64,000 bases of DNA. Source: Cupriavidus sp. D39. Its GTDB lineage: Bacteria; Pseudomonadota; Gammaproteobacteria; Burkholderiales; Burkholderiaceae. This document shows positions 1 through 64,000 of this stretch, one piece after another. The translations under genes and the position numbers were made by a program. The notes beneath the pieces are model-generated. The model had not been told where the DNA came from and did no database searches. It was given only the letters and a program-made list of their open reading frames with translations. Location of the stretch: the NCBI RefSeq assembly GCF_026627925.1, contig NZ_JAPNLE010000009.1:3100001-3164000 (forward strand), read 5' to 3'. Numbering within the stretch: the stretch's first letter is position 1; each line of letters starts with the position of its first letter.

Positions 1-2
1 GT

Positions 3-287
3 CCGGTCTATCACCGCTTGCCAGACCGTATCCGCGCCCATGCGGCGATCTGCTTCATGGCACTGATTCTGTATCGGGTGATGCGGATGCGCTTGCAGGC
101 CGCCAACAGCGAGTTGTCGCCCGCGCGAGCCCTTACCATGCTCAATCGCATTCAGCACCACCGCATCGTCTTCGACCAAACCAAGTCCGTGGCAGGGCTC
201 TCGACCATCAGTCAGGAGCAGGCCCGGGTTTTCTCCGCATTGAAGGTTCGCAAACCAGTCAAAACGAGCCAACTGACTCTCTTGTAG
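3..287 (+). CDS. IS transposase, C-terminal fragment (cut by window edge)
   Basis: The frame is already open at the window start and ends with TAG at 285-287, so only about 94 C-terminal residues are seen. The sequence resembles the end of IS1634/IS4-type DDE transposases, with a VYHRLPDRIRAHA segment and a basic ALILYRVMRMRL helix; this is recognition from memory, not a search. The rest of the element, including the catalytic core, lies left of the window. Just after the stop, TGGAGC and GCTCCA flank 12 bases (about 288-311) and may belong to the element's end. I see no other gene in 312-584. Confidence 0.6.
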   Translation, partial: PVYHRLPDRIRAHAAICFMALILYRVMRMRLQAANSELSPARALTMLNRIQHHRIVFDQTKSVAGLSTISQEQARVFSALKVRKPVKTSQLTLL

Positions 288-584
288 TGGAGCGTTTTGC
301 AGTCGGCTCCAATCAAATCAAAGACTTACGCTTCTAACTGTCGAACTCGGGGGGCAGTCGCCCCTCGCCTCCATCGATCGCATGTTGCGTGCCGCCCAAC
401 CGCGGCCAGCATGCGTGTCTGCAGTTCTCCAACAGGTTTTACCCGGAAAAGTGGCGGCGCATCCGCTATTGGCGGCCCCATGCGGATGGCATGGTCCATG
501 CGATTAAGGGTTCAGAGCCCGGCGCCGATGCTCGTTTTCTTCCCACCTCCCCACCCGGAGCCATCGCTCCATTGGAGAACCGTC

Positions 585-971
585 ATGAAGATCAACCGTT
601 ATGAACCACGAGAGAGTCGGCCCCGTTCGCGTTTGCAGGAAGCGATACGCATGCTGCAGCGAGGTGTCCTGTTGATGCGCGTGCTCGCGATGTGCGCGAA
701 CAGCATCGCCTATGCCCAACCCGTCGCGCCGGCCCAGTCATTGGTCGCGCCCGAGCAGACGTTCGCGCCGGGCTACCTGGAGGCCGTCTCCACCGGTTAT
801 GACAACGGCCAGGCGCTGCAAGGATCAGAGGGCATGGCGCCGGTGCGCTTGCCGCATTCACCCGCCACGCAGATCCGTCCGTCCCCCGCGCCGTCCACAC
901 CGGCCCCGGCTGCTGCAAATCCGGCGGTGGTTCCGGTTTCGCAAAAGTCGCGCCGCGAGCAGCCGCAGTGA
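585..971 (+). CDS. Small exported hypothetical protein
   Basis: The product is 128 residues and I do not recognise it. I chose ATG 585 because GGAGA precedes it by a few bases; the frame is open further upstream but that stretch reads as Arg/Pro-rich noise. Residues 24-45 form a hydrophobic stretch ending in SIAYAQP, which looks like a signal peptide with an unusually long basic N-terminus. A later ATG at 675 would give a more ordinary signal peptide. The mature part is short, Pro/Ala-rich and ends with a basic tail, suggesting an unstructured periplasmic protein. It stands alone, so context gives no function. Confidence 0.4.
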   Translation: MKINRYEPRESRPRSRLQEAIRMLQRGVLLMRVLAMCANSIAYAQPVAPAQSLVAPEQTFAPGYLEAVSTGYDNGQALQGSEGMAPVRLPHSPATQIRPSPAPSTPAPAAANPAVVPVSQKSRREQPQ

Positions 972-1169
972 GCTGTGATCAACGACGAGCGCCCTGCGCG
1001 GGCGCACCACGTAGCGTCGGCATGCGCTACAGGCAATGCCGCACCCCCATGGCCGAGCGGTCAATCGTGCCTGCCGAACTGCAGCCAGCCTTGGGCCCTG
1101 AGACATGCGGGAAGCCGCCTGCCGTTCCGGCGCAGCGCGGCCTCGTCATCATCACGCTCGGTGGCGTTG

Positions 1170-2483
1170 CTATCGATTGGCTGCGAGGTGGTCGGCCAAT
1201 GCCTGGAAGGCTGGATAGCTGGTCGTATTGGACTGCTCGTTTCCGGCCACCGGATGGGAGGCGAACCGAGCGATCACCATCTCGGCTCTGGGGTCGATGT
1301 AGATCGCCTGGCCATGAACGCCGCGCGCCGAGAAGGCGCCATCGGCGTTATGGCTGACCCACCACATGTCGCGATAGCTCCCGCCGGGCATTGTCGCATT
1401 GCCGGCTTTGGCGAACTTGGCCTTGTCGCCGCCGTTTTGGATGTCGTCGACCACGGACTTGGGCACGATCTGCTGACCATTGAACCGCCCACCCAGGCGC
1501 ATCATTTCGCCAAAGCGGGCCATGTCGCGCAGGGTCGGGTTGAAGCCGCCCCCGGCGAACTCCGTTCCAACGCTGTCGACCAGCATGTAGGCGTCTTGCT
1601 CCACCCCCAGTTTTTGCCAGATGCGCTCGGACAGCACCTCGCCCACTGACTTGCCGCTGACGCGCCGGATCAGCCAGCCTATCACGTCTGTATTCACGGT
1701 CTTGTAGGCAAAGGCATCACCATGCTCGCCCTCCTTCTTCAGGGTTTCCAGGAAACCGTAGAACGAGGTTGGGCCGTTGTAGCCAGGCGGGCGTGGGAAC
1801 ACGCCTCCGGCCCGCACGTGTTGCCAGATTTCGGCATTCGGATCTGCGTAGTTCTCCGAATACTTGACGCCGACCGTCATGTCCAGCACCTGGCGGACCG
1901 TCGCGTCGCCGTAGGCCGTGTCCTTGAGCTCGGGGATGTATTTGGAGACCAGCGCGTTCTCGTCGAGCTTGCCTTCGGCCACCAGCATCGCCCCCAGCGT
2001 GCCGAAGAACGATTTGGTTACCGACATGGCCGTGTGTGGCTGGCGCGAGTTCATGACACCAAAGTAGCGCTCATAGACGATCTGGCCCTTGTGCAGCACG
2101 ACGATCGCATCGGTGTAGTTGGCCTCGAGCGACTGCGCCCAGGTCATCGTGTCCGTGCGCCCCAGCGGCGTGAACGTGATGCCGTCGATGTCGGTGCGCT
2201 CGGCGCGCGGCAATGCCGACGGTGTGCCGTCACCGCGCCTGACGTTGGTGTTGGGCACGAGTTGGCGGAAATTGGCGAACGACCAGCGCGTCTGCGGGAA
2301 CGCGTAGAGCGTCATGTCCGCTTGCCGGATCAGCTTGTCCGCCGGCGGCGGCGAACCGGTCATCCAGCCCATCTTTACAGGGTCCGAATCCACGGCGCTG
2401 AGCGGCGGACGAGCGATTTGCGCCTGCGCGATACTCGTGCTGCACGCAGCAGACAAGACAGCGAGGATGGATTTGAGCTTCAT
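1170..2483 (-). CDS. Serine hydrolase, class C beta-lactamase fold (6-aminohexanoate-dimer-hydrolase-like)
   Basis: The 437-residue protein has the beta-lactamase/transpeptidase-like layout. The nucleophile motif is S-V-T-K at about residue 154, a Tyr of the Y-x-N region lies near 208 (KYSEN), and a late V-H-G-Q motif stands where KTG-like boxes sit. Members include esterases, EstB-type enzymes and NylB-type 6-aminohexanoate-dimer hydrolases. The long N-terminal region and overall shape recall the NylB group, but the substrate cannot be read from sequence. I chose MKLKS at 2483 because it begins a good signal peptide ending SIAQAQ and has AGGAG upstream. It lies 46 bp downstream of the mlrC-like gene and is probably cotranscribed with it. 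Confidence 0.8.
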   Translation of the reverse strand: MKLKSILAVLSAACSTSIAQAQIARPPLSAVDSDPVKMGWMTGSPPPADKLIRQADMTLYAFPQTRWSFANFRQLVPNTNVRRGDGTPSALPRAERTDIDGITFTPLGRTDTMTWAQSLEANYTDAIVVLHKGQIVYERYFGVMNSRQPHTAMSVTKSFFGTLGAMLVAEGKLDENALVSKYIPELKDTAYGDATVRQVLDMTVGVKYSENYADPNAEIWQHVRAGGVFPRPPGYNGPTSFYGFLETLKKEGEHGDAFAYKTVNTDVIGWLIRRVSGKSVGEVLSERIWQKLGVEQDAYMLVDSVGTEFAGGGFNPTLRDMARFGEMMRLGGRFNGQQIVPKSVVDDIQNGGDKAKFAKAGNATMPGGSYRDMWWVSHNADGAFSARGVHGQAIYIDPRAEMVIARFASHPVAGNEQSNTTSYPAFQALADHLAANR

Positions 2484-2529
2484 GCTTTGTCTCCTGTTGT
2501 GCCTGCATGCCAACCGCGAGCGCGGCGGC

Positions 2530-4007
2530 CTAGATGTCGTCGAGCGGATAGATCGGCCGCCGTACGTGCTCGAAGGTCAGCTTGCCGAAGTCGGAAGTCG
2601 TCACGCCGATGCTGTCGCACTCGAAGACATGCGCCGCCAGGTCGCCAAAGCCAGCGCGCCAGTGAACGCGGCTCTTCATTACCAGGAATTTCTTCCGCGC
2701 GGGATCGATGCCAAGGGCATGGAAGCAACTGAGGTCGAAGGGCTCCATATGCGAGGAGACCACGATGACCTGGACGGTATCGGCATCCAGCACCACCGTC
2801 TTGCCGGTGCTCACTTCCACGCCCGCGCTCATGGGACCGCTCAGACGGAAGCGCCCATCGCTGATCAGCCGCACGCGTGCGCTCAGCCGCAGGGGTTCAT
2901 TGCGATCTCCCGTTGCCGGCAAGGCGCAGCGCCCCCCAAGCGCGAGGGAGACCTCATTGCCGATGCCGGCCAGAATGGCTTCTTCGACGGCAATGGGATC
3001 GTGGATCGCATAAAAGACGGCGTCCTTGAGTTCCTGCCGCAGAACCTCCCGGAGCACCGCGGTGGTGTCCATGGTGCCGCCCGATGCAACATTGTCGCAG
3101 TGGTCCAGTAACACGACCGGACGGCCGTCGGCTGCCTTGGCGCGGGCAACGGTTTCGGCCAGCGGTGCGCCGTGATAGAGAAATTCGGCGCGCTGGTCCC
3201 ATGCCTGGTCCAGCAGCGCCTGGCAGGCCTCGCGGGCGCCGTCGGCGTCGCCATCGGCGCAGATGACTACGGACAGACCGGCATTGCGGACATCGGCATG
3301 CGGAAAAGCAGTGAACAGCGAGGCGGCGAGGATGCTGTCCCCGGCCTGCTCGAGCGCGATGCACGATGCCTGCAAAGACCGGTTGGGCTCGCCATGGGTG
3401 CCCTGGCGCATCACATGCGGCAGCATGGGCCGGTTGTCCCATGCCAGCACCGGACGGACTTTCCCTGGATGGCACGGCACAGCAGTTCCGCGGCACGCTT
3501 GCCGGCGGCCGCCATGTCGACGTGCGGGTAGGTGTGGTATCCGGTCAGCACGTTGGCGCGGGCGACCATCTCCGGATAGAGGTTGGCATGCATGTCGAGC
3601 GCGACGCCGATCAGCGTGTCCGGCTGCACCTCCCGCAGGCGCCGCAGCAGTTCGCCCTCGCCGTCCTCGAAATCGGGCGTCACCATGGCACCGTGCAGAT
3701 CCAGCAGGATGCCGTCGAACGCCTGGCTGGCCGCCGCCTCCACGATCATCCCGCAGATGCGCTCGTAGGCCTGCGGATCCACCGGCCCGCTTGGCGACGC
3801 CTCTGCCACCACCGGCACCACCATCTGGGCGCCATGGCGTTGCGCCACTTCGATGAATCCGCCGAGCGCGGTGCCTGTGCCGCGCCGCGCGGCGATCGCC
3901 TCGGCGCCGCTGAGGATCGCGCCTTCGCGGAAAAAGCGCTGGAACGGCGTGGGAACCGGTGAAAAGGTATTGGTCTCGTGTTTGAACGAGGCAAGCAGCA
4001 GCCGCAT
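2530..4007 (-). pseudogene. MlrC-like metallopeptidase (microcystinase C family), single frameshift
   Basis: Two frames join into one 492-residue protein. The first starts at ATG 4007, preceded by a clear AGGAG. It carries HETNTFSP near residue 10, DLHGAM and DMHAN, the conserved metal-site region of the MlrC/DUF1485 family. The second frame has the family C-terminal domain, including LLDHCDNVASGG. They meet at about 3470, where restoring one base to an AAA run (minus strand) continues the frame. The family is named for the last hydrolase of microcystin degradation, but most soil homologues act on unknown small peptides or amides. Its neighbours are a MarR regulator and a secreted-type hydrolase. 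The break could be a sequence error. Confidence 0.75.
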
Positions 4008-4177
4008 CGTTTCTCCTTCTGTTGAGATGGTTTCAGCGTCAGGCGACGCGCTCAGGCTGGCGCCTGCGGCGGTTGCGGCCAGGATCGTTGTGCTGGACCA
4101 GGGCATCCGGCACCAGTGGGAATGGCTGGCGGAACGATGGATGGAACATGGATACCCCCGGCTGGGAATTGACGAAT

Positions 4178-4660
4178 CTATGCGGCCCGCTTCGGCTTGG
4201 CGCTGCCGGTGTTCTTTGCGTGGTGTTCGAGCGTGTCCGTCAGCTTGTCGATGCAGCGGTTAAAGGTCTTGAGCTCCGACTCGGTCAGGGTGCCAAGCAA
4301 AGCCTCTTCGAGCGTGTTGCCGCGCGCATACGTCCGCTTCACCATGCTTTTTCCCTCGGCGCTCAGGAACAGATTGATCTGCCGGGCATCGAGTTCTCCG
4401 ATCTCGCGGTACAGGAGCCCTTTCTTGACAAGAGCGCTGACGATCTTTGACACCATCGTCTTTTCGAGCAAGGACAGCTCGATAAGCCGGCTCAGTGTCA
4501 GCCCGGGTTCCAAGGCAACCAGCCGCAGCACGCGCAAATCCCGCACCGTGACGCCGAACTCTTCTTCGTAGTACTTCGTTCCCGCCGCTTTGCTCAACTC
4601 GCTCAACCGGTCCAACCGGAACGACAGGTACTCGAGGATGGGATGGTCAGAAGACGACAT
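4178..4660 (-). CDS. MarR-family transcriptional regulator
   Basis: The protein is 160 residues, the normal MarR length. A winged helix-turn-helix spans about residues 35-100, with the LTLSRLIELSLLEKTMVSKIV helix pair and a wing around GELDARQ; dimerisation helices flank it. The C-terminus is basic (KPKRAA). It lies 170 bp upstream of the mlrC-like gene on the same strand, so it probably controls that gene and the hydrolase. The 170-bp gap is where its operator would be expected, but I could not pick out a convincing palindrome there. The ligand is unknown. Confidence 0.85.
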   Translation of the reverse strand: MSSSDHPILEYLSFRLDRLSELSKAAGTKYYEEEFGVTVRDLRVLRLVALEPGLTLSRLIELSLLEKTMVSKIVSALVKKGLLYREIGELDARQINLFLSAEGKSMVKRTYARGNTLEEALLGTLTESELKTFNRCIDKLTDTLEHHAKNTGSAKPKRAA

Positions 4661-5064
4661 GGAGGAATAAAGGAGTCAGTGGATATCGACAATAGATTCT
4701 CCATGCATTAGTTGCTCGGTGCAACTAAGGACAAACACTTAGCGGTGGGGACAGCCTGGCACTTCATTTTTTTCTTGATCGATCTGCATTCTCATTCAAA
4801 AACAGCCATACCGATATCATCGGTGTCATCGATTATTGTTGAAATAAATCCCTGATTCCTGGACTCTCTTTTTCTCTCACGCAGTCGATACCGAACTTGG
4901 TGAGTCCCTGGGCCCTTGAAATGGGATAGTGCCAGTGCCAGGGAAATAGGTCGAATTCTCCGAACGCGGGCCTCTTGACCCCCTGTATGGCCGCTTGGGC
5001 CAGAAGGCGTGTGGCATGTAGTCCACCTCCGGATTCAGTTTTTAGCTGCCTTTGCGCTGTAAAA
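4661..5064. other. Non-coding stretch between the MarR gene and a terminator
   Basis: No believable coding frame lies on either strand. The stretch is clearly more AT-rich than its surroundings, notably at 4760-4880. It probably contains the MarR promoter at its left end and disrupted chromosomal sequence next to the island. Confidence 0.5.
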
Positions 5065-5097
5065 ATGAAAAAGCCGACTCAAGGTCGGCTTTTTCAT
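5065..5097. terminator. Bidirectional rho-independent terminator (former tRNA-Ala terminator)
   Basis: A perfect 14-bp stem (ATGAAAAAGCCGAC against GTCGGCTTTTTCAT) encloses the 5-base loop TCAAG. A and T runs on opposite sides let it work both ways. It lies 72 bp left of the island's left repeat. Before island insertion it would have stood just downstream of the tRNA-Ala gene, which is transcribed leftward, so it was probably that gene's terminator. Confidence 0.85.
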
Positions 5098-5169
5098 CAG
5101 GCAAGCATATCCTTGCACCCGGCGCAAAAATATCGTGCCGGTCTCAAGTGCGTTGTTGTACAGCGAAAC

Positions 5170-5184
5170 TGGTGGACCGAAGGA
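5170..5184 (+). repeat. Left attachment-site repeat
   Basis: TGGTGGACCGAAGGA matches the tRNA-Ala 3' end at 42308-42322 exactly and in the same orientation; the match stops on both sides. This is what site-specific integration into a tRNA gene leaves behind. Confidence 0.75.
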
Positions 5185-5244
5185 CTACCAAACAAGTGCC
5201 GTAAACCCGCATAAACAGGGCATTTATAATTTCCAGGTTCCGTA

Positions 5245-5265
5245 GATGCCCCCAAAGTTGCCCCC
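5245..5265 (+). promoter_or_regulatory. Probable integrase arm-type sites, left end
   Basis: GATGCCCCC (5245-5253) and GTTGCCCCC (5257-5265) lie about 60-80 bp inside the left end. The same 9-mers recur at the right end (42174-42204). Direct repeats placed like this inside both ends fit arm-type binding sites for the integrase N-terminal domain. This is inferred from position and repetition. Confidence 0.5.
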
Positions 5266-5554
5266 GAAACTTCTCGCGGTGGTATTGGCCCAAGAAACCT
5301 AAGCATTCCGGGAAGCAGCAGCAATAGGCATCCCACCCAGGGCCTGACGGTGACCGAGCACGAGCGGACGGGCCCGTCCGCGGGCACAAATGCGCTTAGT
5401 GGTGGCTTGGCAGCTAGCAGGGTTTTCCTAAGGCTACATCGCGCCGGCATTGGGGTGCCGTACAATACACTTAGCGGAGCCCCATCCTGACCACGGGGCC
5501 GGCTTTCATTTGCGACGTGCTCGATCCCAAGCAGAGTGGGCACTGAGCCCAATC

Positions 5555-5950
5555 CTATTCAGAGGCCTCTAGAAAGCTGCGTAGGCGGCGCTCAAGTTTG
5601 TCTCGGTCTTTGAGTTCGCATTCCCACACGATATGAATTTGCCAGCCGATTGCAGTCAAGCGTTCGATGGCGGCCGCATCCCTTTCACGATTGCGAGCGA
5701 TCTTGGCAAGCCAGTAGGTCGAGTTTGTTTTAGGCACACGTGCTCCTCGAGGGCAATCGTGCCCATGCCAAAAGCAACCATGGACAAATATCGCTTTGCG
5801 GCGCCCGATGAACGCGAGGTCGGGCGAACCGGGCAAATCTTGACGGTGCAACCGAAAACGGAAACCGAGTGAATGCACGATTCGCCGCACGATAAGTTCG
5901 GGGCCCGTGTTCTTTGACTTGACTGCTCGCATGATCGTCGCGCGATCCAC
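5555..5950 (-). CDS. vsr: Very short patch repair endonuclease Vsr
   Basis: The 131-residue protein opens with the family signature MDRATIMRAVKSKNTGPE. It carries PGSPDLAF with the catalytic Asp, FVHGCFWHGHDC with the zinc-binding Cys/His cluster, and a conserved WECEL near the C-terminus. Vsr nicks 5' of T in T:G mismatches that arise when 5-methylcytosine deaminates, and is normally paired with a C5 methyltransferase. It diverges from the methyltransferase gene across 131 bp, so both probably share a control region. Length and motifs look complete. Confidence 0.95.
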   Translation of the reverse strand: MDRATIMRAVKSKNTGPELIVRRIVHSLGFRFRLHRQDLPGSPDLAFIGRRKAIFVHGCFWHGHDCPRGARVPKTNSTYWLAKIARNRERDAAAIERLTAIGWQIHIVWECELKDRDKLERRLRSFLEASE

Positions 5951-6081
5951 ACGTCAACCTCCTACTAAGCGGTTACATACAAAAGAAGAGACTGAAGCAA
6001 TCCTTTGGCTTAGAATATGTTACAAAAAGTTGGCGAAGTGATTAGCGTGGCACATGGCAGGGGTCGAACATATGGCGAAAA

Positions 6082-7260
6082 ATGAAACATAAATTCAGTT
6101 TTTACGAGTTTTTCGCTGGTGGAGGTATGGCCCGCGCAGGTCTGGGCAATGCCTGGGAGTGCCTCTTCGCTAACGACTTGGATCCTGTCAAAGCCTCAGC
6201 CTACGCCGAAAACTGGGGGAAGGACCACTTCGATGGCCGAGACATCAGCAAAGTGGCCGTGTCAGATCTCGGCGGTGAAGTTGATTTGGCTTGGGCATCG
6301 TTTCCCTGCCAAGATCTTTCTGTCGCTGGGAATGGCCTAGGAATTGGCAACGCGGATGCCAGAGCATCAACTCGATCGGGCGCGCTTTGGCCATGCCTAG
6401 AGCTTATTGAGAAACTACGGCAGCAAGGGCGCCAGCCGCCCTTGGTTGTGCTGGAGAATGTCGCGGGGCTCCTAACTTTGGATGGCGGGCGCGATTTTGC
6501 CGCGATCTGTACTAGGCTAGGCAAGCTCGGTTACCGTTACGGTGCAATCATCGTAGACGCCAAGCATTTTGTGCCACAGTCTCGGCCACGGGTATTCATA
6601 GTGGCTGTGCGCCGCGACATGCATGTACCGCGCCACCTCGACAATGGAATGGCTACGGCGAATTGGCACACTCCGCCTCTGCTTAGAGCATTTGCGAGCC
6701 TTGGCGCGAAGGCTCATAAGGACTGGATCTGGTGGGATCTAGGAATCGCTCCCAAGCTGCCGAAGAACGCCTTGATAAAGTCGATTGATAGGCGGCGCGC
6801 AGCATGGAATACGCCCGAGGAGACTGAACGACTCATTGGCATGATGGCGCCGAACCATCTCGCTCGGCTCGAGCAGGCTAAACACGCGGGATCTGCTCAG
6901 ATTGGCAGTCTCTATCTCCGCATGCGTCGTGAAGGTGAGGTGAACAAGCAACGCGTAGAAATCGCGTTCGACCCAACTTTGGGATGCCTAAGGACCCCAC
7001 GTGGCGGCGCTTCGCGCCCACGAATTATCCTGGTTGATGGCAATCATGTCAGAACGCGACTCCTATCGATTGAGGAAGCGGCGAGGCTGATGGGATTGGA
7101 TGCAGACTATGCCTTACCTGATGTTTATCATCACGCCTTCAAAATCATCGGAGATGGGGTAGTTGTGCCGGTAGTTCGATTCCTTGCGGAGCGCCTGCTG
7201 GAGCCGCTGGCACTAACGGCGCGCCGAGAAGCGCTGCAGGATAAGATCTGTGTGGCGTGA
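6082..7260 (+). CDS. druM: C5 cytosine DNA methyltransferase (DruM-like)
   Basis: All main motifs of m5C methyltransferases are present in 392 residues: FFAGGGMARAGL (motif I, AdoMet), DLDP, FPCQDLS with the catalytic Cys at about 76, LENV, QSRPRVF, and GDGVVVPVV near the end. The region between about 200 and 300 would be the target-recognition domain. The recognition sequence cannot be read. It begins a four-gene rightward operon with 25 bp before the next gene, and a divergent vsr precedes it. In type II Druantia a methyltransferase of this kind is the first gene and is thought to mark self DNA. It could also be read as an orphan methyltransferase, but the operon argues against that. Confidence 0.85.
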   Translation: MKHKFSFYEFFAGGGMARAGLGNAWECLFANDLDPVKASAYAENWGKDHFDGRDISKVAVSDLGGEVDLAWASFPCQDLSVAGNGLGIGNADARASTRSGALWPCLELIEKLRQQGRQPPLVVLENVAGLLTLDGGRDFAAICTRLGKLGYRYGAIIVDAKHFVPQSRPRVFIVAVRRDMHVPRHLDNGMATANWHTPPLLRAFASLGAKAHKDWIWWDLGIAPKLPKNALIKSIDRRRAAWNTPEETERLIGMMAPNHLARLEQAKHAGSAQIGSLYLRMRREGEVNKQRVEIAFDPTLGCLRTPRGGASRPRIILVDGNHVRTRLLSIEEAARLMGLDADYALPDVYHHAFKIIGDGVVVPVVRFLAERLLEPLALTARREALQDKICVA

Positions 7261-7285
7261 TCGCGAATAGACAAATCGAATCGCA

Positions 7286-9828
7286 ATGACTTGGAGGCCA
7301 CCGTCCACTCTTGCCGCTTGGGAACCACTATTGGTTAGGCATTTTTTAGCAATAGGTTCAGACGGTGACGCGAGCGATATTCGGTCATTCGAAGTGACGG
7401 CGAGCACGCTATCACTAGCATGCGGCGCCCCTCCTGGCGAAGAAGAGGCTGTAGAGAGGGGTTTCGGCGAGCATTTCTCGCCGACCCATTTTTGATTGAT
7501 TCTCTGCGATTTGGCTCGCAGCGCTATTCAACTCACGGCGTGCCAAACTTCTTCGCGTATCTCGCGGTGACGCTGTTTATCGATAGCCTGCTCGAGGGCA
7601 ACTATGCATCGTCTGGCGCCTTCCGAACGAAGCTCGCGAAATGGCTCGACGTTGACAACAGCTTCCAGCAACTCAAAGGAGTTGCCTGCATGTGGGAGGA
7701 GCTGGTTGGTTGGCTCGACGGGCGCATCAAAGCTGGTGAGCCATTCCGGCGTCTAGTTCTTCCGGAACAACATAGCTGGACACATATCGGCTATACGCGG
7801 CGTCTGTCGTTTCCGAATCGAACGGACATCCGGCTCATTGAGCGTTTTCTCTCAGAGCATCCTGGGGCCCTTAGCGAACCTCATATTGTACTGACCGAGT
7901 TCTGGAGAACGCTGCTCGATAGACGTGCATCCTGGGGACTGACAGTTGCTTTCGAGGAGTTTAGGCAATCTTACCTTCGCCGACGCCGCGCACTGGCCGA
8001 TCATCGTTTTTGGCGCCTACTCACTCGAGTTCGGGCGAGCCACGGTAGGTCTGAACGAAGCAATACCATTATCGAGATGATCTTCGATGAGGATGGCGAC
8101 AGGTCCTACTGCGGGCTTTCCGAATACGATGACGACCGGCGTTCCTACCGAAGTTTGGACGATGCTCTCCTGCAAGAGGCGGCGGCACGCAGCGGTAACC
8201 TCGGTGCCGCCGTCGCTCGTGGTGTGCTGTTTTTTCGGCAGTGCGGGATAGGCCGATGGATAGCAGATGCTGAACTAGGAAACTCAGCGAACGGTGTGCA
8301 TGTGGGGCTCCACGCGCGGCATTTAACTTTAGTGGGAGCTCAACTGGGTCGCCTTCTTTCCAGTTCGGGATGGTCGATTACACAGGAGCCACAGGCAATA
8401 AGAAGAGCCGAAGAGGCACTCATACGTGCACGCTTGTTAATCACCTCCGGCGAGCAAATTTTTCGGGCATCAGTGTCAAATGGCATTCGAGTCAAGGGAG
8501 CTTGGCTTGGTCGGCCAAACTTTCTTCCTACAGTTGAAGCCGATACTACTGATTTCACCGTTTCGGACAAGATGGGTGTGTCGGGTGTCCAAGCACTTCA
8601 CGTCACAGAAGGCGGCCAACTAATCACTGCCTCTCCTTTAGCTGGTTCGTATGTCGTCGAACCGGCGCTTCTGGATGGCGAAGAGCGCCCACAGTGGAGT
8701 CTTCGATTACAGTTCGCGAAAGACGCGCTCCCGCACCTTGCCATCGACGGTGCCCGTCATCGTCTGCCGCGACTCAATGACTGGTCTGGGGCTTGCTCCT
8801 CGCCGATCGTGTCTAAAAACCAAGACCCTCTCAAATGGGAAAGTGGACGAGTAGCAAGCGAAGATTTGCTCGAGGCCGTTTACGCCGATGGCGTGTCCGG
8901 TTGGGAGGAAGCTGAGCTCGTCGGTCTTATCCGTCGCGCTGGCCTTGACGTCCACCCGTGGTCGATGCTTCGCTGCCTCGGTGATGCCGGCCTTATAGAG
9001 CCGCGGCTCCGCGAAGGATGGCGGGGCCGGAGCTGGACGTTAGTCGCACCTCGTATCGTCAGGCTCCACATGGATGCCAACGAGCTTGTCTTGGTCGAAG
9101 GTGCGCTGTGTACACGGCTTGTCGAAGACTTTCAGTTGGCAGTTGATGGCTTGGGTGGAACTTGCTTCCGGCGTCTTGGAATAAGTGAGCTGTCGCCACC
9201 AACCATTGGCGCCAAAAATGTACCGGCCGAAGCACTTGCGCAGCGATTGAGCTGGCCACTAGTCAGCAACGCACGCGTAGCCGGCATTTCACCTCTCGCA
9301 TTGGAGACTGCGAACCGTCATGCTGAACTCTACCAACTGGCTTCAATTTGGGACTGGGATCAGCGCCGCTTCAAGGATCATGCCACGGGACATAGCCCCG
9401 TCCGACTCACACGGCGTATCCATCCGGGTGGTAGGGACCATGACATATTTCGGGTCGAGCATCATGGTCAATCGATAAATTATTTGTCGCGTACTGCGGC
9501 GATATGTGCAGCACATGCAGCTGCGTCGGTCCCCTTGTTCGAGATACGCGAGAATAGGTTAGTTCGTCTCGCGCACGATGGCGGCGTACCAGACGCTCTC
9601 GCGACCGACTTGCGGCGTCGACGAATTAGGACGGCGGGACCGATTGACGATGCGTACGCCTACCCAGCAACGGAAAGCGATGCTAAATGGCTTGCCTCAT
9701 TGCTCCCTGGATGTGTGGCAGGCATATTGTCCGCTCCCAAATACGATGCAGGTCAGGTTATCTCTACGGCGCGTAGGTCTGCCGGACGATTGCGACCCCT
9801 GTGGCGTGGGGGACGACTCCTTTTATGA
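7286..9828 (+). CDS. druF: Druantia type II DruF-like protein (one frameshift)
   Basis: A frame from ATG 7286 ends at 7495 and a second frame continues to 9828. Adding one T to the TTT at 7474-7476 joins them into 847 residues (HFLADPF). I recognise no enzyme motif and no Walker box. A winged-helix-like stretch (DLLEAVYADGVSGWEEAEL through LGDAGLIEPRLREG) lies at about residues 530-580, so DNA contact is possible. The DruF name rests on its place between a methyltransferase and the DruG/DruE-like genes and on its size, so homology is not shown. It starts 25 bp after the methyltransferase stop. Confidence 0.6.
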
Positions 9829-9853
9829 TTTGCGATAGTTGAGGTATGGATCG

Positions 9854-11977
9854 ATGACGGGAAGCATTCCTTGGTACGCGGGCCGATGCGTGCGACGCCA
9901 CGATGTAATCGCACATATCGAGATCATCTCCCGCCGAACGGAAGATGGCTGGGCATTGGTCGAAAATGCGCAAAAACTATTTCCCCGGTCAGGCGAGGTC
10001 GAGGTGCGCGGGGTGGACACCAGATCGCTTCGCTCGGGTGAATGGGTTGCTCTGCAGATTGCCTCCAGGGAGCGAATGGGGCGCGGTCTATGGAAAGCCG
10101 CACGCCACCGACGGCTTGCCCATTTTGCAGACTTATCGCATCTCGGATCCCTTGATGATGCGCGCAAAGTACTGGCTATTGACGGCCTGCAAACCTCCGA
10201 ACCTTCGGGCGCATGGATTATTCGGATTCGTGATAGTGAAGTCGTTCAAATGGACCTCGTTCGCTATGGCGAGGGCGGGCTCATTGCGTCGAGCACATCG
10301 AAAGTACTTGCCTATGTTTTTGATCCGACAGCTGTCGTTCAAATGCCAAATGGCGTGGCTCGTGTCGCGCTGTACGACCTTGGGCAGGATGCTTCGCCTA
10401 GTACCGCCTACGACTGGTCGCCAGAGGATAACTATGTTGCCCGCATCGTCCGCTCGCTCGCCGGAGCGCATGATCCGCGGATCGCTGACGTCATAGCCTG
10501 GCTCGAGCGGCACGCTGACGAAGTTACTGGTCGCTTGTCACTTAACGGAGCTGACCTTGCCGCCGCATATGAGGCCTTGCGCTCTGGCGAGCTTGCCAAA
10601 CGACTGGCCGCTGATCAAGAGCTGCTGCGCGCGTTTGCTATTGCTCTCGGGTCAGCGCCGAAGATTAAAGGCTTGATCGAGGCGGAAATAGCCATGATCG
10701 CTGCGGAGGAGCGCGGAGCGATCCGAGCGTGCGCGCAGTTGGAGCTTGCAGAGGAGATTCAAGACAGCCGACGCGAGCGACTGTCTGCCCTCGACGCCGA
10801 GCTTCGAACACGCGAGGATGAAGCGCGTACGGAGTTAGAGAGGCTTCTAGCTGCACAATTGGCAGCTGTCGATGAGACATTGGCTGAGCGGAGGGAAAAA
10901 GGCAGCGCCGAGATTAATCGAAGCATTGGGCTTCAAAGGGCAGCTCTTGATAGCACGGTGGCTGAGCTAACCCAAGTGCGGGACACGCTCGCCGAAGAGG
11001 TCCGGGAGCTCGAGCCTATGGTAAGGGAGCTCAGTACCGAGCTCGCGTCGCTACGAGAGAGTGAAGCTGAGGCTGCAGTCAACCTGGATCGCCTGCTGGC
11101 CGCAGCTACAACGACGGGGGCGCTGCCGAAGGGCAACTCAGCCGAATCCCTAGTACCGATTCCGGCCCCCTCTCGTAGTCGAATTGTCGCCGCAAGTGAT
11201 ATGTGGCAGGCCATTCGGCGCTGCGCGCTGCTTACCGACGCCGGCAGAACACTTATGGAGCAGTTCCTCGCCCTTACACTTGCCGGCGACGTGCCAATTC
11301 TCACCGGCCCGGAAGTTGCGGACTTTCTACTAATCGCCGAATCGATGCTTTCCTCCGGAGCGTCGGCGCGGCTTGTCGCTGACCCCACAGTCCTATCATT
11401 TGAGGATCTCTGGATGCGGGCGGGGCTCGGGGTTCTAACTCCACTGGGGCAGGCACTCAAGCTCACCGGTGGCGACAACCCCGTGACTCTGGTCGCGGTA
11501 ATAGAAAAGGCTGAGCAATCTGGCTCACGCTTCTGGTTTCCGGCGCTTGCCGACCGTGCGCGTCGCGGCGGGCTACCCCGGCGGCTACTCATTTGCACGA
11601 CGGTCGAGGACGAGACCTGTGAAGAAGCTAAGGTCCTTCTATCTCAAGGAGTGTCACTCGATATGAGGTCCGTAATCAACGAAGGCGCGGCGGCTATCGC
11701 CGCACTGGCGCTAAGCGAAAGTGAACATCGTGAGTTTGATCCCGGTGAGTGGATGACTGACGTAACCGAGGGTATGCGAGCGACAGCGACGATCGCTGAT
11801 CGGCTCGACATAGCAAGGGGAATCCGTGCTGCGCGAGCGGCCGCTGAGGCATCCAGGTTGGCTCCCGTCGATGAATCACAGGCACACAGTCTCGCAATAG
11901 CAAATCTCTTCGTAAAAAAATCGGCCGGAGACAGACCGGCACTTTCGATCCTACAACAGGGAAAATCCAGTGCTTGA
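9854..11977 (+). CDS. druG: Druantia type II DruG-like coiled-coil protein
   Basis: The product has 707 residues from ATG 9854; a TTG start at 9839 is possible but less likely. Residues of about 270-420 are rich in Glu, Arg, Leu and Ala with heptad spacing, predicting a long coiled coil. The N-terminal third and the C-terminal 200 residues look globular and match nothing I know. No Walker A, nuclease or membrane motif is visible. A coiled coil between globular ends suggests a scaffold or dimer bridging DNA and the helicase. It starts 25 bp after the previous gene and its stop overlaps the helicase start by 8 bp, so the two are translationally coupled. The DruG name is by position. Confidence 0.6.
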   Translation: MTGSIPWYAGRCVRRHDVIAHIEIISRRTEDGWALVENAQKLFPRSGEVEVRGVDTRSLRSGEWVALQIASRERMGRGLWKAARHRRLAHFADLSHLGSLDDARKVLAIDGLQTSEPSGAWIIRIRDSEVVQMDLVRYGEGGLIASSTSKVLAYVFDPTAVVQMPNGVARVALYDLGQDASPSTAYDWSPEDNYVARIVRSLAGAHDPRIADVIAWLERHADEVTGRLSLNGADLAAAYEALRSGELAKRLAADQELLRAFAIALGSAPKIKGLIEAEIAMIAAEERGAIRACAQLELAEEIQDSRRERLSALDAELRTREDEARTELERLLAAQLAAVDETLAERREKGSAEINRSIGLQRAALDSTVAELTQVRDTLAEEVRELEPMVRELSTELASLRESEAEAAVNLDRLLAAATTTGALPKGNSAESLVPIPAPSRSRIVAASDMWQAIRRCALLTDAGRTLMEQFLALTLAGDVPILTGPEVADFLLIAESMLSSGASARLVADPTVLSFEDLWMRAGLGVLTPLGQALKLTGGDNPVTLVAVIEKAEQSGSRFWFPALADRARRGGLPRRLLICTTVEDETCEEAKVLLSQGVSLDMRSVINEGAAAIAALALSESEHREFDPGEWMTDVTEGMRATATIADRLDIARGIRAARAAAEASRLAPVDESQAHSLAIANLFVKKSAGDRPALSILQQGKSSA

Positions 11978-14900
11978 TCCGATTGGCGGCTTCAGCCGTA
12001 TCAAAGATTTCTTCATCTCGTACGTGGAGACAAACTTCCGGATCTCAGATTCTGCCGCAGCCAAGGCACGCTTTGAGCTTCTGAATACTCTCAATGTGCT
12101 CGCAACCGAACCATTTGTCGAACCGGTATTGCGATATGAATCGCACGACAAGACGCTAGAGGAACTCGCGGCGCAAGCGAAGGGGCCGCTCGAACCTCTT
12201 TCCCCGAAGGGCCGCCGAGCATTCGTTGAGCTCGCATTGTCGGGCCTATTCGATGGTGAGTCGAGTGAGGGGAAATCCGGCGTAGGTCACTGTACGCGCC
12301 CTATCGGCATCAGATCTCAATGCTTGAGCGGGGGCTCAGACCAGGCCATCCAGGGATCGTGGCGTCCGGGACAGGTTCGGGCAAGACTGAGAGCTTCATG
12401 CTTCCCGTACTGGCCGCAATCGCGAATGAAGCGGTGACCTGGCCAGAACCGCCGAAAGACTATCTACAGAACGACTGGTGGGCGGAAGCCGGTTCAAGGT
12501 GGATCCCTCACCGTCACGGGGAAGCGAGGCCATCTGCTGTGAGAGCATTGGTCCTATACCCGATGAATGCGCTCGTCGAAGACCAGATGGTTCGCTTACG
12601 CAAGACGCTTGACTCCGATGAAGCGCACGCCACGATGGACGATCGGTTCGCCCGAAATCGAATTTTTTCGGCCAATACACGAGTTCGACGCCAGTAACAG
12701 GCTATGAGCGCCATCCTCGTTTGGCCGACGACTTAAAGGAGAAGGCACGGCGTGCGCGACGCGTCAAACGGCTCCGCAACGCCATGCAAGCCACTAAGGC
12801 TAACCAGGACGCCGCACGGGTTCACGATGAACAAGCATCGAAGGAAGCTACCGAGCGTGGAATGCAGACGCCCGACAAGACCAGATTCATCTTTCCCTCA
12901 GTAGGCGGTGGGGAGATGACGTCCCGCTGGGACATGCACGACGCACCACCTGATGTCTTGGTTACTAACGCTTCGATGCTGGGCGCGATGCTTTCGCGCG
13001 AGGTCGAGGATCCAATATTTGACCAGACGCGGGAGTGGCTTCTGTCAAATGAGGATGCGTACTTCTACCTCATCTTTGACGAGCTGCACCTTATCCGTGG
13101 TTCGGCGGGTACTGAAGTCGGCTTTCTTATGAAGTCGTTGCTAGATCGGTTGGGCCTGAGCCGACCCGAGCATCGCCACAAGCTGCGCATACTGGCATCA
13201 TCAGCTTCGCTGCCAATGGAGGGGGACGGAGGCATTCAGTCGCGGACCTACCTTCGCGATTTTTTGCGCCATATGGTACCAGTGCAACCCGAGGTGACCC
13301 AGGGTCGACCAGTCCAGATTTTTGGAACGATTGTGTTATCAAGGGCGTGCCTAAGATACCGTTAGCGCTCGGAGGAGCCATCGATCCAGCACCGTTCGTT
13401 CGCCTGATGCTTGCGGCACTCAAGGAACAGAACGGGTTCGTCGCTAAGCTGAGGAAGACTCCGGAAATTAGCGCCGCGATCCATGAGGCAGCGAGCGCAC
13501 TGTGCGTCGCTGGTCAGAATGATGACGATCTGATCAAGAAGCTCGCTGAGGCTGCGGCCGCCGTTTTGACCAATGCGTGCAAAGATGGCGAAGGAGTGCG
13601 AGCAACCGCCGCTAGCGAAATAGCCCGCCGGATTTTCCGCTCCAATGAAGAAGATCCAGATATGGCGCTGCGAGGGTTTATGCTTGCTCGTGCCCTACCA
13701 GAGTCCGGCGAATGGCAAGCGAAGGTTGCAATTGAGACGCCTGCATTTCGCGTTCACACATTTATTCGCAATATCGAGGGCCTATTCGCCGCTCCTCAGC
13801 TACGCGACGGAGTCGTTACCTTCAGAGATTTCACGGTCGAGCGTGGGACATCGCATGCAGCGCCGGGCCTAGGGGAAAAGCGAGGCCTTCGGCTTTTCGA
13901 ACTGCTCTACTGTGAAGCATGCGGCGACCTTTTTGTCGGCGGTCAGCGTGGACAGAAAAGCACTACAAGCAGGGCCACCGAACTTCTACCGTCGACCGCG
14001 GATCTTGAGGGGCTGCCCGAGCGCGCTTCGTCGGAGTACTACGACTCTATGAAGCTCGATGAGTTCGCTGTGTTCTGGCCACGGCGCGATGAATGGGCCG
14101 GTTCAGAGAAAGATTACGATCGTTGGGAGCCAGCGTACCTCAATCCGGAGACAGGTGTCGCAACTATCCATGAAGATGTGCCGGATGGTCGCATTGGAGG
14201 GTATCTTTACTATCAAGAAGACGCAGCCGTTAGAGGCCCGAAAGGCAAGATCACTGGGAGCAAATCTGCTCAGCCTTTTTGCTGTCCGAAGTGCGGGACC
14301 GATTATTCAAATCGACCGGCGGCAAATCGTTCACGTTCCCCAATTCGCGCGTTTCGCACCGGCGTCACAAAGGCGTCTCAACTTGTAGCAACAGAGCTCT
14401 TCGAGCTGCTCCACGCAATCGGTGCTGCGCCTAAGGGCATCGTTTTCTCCGATAGTCGCCAGGACGCAGCCAATCAGGCACTAGAGATCGAGCGCCTACA
14501 TCTGCGTGACCTTCGACGAGAAGTCCTCGTCGCCGCGGCACGGAGCTACGTTACGAGGGCGGCGAACGAGTGGATGTCTCACGATGATTTTCTGGCCCGC
14601 TTCTCGGAACTGCAGGAAGCTGGACGTGAGGAGGAGCGTGCGGCGTTGCTAGATCGCTATTCCAAGCAGAGTCGGGATGCGGCGGGCGGCGCTGGAGGTC
14701 GCAAAGTCAAGCTCGACCGTTTGTTGCAGCATAACGTCAGCGACGGGTCAATTGGAGACCTGGTAGCAGAGTTTGTCCGGATAGGCACTCACCCGTTTGA
14801 TGAGGCGGGGCTGCAGACCTTCGAGCAAAGGCCTTGGTATCAGCTCTTTGATAAGAAGGGAGACGCGATCGACTACACGCAGACGCTCTCGCAGGCTTCG

Positions 14901-17839
14901 CGCGCCAAACTCAATGGCATCATCCTGGAGCGACAGTACGAGCTTATCGATGACGTCATCTTCGCAAACACATTCTTCGCTCTCGAAGAGACGGGACTAG
15001 CTTATCCTTCGGCGTCGAAGGGGATCGATGCTAAGGCGGACGAGTTGGACGCCTGGTTACGAGTATTTGCTAAAGCCACGCGTGTTCGCGACAATAAGTT
15101 TGCCGATGACAGTCGCATGACTGAATGGGTGTCTGGAGCCGACGTGTTTCACAAGCGGACGACTCGCTTTGCAAAAATGGTATTCGGTGACAATGGCCAT
15201 GTTGAGGGGTTGACGGGAGTCCTCAATAGATTTGCCGATCTCGGACATAAGAGTGGCATGTTTGAGATAGGGAATCTTTATCTTAAGGTGGCTGAGGCAA
15301 GCGATCCATATTGGCGTTGCGGCAATTGCGAACGCGTCCACATGCATCTCGGTGTCATGCGATGCACAAGATGTGGCGAGGGGCTCCAGAAGGAGCCTAC
15401 CGGTAAGGTTGAGGCGCTGTGGCGGAGCAATTTTCTTGGCCGTCGCATTATGCGAAGCCACGACGACGGAGTAAGTCGTTTTCGTCTGCGAGTCGAAGAG
15501 CTCACTGGCCAGACTGATGATTTTTCGGAGCGATTGCGTAAATTCAAGGGAATTTTTGTTGACGGCGAAAGTGAAATTCAGAAGCTCTCTGCTGAGATAG
15601 ACATGCTGTCCGTAACAACCACCATGGAGGTGGGAATCGACATTGGCGCACTTCAGAGCGTATATCAGGCGAATATGCCTCCGCAGCGGTTCAACTATCA
15701 ACAGCGAGTCGGTCGTGCTGGACGTCGTGGACAAGCATTTTCCTTTGTGGTGACCTTTTGTCGTGGGCGGAGCCATGATGCATACTATTTTGCGCATCCG
15801 GAAGCGATTACTGGTGATCAGCCGCCACCTCCTTTTCTTGCTGTTAGCCACGATCCCATTCCGCTCCGGCTGCTGCGCAAGGCGTGGCTCCGTGAGGCGT
15901 TCAAGCTACTGCGCGACGAATGCAAGGCGAAAGGTCAAATCTATCCCGGTGACATACTTGTACCGCCAGATGTGCACGGTGAGTATGTAACGACTCGCGA
16001 TTATTTTTTTGACTCGGAGGCCGCATGGAAAGACCGGCTTCGTCGGGCTCTTGAGTTGACCATACAAAAGCGAGATGATTATGCTCACGCGGCGACTTTC
16101 AATGAAGCGCAGCGCGATCGCTTGCTAGCGAGGGCTACGGTGGATGAACTTTTGTCCGATATTGACGAGCTCGGTACGCTCGCCCCTAACGCCGGATTCG
16201 GGCTCGCTCGCTTTCTAGCCGAAGGTGGCCTACTGCCGATGTACGGTATGCCAACTCGAGTGCGCGAGCTCTACCTCGGCCTTCGCTCCGACAAGGATAG
16301 CGCCTCTCCTGAGTACGAATGGTCCACAATGGATCGAGACCTTGATCTCGCGGTTTTTGAGTTCGCTCCCGGTGCGATCTTAGTAAAGGATAAGCAAAAG
16401 CACCGCGTAATAGGCTTCACCGGTGACCTAGCGGAGCCTCAGCGCCGTGGTTCTGATGTTGAGATACGGGCTGTTTCGAACTGGCTCGAGTCCAAGACTT
16501 ATGTCGCTCTGTGTCCGAGCTGCGGCTCGGCGAAACACGATGAAAGCGAGCCTGCCACAGTATTGAACTGTGATGATTGTCACGAAGAGATTCCGCCGGA
16601 GGAGTTTCATCTTTACGTAACACCTACCGCGTTTCGCACTGACTTTCAACCGAGGACCAACCTGGATGAGGTTGGTCGAATGGCGTTTCGAACGGTAGCG
16701 ACGGTGCTTCGCGAAGGGGAGCGAGTGGCGTACGGGAAAATGGCAGTTCGTCGTGGTGCGGATGTCACTGTTATGCAACTTAATGATGGCGTTTCAGGAG
16801 ACGAAGGTGAGGGCAACCGATTTGTCATCAATCTCGCCCAGGATCAGGGAGTACCGGTGCCATTGCGGTCGAAGCCGCTCACAATCGACGGACCCCAGGC
16901 AATTGAATCTTCTTTCTTGGAAAAGGAGCGCGGTAGTCGCTGGGCGGCTAAGCAAGATTCTCAGATGACCTTCGGCCTCATTGCTAGCAAGAAGACTGAT
17001 GCCCTCTACTTAGAGTTGACAACTTTGATCCTCGACTAAACCTCGACATGGTTACACGGCGTGGCTCAAATTCAAACCTGCCGACGCGCGCCGCGGCTAT
17101 CAGCGCAACTCAGATACTTATCCAGAAGGCAGCACTTGAGCTCGACGTCTCGTCGGATGAATTCGAAGCACTCGAGCCGCGTCTGAGGTCCGGACTTCCG
17201 ATGCTCCAGATCGCTGATGCTTTGATCAATGGATCGGGACTCTGTAGACGACTTGGAGAGTCCATAGGTTGCGGCCGACCGCCACAAATCGTGGAAATGA
17301 TTCACTCAATTCTCGAAAACCAGGAGGAATGGCCTCTTCAGGACTTTGTGAGTGTCAATCACGAAGGGGCTCACTTGGAGCGTTGTTGGACCTCATGCTA
17401 TCGATGCATTCAGCGGTATGGTAATAGGCGCTATCACGGTATTCTCGACTGGCGTTTGGGTCTCTCATATTTGCGCGCGATGGTATCGCCCGATTACACG
17501 TGTGGACTTACGCGCAGCGATGAGGGCTTGCCCGAGATATTTGGATGGCGCAGGCGAGCACACGAGCTCGCCGAGACCGTGGCTGAAATGCGCCGGGGCA
17601 CTCTTAAATACAAGTCGTTGGAGTATTCTGGTCTTCCTTGTCTCATCGAACGCACGCTCGACGGTGTGGAAGTCGGGCGCACCGTCGTAGTTCATCCGCT
17701 TTGGCGGCATACCGATCCGGGAGTAATGGCTGAGCTTCTGGGGCCGGAATGGTCGACCAACCTTCGTTTTGTCGACACGTTCAACCTTGAACGGCGTCCT
17801 CTACGCGCGCTTGCGGAACTCAATGATGCGCCTATATAG
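11970..17839 (+). CDS. druE: Giant DEAD/DEAH-box helicase with DUF1998 region, DruE-like (four frameshifts)
   Basis: Five frames join into one 1957-residue protein when one base is restored near 12275, 12666, 13317 and 17036. Helicase motifs appear in order: GTGSGKTES (Walker A), YPMNALVEDQ, FDELH, SSASLP, IVFSDSRQDA, TTMEVGIDIG and QRVGRAGR. Cys pairs near CCPKCG, CGNC...CTRCG and CPSCG...CDDC suggest zinc ribbons. The C-terminus carries the DUF1998 signature CWTSCYRCIQRYGNRRY. DruE is the defining Druantia component and is about this long. It begins with GTG overlapping the upstream stop. DrmA/DrmB of DISARM also combine such domains but are separate genes, which favours Druantia. Whether the gene works here depends on whether the four breaks are real. 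Confidence 0.8.
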
Positions 17840-17980
17840 GAGGCGCGATCAGTCGCGTATGCGCCGCTTTGCGGCCTCGAAAGACGAGAGGTGACATCAC
17901 GGGGCGAACTGGCGACCTAGCGGTGGTGTTCGGCGCGAATTGCTGTGGCTCCTCTCTCAGCAGTCGGGCTTGCGTTAGAC

Positions 17981-18093
17981 GTGTACGAAATCGACCGTCT
18001 ACGTACTGGGGCCGCAGGTATGTACGTAAATTAGTCTTTACTTATTTCGTACTACCCACATAATGCGTACACCCTCAACGTACAGATCAGGAA
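17981..18093. promoter_or_regulatory. Candidate res recombination site of the serine resolvase
   Basis: Six short elements related to TGTACG or CGTACA crowd the 120 bp before the resolvase gene, at about 17982, 18001, 18021, 18047, 18063 and 18079. They are arranged as inverted half-sites. Tn3-type resolvases act at a three-subsite res just upstream of tnpR. This is position-based inference; the spacing was not fitted to a known res. Confidence 0.4.
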
Positions 18094-18100
18094 CGCAGCC

Positions 18101-18703
18101 ATGTCCCGAACCTTCGCCTACGCCCGGGTTTCCACCGCGGACCAGACGACCGACAACCAGGTACTCGAGATCCAGACGGCCGGCTTCGCTGTCGAGCCGC
18201 ACCGCATTGTCGTTGAGAACATCTCCGGATCCGTCGCCGCCGGCGAGCGCCCTGGGTTCGCCAAGCTGCTGCACAAGCTGGAGGCGGGTGACGTGCTGAT
18301 CGTCACGAAGCTGGACCGGCTTGGGCGGAATGCGATGGACGTGCGCGCCACGGTCGAGCGTCTGGCCGCGATGGGCGTGCCGATCCACTGCCTTGCGCTC
18401 GGCGGCGTCGACCTGACCAGCGCGGCCGGCAAGATGACGATGGGCGTGCTAAACGCGGTTGCGGAATTCGAGCGCGACCTGCTGATTGAGCGTACCCAGG
18501 CCGGGCTCGCTCGCGCCAAGTCAGAGGGCAAGGCTCTGGGGCGGCCGGCGGCGCTCGCCGAAGCAGAGCAGGCCGAGGCGCTGGCGAAGCTCGCCGCCGG
18601 CGTCTCGATCGCCCAGGTCGCCCGCGACTACGGCACGACTAGGCAGAGCATCATGCGCGCCCGGGACAGAGCAGCAAGCCGCCAGGGAGTCAACCATGCA
18701 TGA
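18101..18703 (+). CDS. Serine recombinase, Tn3-type resolvase/invertase
   Basis: The 200-residue protein has the resolvase catalytic domain at the N-terminus: YARVST with the nucleophilic Ser near residue 10, TKLDRLGR and the E-helix region EFERDLLIERTQAGL. A C-terminal helix-turn-helix follows (ALAKLAAGVSIAQVARDYG). Such enzymes resolve cointegrates or dimers at a nearby res site, and one candidate lies just upstream. The next gene overlaps its stop. It marks the edge between the Druantia operon and the plasmid-like part of the island. Confidence 0.9.
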   Translation: MSRTFAYARVSTADQTTDNQVLEIQTAGFAVEPHRIVVENISGSVAAGERPGFAKLLHKLEAGDVLIVTKLDRLGRNAMDVRATVERLAAMGVPIHCLALGGVDLTSAAGKMTMGVLNAVAEFERDLLIERTQAGLARAKSEGKALGRPAALAEAEQAEALAKLAAGVSIAQVARDYGTTRQSIMRARDRAASRQGVNHA

Positions 18704-19070
18704 CGAACAGGGGGAGCTCGCGGCGCTAGTGGAGCCGGCCCGCGAGGATCTGCTCAGGATCGGCAGAGCACTGATCGACGACGAGAGCGTCAAGGTCTCG
18801 AATTTGGTAGGCGAGCTCAACGAGATCCAAGAGATGGTCGATGATATCGGCAATCCCTACCTCGGCTTCTGCTCGCAGAGCGGCCGGCTCGGAGGCGTTA
18901 TGTTCGTGATGGGCGAGATTGGCGCCTCCATCTTCGAGCTGGCCGGCACCGAAGCCGCCAAATCCGACCGGCAGCTGAGGCTCGAGCTCCGAGGCTATAC
19001 GCCTCGGCCTTATTCGCGTGCGCGTGGGGCGTGCCAGCCTTGGCTATCGGCCTCCGGCGGGGCTATATGA
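18696..19070 (+). CDS. Hypothetical acidic protein coupled to the resolvase gene
   Basis: The 124-residue product starts at ATG 18696, overlapping the resolvase stop by 8 bp, so translation is probably coupled. The N-terminal part is acidic and helical (EPAREDLLRIGRALIDDES, NEIQEMVDDIGNP). The last 20 residues are basic and low-complexity and may reflect an altered 3' end. I do not recognise the family. A role beside the resolvase is possible but unsupported. Confidence 0.45.
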   Translation: MHDEQGELAALVEPAREDLLRIGRALIDDESVKVSNLVGELNEIQEMVDDIGNPYLGFCSQSGRLGGVMFVMGEIGASIFELAGTEAAKSDRQLRLELRGYTPRPYSRARGACQPWLSASGGAI

Positions 19071-19285
19071 AGCCCAGACCGTGACAACCTGAGTGGAAAA
19101 CTGTCGCGCGACAACCACGCACTACGCTGATATTGCCCTGCCACTGATCTGGCCGCCTCTATACAAATCTGCGCACCCACTGAAGAGCTCGGGTCACAGT
19201 TATTGAGGGCGGCACCCAACCACCTGGGGGAGTGCAACGCACACCACATGGTCAAATGCGAGAACCTGCACTCCATGGACCATGC

Positions 19286-20713
19286 ATGATGTTTGAGAAC
19301 TTTCGCAAGAATCGGCAATTGCGGCCCCGCATCCGGGGCGCACGCCCAGAATGCGCGCCGGGTTTCAGGCTTAGCACAATCTTGAAGTTGTATCTGCGGC
19401 TGAACAGGCATCGACTGCACCCATACTTCACACAGAGCCTTGTGCAGTCGTTTGAGCATTTTTATGCTACCAATGGCGACCTTAGCCTCTCCGAAGTACG
19501 AAAGTCACATATCAGGGCGCATATAGCCAGGCGCATTGCTATGGGGCTGAAAACCAACTCTGTGCGCAGAGAGATCGCGCATCTAGCAGCGGCCACCAGT
19601 GCGTACCTGCGTGAAAAGGAATTGGATAGCCCGAATCCATTCCACGGCGTGTCAATTCCAAACGAGGGGCTTGATTCGACTCAAAGGCTCCCAATGCCAC
19701 CGGACGATATCGCAAATCTCAAGGCCAGCTGCTACAACGAGGACGACGAAATTCGCTGGCTGCTAGCGATGCTTATCGACACCGGCGCGCGCATTGCCGA
19801 GATTGCCGGCCTGGCCCTATCGGACATTGTTCTCAATCACCGTTACCCGCACATAGATATCCGTGCACATGGCTGGCGAGGGCTAAAGTCAGCGGCCAGT
19901 ATCCGAAAACTTCCCCTGGTGGGTGTGGCTTTGTGGGCTGCCAGCCGAGTCGTATCGGAAGCGAAGCCTGGGCAGACACACGCCTTTCCACGCTATAACA
20001 AGCTCCCTCAAACGAAGCGCAACGGGGCCGCATCGTCCATGGGAGCCTGGATGAAGCAGCGTGACATTCATTGCCAAATTCACGGCCTGCGCCATGCTTT
20101 CGTAGATAGATTGCGCCGGGCGGGATGCCCGTTAGATATTCGGGCCACCCTCTGCGGCTGGTCAATTCGATCTATAGAGACTCGATATGGAGTCGGCTTC
20201 GGCCTAGCGGAAACCAGCCAATGGATGGCGAAAATCGATGACTCCACGCACCTTGAGGCCGCAAGAGTGCTGCCCTCGGCAGGCTTTGGTAGAGAGCTAT
20301 GCGCGTACACCTGCGCCTCCAGAATCTTGGCGTTCATTACAGCGAATGGGCCCGCGACGCGGCAGGATATGGTACAGGCGGGGATCATGGACAAGGTGGA
20401 CGTGCGTCGCGGCCTTGAATACGCAAGGCGGTACAACGCGATTGAGCGGCTGGATATGAGCGCCTTTCCGAGGCGAAAAGACACAAAGTACCGCATGACA
20501 GGCAAGATTATGCCTCGCTCGCCAACACCAAAGCGCACCAGACGGCGGTTACCGCCGCTAAAGAACTCAGCAAGTCTGGTTAGGCACCTGCCACCGTTCG
20601 TTCGTCTCGCCCCGGCTCAGTGTTTCCAGTCGAAAGCAGTTGAGGAAGACGCGCCTTGGCGGTGGCTGCGAAATGCGCGCTCGCAGAGCAGCGCAAGGAG
20701 CGCCATAGATTAG
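19286..20713 (+). CDS. Tyrosine recombinase / phage-type integrase
   Basis: The product is about 475 residues. A core-binding SAM-like domain occupies roughly residues 30-135. The catalytic domain follows with the first Arg in DTGARIAEIAGL, the box HGLRHAF, GWSI at the His/Trp position and the presumed nucleophile in ETRYG. The 150-residue C-terminal extension contains a winged-helix-like segment (TRQDMVQAGIMDKVDVRRGLE) and is unusual. The start is uncertain; in-frame ATGs occur at 19274, 19286 and 19289. This is a second recombinase, unrelated to the P4-type one at the island's right end, so it may belong to an older nested element. Confidence 0.75.
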   Translation: MMFENFRKNRQLRPRIRGARPECAPGFRLSTILKLYLRLNRHRLHPYFTQSLVQSFEHFYATNGDLSLSEVRKSHIRAHIARRIAMGLKTNSVRREIAHLAAATSAYLREKELDSPNPFHGVSIPNEGLDSTQRLPMPPDDIANLKASCYNEDDEIRWLLAMLIDTGARIAEIAGLALSDIVLNHRYPHIDIRAHGWRGLKSAASIRKLPLVGVALWAASRVVSEAKPGQTHAFPRYNKLPQTKRNGAASSMGAWMKQRDIHCQIHGLRHAFVDRLRRAGCPLDIRATLCGWSIRSIETRYGVGFGLAETSQWMAKIDDSTHLEAARVLPSAGFGRELCAYTCASRILAFITANGPATRQDMVQAGIMDKVDVRRGLEYARRYNAIERLDMSAFPRRKDTKYRMTGKIMPRSPTPKRTRRRLPPLKNSASLVRHLPPFVRLAPAQCFQSKAVEEDAPWRWLRNARSQSSARSAID

Positions 20714-20730
20714 CTGGACTGCCTGGGCGA

Positions 20731-20901
20731 TTAAGGCCACAGCGGATCGTCCATGTCGTCCGGTTCTGCCTTCGTGCGCCCCGCCGCGGCCTTGCGCTTG
20801 CGCATCACGTGGTAGGCCGTCAGTACGGCTTGCGCCACCAGGCAACGGCCACAGCAGTAGTGTCCCAACTCCGCGACGGCACGATCCACAAGGCCGGCCA
20901 C
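20731..20901 (-). CDS. Possible small Cys-motif protein (56 residues)
   Basis: A short leftward frame begins with GTG at 20901, about 36 bp after the 20937 gene, and ends TAA at 20731. It contains CCGRC, then a helical basic segment (YHVMRKRKAAAGRTK) and an acidic tail ending DDPLWP. A single Cys cluster suggests metal binding or a partner interaction. There is no clear ribosome-binding site. It is reported because it follows the upstream gene closely and its composition is protein-like. Confidence 0.35.
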   Translation of the reverse strand: MAGLVDRAVAELGHYCCGRCLVAQAVLTAYHVMRKRKAAAGRTKAEPDDMDDPLWP

Positions 20902-20936
20902 AGGCGACGGATCTAAATGTTAAGCCCGCGGGAGGG

Positions 20937-21464
20937 TCAGTCCTGATCGAAGAGGCCGGTCTCGAAGCCGAGCAGCGCGCGCGCCATGGTATCGGCCAGG
21001 TCGGACAGCGCAGAGTGAGCGGCGGCGCAATCAGAATCAGCAAGGGGTTCCTGCAGCACGCCGTAGACCTTGTGCGCCAGGATGGCGAAGGCCTGCGTGC
21101 CGGCGAGCACCGGGTCGCGCAACTGATCGCCGGCCACCATGCCCTCGAGTTGGCCAGCCAGGAAGTGTGCCAGCCCACCGCCGTCGTTCCACTCACCCAT
21201 CGATTCATAGGCGGCATCGTGGCCGGCGAAAATCCGGCCCATGCGGCTGCACTCCGTCCCATCGGCGGCCGCGGCCTCCCACGGCGTCGAGCGCCCTTGG
21301 CAGACCGCCACGTAGCGATCTGCAATGCCGGCGATGAAGTCGCGCACCACGGCGCCAATGGCCGTCAGGTCGCCCAGGTAGGGGCGCGGGCCGGACGCGC
21401 GCTCGAGCGCAAGCTGCCAGCCGGACGAACCGGGGTTGCTGGTGATATCGGACGTCTGGTCCAT
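20937..21464 (-). CDS. Hypothetical protein
   Basis: I chose ATG 21464 because AAGG lies a suitable distance upstream and the first residues (MDQTSDITSN) look like a free N-terminus. The 175-residue product is acidic and mostly helical, without signal peptide or membrane segment. I see no known motif. Proteins of this style are common in plasmid and integrated-element backbones. It is followed by a short possible Cys-motif gene on the same strand. Confidence 0.5.
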   Translation of the reverse strand: MDQTSDITSNPGSSGWQLALERASGPRPYLGDLTAIGAVVRDFIAGIADRYVAVCQGRSTPWEAAAADGTECSRMGRIFAGHDAAYESMGEWNDGGGLAHFLAGQLEGMVAGDQLRDPVLAGTQAFAILAHKVYGVLQEPLADSDCAAAHSALSDLADTMARALLGFETGLFDQD

Positions 21465-21784
21465 GTTTGCGCCTTGATGTTTTGGCGATACTAGCATTCG
21501 GCCCAAGCCATATGCAGCAAGGGCTGGCGGGGCACTTGACTGCAAAGTGTTAGGCTCTAACCCCCCGGGGCCGGGCCATCCAGTGTGGAACTTCGACGCT
21601 TTCTGGGCAGAAACGATGCCTGCGCAAGGCCGGCCTTTCCACCATTGCGCTCGACGGCAAATCGATCATCGCTCCGAAGTGAGCAACCCGAACTGGTGCA
21701 CACAGGGCGCCATCCCGTCGCGCAGTCAGCGCCTGGAGTGTGACATTCGATGCGGCGTCGCATAGACCAACTCCAGCAGCAACG

Positions 21785-22066
21785 TCAATTCTGCCCATCC
21801 CCCTCAAACATACGCTGGATCTCCGCATTGTCTTTATCGATGTCATCCGGGATTTTGCGTTTCCCCGCTGCGATGCCAATTAGCCGCTTCCCGCTTGCAG
21901 TGGGAGCAATGCATAGCGCCGCGGTCGGTTGAGCGAGCGGAACCAGCTTAGCTGCTGGCCTCCCGTCTGCGCCAAGAATAATAATCTCCTGCTCGGCGCC
22001 ATTGCGGACGGCTTCGATCAACCTTCCCAGTGAAGATTGGGCCTCCGCGAGATTGACTGTTGACAT
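21785..22066 (-). CDS. Phd/YefM-type antitoxin with decayed toxin
   Basis: From ATG 22066 the 93-residue protein shows the Phd/YefM fold pattern: MSTVNLAEAQSSLGRLIEAV, then IIILGADGRPAAKLVPL. Its C-terminal tail, RLIGIAAGKRKIPDDID through IQRMFEG, is nearly identical to that of the larger antitoxin at 24414-25001. A PIN toxin should follow on the minus strand. Instead, 21724-21790 shows only a degraded match to the start of the 23992 toxin gene (AATTGA then TTGCTGCT) before similarity ends. It is therefore probably an orphan antitoxin, which might still bind the neighbouring toxin or its promoter. Confidence 0.75.
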   Translation of the reverse strand: MSTVNLAEAQSSLGRLIEAVRNGAEQEIIILGADGRPAAKLVPLAQPTAALCIAPTASGKRLIGIAAGKRKIPDDIDKDNAEIQRMFEGDGQN

Positions 22067-22149
22067 AGAACCCCCAAGTGCTTGCGCTTCGACTATAGGA
22101 GGGCAAAATAGGCGGCGCAACCGCAACACAAAGAGGCCGCCGCCGCACG

Positions 22150-22400
22150 CCCCTCCAGCTCCTGCCAGCGATCGACCAGGCGCGCAGTGAACTCGGGGAA
22201 GAGCTAGGCGACGATCACCTAGCTGTCGCGCTTGCTGACGCGATACTCGGCGATAGTCTTCGGGCCAGGGCCGTCATTCGACACTCCCCCATTGGGGGGA
22301 GTGTGATCACCCCGCGTGAGACAAGGCGCTCGATGGACTGCTTCACCTTATCGTGGCGCGAATCGACCAGATCCGTAATCTCGCGTGACGACTGGTGGCG
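22150..22400 (-). pseudogene. Rha-family phage regulatory protein, decayed fragment
   Basis: Read leftward, the frame gives SREITDLVDSRHDKVKQSIE, then RGVITLPPMGE. After a shift it gives AEYRVSKRDS-stop-VIVA-stop-LFPEFTARLVDRWQELE. This matches the Rha N-terminal region, where DSYVIVAQL is expected, so both stops are TAG codons in place of Tyr and Gln. The N-terminus is also missing. Unlike the single-base breaks elsewhere, these substitutions look like real decay. The palindrome array at 22438-22743 lies immediately upstream. Confidence 0.7.
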
Positions 22401-22437
22401 GTTTCATCTTGGCGCAGGTCAGCACCGACAGCAGTGC

Positions 22438-22743
22438 TGCGGAAAAGTGTCAGAGCCTGACATTTTTCCGCAATGTGAAATGACGTCAAGGACTGACACC
22501 CGACACTTCCAGGAACCGAGTCCACAACTGTCGAATTTCGACACTTTTCGGTGAGCGACATGATCAGTGTCGGAGACTGACAATGCTGCATGGCCCATCG
22601 AGTGTCAAGGTTTGACACTTTCAAGGCAGCCCGACCCGGTCGCGTGGGTATCAACCGTTGACGCTCGACAGGATCCCACCGAGCCGGCGTCACTAAGCGA
22701 CATCTTTTTTGTGAAAGGGCCAAGGCTCTGTCACAGTGTGACA
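22438..22743. promoter_or_regulatory. Array of 15-bp palindromes (operator- or iteron-like)
   Basis: At least six sites fit TGTCRN-N3-NTGACA or a close variant: 22448-22462, 22529-22543 (one-base centre), 22568-22582, 22601-22619 (8-bp arms AGTGTCAA/TTGACACT), 22649-22663 (weaker) and 22729-22743. The first sits inside a larger 35-bp near-perfect palindrome (22438-22472). No coding frame overlaps convincingly. Such clustering suggests cooperative binding by one dimeric protein, as in a repressor region, a partition site or a plasmid origin. The ParB-like protein or a lost regulator are possible binders. Confidence 0.6.
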
Positions 22744-22814
22744 CTCTGCGCGCTGGGCATTCCTGCCGCGCCCCGGTACCGCCCCCGTCCTGACCGTCAA
22801 CGACGGCCGAGATA

Positions 22815-22835
22815 AATACGGGAAATTCCCGTATT
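22815..22835. repeat. 21-bp perfect palindrome, copy 1
   Basis: The arm AATACGGGAA is repeated inverted around a single base. An identical-arm copy lies at 39290-39310 inside the KilA-N gene. This copy is just beyond the 15-bp palindrome array and is not in a credible gene, so it looks like a protein-binding site. Confidence 0.55.
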
Positions 22836-22937
22836 CGCCCCGTCGAGACCAAGCGCACCTACGCAACTACTGGGTATTCGGTAGATTTGAGGAGACGCCG
22901 CGCGCGGCAAGGCACGCAGAGCAACCATAGGTTGCAT

Positions 22938-23244
22938 CAAGAGCCTTCGCGAACGACCACGACATTTACCGGCCCCTCGTCGCCCGAATCCAGCCCCAGG
23001 CCCTGGCGCTCCCCATCCTGAATAGTCTTCACCGCCTCCGCAGCAGTGCCTCCAAGCTCTTCGACTTGATCGCGGCATAGGCTAGGTTCCGCACGGCGCG
23101 CCACTCACGGCGATGGCGGGTCAGCAACTCGGCGGGCTCGTCGACGGCAGCATCCGCGGCAACCTGCCGTGCCTGCGCCAGGGGTGGCGTTGGCAGGAAT
23201 CGTCGTGCGTGACAACCCATCGGAAACTGAACCTGAATCGACAA
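22938..23244 (-). pseudogene. Truncated copy of the HTH/terminase-small-subunit-like gene
   Basis: About 300 bp match the 3' half of the intact gene at 26508-27098 at roughly 80-85 percent by eye, same orientation. The shared peptide is ELLTRHRREWRAVRNLAYAAIKS, after which the frame breaks. A second frame gives the expected tail (TIQDGER region through DSGDEGPV). The helix-turn-helix half is absent. It is a relic of an internal duplication. Confidence 0.75.
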
Positions 23245-23438
23245 CCGGCGCCATGACCATCCTAATTTTGCCTAGCCGACGAGGTCAGCAGGCGCTCGGC
23301 GGCGGCGACGGACTACCTGGAAGAACGGTCGGAAGCCTGATGGTTGCTGGCCGAGGGCCCAAAAGATGGCCGCCGCCTACGAAGCGGCGCTGGCCGCCCA
23401 TTCGTTCCCACACAAGATCAACCGATCGGACGCGTCGA

Positions 23439-23840
23439 TTACCGACAGTTCGGATTCGGTCGATTCCATCGGTCATTGTTCCCGCCTGGGCCGGTAGAGC
23501 AACCACCGCCTGGTCCAGTGGAAAGGCCGCCGCCGGGGCCGGTGGACATCCCACCACCAGGGCCAGTGGAGAGCCCGCCGCCGGGGCCGGTGGAAAGGCC
23601 GCCGCCAGGGCCAGTGGACATCCCACCACCGGGGCCAGTCGAAAGGCCACCACCGGGGCCAGTGGACATCCCACCGCCAGGGCCAGTGGACATCCCACCA
23701 CCGGGGCCGGTCGAAAGGCCACCACCAGGGCCGGTGGAGCAAGGCCCACCGGGGCCAGTCGAGCCCACGCAGTTCGCGAAAGCAGTTGCCGATGCAAACA
23801 GCAGACTGAAAAAGAATAGTAGTTTGGCTCGTGGGGTCAT
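23439..23840 (-). CDS. Secreted protein made of STGPGGG octapeptide repeats
   Basis: The 133-residue product has a clear signal peptide (KLLFFFSLLFASATAFA), then about twelve copies of an 8-residue repeat, S-T-G-P-G-G-G-L/M, flanked by single Cys residues at both ends, and a short NNDRWNRPNPNCR tail. The DNA has a matching 24-bp period, which creates a long false frame on the other strand. Gly/Pro repeats suggest an extended, flexible surface or periplasmic protein, and the paired Cys could cross-link ends. I know similar repeat proteins in proteobacteria but no function. It stands between phage/plasmid-like genes and a toxin-antitoxin pair. Confidence 0.75.
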   Translation of the reverse strand: MTPRAKLLFFFSLLFASATAFANCVGSTGPGGPCSTGPGGGLSTGPGGGMSTGPGGGMSTGPGGGLSTGPGGGMSTGPGGGLSTGPGGGLSTGPGGGMSTGPGGGLSTGPGGGCSTGPGGNNDRWNRPNPNCR

Positions 23841-23991
23841 GTCTCTTTCCTTGGGCGTCAGGCGGGCACGCGCACCAGTTCGGACCGTCGTCCCTAGGCC
23901 ACCTCGTGCTCGGCGACGGTGATCTCGGTTTGCTTGCTGACGCCCATGGCGCGGGTTTCCGGTGGTTGGAGTGGGGTGGGGCCGTCTGTCG

Positions 23992-24417
23992 TCAGACGGC
24001 GATGATGCACTGCTGGGCCAGGTGCTTCTGGTACTTGGGGATCTCGCTGTCGTGGGTCACCAGCACCAGGTGGCCGGACATGGCCTGGGCGATCAGCATG
24101 CGGTCGAAGGGGTCGCTGTTACTGGCGCCGACGGCGGCGGCCGGAGGCAGCCGGGTGAGTGCGATCGCGTCCGCCGCGGTCACGGGCAGGAGCTGACAGC
24201 CGGCGGCTTGCGCCAGCCCGACGACCTCATCGGGTGGATAGTTGAAGTCGCCCCGCTGCAAGGCGTGCTTGATGGCGATCTCCCACACGGTGGCTGCGCT
24301 GACGAAGTATTCGTGCTCTGGGTTGTCCAGCAGCGCTGCCGCGGCGGCCGGCAGTTTGCTGCTGTCCTCCGCGTACATAGCCCAAAGGAGGATGTGCGTG
24401 TCGAGCAGCAAGTTCAA
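23992..24417 (-). CDS. vapC: PIN-domain toxin, VapC type
   Basis: The 141-residue protein has the PIN-domain acidic residues: LLLDTHILLW (first Asp), TVWEIAIK (Glu), DPFDRMLIAQA (Asp) and VTHD near the end. PIN toxins are magnesium-dependent ribonucleases, usually cutting tRNA or rRNA, and are neutralised by the antitoxin encoded just upstream. The start overlaps the antitoxin stop by 4 bp, the normal coupling in such pairs. The subfamily with an LLLDTH start and a Phd-like partner is common in proteobacteria. It looks complete. Confidence 0.9.
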   Translation of the reverse strand: MNLLLDTHILLWAMYAEDSSKLPAAAAALLDNPEHEYFVSAATVWEIAIKHALQRGDFNYPPDEVVGLAQAAGCQLLPVTAADAIALTRLPPAAAVGASNSDPFDRMLIAQAMSGHLVLVTHDSEIPKYQKHLAQQCIIAV

Positions 24418-25001
24418 TTCCCCGTCCCCTCGAACATGCGCTGGATCTCCGGATTGGCCACGTCGATTTCGGCGGGCACCGGCCGCTGGCCGGCGGCGAT
24501 GCCAATCAGCCGGCGCCGGCTGGCGTGCGGGGGCGGAAACATCGGGCGCGCTTCCTTCAGCGCCTGGTTCGGGTCAAACAAGGATGGGCCCAGCACGTCG
24601 GCGAAGGTGCGTTCCAGCGTGTAGAACGCGGCAGCCATCTCGCGCTGTGCGTCGGCATCCATCGCGGCAGTCATATCGCGCTGTTTGGCGGTGGCCTCGC
24701 GCTGTGCATCTGTGGCCGCGATGGCCGGCACCATGGACTGATGCACGCGCCACTTGAGCCGGGCGCGCGCTTCGGCGCGCGGATCGCTCGCCGCCACGAC
24801 GTGCGCCCAAAGGCGTTCCAGCCGGCGCAGGCGCTCGCGCAGCTCGTTCACCTCGTTATGCACATCATCGAGCGACACCAGCTTGGCAGCGGGCCGGCCG
24901 GTGCGGTCACGGATCACCACCTCGCGCTCGCTACCGGCCTGCACGGCTTCAACCAGTTGGTCTAGCTGCTGCTGTGCCTGTTGGAGGTCAAGGGTGGACA
25001 T
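24414..25001 (-). CDS. Phd-like antitoxin with a large internal insertion
   Basis: The 195-residue product begins with a Phd/YefM-type DNA-binding half (MSTLDLQQAQQQLDQLVEAV, then RTGRPAAKLVSL). It ends with RRRLIGIAAGQRPVPAEID and IQRMFEG, the same toxin-binding tail as the 93-residue paralogue at 21785. Between them lie about 100 extra residues (roughly 47-160) rich in Arg, Glu, Ala and Gln with coiled-coil character (NELRERLRRLERLW, DAQREATAKQRDMTAAMDA). Typical partners are about 80-95 residues, so this is about twice normal length. It overlaps the PIN toxin gene by 4 bp and probably represses the shared promoter. Confidence 0.8.
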   Translation of the reverse strand: MSTLDLQQAQQQLDQLVEAVQAGSEREVVIRDRTGRPAAKLVSLDDVHNEVNELRERLRRLERLWAHVVAASDPRAEARARLKWRVHQSMVPAIAATDAQREATAKQRDMTAAMDADAQREMAAAFYTLERTFADVLGPSLFDPNQALKEARPMFPPPHASRRRLIGIAAGQRPVPAEIDVANPEIQRMFEGTGN

Positions 25002-25030
25002 AGCTGGCTCCTGCAGTTGGCACTATGGCC

Positions 25031-25237
25031 TCATTGTGCTTCGTAGTGGGTAACTTGCGCAAAGAGTCCCGAGAACTCGTGCTGGCAACGCTCGCAGGGA
25101 TCGTCATGGCGCCGACGGCGCAGGCGCCCAGCGTTATCTCCGTCGACTCGCAGGCCAGGCACAGCGTGATGCCTTCGGCGATCACGCGTGTTTTCCATTC
25201 GTCCGGATCCAGTATGCTGCGGTCCTCCGCGATTTAA
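25031..25237 (-). CDS. Small zinc-ribbon-like protein (one frameshift, start unclear)
   Basis: Two leftward frames join into about 68 residues after one base is restored near 25105. The product reads ILDPDEWKTRVIAEGITLCLACEST, then DDPCERCQHEFSGLFAQVTHYEAQ. Two C-x2-C pairs about 30 residues apart predict a zinc ribbon. GGAGG stands 8 bases before an ATA codon, and no ATG, GTG or TTG fits that spacing. Either an unusual start or another base error is involved. It ends 30 bp before the antitoxin gene and may be cotranscribed with it. Confidence 0.5.
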   Translation of the reverse strand, partial: LNRGGPQHTGSGRMENTRDRRRHHAVPGLRVDGDNAGRLRRRRHDDPCERCQHEFSGLFAQVTHYEAQ

Positions 25238-25242
25238 TATAG

Positions 25243-25288
25243 CAAATCCTCATAAAAGTGACGCAAATGGCGCTTTTATGAGGATTTG
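25243..25288. repeat. Perfect 16-bp inverted repeat with 14-base spacer
   Basis: CAAATCCTCATAAAAG and its exact complement flank TGACGCAAATGGCG. The repeat is AT-richer than its surroundings and lies in non-coding DNA between the zinc-ribbon gene and the ParB-like gene. There is no T run after the stem, so it does not look like a terminator. It could be a recombinase core site, a protein-binding site or an RNA hairpin. I see no gene in 25289-25545. Confidence 0.6.
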
Positions 25289-25545
25289 ACGGACTGCTAC
25301 GACCCCGAAAGCGCCGATTCCGCCGCGGCTACAAAATATCGGTAGTACCCTTTCCCCTGCATTTTCGGCCGGATGTCCAATGCCGAAAGCTATCACTAAA
25401 TGCGTGGGGATCGCCCACGTCGGGAACTGGTACGGGAATGTGAGTTGCAGTCGAACTGGCCGAACTGCAGGAAGCCCACGCGGATCTGGCGGTGCCGGCT
25501 ATTTATGCCTCCAGTCGGAAGCCCGTATTAGTCAACTTAGTCCTT

Positions 25546-26139
25546 CTAGTCACGCTGCAACGCCAGCAGATTGGCATCGATAATCGCGCGGAGTTTATCG
25601 AAGTTGATATCGCCGGTGATCTTTGCCTCGCCGTCGAGCAGGGTCATCTTGACCACGCGCCCCTCACGCTGAATGGTGACCTCGTTCTCATTTGACATGG
25701 GCCGAGATAGGGCGTTATCCGCAGTGAGCGCGCGCGCCGCCTCGGCGTCGGAGAGCGGCCGGATAATACCAGGGATAGTGGCGCGCCCCATACGGCGAAA
25801 AGCCTCAGTGCGGTAGTGGCCAGCCACTAACTCGAAAGTGGTATTGTCTGACGTTTGTTCCAGGGAGCCACGAGTGTCGGCGACCGTCATCCTGCGTACG
25901 ACAATCGGCGTGATTAGGCCAATTTCACTTATCGAGGACATCAGTTTCTTGATGTGTGCCTCATCGTTGCCCACCCGACAGCGGTATGGCGACGATCGGA
26001 TCATGTTGACCGGGATATTGATTGATCCTTCCGGTTGCCGCATCAAATCCTCGAACAATAAAGCCATCTCCCTCTCCAACACTTCCGGCGGCCTGCGCGT
26101 GTTCATTGCTTTTTCCAACGCCTTATCTAACTTAGACAT
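25546..26139 (-). CDS. ParB/sulfiredoxin-fold nuclease-like protein
   Basis: The 197-residue protein carries the ParB N-terminal domain at about residues 40-140: INIPVNMIRSSPYRCR (box I), SISEIGLITPIVVR and the box II motif AGHYRTEAFRRMG. There is no full central HTH domain as in chromosomal ParB, so it resembles the short ParB-like proteins of phages and plasmids. I chose ATG 26139 because AGGGG/AAGGA precede it. The 368 bp upstream hold an 18-bp palindrome and several TTGACA-type half-sites, so self-regulation is likely. No ParA partner is nearby, which argues against a standard partition role. Confidence 0.75.
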   Translation of the reverse strand: MSKLDKALEKAMNTRRPPEVLEREMALLFEDLMRQPEGSINIPVNMIRSSPYRCRVGNDEAHIKKLMSSISEIGLITPIVVRRMTVADTRGSLEQTSDNTTFELVAGHYRTEAFRRMGRATIPGIIRPLSDAEAARALTADNALSRPMSNENEVTIQREGRVVKMTLLDGEAKITGDINFDKLRAIIDANLLALQRD

Positions 26140-26273
26140 TGTCCTTGCCCCTATCTTCTCGTTCCAAATGGGCCGTCGCCACAATTCGCTGCGACATCGC
26201 CTCACCTTTGTGCGCAGCAGAATGTTATCGTCCATATGGCGACACTCGACAGCTGACAGAGTTTGACATTTTT

Positions 26274-26291
26274 TGCTCCCAGCTGGGAGCA
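26274..26291. promoter_or_regulatory. 18-bp perfect palindrome upstream of the ParB-like gene
   Basis: TGCTCCCAGCTGGGAGCA is fully self-complementary and lies 135 bp before the ParB-like start. Beside it are TTTGACA half-sites (about 26261 and 26332) that match one arm of the palindrome array at 22438-22743, and a second dyad at 26387-26404 (CCTTGG, 6 bases, CCAAGG). These suggest an operator region; the binder is unknown. Confidence 0.5.
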
Positions 26292-26507
26292 TGCACGCGC
26301 CAGCCTCCCCGACGAACGCTCCAAGCTACCGTGTTTGACACATCGGTCTCTGCCTATCACCGGCAACGTCGTCACGTGGCAGCCCACCTTGGTAATTGCC
26401 AAGGCCTTTTACCATGTGTTGCCAAATCAGGGGCGGCGTTCCGGCCATGCCTTCTGCCATTCTAGCTGTTGTGTTACCTCAAATCTGGCGTCAGGATGAC
26501 ATCCGCA

Positions 26508-27098
26508 TCACTCGCCGCCCCGCACTACCGTGACCTTCACCGGCCCCTCGTCGCCCGAATCTAGTCCCCAGGCCTTGCGCTCACCGTCCTGGATGGTCTT
26601 CACAGCCTCCGCGGCGGTCTTGGCCGTGCGCGCCTTATCCAGATCCTTCGACTTGATCGAGTCGTAGGCCAGGTTGCGCACGGCGCCCCATTCCCGGCGA
26701 TGGCGAGTGAGCAGCTCGGCGCGTGCATCGACCGCAGCATCCGTAGTGATCTGGCGGGCTTGCTCATGGGACGCGTCGGCGGGAAGAGCGGGGCGCGACA
26801 ACCCTGCAAAAAACATGCTCGGAGCGACAACCTGCCGCGCCTCTGCCTGGCTCCCACCCGCATCCTGCTCGATAGTCCGCACGGTCTGTTCATCCGCTTT
26901 CGCATGAGCCTTGGCAACGAGGGTCGGCATGTCCAAGTGCTTATGCCAGCCGCATCTCTTCGCGTGCTTCGAGACTGCTTGCTTTGAAACTCCTACCAAA
27001 ACGGCCACGTCCGAGAACGTCATCTGAGGCTCGGCCTCCCAGCGCGCGCGCGCCAATACCCACTGCTGGCCTTCTTTCCTGACTTCCGCCATCGCCAT
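26508..27098 (-). CDS. HTH protein resembling phage terminase small subunits
   Basis: The 196-residue product begins with a helix-turn-helix (TFSDVAVLVGVSKQAVSKHA at about residues 27-46). A linker follows, then a helical half with the sequence LLTRHRREWGAVRNLAYDSI and a C-terminal GDEGPVKVTVV strand. An HTH followed by such a helical half is typical of DNA-packaging small subunits and related element proteins, but no large subunit is present. A second role as transcriptional regulator is possible. A truncated duplicate lies at 22938-23244. The start may be either of the first two Met codons. Confidence 0.55.
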   Translation of the reverse strand: MAMAEVRKEGQQWVLARARWEAEPQMTFSDVAVLVGVSKQAVSKHAKRCGWHKHLDMPTLVAKAHAKADEQTVRTIEQDAGGSQAEARQVVAPSMFFAGLSRPALPADASHEQARQITTDAAVDARAELLTRHRREWGAVRNLAYDSIKSKDLDKARTAKTAAEAVKTIQDGERKAWGLDSGDEGPVKVTVVRGGE

Positions 27099-27300
27099 TG
27101 CTCCAGATTGTCCATGAACAAAGTCGAGGATGGCGTCACGACAACCGACAACCCTTTTGAGATTGTCCCCCGCGGTCGATCGTGATCAGACATTCCCAGC
27201 ACGAAACAAGGGGATAGACATGGAATTCACGGAAGTCAGTTACGACAAACTGCCGGGCTTTCCCGGCCCAGCAGGTGGGGCGCGCTCGTCGAGCTGGAGG
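27099..27300. other. Junction with short gene remnants
   Basis: This region between the HTH gene and mcrC holds two short rightward starts. One is a 23-residue frame at 27115-27186. The other has a good site (AGGGGATAGAC) before ATG 27220 and begins MEFTEVSYDKLPGF, then loses coding character near 27280. The second looks like the 5' end of a gene cut off by arrival of the GC-rich McrBC module. I see no complete gene. Confidence 0.45.
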
Positions 27301-28734
27301 TCAAGCGTCGATGGGCACCAGCTCCACGTCGATGGTAGCCACCACCCCGCCCGGGAGGTCAATCTCGAAGCTCGGCGGGCCCTGCGACGGCAACCCGGCG
27401 GCCGAGAGCGTGGGGTAGGCCAGCCGAGCGGCCAGGCAGCGATAGCGCGTGAGGTAAGCCACCAACTGGTGCGCGTCCTTCTCGTCGACGCCCCAGTCCT
27501 TCTTGGAGGGGTCCAAGCTCTTCCACTTTGCGTCGACGATGGCGGCGGGCGCCCCTTCCTCCCTGTCCACGCCGTCAGGCCATAGGAGTACGTCCGGCAT
27601 GAGGCGGAAGGCGGTTTTCACGCGGCCGGCAGCGCGTTTCTGGGGCGCGCTCCCCGCGCCGCCTGCGCCGTCGCCACCGGCCGCCGCGGCGGGCCTGCGG
27701 TGGGCGACGGTGGAGAGGTAGCGCGGCGAGCCTTTGAGGCGGACCTCGATCCCCTCCGGCGCGCGCCGGCGCTCGTGGCGGGCGACCCAGCTCTCGAAGA
27801 TGGGCTCCATGTTGAAGAGCAGCGCGGGCGCTTCGGAGGCACCGGCCGCAAGCGAGGGCGAGAGCAGGCCCAGGAGCAGCTCGGCCCAACGCAAGGCCTC
27901 CTCGTAGCGGGCCGTCTCGCGGCCGCGCTTGAGCCCCGCCACGCGCTTGGCATCCGTCCGGACCAAGGAGACGCCCCCGAAGAAGGCCCTCGCCTCCACC
28001 CAGAGCCGCTCGGTGGCGGCCTGGCGGACGTGGGGGCGGCAGCGCTCAATGGCGGCCAGCAGGGCCTGGTTGTAGGCGTTGTCGGGCGTGAGCTCGTCGT
28101 GCGAGCAGCGGACCAATCCCGGGCGGGTCGCCGCCAGGCGCTCGGATTCCACCAGGAGCATCCTGCCGCGCAGCACCGGCAGATCGTCCTCGGACTCGAC
28201 GTAGCGGGTGAGCAGCCCGCCCTTCGCTACCTTGAGCGCCTCGCGCAGGTAGGAGCGGATGAAAAGGTCCAGCAGCGTTGCGCGGGCGGCCGCCTGTGGC
28301 GCCATGTCCAGCTCGGCGATGGAAAGTCCGCTGGCCAGGGCGAGCATTCGCAGCAGCGCACGTCTGGCCCTCCCCGCCCCCTCGGCTCGCTCGGCCGCGT
28401 CGGCCTCGGCGGCTCCGCCGTGGCCATCCCAGATCTTCGGTAGAACCTCCAGGACCACACCTCGGCCCGCCCCGCCGGCGCCGAGCCGGACTAGACCGCA
28501 ATGCTTGGAAAGCGCGATCCCCTTGAGCGTCCGCGAGCAGAAGTCGGAGCGGGTGGCGTTGACGCGCTCGAGCACCTCGGCCTCGGCGTGCGTCAGGGCG
28601 AGGCGCCCCGCGTCGTCGCGGCCGTCGGCGGGGAGTCCATCGGCGCGCGCGCGCTGGCGCAGCGCCGCCACGTCGCCGTCGGGCGCCACCCGGATGGTTT
28701 CGCGCTCAAAGGCGAACAGGGCAAGGGTCGGCAT
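27301..28734 (-). CDS. mcrC: McrC-like subunit of a McrBC restriction system
   Basis: The 477-residue protein starts at ATG 28734 (MPTLALFAFERE). It has the McrC N-terminal domain and, near the C-terminus, a PD-(D/E)xK-type nuclease core: FRLMPDVLLW gives the Asp and AIVDAKWKSLD gives the D-A-K element. McrC is the nuclease partner of the McrB GTPase; the complex cuts DNA carrying modified cytosines. It follows mcrB by 16 bp on the same strand. It is longer than E. coli McrC and interrupted by Gly/Ala-rich stretches (AAAAGGDGAGGAGS). Composition is far more GC-rich than the Druantia genes, implying a different origin. Confidence 0.85.
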   Translation of the reverse strand: MPTLALFAFERETIRVAPDGDVAALRQRARADGLPADGRDDAGRLALTHAEAEVLERVNATRSDFCSRTLKGIALSKHCGLVRLGAGGAGRGVVLEVLPKIWDGHGGAAEADAAERAEGAGRARRALLRMLALASGLSIAELDMAPQAAARATLLDLFIRSYLREALKVAKGGLLTRYVESEDDLPVLRGRMLLVESERLAATRPGLVRCSHDELTPDNAYNQALLAAIERCRPHVRQAATERLWVEARAFFGGVSLVRTDAKRVAGLKRGRETARYEEALRWAELLLGLLSPSLAAGASEAPALLFNMEPIFESWVARHERRRAPEGIEVRLKGSPRYLSTVAHRRPAAAAGGDGAGGAGSAPQKRAAGRVKTAFRLMPDVLLWPDGVDREEGAPAAIVDAKWKSLDPSKKDWGVDEKDAHQLVAYLTRYRCLAARLAYPTLSAAGLPSQGPPSFEIDLPGGVVATIDVELVPIDA

Positions 28735-28750
28735 GTGCGCGTCCCTGGGA

Positions 28751-30926
28751 TCAGACGCCCGCGCCGGTGGCCGGCGCGGCCTCAGGGTCGTTGGCGGCGG
28801 GAGGCTCGGCTTGGGCGCCAACCAAGGGCTGGGTGGCAGGACCACCTTCGTCAGCCCCACCCTCGTCCGCGCCGGACGGCCCAGCGCCGGGCGCGGCTTC
28901 CTCTGCAAGTTCGTCGATGTCCTCGAACTCGGCTTCGACCCCCTCTTCGTCCGAGGGATTGATGGGAGCCAGTGCCGCGATGGCCGCCTCTGCGTCGTCA
29001 TCACGCAGGTAGAGCCGGATGAAGTCGGCCGCGGTCCACGTGGCAAGGTCATCCGACGGCCGGATGGAGACCCGCGGATCGAGCCCGTCGAGATCCGCGG
29101 ACTGGTCGAAGAGCTTGGAGGGCTCCAAGGGCCGCTCCTCGAAGAAGGCCGAGGGCTTCGAGGATCCCGTCAGCGCGAGCTTGGCCTTGCCCAGGTCCTC
29201 GAAGAAATACTCTTGGAGCAGCGGGATCACGCGGCGGGAGAAGGCCCGCCGCAGGTCCCAGAGGTTGCCCACGCCCATGAGCAGCGCGTGGCCCAGAGCG
29301 TGGTCGCCGTCGATGAGGAACTCGATGCGATCGTTGATGGCCGCCAGCAGCGCCCGCAAGTCGACGCCGCCCACCTTCGCGGCGGGCAGCAAGCGGGGAT
29401 CGGCGGGAGTCTCGGTGAACTCGAAGCGCCGGCGCAGCGCACGGTCGATGGACTGTACCGAGCGGTCTGCCGTGTTCATGCTCGCGATGATGTCGAGGTT
29501 CGCCGGCACCGCCAGCTCGTCGCCACTGTATTGGAGGCGGACCGCCGTGCGTGCGCCGGAGAAGTCGAGCTTCGGGTTGGGCGCGCAGCGCTTGCTCGGC
29601 TCAAGGATGGTGATGAGCTCGCCGAAGACCTTGGCTACGTTGGCGCGGTTGATCTCGTCGATCAAGAGCGTGTGCCGCACCTCGGGATGCTCGTGTGCGG
29701 ACTGGCAGATTCGTCGGAAAGGCCCGGGGACCGGCGTGTCGCCCAAGCGCCCGCCCTGCCCCTCGCCGGGCGATACCCCTCGACGAAGTCCTCGTAGGAA
29801 TACGACGGGTGGAAGGAGACGAACTCGACCGTCTCGCCGGCCGCGTGGCGCTTCTTTCGGATCGTCTCGAGCGCGTGCGTCTTGCCCGATCCCGGCGGAC
29901 CGAAGAATATACGGTTGCGCGGGTTCCAGACCCCGCCCGGCGCACCTGCGCCATCCTCGTCGTCGTCCTCATCGAGGCCCGCCACTACCGATTCGGCCGT
30001 AATGGCCGGCATCGAGATCTCCAGACCCTGGGCCTTCGCCTTCGGCGGCTTCTTGAGCAACGGAGGGTCGATGTAGTAGTCGATGTCGTGGCCAATCTCG
30101 CGCTCGATCATCTGGCGCGCGTCGAGCAGCGCAGCATCGCGGACGTGCCGCGGGGCGCGCTGCGAAGGGATGATGCCCAGGCGCTCGTGGCGAGCCAGCA
30201 AGGCCTTCCCCTGCTCGGCGAAGATGCGCTCGAAATAATCGGGGAAGAGAGCGTGCGAGAGGATATGGTAGAACTGTCGGCCCTTGGCTTCGCGTGCCAT
30301 GTCGAGCCACTTGGCGAACGCCCAGGGTTGGAGGCTGCCGGCCTCGGCCGCGCCAGCGTGGTCGCTCGCGCCATCGGCTCCGGAGAGCGGCGGCGCGCTC
30401 AGCAGCTCCGTCCGCCTGGTCTCGGGCATTTCCGCAAGATCCTTGAAGACACGGATCGCGTATGCAAGCTCCATCCATAGCAGCAGACTGTAGGCGGCGC
30501 CGGTGTTGCCCACGCCTTCAAGGGCCGTCGGCTGCAGGTAAGGCGAATCGTCAGAGATGCTTGGCAGCGGCGAGTTGGCCATCCCCCAGATCTCCCGGAT
30601 CCGCTTGAGCTTGGAGTCGACCTTTAGCTTGCTCGATGCGAGCGTTAGGATCCAGTAGATCTCCGCGCAGAGCGCGACGCTCTCGGCCGGGCACTTGGAG
30701 AGCTGCTTGCGGAGCTTGTCCCAGAAGTTCTTCTCGTCCTCCGCATCGTTCTCCGGGATCGGCGCCTCGACGTAGTGCCGGATCAGGGGCTCGAAGTTCT
30801 CGGGGACCCAAAGGGTCTTGCCGGGCATGAATAGGGAGCGCCCCCGATCAATGCCTCATTCTTGAACTGTTCAGCGATGCGGTAGGTCTCGGCGCTGTTC
30901 TGGTGCTTGGGGATGTGGCGGCTCAT
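28751..30926 (-). CDS. mcrB: McrB-like GTPase subunit (two frameshifts)
   Basis: Restoring one base near 30843 and one near 29766 gives 725 residues from ATG 30926 (MSRHIPKHQN). The AAA+ GTPase core shows GPPGSGKTHAL (Walker A), then FHPSYSYEDFVEGYRP, LLIDEINRAN (Walker B), ASMNTADRS (NTAD motif typical of McrB GTP binding) and ALRRRFEF. The N-terminal 300 residues would be the DNA-recognition part that reads modified cytosine, and do not look like the E. coli DUF3578 domain. The C-terminal 80 residues are acidic and repetitive. An m5C-dependent nuclease on the same island as an m5C methyltransferase implies that the methylated site is not a target. Confidence 0.85.
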
Positions 30927-31180
30927 GCTGGGGTCGCGATGGTGGTTGCCAGGCCGCGCGCTGCCTCAGGCGCGGCGAAACTGCCATCTTAGCGCGCCCG
31001 GCGCGCCCCATGTGACCGTCACTTGTTCCTTTCCCCGCCCCTCCCCAGTGGCGAGGAAGGCCCTCCAGCCTTTAGACTCGGCCTTGGCCAAAGAGCCGTG
31101 GGGTGAGAAACAAGTTGCCCCCGCCCGCCTCCCGGATTTCCCGGTTCGCGCGGCGCGGGCTTTCGGATGGGGAGCATGGC

Positions 31181-32101
31181 ATGGGCAGCGGCGTGGTGGT
31201 CCTGGTGGATTTCGAGAATGTGCAGGCGATCGACTTCGCCCGGCTCAGGCCGGCGGCGCGCTTGGCGGTCTTCGCCGGTGAAGGCCAGAGGAAGGTCCCC
31301 ATCGAGGTCGCCATGGGCCTGCAGGCCATGGGCGAGCGCGCGCGCTGGGTGAAGGCGAGTGGCGCGGGGCCCAACGCCCTCGACTTCCACATAGCCTTCG
31401 AGCTTGGGCGCATGGTCCAGGCCGGCGAGCGCGGCCCCGTCGTCGTCCTATCTAAGGACAAGGGTTTCGACCCCCTCCTCGCCTGGCTCTCGGCCGAGAC
31501 GGGAATTCGGGCGAGCCGCGCCTCCTCGATCGAGAACGCCTTCTGGGGCACCTCCCCTGCCGATGGGGCGCCGATCGCCATCGATCCCGGGACCGTCCAG
31601 GCAATCTGCGTGGCCGCAAGCGACGCGACGCGGGACGGGGATGAGGCCGGCGCGCCAGCGGCGCCCCCGCTTCCGGCCTTCCCGAGCGTCGCCGCCCTGG
31701 CCCCTGAAGCCCCTGCCGCTGCACCCGCGAGCCGGGCAGCCAGCGCGATAGTCGCAACGCAGGCCAATGGCGCTCCGCGCGAGCGGCTGGGGGCGGCCAC
31801 CGCCGAGGCCGCACGCCCACACGCGCCCGCGCCCGTCGCGAGCCCCGCCGGGGCGCCCAAAGCCAGTGCGCCCGCAGGCGCGCGGGCTGCGCCGACAAAG
31901 CCCAAGCCCGCCGCCGAGGCGGCCTCTGGGGCCGAGTCGGATGCAGAGAAGGCGAAGGAGATCCTCGGGCGGTCGAGCAAGGTCGCCCGTCCTCGCCGGC
32001 GGACCACCCTGGCCACTCACATCAAGTCTATGCTTCGCCCGCGCGAGCTGCGCGACGCCGAGGTCGAGGCGATCATCGCCAGGCTAGTGTCCAAGCGGTG
32101 A
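31181..32101 (+). CDS. NYN/PIN-like domain protein with low-complexity linker
   Basis: The first 110 residues form an NYN-type (PIN-like) domain: VVLVDFENVQAID with the first Asp, NALDFHIAFELGR and VVLSKDKGFDPLLAWL. These Asp residues are the usual metal-binding set of NYN ribonucleases. An Ala/Pro-rich linker of about 130 residues follows, then a basic segment with ATHIKSMLRPRELRDAEVEAIIA at the C-terminus, possibly a small binding domain. I chose ATG 31181 because GGGGAG precedes it. It diverges from mcrB across 254 bp and has the same high GC, so the two probably arrived together. An RNA-cutting accessory of the restriction module is a guess. Confidence 0.65.
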   Translation: MGSGVVVLVDFENVQAIDFARLRPAARLAVFAGEGQRKVPIEVAMGLQAMGERARWVKASGAGPNALDFHIAFELGRMVQAGERGPVVVLSKDKGFDPLLAWLSAETGIRASRASSIENAFWGTSPADGAPIAIDPGTVQAICVAASDATRDGDEAGAPAAPPLPAFPSVAALAPEAPAAAPASRAASAIVATQANGAPRERLGAATAEAARPHAPAPVASPAGAPKASAPAGARAAPTKPKPAAEAASGAESDAEKAKEILGRSSKVARPRRRTTLATHIKSMLRPRELRDAEVEAIIARLVSKR

Positions 32102-32477
32102 ATCGTCGACAGTAAGGGCGCGATCACATACAACTTTTGATCGCGCGCGCGGAAGCTCCAGGGAAGTGCCACCGTCATGCAGGCATGCAAGAAAACGGGA
32201 CAAATTGGACCCGCCTGGCTCGCAGAATGCTCCAACCATCCCCGTGGACGGCGACCAACGAGCGAGAGGGCACCCGCAGCCGCACCCGCGGCCGCAGCCT
32301 TCATCATGCTCCTGTCATCGAAGCTCCGCTGCCCAGCAAGGGCTGGGCAGCGCATTCGAGCGGAAAGTGTCAACGGTTGACACTCACAGGAACTGAGCCC
32401 GCGACCGTCGACGCTTTTGGGTGGCGCTGGCCCCGTTCGCGACCACGTCATTGGTCACCGCAACCGGACTCCTGCGC
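32102..32477. other. Non-coding segment with a hairpin
   Basis: I see no credible gene. A hairpin with 10-bp arms (GCTGCCCAGC/GCTGGGCAGC) and a 4-base loop lies at 32328-32351. The next 70 bp resemble 22500-22560 of the palindrome array, including the CAGGAAC and GTCGA...CGCTTTT blocks. This segment therefore shares ancestry with the 22-kb control region. Confidence 0.5.
32366..32384. promoter_or_regulatory. Isolated copy of the TGTCAA-N3-TTGACA palindrome
   Basis: AGTGTCAA and TTGACACT flank CGG. The 8-bp arms equal those of the site at 22601-22619, 9.8 kb away. It lies in non-coding DNA downstream of the tail hub gene. Confidence 0.6.
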
Positions 32478-33970
32478 TCATTGGGATTTCCTCACTATCT
32501 CAGCCCAATACGGCGAACTCATCTTCGCCGAGCGGGTGGTGCGATCGATGAATCCGGTACCACGCTCAAACGCCACCGTGGTGAAGTAGTTCCCGAACGG
32601 CGCGAAGTCGTGCGTCACCGACACGACATAGTAGAGGTGCCGCATATCGCCGCTGTTGAGCCGCACATAGGTGCCGGCCCTGATGGCTTCGTTGCCTTTC
32701 AGGTGCAGCGAACCTGTCTCGAAAACAACGTTGTCCCGGTTCTGAGCGATCAGTTGCTCGCGGCGTAACGTAATCCAATCCAGCTGCCCCAGCTTGCTCT
32801 GTTCAAGTGCCGAACCGTTCAAGCCGTTGCCGTTGTATTGCTCGTCCGGGCCGGCCATCTGTGTGGCCTCCTCCATCTTGCGTGTCCCATAGAGCGCCGG
32901 ATTCACGTTGCCATAGTCATCCACGTAGACGGTTTTCGGACCGCCTTTGGCGCTCGATTGGAACGCTACGGCGAGCGCAACGGAGCCATGCACGATTGAG
33001 AACCGCGGCGAGCCAACCCAGTAATAATTCCCGACAGTCGCGTCCGAGCGCTCGCAGGTCATCGTGACGACGTCGGCACGCGTAACGTCGGTGATCGCCG
33101 GCGCGGCCGCGCCAGGCAGAATGAGGCTCGCTGTCGCCGCGTCCCTGAACGGGTTCGGACGATACACTGCATAGGGCGCATCTTCGCGGTCCTCGATAAA
33201 GAACTCATTCCACGGGCCGATATCGCAGAACTGAGTGATCAGGCCTTGCATCGTGCCATGGCTCCAGCCGCCGACTCCGAACGGCGACACCTGCTCGCCA
33301 TTCGACTGGATATCGGTCTTGATCGGCAGCAGCGGCGCCGTGCTCGCGGTGGTGCCATCCGGGTTCTCACGCATCGTCGCGAGGTACGGATTCACCACCT
33401 TGTCGAATACGGTGCCGATAAACACCTCCGCCGTCATGGGCCGCGACTCGAAGCCAAATCGCGCGAAGAACGGAAAGCTGGTGACCGTACTAGCGACATC
33501 CTGACCAAACGGCATATTGAAGATTTGCAGGATCTGCATGATCTTGCCGTAGTCTTGACCGCTCACAACGATCATGCGCGACGGTTTGCCGTCGGCGCTC
33601 ATGCCCTCCATGCGCTGCACACTCGATACAAAGCCACGCATCATGATCGGCGGCCCACTGGGTGCCTTCTTGTACGCCGAGCCGGCCATATAAATCTCGA
33701 TCGCGTCCATCGGCTCAATCAGTGCGTAGAGCGTGTCCTGAATGTCGAGATCGATCTTGTCGGCGAGCACGACTGAGAACGAACCGGCTGGCCCGCGGAC
33801 GGACTTTGTGACTCTCACTGAACCGCGTTCGCCAAGGTATGGCGTCAGGTCGATGTCGCGAGCGGTATTCGTATAGCGGGCCGACAGCGGCGCGCTGCCG
33901 GCAACTGTGGTGCGCCCGACGTTTTTTTCAGGGTCACCGTAATAGCCGGCTTCCGGATATCGATTTTCAT
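32478..33970 (-). CDS. Phage baseplate hub-like protein (one frameshift)
   Basis: Restoring one A to the minus-strand run at 33922-33928 joins a short start frame (MKIDIRKPAITVTL) to the long frame, giving 497 residues. The layout fits tail hub proteins of the gpD/gp27-like group: an N-terminal SFSVVLADKI beta domain with DTLYALIEPMDAIEIYM, then MIVVSGQDYGKIMQ, and a late RLNSGDMRHLYYVVSVTHDF segment. Hub proteins anchor the tail tip to the spike. No other tail gene is close by, so it is probably a leftover. Its downstream end faces the non-coding 32.1-32.5 kb segment. Confidence 0.6.
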
Positions 33971-34032
33971 GTTTCTCAGTCCGTTTGTGTAGATATCGGC
34001 AGAGCCATCGCTCGCCGCCTGCGACGGAGCGC

Positions 34033-34554
34033 TCAGGCCGACGGCGGCAGCATGTCGATCACCGCGCGCCGCAGCGCCTCGGTCGGCTGCCAGACCCGGA
34101 ACAGAGAGCCGCCGCGGGAGCCACTCATCTCGATGAAGACCTGATAGCGCGCGGCGAGCGCCTCACACAGCTTCCCCTCGATGTGCTTAACCTGGTCATC
34201 GAGAACGACGGCAGTCAGCCGCAGCTCCTCGAGCGCCACCGCGCGCTCCGCTGCCTGGACATCCTGCGCGGCCTTTTGCTGGGCGCGCTCGGCGATTTCG
34301 AGCGACGGCCGCACCTCGGTGATCATCGACTCAAGGTCCGCGGCGTCGGCCGTTGCAGCAGCCATCCGCGCGGCGGCAAGGGTCTCGTCCAGCTTGCCAG
34401 CTCGCATAGCGGCAAGGGAATCGGTGTAGCGTGCTCGCGCGCCATACAGGCGCTGCTGCAGGGCATCGATATTCGCTTGAACGCCAACTGCAGCTTCCGA
34501 TGCCGAGGCCAACGTGAGGCGCGCAACGGCCAGCGCGTGTGCTTGGTATTCCAT
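34033..34554 (-). CDS. Hypothetical coiled-coil phage-type protein
   Basis: The 173-residue product is helical nearly throughout, with Ala/Leu/Glu heptads over residues 5-120 (QANIDALQQRLYGARARYTD). A short globular end contains SRGGSLFRVWQPTEALRRAVIDMLPP. No signal peptide. It starts 6 bp after the previous gene's stop and lies upstream of the hub gene, so the small genes from 35.2 kb leftward probably form one operon. Such coiled-coil proteins occur in satellites, but I cannot name the family. Confidence 0.5.
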   Translation of the reverse strand: MEYQAHALAVARLTLASASEAAVGVQANIDALQQRLYGARARYTDSLAAMRAGKLDETLAAARMAAATADAADLESMITEVRPSLEIAERAQQKAAQDVQAAERAVALEELRLTAVVLDDQVKHIEGKLCEALAARYQVFIEMSGSRGGSLFRVWQPTEALRRAVIDMLPPSA

Positions 34555-34559
34555 GTGTG

Positions 34560-34802
34560 TTAGCCCTCCAGGTTATATCTTTCAACGGTTTTCGCTACCC
34601 GTTCGCGTACCGCCATGGCGATGCCGGCGGCGTCCTCGCAAATAGCAGCATCACGTGCGGCTGCGGCCTCTTGATCGCCATGATCGACTGGCAGATCAGC
34701 GTGCAGGCGACGCAATTGTTCGCGCAGCTTGGTCGTATCAAGTCCAGACGCCAGCGCGTCGCGCAGACGTTGCTCGACGGCTTCGATCTTTTCGGTTTTC
34801 AT
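34560..34802 (-). CDS. Hypothetical small helical protein
   Basis: The 80-residue protein begins at ATG 34802 with AGGATGG about 8 bases upstream. It is a charged helix-rich protein (KIEAVEQRLRDALASG, LREQLRRLHADLP). An in-frame ATG four codons earlier is less likely because the ribosome-binding site is too close. It is tightly packed between two other small leftward genes, which supports its being real. Confidence 0.5.
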   Translation of the reverse strand: MKTEKIEAVEQRLRDALASGLDTTKLREQLRRLHADLPVDHGDQEAAAARDAAICEDAAGIAMAVRERVAKTVERYNLEG

Positions 34803-34818
34803 TGGACTATCCATCCTT

Positions 34819-34980
34819 TCAGGGTCCTGACCAGGCGCTCAAACGCGCCTTCATACGAGCGTCGCGGGGCACCGAAGTCCAGCTCCCCTTGTCCAACATC
34901 GGGGCATCCGAAGCTCCTACAACGCGCCGGCTCGCCTGGCTATCCGCCTTCGTGAGTGGTGCCAGTGTCTCTGCCGGCAT
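34819..34980 (-). CDS. Possible 53-residue protein
   Basis: A leftward frame from ATG 34980, preceded by GGGGAAC, ends TGA at 34819, 17 bp before the next gene's start. The product (MPAETLAPLTKADSQ at its start) is basic and Ser/Ala-rich without a known motif. It fills the only gap in a tight row of leftward genes. Confidence 0.4.
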   Translation of the reverse strand: MPAETLAPLTKADSQASRRVVGASDAPMLDKGSWTSVPRDARMKARLSAWSGP

Positions 34981-35025
34981 CGACTTCGGGAGTTCCCCGG
35001 GCGCTTTGCAAGGAACAGGATTGGC

Positions 35026-35241
35026 CTATTTTTCAACGGGAACCTCCACAGTCAATTTGGGGCGCGAATCGATCCAATGATTGACGTCCGTTTCTCGCCA
35101 ACCGAGCAAGGAATCGGTCAATCGATATGGCGCCGGGAATTCGTTCGCTTTCACAAGTCGGAATAGCGTCCTTCTCGACAGGCCTGTCCGGGTGGACACT
35201 TCTGCCGAGCGGACGATCCGCTCCTGGGATTCATGAGACAC
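35026..35241 (-). CDS. AlpA-family excisionase/regulator
   Basis: The 71-residue protein contains a MerR-like winged helix typical of AlpA: VRSAEVSTRTGLSRRTLFRLV, then FPAPYRLTDSLLGWRETDVNHWI. AlpA-type proteins regulate integrase genes or act as excisionases in P4-like satellites. I chose GTG 35241 because AAGGAG lies 7 bases before it. It heads the row of small leftward genes. A second AlpA-type gene lies at 39480-39695. Confidence 0.8.
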   Translation of the reverse strand: MSHESQERIVRSAEVSTRTGLSRRTLFRLVKANEFPAPYRLTDSLLGWRETDVNHWIDSRPKLTVEVPVEK

Positions 35242-35341
35242 GTTGTCGCTCCTTGGCGCCACCTGGCGCCGTTTGGCACAGGTCTATCGTGTCGTCACGA
35301 CTATGTTCCGTACCGTGCGGTCGTGACCAGACCATGGTCGG

Positions 35342-35953
35342 ATGGAAATCCGATATCACGAATCCGAGTCTTTTCAGGGCGTTTGGCTGTTTCGGTGCGA
35401 GCGGCTGCACGCCGATCTGACGCCGGCTGCCTGCGCTAAAAATCACACCTTCGCGAGCTCCATTCAGTGCTCGAAATGCGAGGTCGGCGAACATCACTCA
35501 GAAGGCGCGGAGACAGGACGGCCACCGGCTTATGCTGACGGTCGAACGGCCGCAGGGTGGCGACCGGCCCTCGATTGCGTTAGATGTGGCCGGCGCGGGA
35601 TGCGCCTCGTGCGCGCCCGCACGATCTGCGTGTCCTGCTACAACCGCGAGCGCGAGGTGCTGCACGGCGCGAACGCGAAGGGCGCGCCACCAAAGAAGTG
35701 GTGCATATTGCGCGACACGCTGGTTCGGATCAAACGGGAGGGGAAGACGCGACTCGTTGAACTGGGCTTGTGTTCCGGCCGAGCAGAGGCCGAGCGAGTC
35801 GTCCAGCGCCGGTGGCCAGACGCACTCTTGGCGGACTACGAAACCCAGCCACCCGAGGCCAGAGCCATCATGCAGATAGCGGGAAATGCTTGCAGACTAG
35901 GCGAGTCCGGCCGATGCGTCCCGTTGGGGACGGAATGGAGAAACGCCAAGTAA
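35342..35953 (+). CDS. Cys-rich hypothetical protein, probably zinc-binding
   Basis: This is the only rightward gene between the hub gene and the tRNA. The 203-residue protein holds Cys pairs CAKNH...CSKC at about 31-47, then CVRCGRRGM and CVSCYNRE in the middle, predicting one or two zinc fingers. The region after that is basic and helical (ILRDTLVRIKREGKTRLVELG). It diverges from the AlpA-like gene across about 100 bp, which should contain both promoters. It may be a transcription factor of the satellite, like the Ogr/Delta regulators, but the motif spacing differs and this is only a guess. Confidence 0.5.
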   Translation: MEIRYHESESFQGVWLFRCERLHADLTPAACAKNHTFASSIQCSKCEVGEHHSEGAETGRPPAYADGRTAAGWRPALDCVRCGRRGMRLVRARTICVSCYNREREVLHGANAKGAPPKKWCILRDTLVRIKREGKTRLVELGLCSGRAEAERVVQRRWPDALLADYETQPPEARAIMQIAGNACRLGESGRCVPLGTEWRNAK

Positions 35954-36085
35954 GCGCTTCGCAGGTAGGCATTTGCTGATGGCGGTCGCCCAGCGCCACC
36001 CTAAGTGGGGAAAAAGTGCAGGAGGCCGGCGAGCTGACGCGCGATGCGCCGCTTGGCGGCCAGCCGTGCTACTGATCAGGTTTGC

Positions 36086-36346
36086 TCAACCTTCTGCATC
36101 GATCTCCGCCTGCAACTGGTCGAGCGTCACGGGCTCCAGCTTGCCGGCACGAGCTTCCAGCATAGCGGCAACAGTCGCGGGGTTGGGGGTGAGTAGCTCG
36201 ACAGGCAGCGCCCTCTCCCGCGCCACGCGGGTCAGCAGCATACGCAGCGCATCGGACACGGACAGGCCCATGGCGGCCAGCACGGCGGCGGCTTCGACCT
36301 TGATATCGTGGTCGACCCGGGCGCGGACAACATCAGACTTGGACAT
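36086..36346 (-). CDS. RelB/DinJ-family antitoxin (no toxin seen)
   Basis: The 86-residue product starts MSKSDVVRARVDHDIKVEAAAV and has the ribbon-helix-helix pattern of RelB/DinJ (VRARVDHDIK strand, AAAVLAAMGLSVSDALRMLLTRVA helices). The C-terminal part would wrap a RelE/YafQ toxin. No toxin frame follows between 36085 and 35954, so it is an orphan or a regulator. ATG 36346 was chosen over 36385 because GGAGC precedes it and homologues begin there. Confidence 0.75.
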   Translation of the reverse strand: MSKSDVVRARVDHDIKVEAAAVLAAMGLSVSDALRMLLTRVARERALPVELLTPNPATVAAMLEARAGKLEPVTLDQLQAEIDAEG

Positions 36347-36381
36347 GACGAGCTCCTTCGGTGTACTGGGCACATCGTAAA

Positions 36382-36723
36382 TCATGTCAGAAGACCCTCA
36401 ACGAAAACCCGAGCCGCCTGTGCCGCGCGCAAGCACGCCGCAGTTTCCCTGAAAAAGCTCAAGTTCTCCGCGATGGCGTGAAGCGGCTCGTGGACCGCGT
36501 GATCCAGGACGGCGGCCGGACACCCCTCGCCCAGGAGCGCCGCAACCTCCCCGATCAGCGCCACCAGCTCTGCGCGGAGCTGTCGCTCGGTCTCCCAACC
36601 AATCGCAACGCCGCTGAGCGGAACCAAGCCGATAGAAAAGGCCTTGTCCGCGACCCGCAGCGCGGCCGCGATTTCTGGCTCGTAGCCGGCACCCGCGGAC
36701 AGGAAGTTCGCGCACGGCATCAA
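36382..36723 (-). CDS. Hypothetical helical protein
   Basis: The 113-residue frame is rich in Ala/Leu helices (EIAAALRVADKAF, LRAELVALIGEVAALLGEG, PLHAIAENLSFFRETAACLRA) and looks protein-like. The start at 36723 is TTG followed directly by ATG. It overlaps another open frame (36398-36811) in a different phase. The offset does not fit a single lost base, so they are not simply two halves of one gene. The family is unknown. Confidence 0.45.
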   Translation of the reverse strand: MMPCANFLSAGAGYEPEIAAALRVADKAFSIGLVPLSGVAIGWETERQLRAELVALIGEVAALLGEGCPAAVLDHAVHEPLHAIAENLSFFRETAACLRAAQAARVFVEGLLT

Positions 36724-36811
36724 TCGGCGCGGAGACGCTCATCTGATCGCCGTCAAGCCAAAGGTTCGCGCCGGCTTCTCGTGCCCGGCAAAGCACTGCC
36801 GCTGCGCTCAT
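36398..36811 (-). CDS. Alternative overlapping frame with coupled start
   Basis: ATG 36811 overlaps the stop of the DUF1376 gene (ATGA), a strong coupling signal. The first 30 residues (MSAAAVLCRAREAGANLWLDG) resemble small TubC-docking-like proteins found in phage replication regions. After about residue 35 the sequence turns Arg/Gly-rich, as expected for a shadow frame. Probably only the beginning is meaningful, and the gene is either short and damaged or shares DNA with the frame at 36382-36723. Confidence 0.3.
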   Translation of the reverse strand: MSAAAVLCRAREAGANLWLDGDQMSVSAPIDAVRELPVRGCRLRARNRGRAAGRGQGLFYRLGSAQRRCDWLGDRATAPRRAGGADRGGCGAPGRGVSGRRPGSRGPRAASRHRGELELFQGNCGVLARGTGGSGFR

Positions 36812-38001
36812 GCTGCCGCCTGTCCCGGCAACACGCCGTAGAGGTATCGATGCACCAGCTCGTACTCGTTCAGGTTCATACGCTCGGCCTCGCTGACCGC
36901 GCGCTCGATCAGGCGCTGGTCCCCCGAAGCCTTGATGACCCGCCGGCGGAACCAGATCCAGTCCTCGCTGCCCTGCCGTGGTGGGATTCCGAGCTCCTCA
37001 GCCTTGGCGAGCACGCCCTCGGTCGTCTCGTCCCAGCTTTTGCCCGAGGGCCTTCCTGCGCCGCGATGCTCGGCCAGTGCCTCATCGACGAAGGCAGCCA
37101 AGAAGCCTGGGTTGACCGGCGAGTCATCGCCTTGCTGCGCCCTTCGCGCGCACGCGAGGCCGTGAGCATGGAGTAACACGGGCAGGGTGATGCCGCGCTT
37201 GGCAATCTTGAGCAGATCTTCGCTCACGCGCGCAGGCAGCCGCAAGGCCTTGTCCCGCTCGGCTTCCAGCTGCACTAGGTGTTTTCCGATTTCATCGGCA
37301 GAAAGCAGCGGCGGCGCTTCCGAGTTATCCACAGGGCCCACCACGTTCAAACTACCGACGCCGCCGCTATAGCTTTTGTTTTTAATTTCTCTCTTTCTCT
37401 CTCCCTCTCTCTTGCGATCGCCTGAGGAATCAGGGCCCGAATCGGGGGGCGATGTTTTATCTTGTCGGATGGGAATACGATTACCATCGGGGAGCGATCC
37501 CGATACGATCGATACAACCTGCTTCTTTTTGAGTGACTTTGATTGGGGGGCGATCGAGCGCAGGAGCGCTGCGGCCTCAACAACGCGCCTCGAAATAGCA
37601 TTGATGTCGACCTCAATGCCCCAGCGCTTGGCATTACCAGTCGATCCGGAAAGCCTATTCAGCAGCTTCTCGATCCAGGCCTCGAGCGATTTCTCCGCGA
37701 CAACCGGGTGATATAGACGCCCGTCCGAGCATTTCACCCAGCCGCGCAATGCGTGCTCTTTCACACGCTTCCAAGCCTTCGACTGCGAGAGGTGAACGAG
37801 CATTCGGTCATTGTCCGGCAGGCTTGCCGCGGGCACTTGGTGCCAGCTCTCAAGCCACAGCGCGATTGCGGCCGCTCGCTCGTCGCCTGTGCCAAGGATC
37901 CACGTCTCGGACCCGAGCAGCCGCTTTATCTCAAGCTGCATGAACGGGAAATCCCGTAGGTCGCAGTCGGGCGGTGTGAGTGGTGGGCGTTCGGAATTCA
38001 T
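36808..38001 (-). CDS. DUF1376-domain phage replication protein
   Basis: The 397-residue product opens with the DUF1376-type region: FPFMQLEIKRLLGSETWILGTGDERAAAIALWLESWHQVPAASLPDND, then a winged-helix-like part to about residue 110. A charged linker (DSSGDRKREGERKREIKNK) separates it from a helical C-terminal half. DUF1376 proteins are common in phage replication modules, often taking the place of an initiator or helicase loader. The linker contains simple CTCTCT DNA repeats near 37390. It overlaps both neighbours by 4 bp, so the three genes are coupled. Confidence 0.75.
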   Translation of the reverse strand: MNSERPPLTPPDCDLRDFPFMQLEIKRLLGSETWILGTGDERAAAIALWLESWHQVPAASLPDNDRMLVHLSQSKAWKRVKEHALRGWVKCSDGRLYHPVVAEKSLEAWIEKLLNRLSGSTGNAKRWGIEVDINAISRRVVEAAALLRSIAPQSKSLKKKQVVSIVSGSLPDGNRIPIRQDKTSPPDSGPDSSGDRKREGERKREIKNKSYSGGVGSLNVVGPVDNSEAPPLLSADEIGKHLVQLEAERDKALRLPARVSEDLLKIAKRGITLPVLLHAHGLACARRAQQGDDSPVNPGFLAAFVDEALAEHRGAGRPSGKSWDETTEGVLAKAEELGIPPRQGSEDWIWFRRRVIKASGDQRLIERAVSEAERMNLNEYELVHRYLYGVLPGQAAA

Positions 38002-38378
38002 GCCGCCCCCGCAATCGCCCGAAGCGGACGATCTGCCGCAGCAAGTACTTCGACACCAGCTTGCTGCCAGGTTTCGGCGTCGGCTTCCGACAAGTCGCCA
38101 GCCTCGGACGCGCAGCGCGTCGCGGCCAGGATGCGATGGAGCCCACGAGCATCGATCTCATCCGCACGGGCAAGCGTCTCGGCCAAGGTCAGACTCACGA
38201 CGCGGCCGATCTGGTCTACGAAATTGATCCTGGCTGCCTGACTGGCATCAAGACCGATGCCGTCACCGATCCAACGGAGTTGTGCATGGTCTGCGCGTTT
38301 TGCAGAAAAGCGGGCGCCCTTGAGGCTGAAAAGGAAAGGGGATTGCGTTTGCTCAGAGTGAGCGAGGGCTTTAGGCAT
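37998..38378 (-). CDS. Hypothetical satellite/phage protein
   Basis: The 126-residue product starts MPKALAHSEQTQSPF at 38378. Its C-terminal half is helical and acidic (TLAETLARADEIDARGLHRIL). Its stop overlaps the DUF1376 start by 4 bp, the usual coupling in early phage operons. No known motif is visible. Upstream are a hairpin and a terminator, so it is probably the first gene of the leftward replication operon. Confidence 0.55.
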   Translation of the reverse strand: MPKALAHSEQTQSPFLFSLKGARFSAKRADHAQLRWIGDGIGLDASQAARINFVDQIGRVVSLTLAETLARADEIDARGLHRILAATRCASEAGDLSEADAETWQQAGVEVLAAADRPLRAIAGAA

Positions 38379-38402
38379 TGCGGCCTCCGTGTGTGTGGTG
38401 GA

Positions 38403-38438
38403 GGCCCGCCGACCGGTTCCAATCGGTGGTGGCGGGCC
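38403..38438. repeat. Hairpin-forming inverted repeat
   Basis: GGCCCGCC and GGCGGGCC enclose 20 bases, with a further ACCG/CGGT pairing inside. It lies 25 bp before the start of the 37998-38378 gene, in what should be its leader. An RNA attenuator or an immunity-type structure, as P4 uses in its leader, is possible but not shown. Confidence 0.45.
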
Positions 38439-38543
38439 AGACGGCGAGGTTGGAACTACCGGCACACACGGCAACCGGCCAGCCTTGCGGCTGCCTCACC
38501 CGGCCCGCCATAGAAAAAGGCGCGCGCAAGCGCAGACGAACAG

Positions 38544-38564
38544 AAAAAAGCCGCTTCGGGCGGC
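38544..38564 (-). terminator. Rho-independent terminator after the KilA-N gene
   Basis: On the minus strand GCCGC-CCGAA-GCGGC is followed by six T. It lies about 170 bp downstream of the KilA-N gene and would separate it from the DUF1376 operon. Confidence 0.75.
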
Positions 38565-38731
38565 TGTTCGCCGTGTGTTGTTCGGGGTTCCAATCCCGGC
38601 CCATGCTGTTTCATGGACCGCCTGAGTATAGCTCGGAGCCGGGGGATTGCAAGTGCGTTCCAGGTGGCTTGCGACGAGTACAGGGCCAACTTCGATCGAA
38701 GGGGGCTGCAAGTGCGCCGGGCAAAGGGGGA

Positions 38732-39483
38732 TCATGCGGTCCCTCCGTTCGTCTGGCCCAGGCCCATGACGTGCCGCTGAATGTAGGTCAGCCCCTTCCC
38801 TGTGACTAAGGTGCGGCAGTAGACGCACGTTTCGCCGTGCCGGTTGTTGAATTTCCGCTCGACCACCCGGAAGCGCCCAGCATCGAGGTGCTCCTGATAT
38901 GGCACATTGTTCCGCATCAACAGCCCGCGGTCGCGCAGGATCGTGAACAGCCGGTTCGGGCCGGTGCCCAATATCTTTGCGACCTCCTGAACGGTTTGGC
39001 AGTTGACGGCCTCGGTCACAGAGTCGTGAAACTCCACTTTCGGAGCCTGCTCGGCCACCTTGGCTGTGAGCTGGCTATTCTGTTCCGCCAGATCGGCGGC
39101 CAGGCGCAGCGCTTCCGGCAGAGATTGAGGGACAGCAAAGGCAGGGGCGCTCCGGTCCGACGCCATCGCGTCATAGGCGCGGATAACCTTCAGGTGGAAG
39201 GAGGCACTGATCCACATGGCGTAGGCGTAAACAAGCTCCTTACAGACGTAAGTGCCGCCGCCGTTACCGCGCTTGGCCTCGAGTGGGGTAATACGGGAAT
39301 TTCCCGTATTTGAAATTTCGGAGATCAGCTCGCACGTTTCGGGGCGGCGCATGAACTCGTGTACCTCGACGGTGCGGCTGTTCATGCCGGCGGTGGCGGC
39401 GCGCTGCAGGTCGTTGAGGCAGTAGCGGCCGGCGGCATCCATACGAATGTCAACGCCCTGAATTGCTAACCCCCGGCGCTCAT
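38732..39483 (-). CDS. KilA-N / antirepressor protein (one frameshift)
   Basis: Restoring one base in the C5 run at 39470-39474 connects ATG 39483, which overlaps the preceding AlpA gene by 4 bp, to the long frame. The 250-residue protein has a KilA-N domain (VDIRMDAAGRYCLNDLQRAA, then TYVCKELVYAYAMWISASFHLKVIRAYD). After a coiled linker comes the KilAC/ANT domain (EVAKILGTGPNRLFTILRDRGLLMRNNVPYQEHLD). Such proteins act as phage antirepressors or DNA-binding regulators. A 21-bp palindrome, shared with 22815-22835, lies inside the coding region. Confidence 0.8.
39290..39310. repeat. 21-bp perfect palindrome, copy 2
   Basis: The arm AATACGGGAA is inverted around one base, as at 22815-22835. 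Here it encodes part of an NTGNSRI peptide in the KilA-N gene, so coding constraint alone might explain it, but the non-coding twin argues for a binding site. Confidence 0.55.
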
Positions 39484-39695
39484 GCTGCCACCTCGGCGCG
39501 GTAGCCGGCAGGGTTCGCCAGGAACGCGTCGATCTGGCCACGGCGCCACCCGACAGCACGCGGCCCGAGTTGGACGGCAGCGGGGAACGTCTTATCTTTG
39601 ATGCGCTGGTAGATGGTGGAGCGCGAGAGCCCAGTTTCGGACTCGACTTGCCGTCGGCGCAGGATCGTCTGCGCGGACTGTGTATGTTCGGCCAT
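39480..39695 (-). CDS. AlpA-family regulator, second copy
   Basis: The 71-residue protein begins MAEHTQSAQTILRRRQ and shows the AlpA winged helix: RRRQVESETGLSRSTIYQRIK, then FPAAVQLGPRAVGWRRGQIDAFL. ATG 39695 was chosen because the preceding 34 codons look non-coding. Its stop overlaps the KilA-N start by 4 bp. Lying near the integrase, it is the better candidate for the island's excision regulator. Confidence 0.85.
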   Translation of the reverse strand: MAEHTQSAQTILRRRQVESETGLSRSTIYQRIKDKTFPAAVQLGPRAVGWRRGQIDAFLANPAGYRAEVAA

Positions 39696-39807
39696 TTTTA
39701 ACCCTTTGAGGATTGCCTCGGAACAATTCCGTAGCAGTGGCCGAATTGAATATGTAATGTGGATGCACGTTTGCCAGCTGGCAAACGTTGTTGCCACGTG
39801 GAAATTG

Positions 39808-39990
39808 TCAGGCTTTCAGGTAGGTAAGGCCTGCGCGGATGCTTTCCCCAATACTGGCTCTGCTCAGCCCGCTCCCCTCCGCCATCGGAAGGGCGTCGAC
39901 AAGGCCCGCAACAGCGCTGGCGATCTGGGAGGCATTAGGTTTTTCACCGCGCCGGTAGAGACTCGACTTCTCTGAGAGCAATAGGGCCAA
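39808..39990 (-). CDS. Small hypothetical protein after the 40014 gene
   Basis: The frame gives about 60 residues (EKSSLYRRGEKPNASQIASAVAGLVDALP, interrupted here for length, then AEGSGLSRASIGES). The start is unclear: TTG at 39990 is possible, and the frame is open further back across the preceding stop. It is reported because the composition is protein-like and it abuts the preceding gene. Confidence 0.35.
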   Translation of the reverse strand: MALLLSEKSSLYRRGEKPNASQIASAVAGLVDALPMAEGSGLSRASIGESIRAGLTYLKA

Positions 39991-40013
39991 AGCGGCAATC
40001 TGTTTTTGCAGAG

Positions 40014-40820
40014 TTACGCGCTCGCCCTCGCCGAGCGGCGGGGGGCGTCTGAGCTCTCCATCTGGTCGTTCTCGCTCACCAGTCGCTCAAAATCTCGGAT
40101 CGCATCGCTTCGTACCACTAACACGCTATCTTCCGGCAAGCCCGCAGCTGGATAGTAGTCAGCCTCACGGTCGTCTTGGCGACGCTCAAGGTACTGTTTT
40201 CGCTTTTCCGTATGCTGTTTCAACAACTCCTCTGCGGCTTCGCCATCGATATCCTTGCTTGCGATATCCCGCAGCATCTCTTCCAGTAGAGCCGTCGAAC
40301 CATCTATGTCTGGGTTGCTATCAAAACTCTCCTGAAGCTGGCAAACGGTGCCGTCACTCCTTTCGAGAAACGCACCGCTTAAACACTGCAAGCTCACTGC
40401 AGGCCCATCGGTCATCTGTTGATAAGCGTGTTCAACGTCCAACCGCTCACCGCCGAACATGGGTAGATCCCACAGCCCCTCAATAGTTGACACCGTCGTG
40501 TCCAAATTGAGGTATCGAGTTTCGTCAATAACGAGGCTCTTCATTGCTCGTATCGGCTTCCCTTTGGCTTCTTCTGGGAGGCCGGGAATTAGCTTACTCA
40601 TGGCTGGAGGATATGTCCGCCATTCAGTGTCTTCGTAGCCGACTACTTTGCCAAGTCGCGCCTGAGCATGATTGACGAGATGCACAGAGAGTTTTAGATG
40701 CCCCTCCAGAGCGAACTGCAGGACATCGGCTGTCCCAACCTCTTCACCAAAAGCAATGGAGAGATGGCGGGCGGTATCTGCTATGGAAAGCCACTTTTTC
40801 AAACGATACAGCTTGCTCAT
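40014..40820 (-). CDS. Hypothetical protein next to the integrase
   Basis: The 268-residue product starts MSKLYRLKKWLSIADTARHLS at 40820. Residues 10-45 look like a helix-turn-helix-type domain (SIADTARHLSIAFGEEVGTADVLQFALEG), also seen as a leading domain in other integrase-adjacent proteins. The middle is beta-rich and the C-terminal 80 residues are acidic and helical. No enzyme motif is visible. It is transcribed the same way as the integrase, 109 bp downstream of its stop. Cargo at this position in P4-like elements often has a defence role, but nothing here proves that. Confidence 0.55.
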   Translation of the reverse strand: MSKLYRLKKWLSIADTARHLSIAFGEEVGTADVLQFALEGHLKLSVHLVNHAQARLGKVVGYEDTEWRTYPPAMSKLIPGLPEEAKGKPIRAMKSLVIDETRYLNLDTTVSTIEGLWDLPMFGGERLDVEHAYQQMTDGPAVSLQCLSGAFLERSDGTVCQLQESFDSNPDIDGSTALLEEMLRDIASKDIDGEAAEELLKQHTEKRKQYLERRQDDREADYYPAAGLPEDSVLVVRSDAIRDFERLVSENDQMESSDAPRRSARASA

Positions 40821-40929
40821 TGCACACTTGGAGTCCCCATTGATAGGAAGCTGCGCCAACCGGATGGGATACCGGTTCTCGGTGATCGGCCTAGGCGCGG
40901 CTTAAGTGATTATCGTTGACGTGTCGCGG

Positions 40930-42143
40930 TCAGGCGGCAGGACCGGAGAACGCCAATACCTTGGCTCCCAGCTTCAACTCGTCTAGGTAGTCTGCCCAGC
41001 GCTGCATCATCTCGCGCCGCTCCCTCATGAATTTCGTTCGGTTATACGCCGTGCCCAACGCATCCGGCACTTTGTGGGCGAGCTGGTGCTCAATTACCTC
41101 GGGCTTGATATGCAATTCCTCATGCAAGATCGTCCGTGCCATCGCCCGAAACCCGTGGCCGGTGATCTCGGTTTTCGTGTCGTACCCCATGCGCCGAAGG
41201 GCGGCGTTTACCGCGGCTTCGCTCATGGCCTTCTGTGGGTCACGCCCCGGAAAGACGTAGCGCCCGTGGCCCGTTAGTGCGGCCAGCTCGCGGAGGATGA
41301 CGACCGCCTGCGTGGCCAGCGGTACCGTGTGTTCTGTTTTGGTCTTCGTCACGAAGTAGCGCCACTCCGCCTTATCCAGATCGAACCCGTCCCACTCAGC
41401 CTTGCGCAGCTCACCAGGCCGGACGAACAGCAGCGGAGACAGCAGCAGCGCGCACCGGACGACGAACGTGCCCTTGAACGCGTCGATGGCCCGCAACAGC
41501 GCGCCCACCTTCACCGGGTCGGTGATGGAAGCAAAATTCTCGTGTCGGGCCGGCTGTAGTGCGCCGCGCAGATCGCCGGACGGGTCACGTTCCGCTCGGC
41601 CCGTGGCGACGGCATACCTGAATACCTGCCCGCAGTTCTGATGCGCTCGGTGGGCGGTATCAAGCGCCCCCGCGCCTCTATACGGCGTAACACCGCCAGC
41701 AGCTCCGCCGCGCTTATCTCTGCGACGGGCCGTCCGCCCAGCCAGGGGAAGACGTTCTTCTCAAGGCGCTGAATCACCTTGTCCGCATGACTGTCGGCCC
41801 AGCCTGGGGACTGCTTGGCAAACCATTCGCGGGCGATGATCTCGAAGCTGTTGGTCGCTCGCTCGAACCTCGCGGCCTTCTGTGCCTTACGATTCTCGCC
41901 GGGATCCACGTCATTCGCCAAGAGCTTCCGGGCGGCCTCCCGGCGCTCCCTCGCCTCCTTCAGCCCCACATCCGGGTAGACGCCAAAGCTCAGCCGCTTC
42001 TCTTTGCCCGCAAAGCGATACTTCATCCGCCACCACTTGCCCCCGCTGGGAGCGACTTCCAGGTAGAGGCCGCCGCCGTCGAATAATTTCTGGGTCTTGT
42101 CGGTCGGCTTGGCGGTGCGGATCGCGGTATCTGTCAGCGGCAT
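40930..42143 (-). CDS. int: P4-type tyrosine integrase of the island (one frameshift)
   Basis: Restoring one base in the C5 run at 41667-41671 joins two frames into 404 residues. The N-terminal DUF4102 arm-binding domain is clear (LTDTAIRTAKPTDKTQKLFD, GGKWWRMKYRFAGKEKRLSFG). The core-binding domain follows, then the catalytic residues: R in RPGELRKAEWDG, the box HGFRAMAR, H in EHQLAHK and the Tyr in LGTAYNR. It lies 165 bp from the tRNA end, the usual place for such integrases. If the break is real, the element cannot move by itself. Confidence 0.9.
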
Positions 42144-42145
42144 TT

Positions 42146-42204
42146 GGGGGCATCTCCTATGTGGGCCCGGTGAGTTGCCCCCAATGTTGCCCCCAGATGC
42201 CCCC
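42146..42204. promoter_or_regulatory. Probable integrase arm-type sites, right end
   Basis: GTTGCCCCC occurs at 42174-42182 and 42186-42194, GATGCCCCC at 42196-42204, and an inverted GGGGGCAT at 42146-42153. The same 9-mers lie inside the left end (5245-5265). They stand between the integrase start and the attachment repeat. Confidence 0.5.
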
Positions 42205-42239
42205 GGATTTCAATAGATCACGCAGGAATATCTAGGACG

Positions 42240-42283
42240 AAAAAAGGCCGGAAGCCCTGAATCTATTTGGCTTACCGGCCTTT
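42240..42283 (-). terminator. Terminator now serving the tRNA-Ala gene
   Basis: On the minus strand AAAGGCCGG, one unpaired base and AAGCC pair with GGCTT and CCGGCCTTT, followed by six T in all. It is inside the island 25 bp beyond the tRNA 3' end, so the element brings its own terminator to replace the displaced one at 5065-5097. Confidence 0.75.
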
Positions 42284-42307
42284 CCCGGACTACTTTGGAG
42301 CTTATCT

Positions 42308-42322
42308 TGGTGGACCGAAGGA
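42308..42322 (+). repeat. Right attachment-site repeat
   Basis: These 15 bases are the 3' end of the tRNA gene, including CCA, and equal 5170-5184. Confidence 0.75.
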
Positions 42323-42383
42323 GGATCGAACTCCCGACCTCTGCATTGCGAACGCAGCGCTCTCCCAGCTGAGCTATCGGCCC
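42308..42383 (-). tRNA. tRNA-Ala, anticodon CGC
   Basis: The 76-base gene folds normally. The acceptor GGGCCGA pairs with TCGGTCC (one G-T), the D arm is GCTC/GAGC, the anticodon stem is CTGCG/TGCAG with loop TTCGCAA, and the T arm GGGAG/CTCCT has loop TTCGATC. CCA is encoded. The anticodon CGC reads the Ala codon GCG. It lies 40 bp downstream of soxB and its 3' end is the island's attachment site; the inserted repeat restores an intact gene. Confidence 0.95.
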
Positions 42384-42423
42384 GTGACGAATGATTGTAG
42401 CTCAGTTTTTCGCGGTTGTTCAA

Positions 42424-44145
42424 TCACGTTGCCATGCCTGCGTTGCCGGCCATGCCGCGCACCGTCGGCAGGTTCAGCGGGCGGGCGGTGACCTCGCCGG
42501 AGGCGCGCAGCCATTGGGCCATCAGGTCCCAGATCGGGGGGCTGCCATTCTGGCGGGCTTCTTCCGAGACGGGCGCCCAGCCGGCCACCTTGTAGGTCTT
42601 GGCGGCGTCGATGGGCTGGCCCTTGAGGCGCATCTCGGTGATGCGTTTTCCCATCGCCGCGGTGGGGTCGATGGTGTATCGCAGGCCGCCCACGCGCACC
42701 ATGTCGCCGCCCTGCTGGTAGTAGGGATCCGGGTTGAACAAGTTGTCGGCCACGTCTTCGAGTATGGTCTTGATGGTCTCGCCGCTCATCGCGGTAACTG
42801 TGGTGTGGGGATACGTGATGGCGGTCTGGTCCATCAGGTGTTCCATGGTGATGGCCTGCCCGGGCAGCAACGTGGTGCCCCAGCGGAAGCCCGGCGAGAA
42901 GGCGATCTCGGCGCCCTGCACATCCATCAGGCCATCCAGGATCAGCTGGTCGAACGTGCCGTTGAAATTGCCGCGGCGGTACAGCAGGCCGCTGTTGCGC
43001 GCGAGCACCTCGCCGAGTTGCTTCTCATACGGCGCGCGCACCTTGGCGATGAGCGCGTCCATGACGGGATCGGCAGCCAGGTAGTTGGCGAAGACCGGCA
43101 GCAGGCGGTAGCGGAAATCGCTGACCTTGCCGCCCTTGACGTCGAAGTCGAGCACGCCGAGGAACTTGCCGTTGGAGCCGGCGTTGGTGACCAGCGTGGT
43201 GCCGCCGGCGTTCTTGACCGGCACCGGCGCAGGCATGCCGTCGTGCGTGTGGCCGCCGAGGATGGCGTCGAGGCCGCGCACGCGCGAGGCGAGCTTGAGG
43301 TCCACGTCCATGCCGTTGTGCGACAGCAGCACAACCACCTGCGCTCCCTTGCCGCGGGCCTGGTCGATGACCTGCTGCAGGTTTTCTTCCTGGATGCCGA
43401 AGGTCCAGTCGGGCGTGAAGTAGCGCGGGTTGGCGATCGGCGTGTAGGGAAAGGCCTGGCCGATGATGGCCACCGGCACGCCGTTCATTTCGCGGACGAC
43501 GTAGGGATCGAAGACGGGATCGCCGAAGTCGTTGGTCTTGATGTTCTGCGCGAGGAAGGCGACCTTGCCCTTGAAGTCGCGCTCGACGATCTCGGTGACG
43601 CGTTCGGCGCCGAGCGTCATTTCCCAGTGCGGGGTCATCACGTCCACGCCCAGCGCCAGCGCGGCGTCGACCATGTCCTGCCCGCGCGTCCAAAGCGCGG
43701 TGGCCGAACCCTGCCAGGTATCGCCGCCGTCGAGCAGCAGCGCGCCGGGCCGGCCGGCCTTGAGCTGCTTGATCAGCGTGGCGAGATGGGCAAAGCCGCC
43801 AACCTTGCCATAGCGGCGGGCCGCTTCGGTGAATTCAAGATAGGTGAACGCATGCGCCTGCGCGCTGCCGGGGGCGATGCCGTAGTGGCGCAGGAAGGCC
43901 TGCCCGACGAGGTGCGGCGGCTTGCCCGCGTAGTCGCCCACGCCGAGGTTGACGTTGGGCTCGCGAAAATGCAGCGGGCGCAGCTGCGCGTGGCAATCGG
44001 TGAAATGCAGCAGGTGCACGTTGCCGAAGCGCGGCACGTCGTAGAGCTTGCCGGCGGCCTGCGCGGCTTGTGCGTCGGTGGCGGGAAAGGTCATGCCGCC
44101 GGCGCCGGCGATAGCCAGCACCTGCAGGAACTCGCGTCGGTTCAT
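42424..44145 (-). CDS. soxB: Thiosulfohydrolase SoxB
   Basis: The 573-residue protein has a Tat signal ([15 protein letters not shown]) and the metallophosphatase-like metal motifs of Sox[28 protein letters not shown] and GGHTHDG. A 5'-nucleotidase-type C-terminal domain follows. SoxB releases sulfate by hydrolysis from the sulfone group carried on SoxYZ in the periplasm, using a dimanganese centre. It is the last gene of the leftward sox cluster, starting about 100 bp after the soxW-like gene. Length and motifs look complete. Confidence 0.95.
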
Positions 44146-44242
44146 TGTCTCGTCCTGTGCATGTCATGTGCCGGTGTCAGGCTCTTGCGACCCGGCATCT
44201 TGTGGCTGAGGCGGCCGGTGTGGCCCAGGTGGCCGCAGGCGG

Positions 44243-44771
44243 CTACTTCTGCGTTGGCGTGGCGTACCTGGCCAGCGCCGCGACTTCTTCTTCCAGCATC
44301 TCGCCGACTTCCTTCTGCACGACCTTGCCGTGGCCGTCGATCACATACAGCTCGGGCAACCCCTTGCGCTTGCCGAGCGCGGCGCGCAGCGCGGGCGTGT
44401 CCATCGCGGCCGGGAAGGTGTAGCCGTGTTTCGCCATGTAGGCGGTGGCGTCCTTGGGATCCTTGTCGATGCTGAGCGCCAGCACCTGCAGCCCGCCACG
44501 CGCGCCACCGGTACTGTCGTAGAGCGTTTGCAGGCGCGGGTTCTGCAGCGCGCAGAAGGGGCACCACGATGCCCAGACTTCCACCACCAGCGGCCTGCCG
44601 GCCAGGTCGGCGGGTGTCACGACGCTGCCGTCGAGCAAGCTTCACCGGCGGCAGGCGCACTGTGTCGCCTACCTCCAGCGCGGCGGCCGCGCCGCTTCCG
44701 GCCAGCGCGGCGAGCAGCAGCGCGCATGGGAGTGCGCGCCGGAGGGTGCCGGCCATGCGCCTGGGTGTCAT
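44243..44771 (-). CDS. soxW: SoxW-like periplasmic thioredoxin (one frameshift)
   Basis: A signal-peptide frame (ALPCALLLAALAGSGAAAALE) and a thioredoxin frame join when one T near 44637 is removed, giving 175 residues. The thioredoxin fold shows VEVWASWCPFCALQNPR with the C-x2-C active site, LALSIDKDP and LPELYVIDGHG. SoxW or similar thioredoxins keep SoxYZ or other Sox cysteines reduced in the periplasm. It starts 9 bp after soxX. This is the only break in the window that needs a base removed. Confidence 0.75.
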
Positions 44772-44780
44772 CGCGGTGCC

Positions 44781-45479
44781 TTACTGGTTGACCGGCGAGG
44801 CCGGGTCCAGCAGCAGCGCCATCACGTCGCGGATCTGCTGCTCGGTGAGGATGCCCTTGTGCCCGAAGCGCGGCATGTTGGAGCAGGCTGCGAACGCGCT
44901 GGAATCCCAGATCTTGCCCCAGGTGTACTTGAGCACGGCTTCCGAATCGCCGCGCAGCTTGCCGTACTGGTACAGCGACGGGCCGATATTGCCGAACGAG
45001 ATCTCGGCCTTGGTCATCTGGTGGCAGGCGTAGCAGTTGGCGCCGTTGGTGCCGCCGACCGCGTCGGAGAACTGCATGCCGCGGCCGTTCTGGGCGGTCT
45101 TCTCGCCCTCCTTCCAGTCGCCCAGCCATTGCTTGTCGGATGGGTACTTGATCTGCTTGAATTCGGCGGCCTCGATCTTCTTGGCCACCGCGGCCGGCAC
45201 CTTGGAGCGGTCCGGGTAGTCGCTGCAGGCCTTCTGCATGGCGTCGCGATCGAGCACGCCTTCGACCGTGGCGGGGCCCTTGGAGGTGAAGGAGCTTTCG
45301 ATCAGCTTCTTCATGTCGGCGTCGCCTACAGCGGCGACCTTGGCGGCGACGTTGGCAGGTTTTGCGGCCTTGGCCGGCTTGGCGCTGTCCTGTGCGTTCG
45401 CCATGCCGCCCATGCAGGCCAGCATGGCGAACGTGGCCGCGGCCAGCGTGCCTTGTGCGTAGTTATGCGCTTGCTTCAT
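44781..45479 (-). CDS. soxX: SoxX, c-type cytochrome subunit of SoxAX
   Basis: The 232-residue precursor has a signal peptide ending MGGMANAQ, a Lys/Ala-rich linker and one haem site CYACH, with a distal Met probably from NMPRFGHKG. SoxX pairs with SoxA to join thiosulfate to the SoxY cysteine oxidatively. It is longer than the shortest SoxX proteins but normal for beta-proteobacteria. It follows soxA by 17 bp. Confidence 0.9.
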   Translation of the reverse strand: MKQAHNYAQGTLAAATFAMLACMGGMANAQDSAKPAKAAKPANVAAKVAAVGDADMKKLIESSFTSKGPATVEGVLDRDAMQKACSDYPDRSKVPAAVAKKIEAAEFKQIKYPSDKQWLGDWKEGEKTAQNGRGMQFSDAVGGTNGANCYACHQMTKAEISFGNIGPSLYQYGKLRGDSEAVLKYTWGKIWDSSAFAACSNMPRFGHKGILTEQQIRDVMALLLDPASPVNQ

Positions 45480-45496
45480 CTCTGCTCTCCCTATTC

Positions 45497-46321
45497 TCAG
45501 CGCTTCATGGCCGGGCCATCATAGGTGCCGCCGTTGGCGTTCCTGGCGAGGAACAGGCTCAGCGCGGTGATCACGTCGGAGCCATAGGCGGGTTCGGGAA
45601 AGCGCTGCTGGCGCAGGCAGTCGTAGAGGCGGTGCTGCATCGAGCGTACCTCGCCCTGCGAGACGCGGTAGGCCGGCCACGTGGTGTAAGCGGCCTGCGC
45701 GCCCTGCTTGGTCAGCAGGTTGGGCAGCTCTTGCAGGCGGATGCGCTGGCCGTCGACGGCGTGGCAGGTAGCGCAGGCGAAGTCGTAGGCGCCGCCGCGG
45801 TAGAAGAACATCTTCTGGCCGAGGGCGTACACGCGCTTTTCTTCGGGGTGGTTCAGCTCCACGTTCATCTTGACGCCGCGCGACTCGCCGGCCAGGAAGG
45901 CCACCAGGCGCTCGATGTCGGACGGCTTGCCGGTGGAGGCGAAGGGATTCTTCAGCGCCTCTTCCTGGGTCAGGCCCTGCAGCGTTACCCGGCAGTAGGC
46001 CAGGCGTTGCTCCAGGTCCATCACGCGGCCGGTGTCCTTGAACAGGCGCGGCAGCTCGGCGTAGGCGCCCTTGGTCACGCCGGGGCCCTTGCCCAGGTCG
46101 CATTGCTCGAGCGAGGCGTTCTTGGGGCCGGCTGGCTTCTTCCAGAGTTCTTCGCCGGCGGCTTCCCACAGCTCCGCCGGGTTGCCCTCGGCGAGCATCT
46201 GCCGGTACTTGGCGATTTCCTCGGCGGTGCTGCCCTGGGCGTGCACCGCCGCGGCGGCGAGCGCCACGGTGCCGGCCAGCGCCAGCGCGGCGCCGGTGTG
46301 GCGGCGTCTGATCGTTTTCAT
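45497..46321 (-). CDS. soxA: SoxA, catalytic c-type cytochrome of SoxAX
   Basis: The 274-residue precursor has a signal peptide ending VHAQG. One complete haem motif is present, CATCH at about residue 194. The catalytic Cys ligand is probably that in LYDCLRQQRFP near the end, and Cys in EQCDLG and LAYCRVT match the degenerate N-terminal domain of single-haem SoxA. SoxA catalyses formation of the SoxY-thiosulfonate. It sits between the dsrE-like gene and soxX. Confidence 0.9.
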   Translation of the reverse strand: MKTIRRRHTGAALALAGTVALAAAAVHAQGSTAEEIAKYRQMLAEGNPAELWEAAGEELWKKPAGPKNASLEQCDLGKGPGVTKGAYAELPRLFKDTGRVMDLEQRLAYCRVTLQGLTQEEALKNPFASTGKPSDIERLVAFLAGESRGVKMNVELNHPEEKRVYALGQKMFFYRGGAYDFACATCHAVDGQRIRLQELPNLLTKQGAQAAYTTWPAYRVSQGEVRSMQHRLYDCLRQQRFPEPAYGSDVITALSLFLARNANGGTYDGPAMKR

Positions 46322-46445
46322 GGGGCTTCTCCTCGGGGCCTCGGGAGCCTGCCGCCGTGTGGCGCCAGGCCGTGCGGGCCGGTCTTATTGCTTGTCTTCC
46401 CGTTGCATGGCGCCCGGTTTGTGCCGCCTTGTGCCCGGGTATGAC

Positions 46446-46901
46446 TTACGGCTTGATGTAGGCGTAGCCTTCATCGAATTGCAGCTTGGCCACTTCCACC
46501 ACGCCAGCCGGCACCACCTTGGCTTCCATCAGCAGGCTGGATTCGGGAATCTTGCGCGCCGTGAGCGTATTGCGGCAAACGCGGAACTCGACGCCGGAGG
46601 CGGCCAGCGCACCGACGGCGGCCTCGAACGTATTGCCGCGCGCGTCACGCGCGCCTTCCACGATGAAGTCCACGCCGTAGCCAAACGCCACCACCACGAT
46701 CTTGGTGTCGGGTGCGGCGTTCAGATGGTTGCGCAGGTTGGCCATGGCGCGCACCGCCTGGTCCGTGCCCTCGGACAGCTGGTAGACCACCTTGACGCGC
46801 CCGCCCTTGCCGGCAGCCGCCGGCGCCGCTTGCGCCGCTGCCTTGGCCGTCAAGCCGATCGCCGCCAGTGCCGCCGTTGCTCGAATAAATGCTCGCCGCA
46901 T
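46446..46901 (-). CDS. DsrE-family protein with export signal
   Basis: The 151-residue product (ATG 46901) has a basic N-terminus and a hydrophobic stretch ending KAAAQAAP, which looks like a signal peptide. The remainder matches the DsrE/DsrF-like fold: VKVVYQLSEGTDQAVRAMANLRNHL, then VVVAFGYGVDFI and one Cys in EFRVCRNTL. DsrE-type proteins carry or transfer sulfur by a conserved Cys. A periplasmic member inside a sox operon suggests handling of sulfane sulfur beside SoxYZ. It follows soxZ by about 130 bp. Confidence 0.8.
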   Translation of the reverse strand: MRRAFIRATAALAAIGLTAKAAAQAAPAAAGKGGRVKVVYQLSEGTDQAVRAMANLRNHLNAAPDTKIVVVAFGYGVDFIVEGARDARGNTFEAAVGALAASGVEFRVCRNTLTARKIPESSLLMEAKVVPAGVVEVAKLQFDEGYAYIKP

Positions 46902-47033
46902 GATTGCTATCCTTCCGGTCGCGCCCCGCGCGCACCATGCGCCGGCCCGGGCCCGACATTCGACCTGAACCATAGCAGAGGATGCAGCCGCCCGCTCGGT
47001 CAGGCCGGTACGACTAGCCAGTGCCCGGCCCGA

Positions 47034-47345
47034 TCAGGAAATGGTCGCTTCGTCGGTCCGCTTGTCGCCGCGGTTGTCGATCCAGGTCACCGTGACCTTG
47101 TCGCCCTTGGCGCCGCCCTTGAACTTGAAGTTCAGGAAGGGATCCTTGGACACCGCCGGGCCGAACTGGGCCTGGAATACGTCCTTGCCCTTGCACTGAG
47201 CCGTCACGGTCTGGATATGCCAGGCCGGAATGGTCTTGCCGGACGCATCCTTGCGCTGGCCGGTTTCCATGTCGTGCTTCATCAGGATCTTGACGTCGAC
47301 CACACCGCCGCTCTCGGCGGCACGTACGCGCATCGGGTCTGCCAT
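47034..47345 (-). CDS. soxZ: SoxZ, sulfur-carrier subunit
   Basis: The 103-residue protein shows the SoxZ immunoglobulin-like sequence (VDVKILMKHDMETGQRKD, IPAWHIQTVT, DPFLNFKFKG, KVTVTWIDNRGDKRTDEATI). It lacks a signal peptide, as usual, and is exported with SoxY. A strong AGAGGAAAG site precedes ATG 47345. It follows soxY by 63 bp. Confidence 0.95.
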   Translation of the reverse strand: MADPMRVRAAESGGVVDVKILMKHDMETGQRKDASGKTIPAWHIQTVTAQCKGKDVFQAQFGPAVSKDPFLNFKFKGGAKGDKVTVTWIDNRGDKRTDEATIS

Positions 47346-47408
47346 GTTCTTTCCTCTTTCAGGTAATGGTGGGGCCGGAAATCCGCTTGGGTGGATGGGA
47401 GCGCAGCC

Positions 47409-47864
47409 TCAGCCGCCGCAGCCGCCCAGCGTCACCTTGATTTCCTTGGACGCCACGTACCATTTGCCGCCGGCCTTGACGGCGGCGTACACCATCGAGG
47501 TCTGGCCCATCTTCACCCGCGTGGAGACGAAGGGCTCGGTGCCGGCCGGGATGATGAAATCCGCTGCCAGCGTGTTGGGGTTCTTTTCCACCAGGATGGC
47601 GATCTGCTCGGTGCCAGGGATGTTGCTGGTCACGGCGACCGGCACCACGGCGCCGTTCTCGGCGATGTCGGGGGCGGTAAAGACAATGGCGGTGCTCTTG
47701 TCGGTTCCGCTGCCGCCAAACGCCTTGATGACGTCGGCCACGCTCTTGCCGTCGAAGGCGGTCTTGTTCCACTCCGCCGCCTGCGCCTTGCTGATCAGCC
47801 CGGTGGCGGCCATCAGTGCGAGCACGGAGGTGACCCGCAATACGTCTCGTCGTTTTGAATGCAT
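47409..47864 (-). CDS. soxY: SoxY, sulfur-carrier subunit with C-terminal GGCGG arm
   Basis: The 151-residue precursor starts at ATG 47864 after AAGGAAAC. It has a Tat-type signal (KRRDVLRVTSVLALM) and ends in the diagnostic GGCGG, whose Cys carries the sulfur chain through the Sox cycle. Upstream in-frame codons are non-coding in character. It pairs with the following soxZ. Confidence 0.95.
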   Translation of the reverse strand: MHSKRRDVLRVTSVLALMAATGLISKAQAAEWNKTAFDGKSVADVIKAFGGSGTDKSTAIVFTAPDIAENGAVVPVAVTSNIPGTEQIAILVEKNPNTLAADFIIPAGTEPFVSTRVKMGQTSMVYAAVKAGGKWYVASKEIKVTLGGCGG

Positions 47865-48034
47865 TGTTTCCTTTTCTCCTGCGTTTTCCGTTCCGGCTTG
47901 GTTTTCTGTTAGCTTGCCGCGCCTTTTTCGCACGGCAGCGGGCGGTGCATTGCCGCCCTTGCATGGGGGCGCCATCGGCGCCCCCTGGGTCCCGAAGCCG
48001 TAACCGGTCCGGGCAGGGCTTGCCCTGGCTGTGC

Positions 48035-48364
48035 TTACTTGGCCGGGGCGCCTGCCAGCACCCACTCCACGACCGTCTTCAGGTCGGCATCGCTCAAAGC
48101 GGCATTGGCGGGCATCGGCACCGGGCCCCAGACGCCAGCACCACCGCTCTTGACCTTCTTGGTCAGCGTTGCCAGCGCGTTCTTGTCGCCCTTGTACTTG
48201 GTCGCCACGTCCTTGTAGGCCGGGCCAACCAGCTTCTTGTCGACCTGGTGGCAGCCCATGCAGGCGTTCTTGTTGGCGATTTCCTGGGCCTTGGCGGCAT
48301 CGACCGCAGCGTTGGCCGAGGCGGCGCAAGCCAGCATCAGCGTTGCGATGACAAACTGCTTCAT
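48035..48364 (-). CDS. Periplasmic cytochrome c (c551/c552-like)
   Basis: The 109-residue precursor has a signal peptide (KQFVIATLMLACAASANA) and one haem motif, CMGCH, with the distal Met in VPMPANA. It closely resembles the C-terminal domain of the adjacent SoxD (CMACH, LVGPSF, PMPP), so the two probably share an origin by duplication. It is a likely electron acceptor for SoxAX or SoxCD, passing electrons to the oxidases. It starts about 130 bp after soxD. Confidence 0.85.
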   Translation of the reverse strand: MKQFVIATLMLACAASANAAVDAAKAQEIANKNACMGCHQVDKKLVGPAYKDVATKYKGDKNALATLTKKVKSGGAGVWGPVPMPANAALSDADLKTVVEWVLAGAPAK

Positions 48365-48491
48365 GGATATGCTCCGAACTATGAAGAGCCGTGGGGACGG
48401 CGAAAAGCCCGCTCGCTGCCAGTGTTGCCTGTCGGCACGGCCGGCGCGGCGGCGCGCTGGCCGCGCCACGGGGCATGGGGCGGCCAGTCCG

Positions 48492-49550
48492 CTATTTTGC
48501 CTCAAGAATCCACCCCACCACGGTGCGCAGGTCGGAATCGGGAATCTGCGCTTGCGGCGGCATCGGCATGCTGCCCCAGGCGCCCTGCCCACCCGCCCGG
48601 ATCTTGTGGGCAAGCACGTCCTGCGCATCCTGCCCCTTGTACCTGCGTGCGACCTCGGCAAAGCTCGGGCCGACCAGCTTGCGATCGGTGGCGTGGCAGG
48701 CCATGCACTGGTACTGGCTGGCCAGCTTCGCGCCCGCCGTCTCGCCGGGTGCGGCCGGAATGGCTGCCGCGGGCGCGCTGGCGTCGCCACCGGCAGCCCA
48801 GCCCCGCGTGGGCCCCACGGTGCGCTGCTGCGCCGCCAGGTCGCCATGGGCATCGCGGGCGTAGGCCGGCATGGTCGAGACGACCTTGACCGTGGGCGTG
48901 CAATCCTTCATGCACGCCGTATTGCGCGTATCCGCCTGGCCGCGCCCGGGCCACAGGCCATGCTGCAGCGTCATGCCGTTGCGGTTCGGCATTCTTTGCT
49001 GCACCTCGGCGATATTGCGATCCGACAGCGTAAAGTCCGCCGGCACGATATCGCCCAGGTTGAGCAGGTAGGCCGTGACTGCGTAGACGTCGTCGGCGGA
49101 CAAGCTCCTGGGTGCGTTCCACGGCATCGCGCGGTGGATGTAGTCCCACAGCGTGCTGACCGTGCTGACTTTCATCAGCGTGGTGCGGTACGGCTGGTTG
49201 CCGGTGAGCGAGGCAACGCGTCCGCGCTTGATGTCCTCGGCGGTGGTGCCGCCGACGATGGGCGAGAACACCTCGTTGGATTCACCGAAATCGCCATGGC
49301 ACGATGCGCATTTGCCGTCCCAGACGGCCTGGCCCTGCGACACCGTGCCGCGGCCCTTGGGCAGGCCCTGGAAGTCGGGGCGCACATCGATATCCCACGC
49401 CTTGACCTCGGCCGGCGTGGCGGTGCGGCCGAGCGCCGCGCGCGCGCTGTCGGCCGGCGCGGCGGCCATCGCCGCTTGCCCGCACAGCGCGGCAGCGCAA
49501 ACAAGTAATGCCGCGCGCCCGGCGTTGGTCAAGTTAATCAACGTGGACAT
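48492..49550 (-). CDS. soxD: SoxD, dihaem cytochrome subunit of sulfane dehydrogenase
   Basis: The 352-residue precursor has a signal peptide and two haem motifs: CASCH at about residue 81 and CMACH at about 283. The linker includes a CMKDC segment. SoxD accepts the electrons removed by SoxC from SoxY-bound sulfane sulfur. The start overlaps the soxC end by 17 bp, indicating coupled translation. Confidence 0.9.
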   Translation of the reverse strand: MSTLINLTNAGRAALLVCAAALCGQAAMAAAPADSARAALGRTATPAEVKAWDIDVRPDFQGLPKGRGTVSQGQAVWDGKCASCHGDFGESNEVFSPIVGGTTAEDIKRGRVASLTGNQPYRTTLMKVSTVSTLWDYIHRAMPWNAPRSLSADDVYAVTAYLLNLGDIVPADFTLSDRNIAEVQQRMPNRNGMTLQHGLWPGRGQADTRNTACMKDCTPTVKVVSTMPAYARDAHGDLAAQQRTVGPTRGWAAGGDASAPAAAIPAAPGETAGAKLASQYQCMACHATDRKLVGPSFAEVARRYKGQDAQDVLAHKIRAGGQGAWGSMPMPPQAQIPDSDLRTVVGWILEAK

Positions 49551-50898
49551 TGGAGACCTCGCCGCTATCGGCCACCTGCCAGCTCTGGATGGCGTTGTTG
49601 TGATAGATCGAGCGCGCGCCGCGCACCGCGCGCAGTTGCGCCAGGCGGGGCTGCACGTAGCCGGTCTCGTCGACGGCGCGGCTTTGCAGGATGGCCGGAG
49701 AGCCGTCCCACACCCAGTCCAGGTTGAAGCGCGTCAGGCATTTGGACAGCACGGGCGTTTCCAGCCGCGCGGTGCGCCAGTTGCGCCCGCCGTCGACGGA
49801 GACATCGACGCGCTTCACGCGCCCGCGCCCGGACCACGCCAGCCCGCTGATGTTGTAGAAACCGCGCCCCACCAGTTGCTGCCCGCCCGAGGGCGTGGTG
49901 ATGACGGACTTGCACTCCTGGATCGAGGTGTACTGGCGCAGCATGCCGTCGGGCATCATGTCCACGTAGTGCACGGTCTCGTCCTTGGTGTTCCACGGCT
50001 GGTCGCCGAGCTCCAGCCGCCGCAGCCACTTGACCCACGACACGCCCTGCACGCCCGGCACCACCAGGCGCAGCGGGTAGCCGTTTTCAGGGCGCAGCAT
50101 CTCGCCGTTCATGCCCCAGGCCACGATGATCTCGTCGGCCAGCTCCATCGGGATGGTGCGGGTCATGCCCGAACCGTCACCGCCTTCGGCCAGCAGGTAG
50201 CGCCCGCGCTTGAAGTCCGCGCCGGCATCGTCGAGCAGGACCTTGAGCGGCACGCCGGTGAATTCGCAGCACGACAGCATGCCGTGGGTGTATTGCACCG
50301 TGGGCACCGCCACGTTGCCCCACTCCATGCCGGTATTGGCGCCGCACTCGATGAAATGCATGCGCGACACCGCGGGCAGCCGCATCAGGTCGTCCATGGT
50401 GTAGACGCGTGGCGCTTTCACCAGGCCATTGATCATCAGGCGGTGGCGAGCCGGATCCATGTCCTGCCAGCCTTGATGATGGCGCTCGAAGTGCAGGCCG
50501 TTGGGCGTGATGATGCCGAAGAAGCCTTGCAGCGGGGCGAAGGATACCGAGGCTGCCGACACCCGCGTAAGGCCGGGGGACTCGCGGCGCACCAGGTTTT
50601 TCTCGAATGAAGAGGGCTGGCCGTAGGGATGCGCGGCAACCGGCTGGCCGAGTGTGGTGGCCCAGGGTTGCGGGGTGAGGATGGCGTCGTCGCCGGCAGC
50701 GCCATCCGCTGCGCGAGCCCCGCCGGCGACGCTGGCGGCCAGCGCGGCTGCTGCGCCCAGGAAGCTCTTGCGCAGGAAGTCGCGGCGAGGGCTGTCGGAC
50801 GCGCCTACGCCATGCTGCGTGATGTCTTGCTGCAGCGAGGCGCTGACGAAATGCTCCGGCGCACGCACGATGCGCCCGGGGCGGCTCTGTTCCGGCAC
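49534..50898 (-). CDS. soxC: SoxC, molybdopterin subunit of sulfane dehydrogenase
   Basis: The 454-residue protein has a Tat signal (RRDFLRKSFLGAAAALAAS) and the sulfite-oxidase-type Mo domain with HFIECGANTGMEW providing the Mo-binding Cys, then a C-terminal dimerisation domain (RVDVSVDGGRNW, FNLDWVWDG). With SoxD it oxidises the outer sulfur on SoxY, so the cluster encodes full oxidation to sulfate without sulfur storage. It is the first gene after soxR, 138 bp away. Confidence 0.93.
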   Translation of the reverse strand: MPEQSRPGRIVRAPEHFVSASLQQDITQHGVGASDSPRRDFLRKSFLGAAAALAASVAGGARAADGAAGDDAILTPQPWATTLGQPVAAHPYGQPSSFEKNLVRRESPGLTRVSAASVSFAPLQGFFGIITPNGLHFERHHQGWQDMDPARHRLMINGLVKAPRVYTMDDLMRLPAVSRMHFIECGANTGMEWGNVAVPTVQYTHGMLSCCEFTGVPLKVLLDDAGADFKRGRYLLAEGGDGSGMTRTIPMELADEIIVAWGMNGEMLRPENGYPLRLVVPGVQGVSWVKWLRRLELGDQPWNTKDETVHYVDMMPDGMLRQYTSIQECKSVITTPSGGQQLVGRGFYNISGLAWSGRGRVKRVDVSVDGGRNWRTARLETPVLSKCLTRFNLDWVWDGSPAILQSRAVDETGYVQPRLAQLRAVRGARSIYHNNAIQSWQVADSGEVSNVHVD

Positions 50899-51035
50899 TG
50901 CGGTCTCCTCCGGATCGCGCGTGCGGCGCCAAAGGCGCCGTCGGCGAACCTGTTGTGGGTCAGCGCCCGCGCAAGCGGACGGCTGCCGTCAAACCTGTGT
51001 GCGAGCGTGCCAGCCCGGCCGCCCGGCGCGTTGCC

Positions 51036-51407
51036 TTAGCGGCTGCGCCGACGCGGTGCCGGAGTGGCCTGCGGCATGAAGCGATCGACCATGCTTGCTG
51101 GCAAAGCGTTGTCTTCCAGCCGGCTGGCCACCTGCACGCAGACCGTGCGGCACAGCTCGATCACGCTCTCGTCCTCGATGGCGTAGAAGACAAGGTTGGC
51201 CTCCTTGCGGCGCGACAGCACGCCCGCGCGGTACATCGCGGTGAGATGGCGCGACACATTGGTCTGCGACGATCCCACCGTCTCCACCACGGTGCCCACC
51301 GGCTTCTCGCCATCGCACAGGGCGTGCAGGATCTTCAGCCTGGTGGGCTCCGCCAGCAGGCTGAAATACCCCGACACTTTCTCGAACACGCGATCCATCT
51401 CATCCAT
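51036..51407 (-). CDS. soxR: SoxR, ArsR-type repressor of sox genes
   Basis: The winged-helix protein (123 residues from ATG 51407) contains LAEPTRLKILHALCDGEKPV and the recognition helix SSQTNVSRHLTAMYRAGVL. A wing with REANLVF-like sequence and C-terminal Cys residues (ELCRTVCVQV) follow, which may sense a sulfur species. Two upstream in-frame ATGs exist, but the one at 51443 lies within a 20-bp palindrome, so the shorter start is preferred. ArsR-type SoxR proteins repress sox operons until a persulfide inducer appears. Confidence 0.85.
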   Translation of the reverse strand: MDEMDRVFEKVSGYFSLLAEPTRLKILHALCDGEKPVGTVVETVGSSQTNVSRHLTAMYRAGVLSRRKEANLVFYAIEDESVIELCRTVCVQVASRLEDNALPASMVDRFMPQATPAPRRRSR

Positions 51408-51425
51408 GCCGTTCAATATATTCGT

Positions 51426-51445
51426 ATATGCGTAATTGCGCATAT
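51426..51445. promoter_or_regulatory. Candidate SoxR operator
   Basis: ATATGCG and CGCATAT flank 6 bases just before the preferred soxR start. The size and symmetry suit an ArsR-family dimer and imply autoregulation. A similar ATATTCG half-site lies next to it. Confidence 0.6.
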
Positions 51446-51512
51446 AGTGTTTACCCCTTTGTGCGGTGCTTCCAGAGCCAGGCTGCGCTGCAACCTCGGG
51501 GACATAAGCAGA

Positions 51513-51905
51513 ACGCACCGTTGCCGGTGCGCACAGACTGCTGACAAACCCAGTACATCAGCCGAAGCCGCCGAACGGGCCAACACCGCGCACCATGACG
51601 ACGGCTGTCTCTCCCTCTCCCCTCAGGGGGCCGGGGAGAGGGGTGGCTTAGCTAGGGGCTACTTCAAGCGAAGCCCATGGTGTTGTCCAGCACGCAGGCG
51701 TAACCAGCGCCCGCCCTCTCCCCCAGCCCCTCTCCCACAAGTGGGAGAGGGGAGCGAACCGGCGGCATTGAACGGAGCCGACGAGGGGGCCAATGCCGCG
51801 CACCATGACGACGGCTGCCTCCCTCTCCCCTCAGGGGAGAGAGGGGAGCACGACAACGCAGATCGGACTTTATCAGCAGCCCTAGCGCGCCGTTGCCGGT
51901 GCGCA
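51513..51905. repeat. Intergenic repeat pair with CTCTCC-rich hairpins
   Basis: Two related blocks, about 51570-51640 and 51777-51850, share GCGCACCATGACGACGGCTG followed by CCTCTCCCCTCAGGGG-type hairpins. A third hairpin of the same type lies between them (CCTCTCCCAC/GTGGGAGAGG, about 51735-51753). Outer GCACCG/CGGTGC hairpins close both sides (51513-51531 and 51888-51905). It resembles dispersed intergenic repeats of Burkholderiales. No gene is present between soxR and soxF. Confidence 0.6.
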
Positions 51906-51930
51906 TCGTGACAGCGCCGGGCTTCTTGCC

Positions 51931-53193
51931 TCAGCCCAGCATATCGGTCCAGATGGCATCCGCCCACGCCTGCGCATAGGTGCCTTCCAACGTGTTCGGC
52001 GCGGGCGACAGTCCGCCCGATCCGGGCACCGTGACCATGGTCTTCTGCGCGGCATCGTAGCGATGCACGCTGGCGACATGGATGGCCTCGCGCTCGGAGG
52101 TGAAGCTGTAGCAGGTGTTGTTGTACAGCGGCTCGGGGTTGGGCCCGTGACCAGCGAGCAGCGACACGATGGCGGCGGCCGCCACCTTGCCGTGCTGGTT
52201 GGCCATATGGCCCGACTTGGGCATCAACGGCGCGATCTGGATGGCGTCGCCCAGCACATGGATGCTAGGCGCGGCCTTCGACTCGAAGGTGAGGAAGTCG
52301 ACCTCGCACCAGCGGCCGTTGGCGGTGGCCAGCCCGCTTGCCACGGCGATGGCTCCGGCGCGCTGCGGCGGCAGCACGTTGAGCACATCGGCCCGCTCGT
52401 CGTCCTGCACCTCGAACTTGAGCGTGCGGGTGGCGGGGTCCACGTCGACGGTGTTGTACTGCGGCCGGTACTCGACCATGCCCTTGTAGCGCGTGGCCCA
52501 GACCTGCTTGAATAGCGCGCCCTTGGAGGTGACGTCGGGATTGGCGTCGAGGATCAGCACCTTGCTGCGCGGCTTGGCGCGGGTGAAATAGTCCGCGACC
52601 AGGCACGCGCGCTCGTAGGGGCCAGGCGGGCAGCGATACGGCGCAAGCGGAATGGTGATGGCGAAGGTGCCGCCGTCGCGCATGGCCTCGAGCTGGCGGC
52701 GCAGGGCCACCGTTTGCGGGCCGGCCTTCCAGGCATGCAGGATCTGGTCGCCGCCGGGCTCGGCCAGGCCCGGGACTTCGCTGGAGAGCACGTCCACGCC
52801 GGGCGACAGCACCAGCTTGTCATAGGCCAGCGTACCGCCGCCGGCCAGGCGCACCTCGCGGCGCGCGGCATCGATCGCGCTGACATGGTCGCGCACGACC
52901 TTGACGCCGTGGCGTTTTGCCAGCGCGTCGTAGGACAAGGTGATGTCGCCGATGCGCTTGCTGCCGGCCAGCACCAGGTTGGACAGCGGGCAAGACACAA
53001 AGCTGGCGTTGGGCTCGACCAGCGTGACCTCGATGCCCTGGCCGCTCCATTCGCGCAGGTAGCGCGCGGCAGTGGCGCCGCCATAGCCGCCGCCTACCAC
53101 CACCACTTTTGCCTTGCGGGTCGCAGCCTGCGCGCCAAGCGTACCGAACATGGCCGTGCCGGCCAGCGCGCCGAGAAATTCGCGTCGTTGCAT
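51931..53193 (-). CDS. soxF: SoxF, FAD-dependent sulfide dehydrogenase flavoprotein
   Basis: The 420-residue protein begins at MQRREFLGALAGTAMF with a Tat-type signal. It shows the FAD motif VVVVGGGYGGATAARYL, CPLSNLVLAG with the first redox Cys, and YRCPPGPYERACL with the others. The C-terminal FCSD domain contains YSFTSEREAIHV. This is the FccB/SoxF family, which oxidises sulfide with a cytochrome partner. The IS607 element ends just upstream, between soxF and the cytochrome gene at 55306, so the native promoter may have been displaced. Confidence 0.9.
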   Translation of the reverse strand: MQRREFLGALAGTAMFGTLGAQAATRKAKVVVVGGGYGGATAARYLREWSGQGIEVTLVEPNASFVSCPLSNLVLAGSKRIGDITLSYDALAKRHGVKVVRDHVSAIDAARREVRLAGGGTLAYDKLVLSPGVDVLSSEVPGLAEPGGDQILHAWKAGPQTVALRRQLEAMRDGGTFAITIPLAPYRCPPGPYERACLVADYFTRAKPRSKVLILDANPDVTSKGALFKQVWATRYKGMVEYRPQYNTVDVDPATRTLKFEVQDDERADVLNVLPPQRAGAIAVASGLATANGRWCEVDFLTFESKAAPSIHVLGDAIQIAPLMPKSGHMANQHGKVAAAAIVSLLAGHGPNPEPLYNNTCYSFTSEREAIHVASVHRYDAAQKTMVTVPGSGGLSPAPNTLEGTYAQAWADAIWTDMLG

Positions 53194-53219
53194 CTGGATG
53201 TCTGTTCCATAAAATCTGC

Positions 53220-54610
53220 TCAAAGTTGAGCATTGGATTTATCCGCACTTCGTTGACGCGGCTTGCGCCGCCCAACTGAAGCCCCTTGACGCTCAGTTGC
53301 GCCGGAGGAGCGCGCGAGCAGAATCTGCTTCACCTGGAGGTGAGGCATATACCGGGTAATGTCGCGGTCGTGAATCCTGTCCCGCACGTTCCGCGCTGCA
53401 TTGGTATCCGCCTGAAGAACGTCCCCGTTGGCACGGTAAAACTTGTCGCCCTCGCGCTTGCCTTGCAGCAAGCCCGTGAACGAGTCCATTTGCGACGTAT
53501 AGGCGGCGTTGACGACGACGTGCGTCGCCCCACGCTGCGTGCAAACTTCATCGAGCGCTTGAGCCAGTACCCCCTTGGCCCATGCGCTCATGCGGCGGTT
53601 GTAGTTCCGCCACTGACTCCTCCCCTTGATGGGGGACGTCAGATCTTCCGAACCGACCACTGCCGCCTTGTCCACGATGGTATGGGCGGACTGGTAGGCC
53701 ATCGTGCGCAACCGCTGCTTCGTGCGGTCCCTGCGCGCCTGCAGTTTCACGCGTCCGAGGTTGCACTTCCTGATGCGCTCGGCCTTGGCGATGCGACCAG
53801 CTTTGCGATGGGCTTTTTCGAGGGCATGCAGCCGGTTCCGTACTTTGCCGGTCTTCGAAACCTGGTCGCTGTAAGCGCTCAGCACGGCGCCGAAGGTCTG
53901 ACCATGACGCTCGCCATCGGAGTCGGCGAAGGCCTCGGTATAGCCTTTGTCGACGCCAATTTCCCCTGTGCCGCAGGGGCGCCCTTCGGCCTTCGAAGTA
54001 GCGTAGTGGATTTCGACCGCGTCACCCTTCACGATCACACGCAGGTTGCAACCCGTGAGGTCCACGTTCTTGCCGTTGCTGTCGTCGTGAGCTCGATCGA
54101 AGGGCCATACTGCCTGGCGATGTGGATGGTGATGACCAGCTGCCCGTCGCTGACGCGGCTCTGATGCTTGTCCGAGCGGACGATGAACTGATTGTCGCAA
54201 CGCGAAACGCCGTGCCGAAAGTACTTGCGCATCATCCGGTGCAGGTACTTGTCTTCGAGCCACTTGTCACTTTTGAGCAGGGTATAGAGCCGCTTTCGCT
54301 CTGCCTCGTCGGAGGTCCGCTTCGCGATGGCTTGTCGCACCTTCGCGCAGGCGGCCGCCTTGTATGTCAGGATGTCGTTGACGGCATCCTTCGTGGTCTC
54401 GGCTCGGATCGTGCCGTCCACCGCGAGCGACGCATACCAGCCGCCAGCAGTCACTTCCTTGCGGATGTCGGCCGCACTCTTGCCGACGTTCCCCAGCGCG
54501 CCGTAGCGACGCCAGAGGTCCGCTCGGACGAACGCCGTCGCCCTGCACACCGCGCGAAGCGCAGGCACGCACGACGACGTCCCATAGAGAGTGCGGGTGA
54601 CGGTTGTCAT
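53220..54610 (-). CDS. tnpB: TnpB, RNA-guided nuclease of the IS607 element (one frameshift)
   Basis: Restoring one base near 54102 gives 463 residues. RuvC-type residues are visible: GVDKGYTEAFADSDG (first Asp), VGSEDLTS (Glu) and QADTNAARNVRDR (last Asp). An arginine-rich helical stretch (RKCNLGRVKLQARRDRTKQRL) lies between. The usual C-x2-C zinc ribbon before the last motif is replaced by TSQMDSFTGLL and KFYRANGDVL, so the zinc ligands are missing. TnpB proteins cut DNA at the donor joint guided by an RNA from the element's right end. Confidence 0.8.
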
Positions 54611-55230
54611 TCCAGAATTTCCTTCGGTACCTTGCTACCCGGATAGTCTTCCTTGATCTGCTTTTTGTACTTGCGCATGCCGTCCAGGCGGCATGAGAAC
54701 GTATGGACGATGGCAAGCAGGTCCTCAACCATTTCCTGCTCTGGCGACAGCGATTCCTGATTAACCACGATGATCTCGCAACCGTTCTCGCGCGCGAGAT
54801 GGTCGAGCAGGTCGAATCCGAAGCGAACGAGCCGGTCCTTGTGGGCGATGAGAACTCGCTCAATCTCACCACGCTGGATGCGCTCAACCAGCACGAGGAA
54901 ACGCTTGCGCTTGAAGTTCATGCCGCCGCCGACTTCCTGAATCCACTCGTCAACAGCAATTGCGCCAGCCCGGCAGTATTCCTCCATCGCCGCCACCTGA
55001 GATCGCAAGTCGTCGCGCTGCCCAGCGCTACTGACGCGGCAGTACACGATTGTCGATCGCTTCTCAGGCCCGCCGCCAAGCATCGCCCGAACATCGGACT
55101 CGTCAAAGTACCGATGTCCGGAAGGCAGGCGCTTAGCCGCCAGGATGCCTTCGCGCTCCCAGCGGCGCACCGTACTGGGAGCCCGTCCGATGCGCTTTGC
55201 GAATTCGTTGATCCGATAAACCTTGGTCAT
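54607..55230 (-). CDS. tnpA: TnpA, IS607-type serine transposase
   Basis: The 207-residue protein begins with a MerR-like HTH (YRINEFAKRIGRAPSTVRRWEREG), then the resolvase-type catalytic domain (IVYCRVSSAGQRDDL with the Ser, VLIAHKDRLVRFGFDLL). HTH first and catalytic domain second is specific to the IS607 family. ATG 55230 was chosen; another lies three codons upstream. Its stop overlaps the tnpB start (ATGA). It looks complete. Confidence 0.95.
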   Translation of the reverse strand: MTKVYRINEFAKRIGRAPSTVRRWEREGILAAKRLPSGHRYFDESDVRAMLGGGPEKRSTIVYCRVSSAGQRDDLRSQVAAMEEYCRAGAIAVDEWIQEVGGGMNFKRKRFLVLVERIQRGEIERVLIAHKDRLVRFGFDLLDHLARENGCEIIVVNQESLSPEQEMVEDLLAIVHTFSCRLDGMRKYKKQIKEDYPGSKVPKEILE

Positions 55231-55305
55231 GGCGAGCAATTATAGATTCTGAGCAAGAATGGAGTATCAGTCGCTCGCTCCTTGCCGGGTTTCCGGATTG
55301 CAGGG

Positions 55306-55632
55306 TCAGCGCACGGCGGCGAACCAGCCCGCGATGGCCTCGATCTGCTGGTCGCTGTAGCCCTTGGCGATCTGCTGCATCACGGTGGCCTCGCGCTTGC
55401 GTTGCTTGAAGTCCTGCATCTGCCGGACCAGCTCGGACTGGTCGCGCCCGGCCAGGCTTGGCACCACGCTGCCCGCAGGCGCGCGGCCTGCCGGGCCGTG
55501 GCAGCCGGCGCAGGCGGCGGCCCAGTTGCGCGCCTGCAGCGCGGTGGCGTCGGGCGCCTGTGCGCGCGCGCCGGCTGGCCAGGCCAGCAGCGCCATCGCC
55601 ATCAGGGCAGCCAGTGTGGGGGTCTGGTTCAT
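55306..55632 (-). CDS. Class I cytochrome c (c553-like)
   Basis: The 108-residue precursor has a signal peptide (ALMAMALLAWPAGARAQ), haem motif CAGCH and the expected PSLAGRDQSELVRQM and ATVMQQIAKGYSDQQIEAIAGWF segments. It could be a SoxE/FccA-like partner of SoxF, separated from it by the IS607 element. Equally it may belong to the housekeeping group, since a cytochrome gene commonly lies next to the BON lipoprotein gene in Ralstonia-like genomes. I cannot decide between these from sequence alone. Confidence 0.85.
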   Translation of the reverse strand: MNQTPTLAALMAMALLAWPAGARAQAPDATALQARNWAAACAGCHGPAGRAPAGSVVPSLAGRDQSELVRQMQDFKQRKREATVMQQIAKGYSDQQIEAIAGWFAAVR

Positions 55633-55743
55633 GGTGTTCGCTCCGGGGTCGCGCCGCGAGGGCGTGCCAACCCTAACACAGCGCAGCGCGCGCATGTGAT
55701 GCGAAATCCGCAGATCGAACTGCGCCGGCTGCTGCCAGGCGCG

Positions 55744-55779
55744 GGCAGCGTAGGCAGCGTAGGCAGCGTAGGCAGAGTA
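55744..55779 (+). repeat. Four tandem 9-bp repeats
   Basis: GGCAGCGTA is repeated four times, the last copy with one change (GGCAGAGTA). It lies between the cytochrome and BON genes and is probably a slippage product. Confidence 0.8.
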
Positions 55780-55840
55780 GGCGAGACGGCACTGCGCGAA
55801 AAGCCGGAGCCCGTTGGCCCGGCTTTTCGCGCCGGTGCGT

Positions 55841-56653
55841 TCAGGGCAGGTTGCGGCCGGGCGGCAATGCCACCGGCGAGGCCACGGGCGATGTTACCGG
55901 GCTGGTCGTAGCGTCGGTGGCGGCGGGCGCCGACTGCACCGGCGCGGGTGTGCCGGGCGCTGCGTCTGGCGGTGCGGTCCGCCCGGTGGAGGCTGCGTCG
56001 AGCCTGGCGGCCTCGGCTTCGGTCACGTAGTCGAATGCCTTGACCACCTTGGCCACGCCGCTGGCATTGCGCGCCACATCGGTGGCGCGCTCGCCCTCGG
56101 GCGGCGTGACCACGCCGAGCAGGTAGACGACGCCCTTCTCGGTAACGATCTTGATCGAGTTCGAGGGCACGCCATCCGCGGTGACCAGCATGGTCTTGAC
56201 CTTGCTGGTGATAAAGGCGTCCTGGCTCTGCGTGACGAACGACGGCGACGAGACGATCTCAAGCTCGTTGACCACCTCGCGCGCATTGGGCAGCCCCTTT
56301 ACGTATTGGTCGATCTGCTGCTTGACCGTGTTGTCCTTGGCTTCGCCGGTCAGCAGCACCTTGCGGTTGAAGACCGACACGCTCACGCGGGCCTGGCCGT
56401 TGTAGCGCGAGTTCAGGGTGTTCTCGGCTTCGAGCTGCAGGCCGCGGTCGATGGTCTGGGTGGCGGTAGGCCGACGGTCGGTGGCCATGGTCACGCCGCC
56501 TGCCATGCCGGCGGCGATGACCGGGAAGCAGCCGGCGAGCTGCGTGGCCGCGACGGTCAGGGCCGCCACCATGGTGGCAGTGCGGGCCAGGCGTGGCAGG
56601 TGCCCGGTCAGCCGGGCGGCGCGGGATTCACGCGAGTTGGGCAGAGTCGTCAT
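55841..56653 (-). CDS. BON-domain outer-membrane lipoprotein (DolP/YraP-like)
   Basis: The 270-residue precursor has a lipobox TQLAGC at about residue 42 after a hydrophobic stretch, preceded by a long basic N-terminus. Two BON domains follow (RVSVSVFNRKVLLTGEAKD, then IVTEKGVVYLLGVV), and then an Ala/Pro-rich tail. DolP-type proteins guard outer-membrane integrity. The neighbours diaA-like and yraN-like genes repeat the order known in many proteobacteria. A shorter start nearer the lipobox is possible. Confidence 0.85.
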   Translation of the reverse strand: MTTLPNSRESRAARLTGHLPRLARTATMVAALTVAATQLAGCFPVIAAGMAGGVTMATDRRPTATQTIDRGLQLEAENTLNSRYNGQARVSVSVFNRKVLLTGEAKDNTVKQQIDQYVKGLPNAREVVNELEIVSSPSFVTQSQDAFITSKVKTMLVTADGVPSNSIKIVTEKGVVYLLGVVTPPEGERATDVARNASGVAKVVKAFDYVTEAEAARLDAASTGRTAPPDAAPGTPAPVQSAPAATDATTSPVTSPVASPVALPPGRNLP

Positions 56654-56742
56654 GCGGTCCTTGCTGAAAGCGGTGAGGCAAAAAAGGGCGGTGGTGGCAA
56701 AAGGCGGCAGCACCGCGCGGCAGGCTTGGGTGGGCGCAGGCC

Positions 56743-57363
<621 letters not shown>

Positions 57364-57428
57364 TCAAATACGGCATGCGCCGCAAGATACCGCGCATTAT
57401 GACGCAGGCGTCCGGGCTGCCTGCCGCT

Positions 57429-57821
57429 TCATTGCGCCGCGCCGGCATCGAACGCATCGCGGATCCATTCGAGCCGGCCCGGCTCCAGCGCGACGACATC
57501 CAGCCGGCAGCGCGGCTCAAAGCCCTGCCCTGCCTGCGCGGCCAGGTAATGCGCCGCCGCCAGCAGGACGCGCCGCTGCTTGGCCGGCGTGACGCTGGCT
57601 GCCGCGCCGCCATAGGCGCGGCTGGCACGCTGGCGCACCTCGACAAAGACCAGCGTGCCGTCGGCCTCGCGCATGATCAGGTCGATCTCGCCGCCTTTGC
57701 AGCGATAATTGCGAACCACGAGCGCCAGGCCTTGCCCCTCCAGGTAGTCCAGCGCGCGCGACTCGGCCCGGGCTCCCCGCGCCTGCGTCGGCGACATCGT
57801 GGATTTGAATGATGGTTTCAA
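57429..57821 (-). CDS. YraN/UPF0102 nuclease-fold protein
   Basis: The 130-residue protein carries the family signature: [30 protein letters not shown], then LVFVEVRQR, a PD-(D/E)xK-like arrangement (GEIDLI, EVRQR). The biochemical function is unknown. It diverges from rsmI across 15 bp, a very common arrangement. The start may instead be Met at 57797. Confidence 0.9.
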
Positions 57822-57836
57822 CGGAAGTTCTCAAGC

Positions 57837-58760
57837 ATGACTGACTGGATCTCCCTGGCGGCCGGCCAGTCCTACCCGTCCGGCACCCTGTATGTGGTTG
57901 CCACCCCGATCGGCAACCTGGCCGATCTCTCGCTGCGGGCGCTGCACGTGCTCGGCCTGGTCGACGCCGTGGCTTGCGAGGACACCCGCAATACCGGGCA
58001 ACTGCTCACGCGCGTGGGGCTGCACCGCCCGCTGCTGGCGGTGCACGAGCACAACGAGCGCGAAGCGGCCGAGCGCATCAACGCGCGGCTGGCGGCCGGC
58101 GAGCGCATTGCCTATGTGTCCGATGCGGGCACGCCCGGCATCTCGGATCCGGGCGCACGGCTGGTGGAAGCGGCCCGCGCCGCCGGCCACGCGGTGGTGC
58201 CGCTGCCCGGCCCGAGCGCGACGGTGGCGGCGTTGTCGGTGGCGGGCGCGATGCTCGACAGCGGTGACGGCCGCTTCACCTTTGCCGGCTTCCTGCCGCC
58301 CAAGGCGCGTGCGCGCGCCGACGCCATCGCCGGGCTGGCCACGCTGGACCATGCCTGGGTGGTGTATGAGGCGCCGCACCGCATCGCTGACACGCTGGCG
58401 GCGCTGGCCACTGCGCTGCCGGCCGGCCGGCGGCTGCTGATCGGCCGTGAGCTGACCAAGCTGTTCGAGGAAATCAAGGTGCTGCCCGTGAGCGAGGCGC
58501 CGGCCTGGCTGGCCGCCGATCCGTCGCGCGCCAAGGGCGAGTTCGTGCTGGTGGTGGAAGGCGCATCGCCCGTGGCGGCGGAGGCAGGCCTGCCCGACGC
58601 CCGCGCCCAGCAGGTGCTGGGCCTGCTGCTGGCCGAGTTGCCGGCCAAGCGGGCCGCCAAGCTTGCCGCCGCCATTACCGGCGCCCCGACCGATGCGCTG
58701 TACCGGCTGGCGCTGGCCCAGCGCGCCGAAGACAGCGCCGACGACGAAACCACGGAGTAA
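57837..58760 (+). CDS. rsmI: 16S rRNA 2'-O-methyltransferase RsmI
   Basis: The 307-residue protein has the SAM-dependent tetrapyrrole-methylase-like fold with YVVATPIGNLADLSLRAL, CEDTRNTGQLL, YVSDAGTPGISDPGARLV and PLPGPSATVAAL, all RsmI signatures. It methylates the ribose of C1402 in 16S rRNA. It diverges from yraN. The length is normal. Confidence 0.97.
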   Translation: MTDWISLAAGQSYPSGTLYVVATPIGNLADLSLRALHVLGLVDAVACEDTRNTGQLLTRVGLHRPLLAVHEHNEREAAERINARLAAGERIAYVSDAGTPGISDPGARLVEAARAAGHAVVPLPGPSATVAALSVAGAMLDSGDGRFTFAGFLPPKARARADAIAGLATLDHAWVVYEAPHRIADTLAALATALPAGRRLLIGRELTKLFEEIKVLPVSEAPAWLAADPSRAKGEFVLVVEGASPVAAEAGLPDARAQQVLGLLLAELPAKRAAKLAAAITGAPTDALYRLALAQRAEDSADDETTE

Positions 58761-58832
58761 ATCGAACTGGAGAGTGAGGCTGGCGCCGACGGCGTCGCGG
58801 ACCTGGCTTGGCTGCATGGTCCGCGCCCCGGC

Positions 58833-59605
58833 TCAGCGGCTCTTGCGCTTGGTGCTCGCCGGCTTGCGCGTTTTGCGTGCCGTGCGCGCTGGCTTGGCCG
58901 GGTTGTCGGCCAGTTCGGAACCGGTGTAGGCATCGTCGCCGCCGTCGCCCGCATCGTCGTCGCTTGGCGCGATCTGCGGCCCCAGCGCTGCCACCTCGGA
59001 GCGCGACAGGCGCCGGATCTCCACCTGGGTCGAGCCGTGCTCGGTGAAACCGAGTCGCTTGGCGGCGCCGTAGGACACGTCGAGGACGCGGTTGCCGTGA
59101 TATGGCCCGCGATCGTTGATGCGAACAACCGCTACCTTGCTGTTGCGCAGGTTGCGCACCAGCACCCAGCTATCGAGCGGCAGCGAGGGATGCGCGGCGG
59201 TCATCGCGCGCATGTCGAAGCGCTCGCCATTGGCGGTCTTGCGGCCATGGAAGCCCTTGCCATACCAGGACGCCATGCCACGCTGCTCGTAGGAACCGAG
59301 ATCGGGCCGCAGGCCTTCCAACGATCCCTGGCCCCTGCCTTCGCCCAGCGAATCGCTGCTGCCCCAGCGGAACAGGCCCCAGCCGTTGCCGTTGTCTTTC
59401 TGGGCTTGGTCCGTAGGTGCGCCCTTTGCCGCTTTGCCCGGCTTGGCGGGCTTTGCGCTTCCGGGGTGGCGGCGGTGGGCGCGCCCTCCTGCGATTGATC
59501 CGCCGGCGGGATCGCACAGGCGGCCAGCGCCAGCGCGCACGAAGCGTGCAGGCACAGGCGGACGATCCGCCCGGGGCGGGAAAGATAGGGGGCTAACCAA
59601 GGCAT
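58833..59605 (-). CDS. rlpA: RlpA, septal-ring lytic transglycosylase lipoprotein (one frameshift)
   Basis: Restoring one base near 59461 joins a lipoprotein start frame (CLHASCALALAACAIPP, lipobox LAAC) to the RlpA frame, giving 257 residues. The double-psi beta-barrel core is clear: GMASWYGKGFHGRKTANGE, MTAAHPSLPL, VVRINDRGPY and LDVSYGAAKRLG. RlpA cuts glycan strands lacking stem peptides. The C-terminus is basic (RTARKTRKPASTKRKSR) rather than carrying a SPOR domain, which many RlpA proteins have. Confidence 0.85.
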
Positions 59606-59913
59606 CGCGGGAGTCTAGCATCACGCAGTTACACCTATGGCCCTTGATTATGTTACGAATTGTCTGTAACAGACGGTAAAAACCGTACCCGATTCGGCGG
59701 CTGTGGGGCGCAATGCCAGTCCTGGCAAGGCTTTCACGGGTGTGATGCCCGCATGGCTTGATGTCTTTGCCGCGCTGCCTCGCGCAGCACGTTCCAGTGT
59801 GCCCGACGCTACAATGCGAGGACTATTCCAATCGCGGGCCCGCCGGCGGCTGCGCCAATTGTGGCGCATCAGGCGCTCGCGGCGTCCCGTATTCCCCTCC
59901 CGAATTCCACTCC
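59606..59913. other. Intergenic region between rlpA and the MBL-fold gene
   Basis: No gene is visible. TACAAT at 59810-59815 could be a -10 box for the rightward gene, without a convincing -35. TTGTCTGTAACAGAC near 59658 forms a short dyad and may lie in the rlpA promoter. Confidence 0.35.
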
Positions 59914-60564
59914 ATGCAAGTCCTACTGATTCCCGTGACGCCTTTCCAGCAGAACTGCGCGCTGCTGATCGACGAGACCACCGGCCGCGCCGCGGTGACC
60001 GATCCCGGCGGCGACCTTGACCGCATCCATGCCGCGGTCAAGGAGCACGGCGTGACGCTGGAGAAGATCTTCCTCACGCACGGCCATGTGGACCATTGCG
60101 CGGGCGCCGCCTCGCTCTCGCGCGAACTCGGGATCCCGATCGAGGGGCCGCACGAGGAAGAGCGTTTCTGGATCGAGCAATTGCCGGAGCAAACGCGCCG
60201 CTTCGGCTTTGGCCACGCCGAGGTCTTCGAGCCGCAGCGCTGGCTGGACACGGGCGACACCGTGCAGTTCGGCAACGAGACGCTGGAGGTCTACCACTGC
60301 CCGGGCCACACGCCCGGCCACGTGGTGTTTTTCTCGCGCGCCAACCGGCTCGCCATCGTGGGCGATGTGCTGTTCGCCGGCTCGATCGGCCGCACCGACT
60401 TTCCGCGCGGCAACCACGCCGACCTGATCCGCTCGATCCGCACCCATCTGTGGCCGCTGGGCGAAGACGTCACCTTTGTGCCCGGCCACGGACCGGTCTC
60501 CACCTTTGGCGAGGAGCGCAAGAACAACCCGTACGTGGCGGACCACCTGATTGATGTGGGCTAG
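59914..60564 (+). CDS. MBL-fold hydrolase, glyoxalase II-like (YcbL type)
   Basis: The 216-residue protein has the metallo-beta-lactamase zinc motif [11 protein letters not shown] and further ligands in [27 protein letters not shown] and FVPGHGP. It is of the short YcbL-type hydroxyacylglutathione hydrolase group. ATG 59914 was chosen since homologues start [14 protein letters not shown]. The upstream frame is open but looks non-coding. Confidence 0.88.
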
Positions 60565-60623
60565 TGGCCAAGTGGACTAAGCCCGCAACCCGCTTTCCCC
60601 GGACTTCATTCCCAAGGCAGGAC

Positions 60624-61283
60624 ATGGCCAAACGACAGGCACCTGACACCCGTCCCGAAATCTATGTAAGCACCGACGTGGAGGCCGACGGCCCCATCCC
60701 GGGGCCGCACTCCATGCTGTCGTTTGCCTCCGCCGCCATGCTGGCGGACAAGACCGTGCTGAGCACCTTCTCGGCCAACCTGGAAACGCTGCCGGGCGCC
60801 GCCGGTCATCCGGCCCAGATGCAGTGGTGGCAAACCCAGCCGGAAGCCTGGGCCGCCTGCCGGAAAGACCTGGAGCCACCCGAGCGGGCCATGGTGCGCT
60901 ATGTGGAGTGGGTGGAAAGCCTGCCCGGCAAGCCGGTCTTCGTGGCCTTTCCGGCTGGCTTCGATTTCACCTGGATGTTCTGGTACATGATGCGTTTTGC
61001 CGGCCGCTCGCCGTTTGGCTGGGCCGCGCTCGACATCAAGACGCTGGGGTTCGCCATGACCGGGCTGCCCTACCGCAGGACCGTCAAGCCGGCGTTGCCC
61101 GCCGCATGGAAGGACCCGCTGCCGCACACCCATGTGGCGCTGGACGATGCGCTGGAGCAAGGCGCGCTGTTCTGCAACATGCTCGCGGAGCTGCGCGCGC
61201 GGCAGGCCACGCTGGCCGCCACCGATGCTGCTGCCAAGGCCGCGTCCGAAGGCGATGCATCGCCGGCCACCCCGGCAGCCTGA
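60624..61283 (+). CDS. DnaQ-like 3'-5' exonuclease (DEDD superfamily)
   Basis: The 219-residue protein shows the DEDD pattern: [14 protein letters not shown] (D-x-E), [12 protein letters not shown] (Asp) and [11 protein letters not shown] (His and Asp). It resembles bacterial exoribonuclease-like proteins of the Rv2179c type rather than proofreading subunits. I chose ATG 60624 because AGGCAGGAC precedes it; the frame is open 20 codons further. It follows the MBL-fold gene by 60 bp and may be cotranscribed. Confidence 0.7.
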
Positions 61284-61458
61284 GCCTGCTCGCCGGCAGA
61301 TTGCCGGCGGCCACCTGCGCCAGCTTCGCATCCTGTGTGGCGCCAGCTATAGTTAAGACGTATATGGCATCCGAACCCACCCTGTCTCAGGGCTGCCGCG
61401 GTGCCACGCCATATACGGCTTACACGGCCTCGCGAGCCACGCCCAGGAGGTGTCGCCC

Positions 61459-61686
61459 ATGCGTTTCCATCCCGACCTGCACTTGCGCCATATGGTCGGC
61501 CGGTTGCACTGGCCGCACGCGACGCCATCTTCGCGCGAGTCCACCCGCCCGCATTCCCTGGAGGAAGACGCCGAAGTCGCCAAGGCCACGGTCTACGTGA
61601 GCGCGGTGACGCTGGTGATCCTGCTGGTGGTCCTGGCGGCAATCGCTTTCGGCCAGGAGGCCATGCACTGGCTGGGTGTTCATTAG
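61459..61686 (+). CDS. Small single-pass membrane protein
   Basis: The 75-residue product starts at ATG 61459, with a strong AGGAGGTG upstream. One membrane helix (YVSAVTLVILLVVLAAIAF) lies at residues 45-63 with a short outside tail ending HWLGVH. The N-terminal part is His-rich and basic. Function unknown. A strong terminator follows. Confidence 0.65.
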   Translation: MRFHPDLHLRHMVGRLHWPHATPSSRESTRPHSLEEDAEVAKATVYVSAVTLVILLVVLAAIAFGQEAMHWLGVH

Positions 61687-61723
61687 ACGACCCGCCTGAA
61701 GCAAATCAGCCTCCCTGACCGGG

Positions 61724-61755
61724 CCGGCCCCCACCTAGGTGGGGGCCGGTTTTAT
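61724..61755 (+). terminator. Rho-independent terminator
   Basis: A fully self-complementary 26-bp stem (arm CCGGCCCCCACCT) is followed by TTTTATT. It ends the rightward 59.9-61.7 kb group and lies 40 bp from the end of the convergent arsC-like gene. Confidence 0.85.
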
Positions 61756-61794
61756 TCTGGGGCCAAGGTTTGCGGGTGCGCTGCCGGTGCCGGC

Positions 61795-62154
61795 TCAGGC
61801 CAGCAAGGGGGCGACGTTCTCCGGCGGACGCCCGATGGCGGCGCGGCGGTTGCGCACGACCAGCGGGCGTTGCAGCAGGATGGGATGGTCGGCCACCGCG
61901 CCCAGCACCTCGGCATCGGTCAGGCCCGGATCGGCCAGGCCCAGCTCCTTGTAAGGCGCCTCGTTGTTGCGCACCATCTCGCGCACCGGCACGCCCAGCA
62001 TGGTATGGAGCTGCTTGAGCGTGGACAGCGTGGGCGGCGTCTTCAGGTATTCCACGATCGCCACGGGCTCGCCCAGCCGGCCGGCGGCTGCCTCGACCAA
62101 CGCGAGGGTTTCACGCGATTTCGAGCAACGGGGGTTGTGATAGATGGTGATCAT
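61795..62154 (-). CDS. arsC: Glutaredoxin-type arsenate reductase (ArsC family)
   Basis: The 119-residue protein begins ITIYHNPRCSKSRETLALV with the catalytic Cys, and continues EYLKTPPTLSTLKQLHTMLG and HPILLQRPLVVRNRRAAIGRPPE, the Arg-containing anion pocket of ArsC. Members reduce arsenate with glutathione/glutaredoxin. No other ars genes are close, so a housekeeping role is equally possible. Confidence 0.9.
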   Translation of the reverse strand: MITIYHNPRCSKSRETLALVEAAAGRLGEPVAIVEYLKTPPTLSTLKQLHTMLGVPVREMVRNNEAPYKELGLADPGLTDAEVLGAVADHPILLQRPLVVRNRRAAIGRPPENVAPLLA

Positions 62155-62267
62155 GGCGGTACTCCTGGTTCGACTGATGCCCCTGGCCCGTCCGGTTCCG
62201 GGGCTGAAACCCGCACTATACAAGCGGCGCTGCCTGCCCGCATGCCCCCGAGAGGTGGCATATCAGC

Positions 62268-63175
62268 TCAAGGCGGGCTTTCCTTTTCGGGCGCAAGCCG
62301 TAGCAGGGCCGCCACGGTGGCGCGCAGCCCTGCGCGCAGCGGCTTGTCGTGGCGCAGCACCAGCGCCAGCGTGCGCGCCAGCGGCGGGGCAAGCGGGCGC
62401 ACGGCGATCCGCGCGCGCGGCTGGCCTGGCGGCAACGCCATGCCCGGCAGCACTGAGTAACCCAGCCCGGCGCCGACCAGCTCCTTGATCGCCTCGACGC
62501 TATCAAGCTCCATCACCGGGCGCGCGCTGATGCCGGCGCGCAGGAACCATTCGTCCACCAGCCGGCGCGTATTGCCGCCGGGCGAGAACAGCACCAGCGG
62601 CCTGCCGGCCAGATCGGCCGGCGTCACTGTGGCGGGCAGCGGAGCGTCGTCGGCCGGGCCGATCGCCACGAACGGGTCTTCCAGCACCGGCGTGATGTCG
62701 AACATCCGGCCGGAGGCAGGCAACGTCACGAAGGCCAGGTCCAGGGCGTTGTCTTCCACCCCTTGAGCGCCTCGCCGGTGTTTTCCGTGCTGACCACGAT
62801 CTCCAGCGCCGGCATGGCGCGGCGCAGGTCGCGCAGCACCGCCGGCAGCAGGTAGATGCAGGCGGTGGCGCCGGTGCCCAGCCGCACCCGGCCGATCACC
62901 CCGCCGGCGTGGCGCGCCATGCTGTCGTCGGCGGCGGCCAGCGCCCCGGCCACGCCGCGCGCGTGCGCCAGCAGATCCTCGCCGGCTGCGGTGGGCAGCA
63001 CATGGCGTCCCACCCGTTCGAGCAGGCGCAGGCCATAGCGCTGCTCAAGCTGGCGGACCTGCAGGCTGACCGCCGGCTGGCTCAAGCCGAGGCGCTCGGC
63101 AGCCGCCGAAAAGCTGCCAAGATCGCAAACCAGCGAAAAGGCCTGCAGGAAGTCGGGATTGAGATGCCGCATCAC
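62268..63175 (-). CDS. LysR-family transcriptional regulator (one frameshift)
   Basis: Restoring one base in the C4 run at 62759-62762 joins two frames into 302 residues. The N-terminal winged HTH is typical (FLQAFSLVCDLGSFSAAAERLGLSQPAVSLQVRQLEQR), here quoted with the family's usual length. The second frame is the effector-binding domain (EDNALDLAFVTLPASGRMFD, VGAGLGYSVLPGMAL). It diverges from the GNAT acetyltransferase gene across 200 bp and probably regulates it and itself. Confidence 0.85.
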
Positions 63176-63184
63176 AAAGAATTT

Positions 63185-63199
63185 TTATGCGCCGCATAA
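63185..63199. promoter_or_regulatory. Candidate LysR-type operator
   Basis: TTATGCG and CGCATAA flank one C, 10 bp before the LysR start and about 180 bp before the divergent acetyltransferase gene. A palindrome so near the start suits autorepression; it is not a classical T-N11-A box. Confidence 0.4.
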
Positions 63200-63375
63200 G
63201 TCAGCGAAGCTTCCTTTATAGCATCGGCGCAAGGTAAGGTTGCGGCGTGCCCCGGCCCTTGCCTGCTGCGGGGCAACTTGCTGCAACACGGCTTCCATCC
63301 CTATTTCGCTTTTCCTCCGGCATCGACTACGCTCGATCCGGCCCACCTGTCCAGACCACTCGCCGCGCCAGCATC

Positions 63376-64000
63376 ATGAACGCCCCTCTCGCCACACTCA
63401 GCGCCGCCTCCGCCACGCCGATGGCCGTGGCCAATGCCACCGTCGCCGTCCAGGCCTGCGCCAGTCTGTCGATCCGCGACGCCACCGGCGCGGACATCCC
63501 CGCCATCCAGGCCATCTACGCGCACCATGTGCGCCACGGCCGCGCGTCGTTCGAGGAAGTCGAGCCAGGCGTGGACGACATCCGCCTGCGCCATGCCGAG
63601 GTGAAACGCCAGGGCCTGCCCTACCTAGTGGCCGAGCGCGGCGGCGAGGTGCTGGGTTACGCCTATGCGTCCGCCTACCGCACGCGCAGCGCCTACCGCT
63701 TTGCCGTCGAGGATTCGGTCTATATCGACGAGCGCTACCGGGGCCAGGGCCTCGGCCTGGCGCTGCTAGCCGCGCTGGTGTCGCGCTGCGAGAGCGGCCC
63801 GTGGCGGCAGATGGTGGCGGTGGTGGCCTGCACCGCCAGCGGAGAAGGCGCGGGCTCGCTGGCGTTGCACGAACGGGTGGGCTTTCGCACCATCGGCAGG
63901 CTGCAATCCGTCGGCTTCAAGCACGGGCAGTGGATCGATACGGTGTTGATGCAGCGGCCGCTGGGGGATGGCGAGGAGACGCCGCCGGTGGAGCGCGCGG
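63376..64000 (+). CDS. GNAT N-acetyltransferase, phosphinothricin-acetyltransferase-like (3' end beyond window)
   Basis: The frame from ATG 63376 stays open to the window edge, 208 codons. After an Ala/Thr-rich N-terminal extension of about 30 residues, the GNAT domain appears: IRDATGADIPAIQAIYAHHV, GYAYASAYRTRSAYRFAVEDSVYID, the acetyl-CoA loop ERYRGQGLGLALL and HERVGFRTIGRLQSVGFKHGQW. The FEEVEP and YRFAVEDSVYI segments are typical of phosphinothricin or methionine-sulfone acetyltransferases. It diverges from the LysR-type gene. Confidence 0.88.
   Translation, partial: MNAPLATLSAASATPMAVANATVAVQACASLSIRDATGADIPAIQAIYAHHVRHGRASFEEVEPGVDDIRLRHAEVKRQGLPYLVAERGGEVLGYAYASAYRTRSAYRFAVEDSVYIDERYRGQGLGLALLAALVSRCESGPWRQMVAVVACTASGEGAGSLALHERVGFRTIGRLQSVGFKHGQWIDTVLMQRPLGDGEETPPVERA

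Follow-up and report, generated by a model that had tools for sequence, protein, structure and literature searches.

A type II Druantia operon and its linked vsr gene in a tRNA-Ala island of Cupriavidus sp. D39

The Druantia operon and the divergent vsr gene

The 64,000 nt window we analysed (Cupriavidus sp. D39, contig NZ_JAPNLE010000009.1, positions 3,100,001 to 3,164,000) contains four genes on one strand (+) in the canonical order druM–druF–druG–druE, with a vsr gene on the other strand (−) divergent from druM (Table 1). This order is reportedly that given for type II Druantia in its 2018 description. The genes are spaced by 25 bp (druM–druF), 25 bp (druF–druG) and −8 bp (druG–druE), in agreement with an earlier sequence-only reading of this DNA, and the products which that reading had proposed, a C5 methyltransferase, two large proteins and a DUF1998-type helicase, were all matched by type II profiles. 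DruM also matches PF00145 (146 bits, profile search) and contains the PCQ, ENV and QSRPR motifs. The DruF2 profile (PDLC00019) scored 1028 bits (E = 0) on an 802 aa piece of DruF, with positions 57–847 of the 850 in the profile covered (PADLOC), and the middle of DruG may be coiled-coil-like, judging from weak matches. DruE2 (PDLC00014) was the top profile on all four of the druE pieces scanned, and the CWTSCYRC motif claimed for the end of the helicase sits in the final druE segment. As for the lengths that had been claimed, 707 residues is correct for DruG, and 847 and 1957 residues after repair are consistent with the coordinates.

Table 1. Coordinates in the window of the Druantia operon, the vsr gene and the ends of the island.
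Feature	Position	Strand	Profile match or basis
Left attachment repeat, 15-bp exact copy of tRNA-Ala 3' end	5170..5184	+	direct repeat of 42308-42322
vsr, mismatch endonuclease of very-short-patch repair (131 aa), divergent from druM	5555..5950	-	TIGR00632, PF03852
Gap between divergent start codons of vsr and druM, 131 bp	5951..6081	.	coordinates
druM, C5 cytosine methyltransferase of 392 aa in an open frame	6082..7260	+	PDLC00028 DruM2, 622 bits, 5.9e-188
druF, ATG start, one frame break in 7427-7470	7286..9828	+	PDLC00019 DruF2
druG, ATG start, 707 aa, open frame	9854..11977	+	PDLC00025 DruG2, 805 bits, 1.3e-242
druE, YprA-family helicase, DUF1998-type cysteines, five frame segments, GTG start	11970..17839	+	PDLC00014 DruE2
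Integrase adjoining tRNA, two overlapping frames	40930..42143	-	41511-42143: Arm-DNA-bind_3, Phage_int_M; 40930-41514: phrog_1 integrase
tRNA-Ala(CGC), right end of island	42308..42383	-	

Strong matches to the DruM, DruF, DruG and DruE profiles, together with the gene order and strand, support the proposal that this is a type II Druantia locus, an already known system, and anti-phage activity is predicted for the operon. DruF and DruG, whose lack of a match had been named beforehand as evidence to the contrary, are both clearly of type II, and the helicase is not closer to DISARM, which had been named likewise: DrmA reached ≤24 bits compared with 1395 bits for DruE2 on the largest piece (PADLOC). 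The PADLOC profile scores also rule out another DUF1998 system for the helicase, and type IV Druantia was rejected because both DruM2 and DruG2 were matched; type IV (DruE, DruF and DruL) is described without DruM and DruG (PMC8565338), so that the present locus has related DruE and DruF proteins but differs in the presence of the other two. The locus thus has the full gene set of canonical type II Druantia (PADLOC), in the same order and with a type II match for each of the four genes, but druE and druF are broken in the assembly and vsr is added on the 5' side.

The Vsr protein scored 144 bits with TIGR00632 (cut-off 97.85) and 98 bits with PF03852 (cut-off 27), and aligned with E. coli Vsr (1cw0) at E = 6e-28. 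The PD and HGCFWH motifs of the E. coli protein are conserved. A promoter scan of the 131-bp gap between vsr and druM found no sigma-70-like site.

DruG2 was absent from all 35 of the same-genus genomes searched, and at E ≤ 1e-20 it revealed no loci beyond those already known in 369 genomes of the class, 398 of the phylum and 25 others. DruG was not found in viral contigs, DruE had two weak matches in phages, the window DNA had no near match amongst plasmids, and no distant match to a 3.9 kb stretch of the P. schmalbachii locus turned up in E. coli genomes.

Frame breaks and the island at tRNA-Ala

Using tblastn with three intact DruE and DruF relatives, we located the breaks in druE near 12270, 12665, 13261 and 17009–17018 and the single druF break in the interval listed in Table 1, the N-terminal part of DruF aligning with its relatives in a different frame. 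The frames of druM, druG and vsr are open. Each of the seven breaks that we examined in the window lacks one base when read in the sense direction, the druE segments adjoin with few if any residues lost and with similar identity to relatives on either side, and two of the five druE and druF break intervals contain a T6 run (found in ~1–2% of intervals of the same size). We note that an M81 peptidase (MlrC-like) gene at 2530–4106 (−) also consists of two overlapping frames and is one base short, as in druE, and the tRNA-side integrase is likewise one base short at its break. Deletion-biased sequencing error is likelier than decay, since all the breaks are one base short, T6 runs occur at two of them, and two other genes in the window are broken alike. 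That the operon is a decaying pseudo-system is doubtful; it would account for five breaks falling in two genes while druM, druG and vsr are open, and it is in keeping with a genome-wide frame-switch rate that is not clearly elevated, but it sits poorly with breaks that run in one direction and join segments of similar identity. The rate was 1.27 switches per 10 kb in 20 stretches of this genome and 0.86 in 12 stretches of three relatives (Mann–Whitney p = 0.51), and because it is not clearly above that of the relatives, an assembly that is error-rich in general is not shown.

The operon and vsr lie at the distal end of an island of ~37 kb which has the integrase at its tRNA end, in a genome of 7.74 Mb in 11 contigs. 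We place the island at 5170–42308 because of the 15-bp repeat and the sequence that flanks the tRNA in a near relative (G1417); there, the sequence directly upstream of the tRNA resembles 5145–5184 of the window (16 bp exact, the rest by eye), and a stretch matching 351–1006 stops 117 bp from the tRNA. The remaining cargo includes a resolvase, a tyrosine recombinase, ParB-like and McrC-like proteins, a KilA-N/ANT antirepressor, a DUF1376 protein, a C4 antisense RNA and isrK. Defence islands of this kind, integrated at tRNA genes and with repeats of 16–20 nt, have been described (PMC12458937), and the present island agrees with them in its tRNA-side integrase and in having short direct repeats at both ends. 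It differs from that description in its cargo of type II Druantia and vsr, in its exact repeat of 15 bp, and in the P4-like C4 antisense RNA and isrK that lie within it. The C4 antisense RNA and isrK are adjacent (38425–38618, −) and beside the antirepressor gene (38732–39559), and this stretch is a P4/P1-like immunity region of the island. In four other genomes of the genus (G023, G021, G035 and G018) part of the 3' end of tRNA-Ala recurs at a second site, ~3.6 to 15 kb away from the gene itself, and because of these copies tRNA-Ala looks like an integration hotspot.

Occurrence and position of vsr at related loci

We surveyed loci found via DruG or DruE rather than Vsr, six of them from genome contigs and the others from plasmid records and further genomes. 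The profiles used to scan them were derived from the initial loci; for M. gregans, a second contig was added following a Vsr search of that genome. Loci were counted if they had druE, druF and a C5 methyltransferase, with druG present in all except that of Rubrobacter, and the 21 genomes were reduced to 20 distinct loci by merging G1341 with M. gregans (the Vsr and DruM rows are identical). Of these 20 type II(-like) loci, 16 carry vsr (15 of 19 without the window), which rules out the possibility raised by the sequence-only reading that it might be absent from nearly all related loci. It should be noted that some of the loci we kept are imperfect, as L023 has no druG match, the remainder of druE in L005 is on a second contig, the M. 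gregans locus is spread over two contigs, and the G1089 methyltransferase scored only 101 bits. In L007, L016, L018 and L020 the methyltransferase is 1.8–3 kb from the druF–druG–druE core, and these methyltransferases might belong to another system.

Before arriving at the 20 we dropped two cyanobacterial loci (L024 and L025) in which the methyltransferase, druG and vsr were not found, G694 which has neither methyltransferase nor vsr, L026 in which the methyltransferase is beside an MvaI/BcnI-type enzyme with no druF or druG match and no vsr, and G747, which has a helicase scoring best on DruE4 and no druF or druG match. The last of these (L113 and L173) has two C5 methyltransferases and two vsr genes, and differs from type IV as described. 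Seven plasmid matches (H14–H20, each covering <50% of the query) and one genome match, G675 (57% complete), were left outside the survey.

One of the loci retained, from a Rubrobacter marinus plasmid (L023, 3129–14641), combines vsr, a C5 methyltransferase, druF-like genes and a helicase scoring best on DruE2 in a member of the Actinomycetota; in the PADLOC paper, type II Druantia is reported from Proteobacteria only (PMC8565338). The DruM slot also varies, and in L018, L019, L020, L021 and L059 it holds differing C5 methyltransferase subfamilies, four of which score best on MTase_II profiles and one on DruM2. Because several subfamilies fill it, this slot appears to be a swappable module.

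The loci without vsr are those of a Halomonas MAG, P. avellanae, Pseudomonas sp. PDM16 and G1089. A Vsr profile search of the available assemblies of the first three (one being a MAG and one a small-contig draft) found none, and none was found within 50 kb in G1089. Ten proteins neighbouring three of these four loci (L004, L005 and L008) were scanned for alternative repair genes and none is of a T:G glycosylase-like family. In comparison, vsr was found in none of 24 other Druantia-type loci within the stretches surveyed, which mostly extend several kb on each side, and it could be missed in several of these because contig ends leave one flank short; four of the 24 were typed, two as type I and two as type III. 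It was also found in none of three type II/IV-like loci without a methyltransferase.

A second control consisted of 27 C5 methyltransferase genes from the relatives of the window and its own genome, excluding the window locus, with ~10 kb examined on either side. Nine of the 27, which include many low scorers, most of them long, have vsr nearby, compared with 16 of 20 (p = 0.003). This enrichment over C5 methyltransferases at large is gone when the comparison is made with the 13 that we classed as restriction-type (≥100 bits with a DruM-derived profile, a cut picked once the scores were seen), nine of which have vsr (Fisher p = 0.68); two further control genes at 96 and 99 bits are both without it. 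Since restriction-type methyltransferases carry vsr nearly as often, vsr goes with the methyltransferase rather than with Druantia as such. The pairing of Vsr with a C5 methyltransferase is described for Dcm and for Neisseria Vsr (PMC12907096), and the present locus has in common with the E. coli Dcm/Vsr and Neisseria pairs this linkage and the conserved Vsr motifs. It differs in that its methyltransferase, DruM, belongs to a defence operon and that vsr is divergent, and in seven of the 16 related loci bearing vsr the gene is found at the far end of the operon.

In these seven loci (A. pusense, R. mucosa, M. bullatum, S. medicae, A. tumefaciens F2, G1344 and G1305) vsr is across the core operon from the methyltransferase and >10 kb away, on the druE side in six and abutting druE in five. 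Such a placement is unusual, as the gap in all nine control pairs is ≤~3.3 kb (Fisher p = 0.027, with small numbers, related loci that are not independent, and a control window of only ~10 kb). A single clade (97/92) unites the Vsr proteins of the window, P. schmalbachii and A. pusense; vsr is 5' and divergent in two of its members and 3' and co-directional in the third, and because position differs within this clade, vsr seems to have moved while remaining linked to the operon. Across the 16 loci, sequence distances for Vsr correlate with those for DruM (Mantel r = 0.76; with DruE controlled for, partial r = 0.45, by a permutation test that ignores relatedness). This may merely mirror shared ancestry, because Vsr and DruE distances correlate almost equally (r = 0.72).

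Possible roles of Vsr

We consider it most probable (about 0.7) that the type II Druantia is island cargo and that Vsr is an auxiliary repair partner of DruM, dispensable for defence. DruM would presumably methylate cytosine in a host motif and mark self DNA, with DruE, DruF and DruG presumably attacking DNA without the mark or in a phage-specific state. Deamination of the 5-methylcytosine made by DruM would convert C:G to T:G, and the linked Vsr would nick beside the T, leading to restoration of the C. It would in this way offset the mutational cost of carrying DruM and travel with it, without being needed for defence itself. The sequence-only reading had Vsr guarding the host from T:G mismatches derived from the methyltransferase, and we infer that this repair is the best-supported role; its description of vsr as a functional part of the system is overstated, because four of the 20 loci are without vsr and its frequency does not differ from that beside restriction-type controls. 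The four loci without vsr also count against our own explanation, as three of them fall in the DruM clade of the window. In the portion of the literature on Druantia and Vsr that we searched, we found no report of vsr linked to type II Druantia.

Other roles need to be weighed against this. Vsr might stabilise the operon as a mild addiction module, if after loss of DruM the breaks it makes in mismatch repair became harmful, and the divergent orientation of vsr suggests that it could be expressed without druM; we think this rather unlikely, as the Caulobacter vsrA is unlinked to scmA, showing that the effect needs no linkage, and again vsr is missing from four of the 20 loci, although such a function is compatible with repair for DruM and the two are not exclusive. 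It is improbable that vsr is a mere neighbour that arrived with a C5 methyltransferase captured from a restriction system and is irrelevant to Druantia. The vsr frequencies in the methyltransferase control and the several subfamilies in the DruM slot (with four of the five scanned scoring best on MTase_II profiles) both point that way, but the far-side position of vsr in seven of 16 loci argues against it when set beside the short gaps in the control pairs.

A role for Vsr as the nuclease partner of DruE, whose own nuclease-like end would be inactive, with Vsr acting as a nickase at helicase stalls or on unmarked DNA, is possible but unlikely and the explanation to which we give least credence. 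It would account for the six of 16 loci in which vsr is on the druE side and separated from the methyltransferase gene by >10 kb. The end of DruE showed no similarity to Vsr by profile, and no Vsr chain was among the fold matches listed (Foldseek, VIA) for a model from six sequences with a mean pLDDT of 62.5.

Type II Druantia has received little study. Should most of these systems come with a mismatch-repair nickase of their own, it is likely that their methylation arm is active and imposes a cost on the host. The presence of vsr would then point to loci in which DruM is in real use, and comparing intact loci that have vsr with those that lack it would provide a ready test of the cost of DruM methylation. 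Were vsr required for defence instead, this would reveal a nuclease that the system had been missing.

We note finally that the island which carries this C5 methyltransferase also includes an McrC-like gene (27301–29052, −; PF10117, 177 bits), a 5-methylcytosine restriction component, and that mcrC adjoins the type II Druantia of Rhizobium sp. WSM4643 (L020, 14345–15436).
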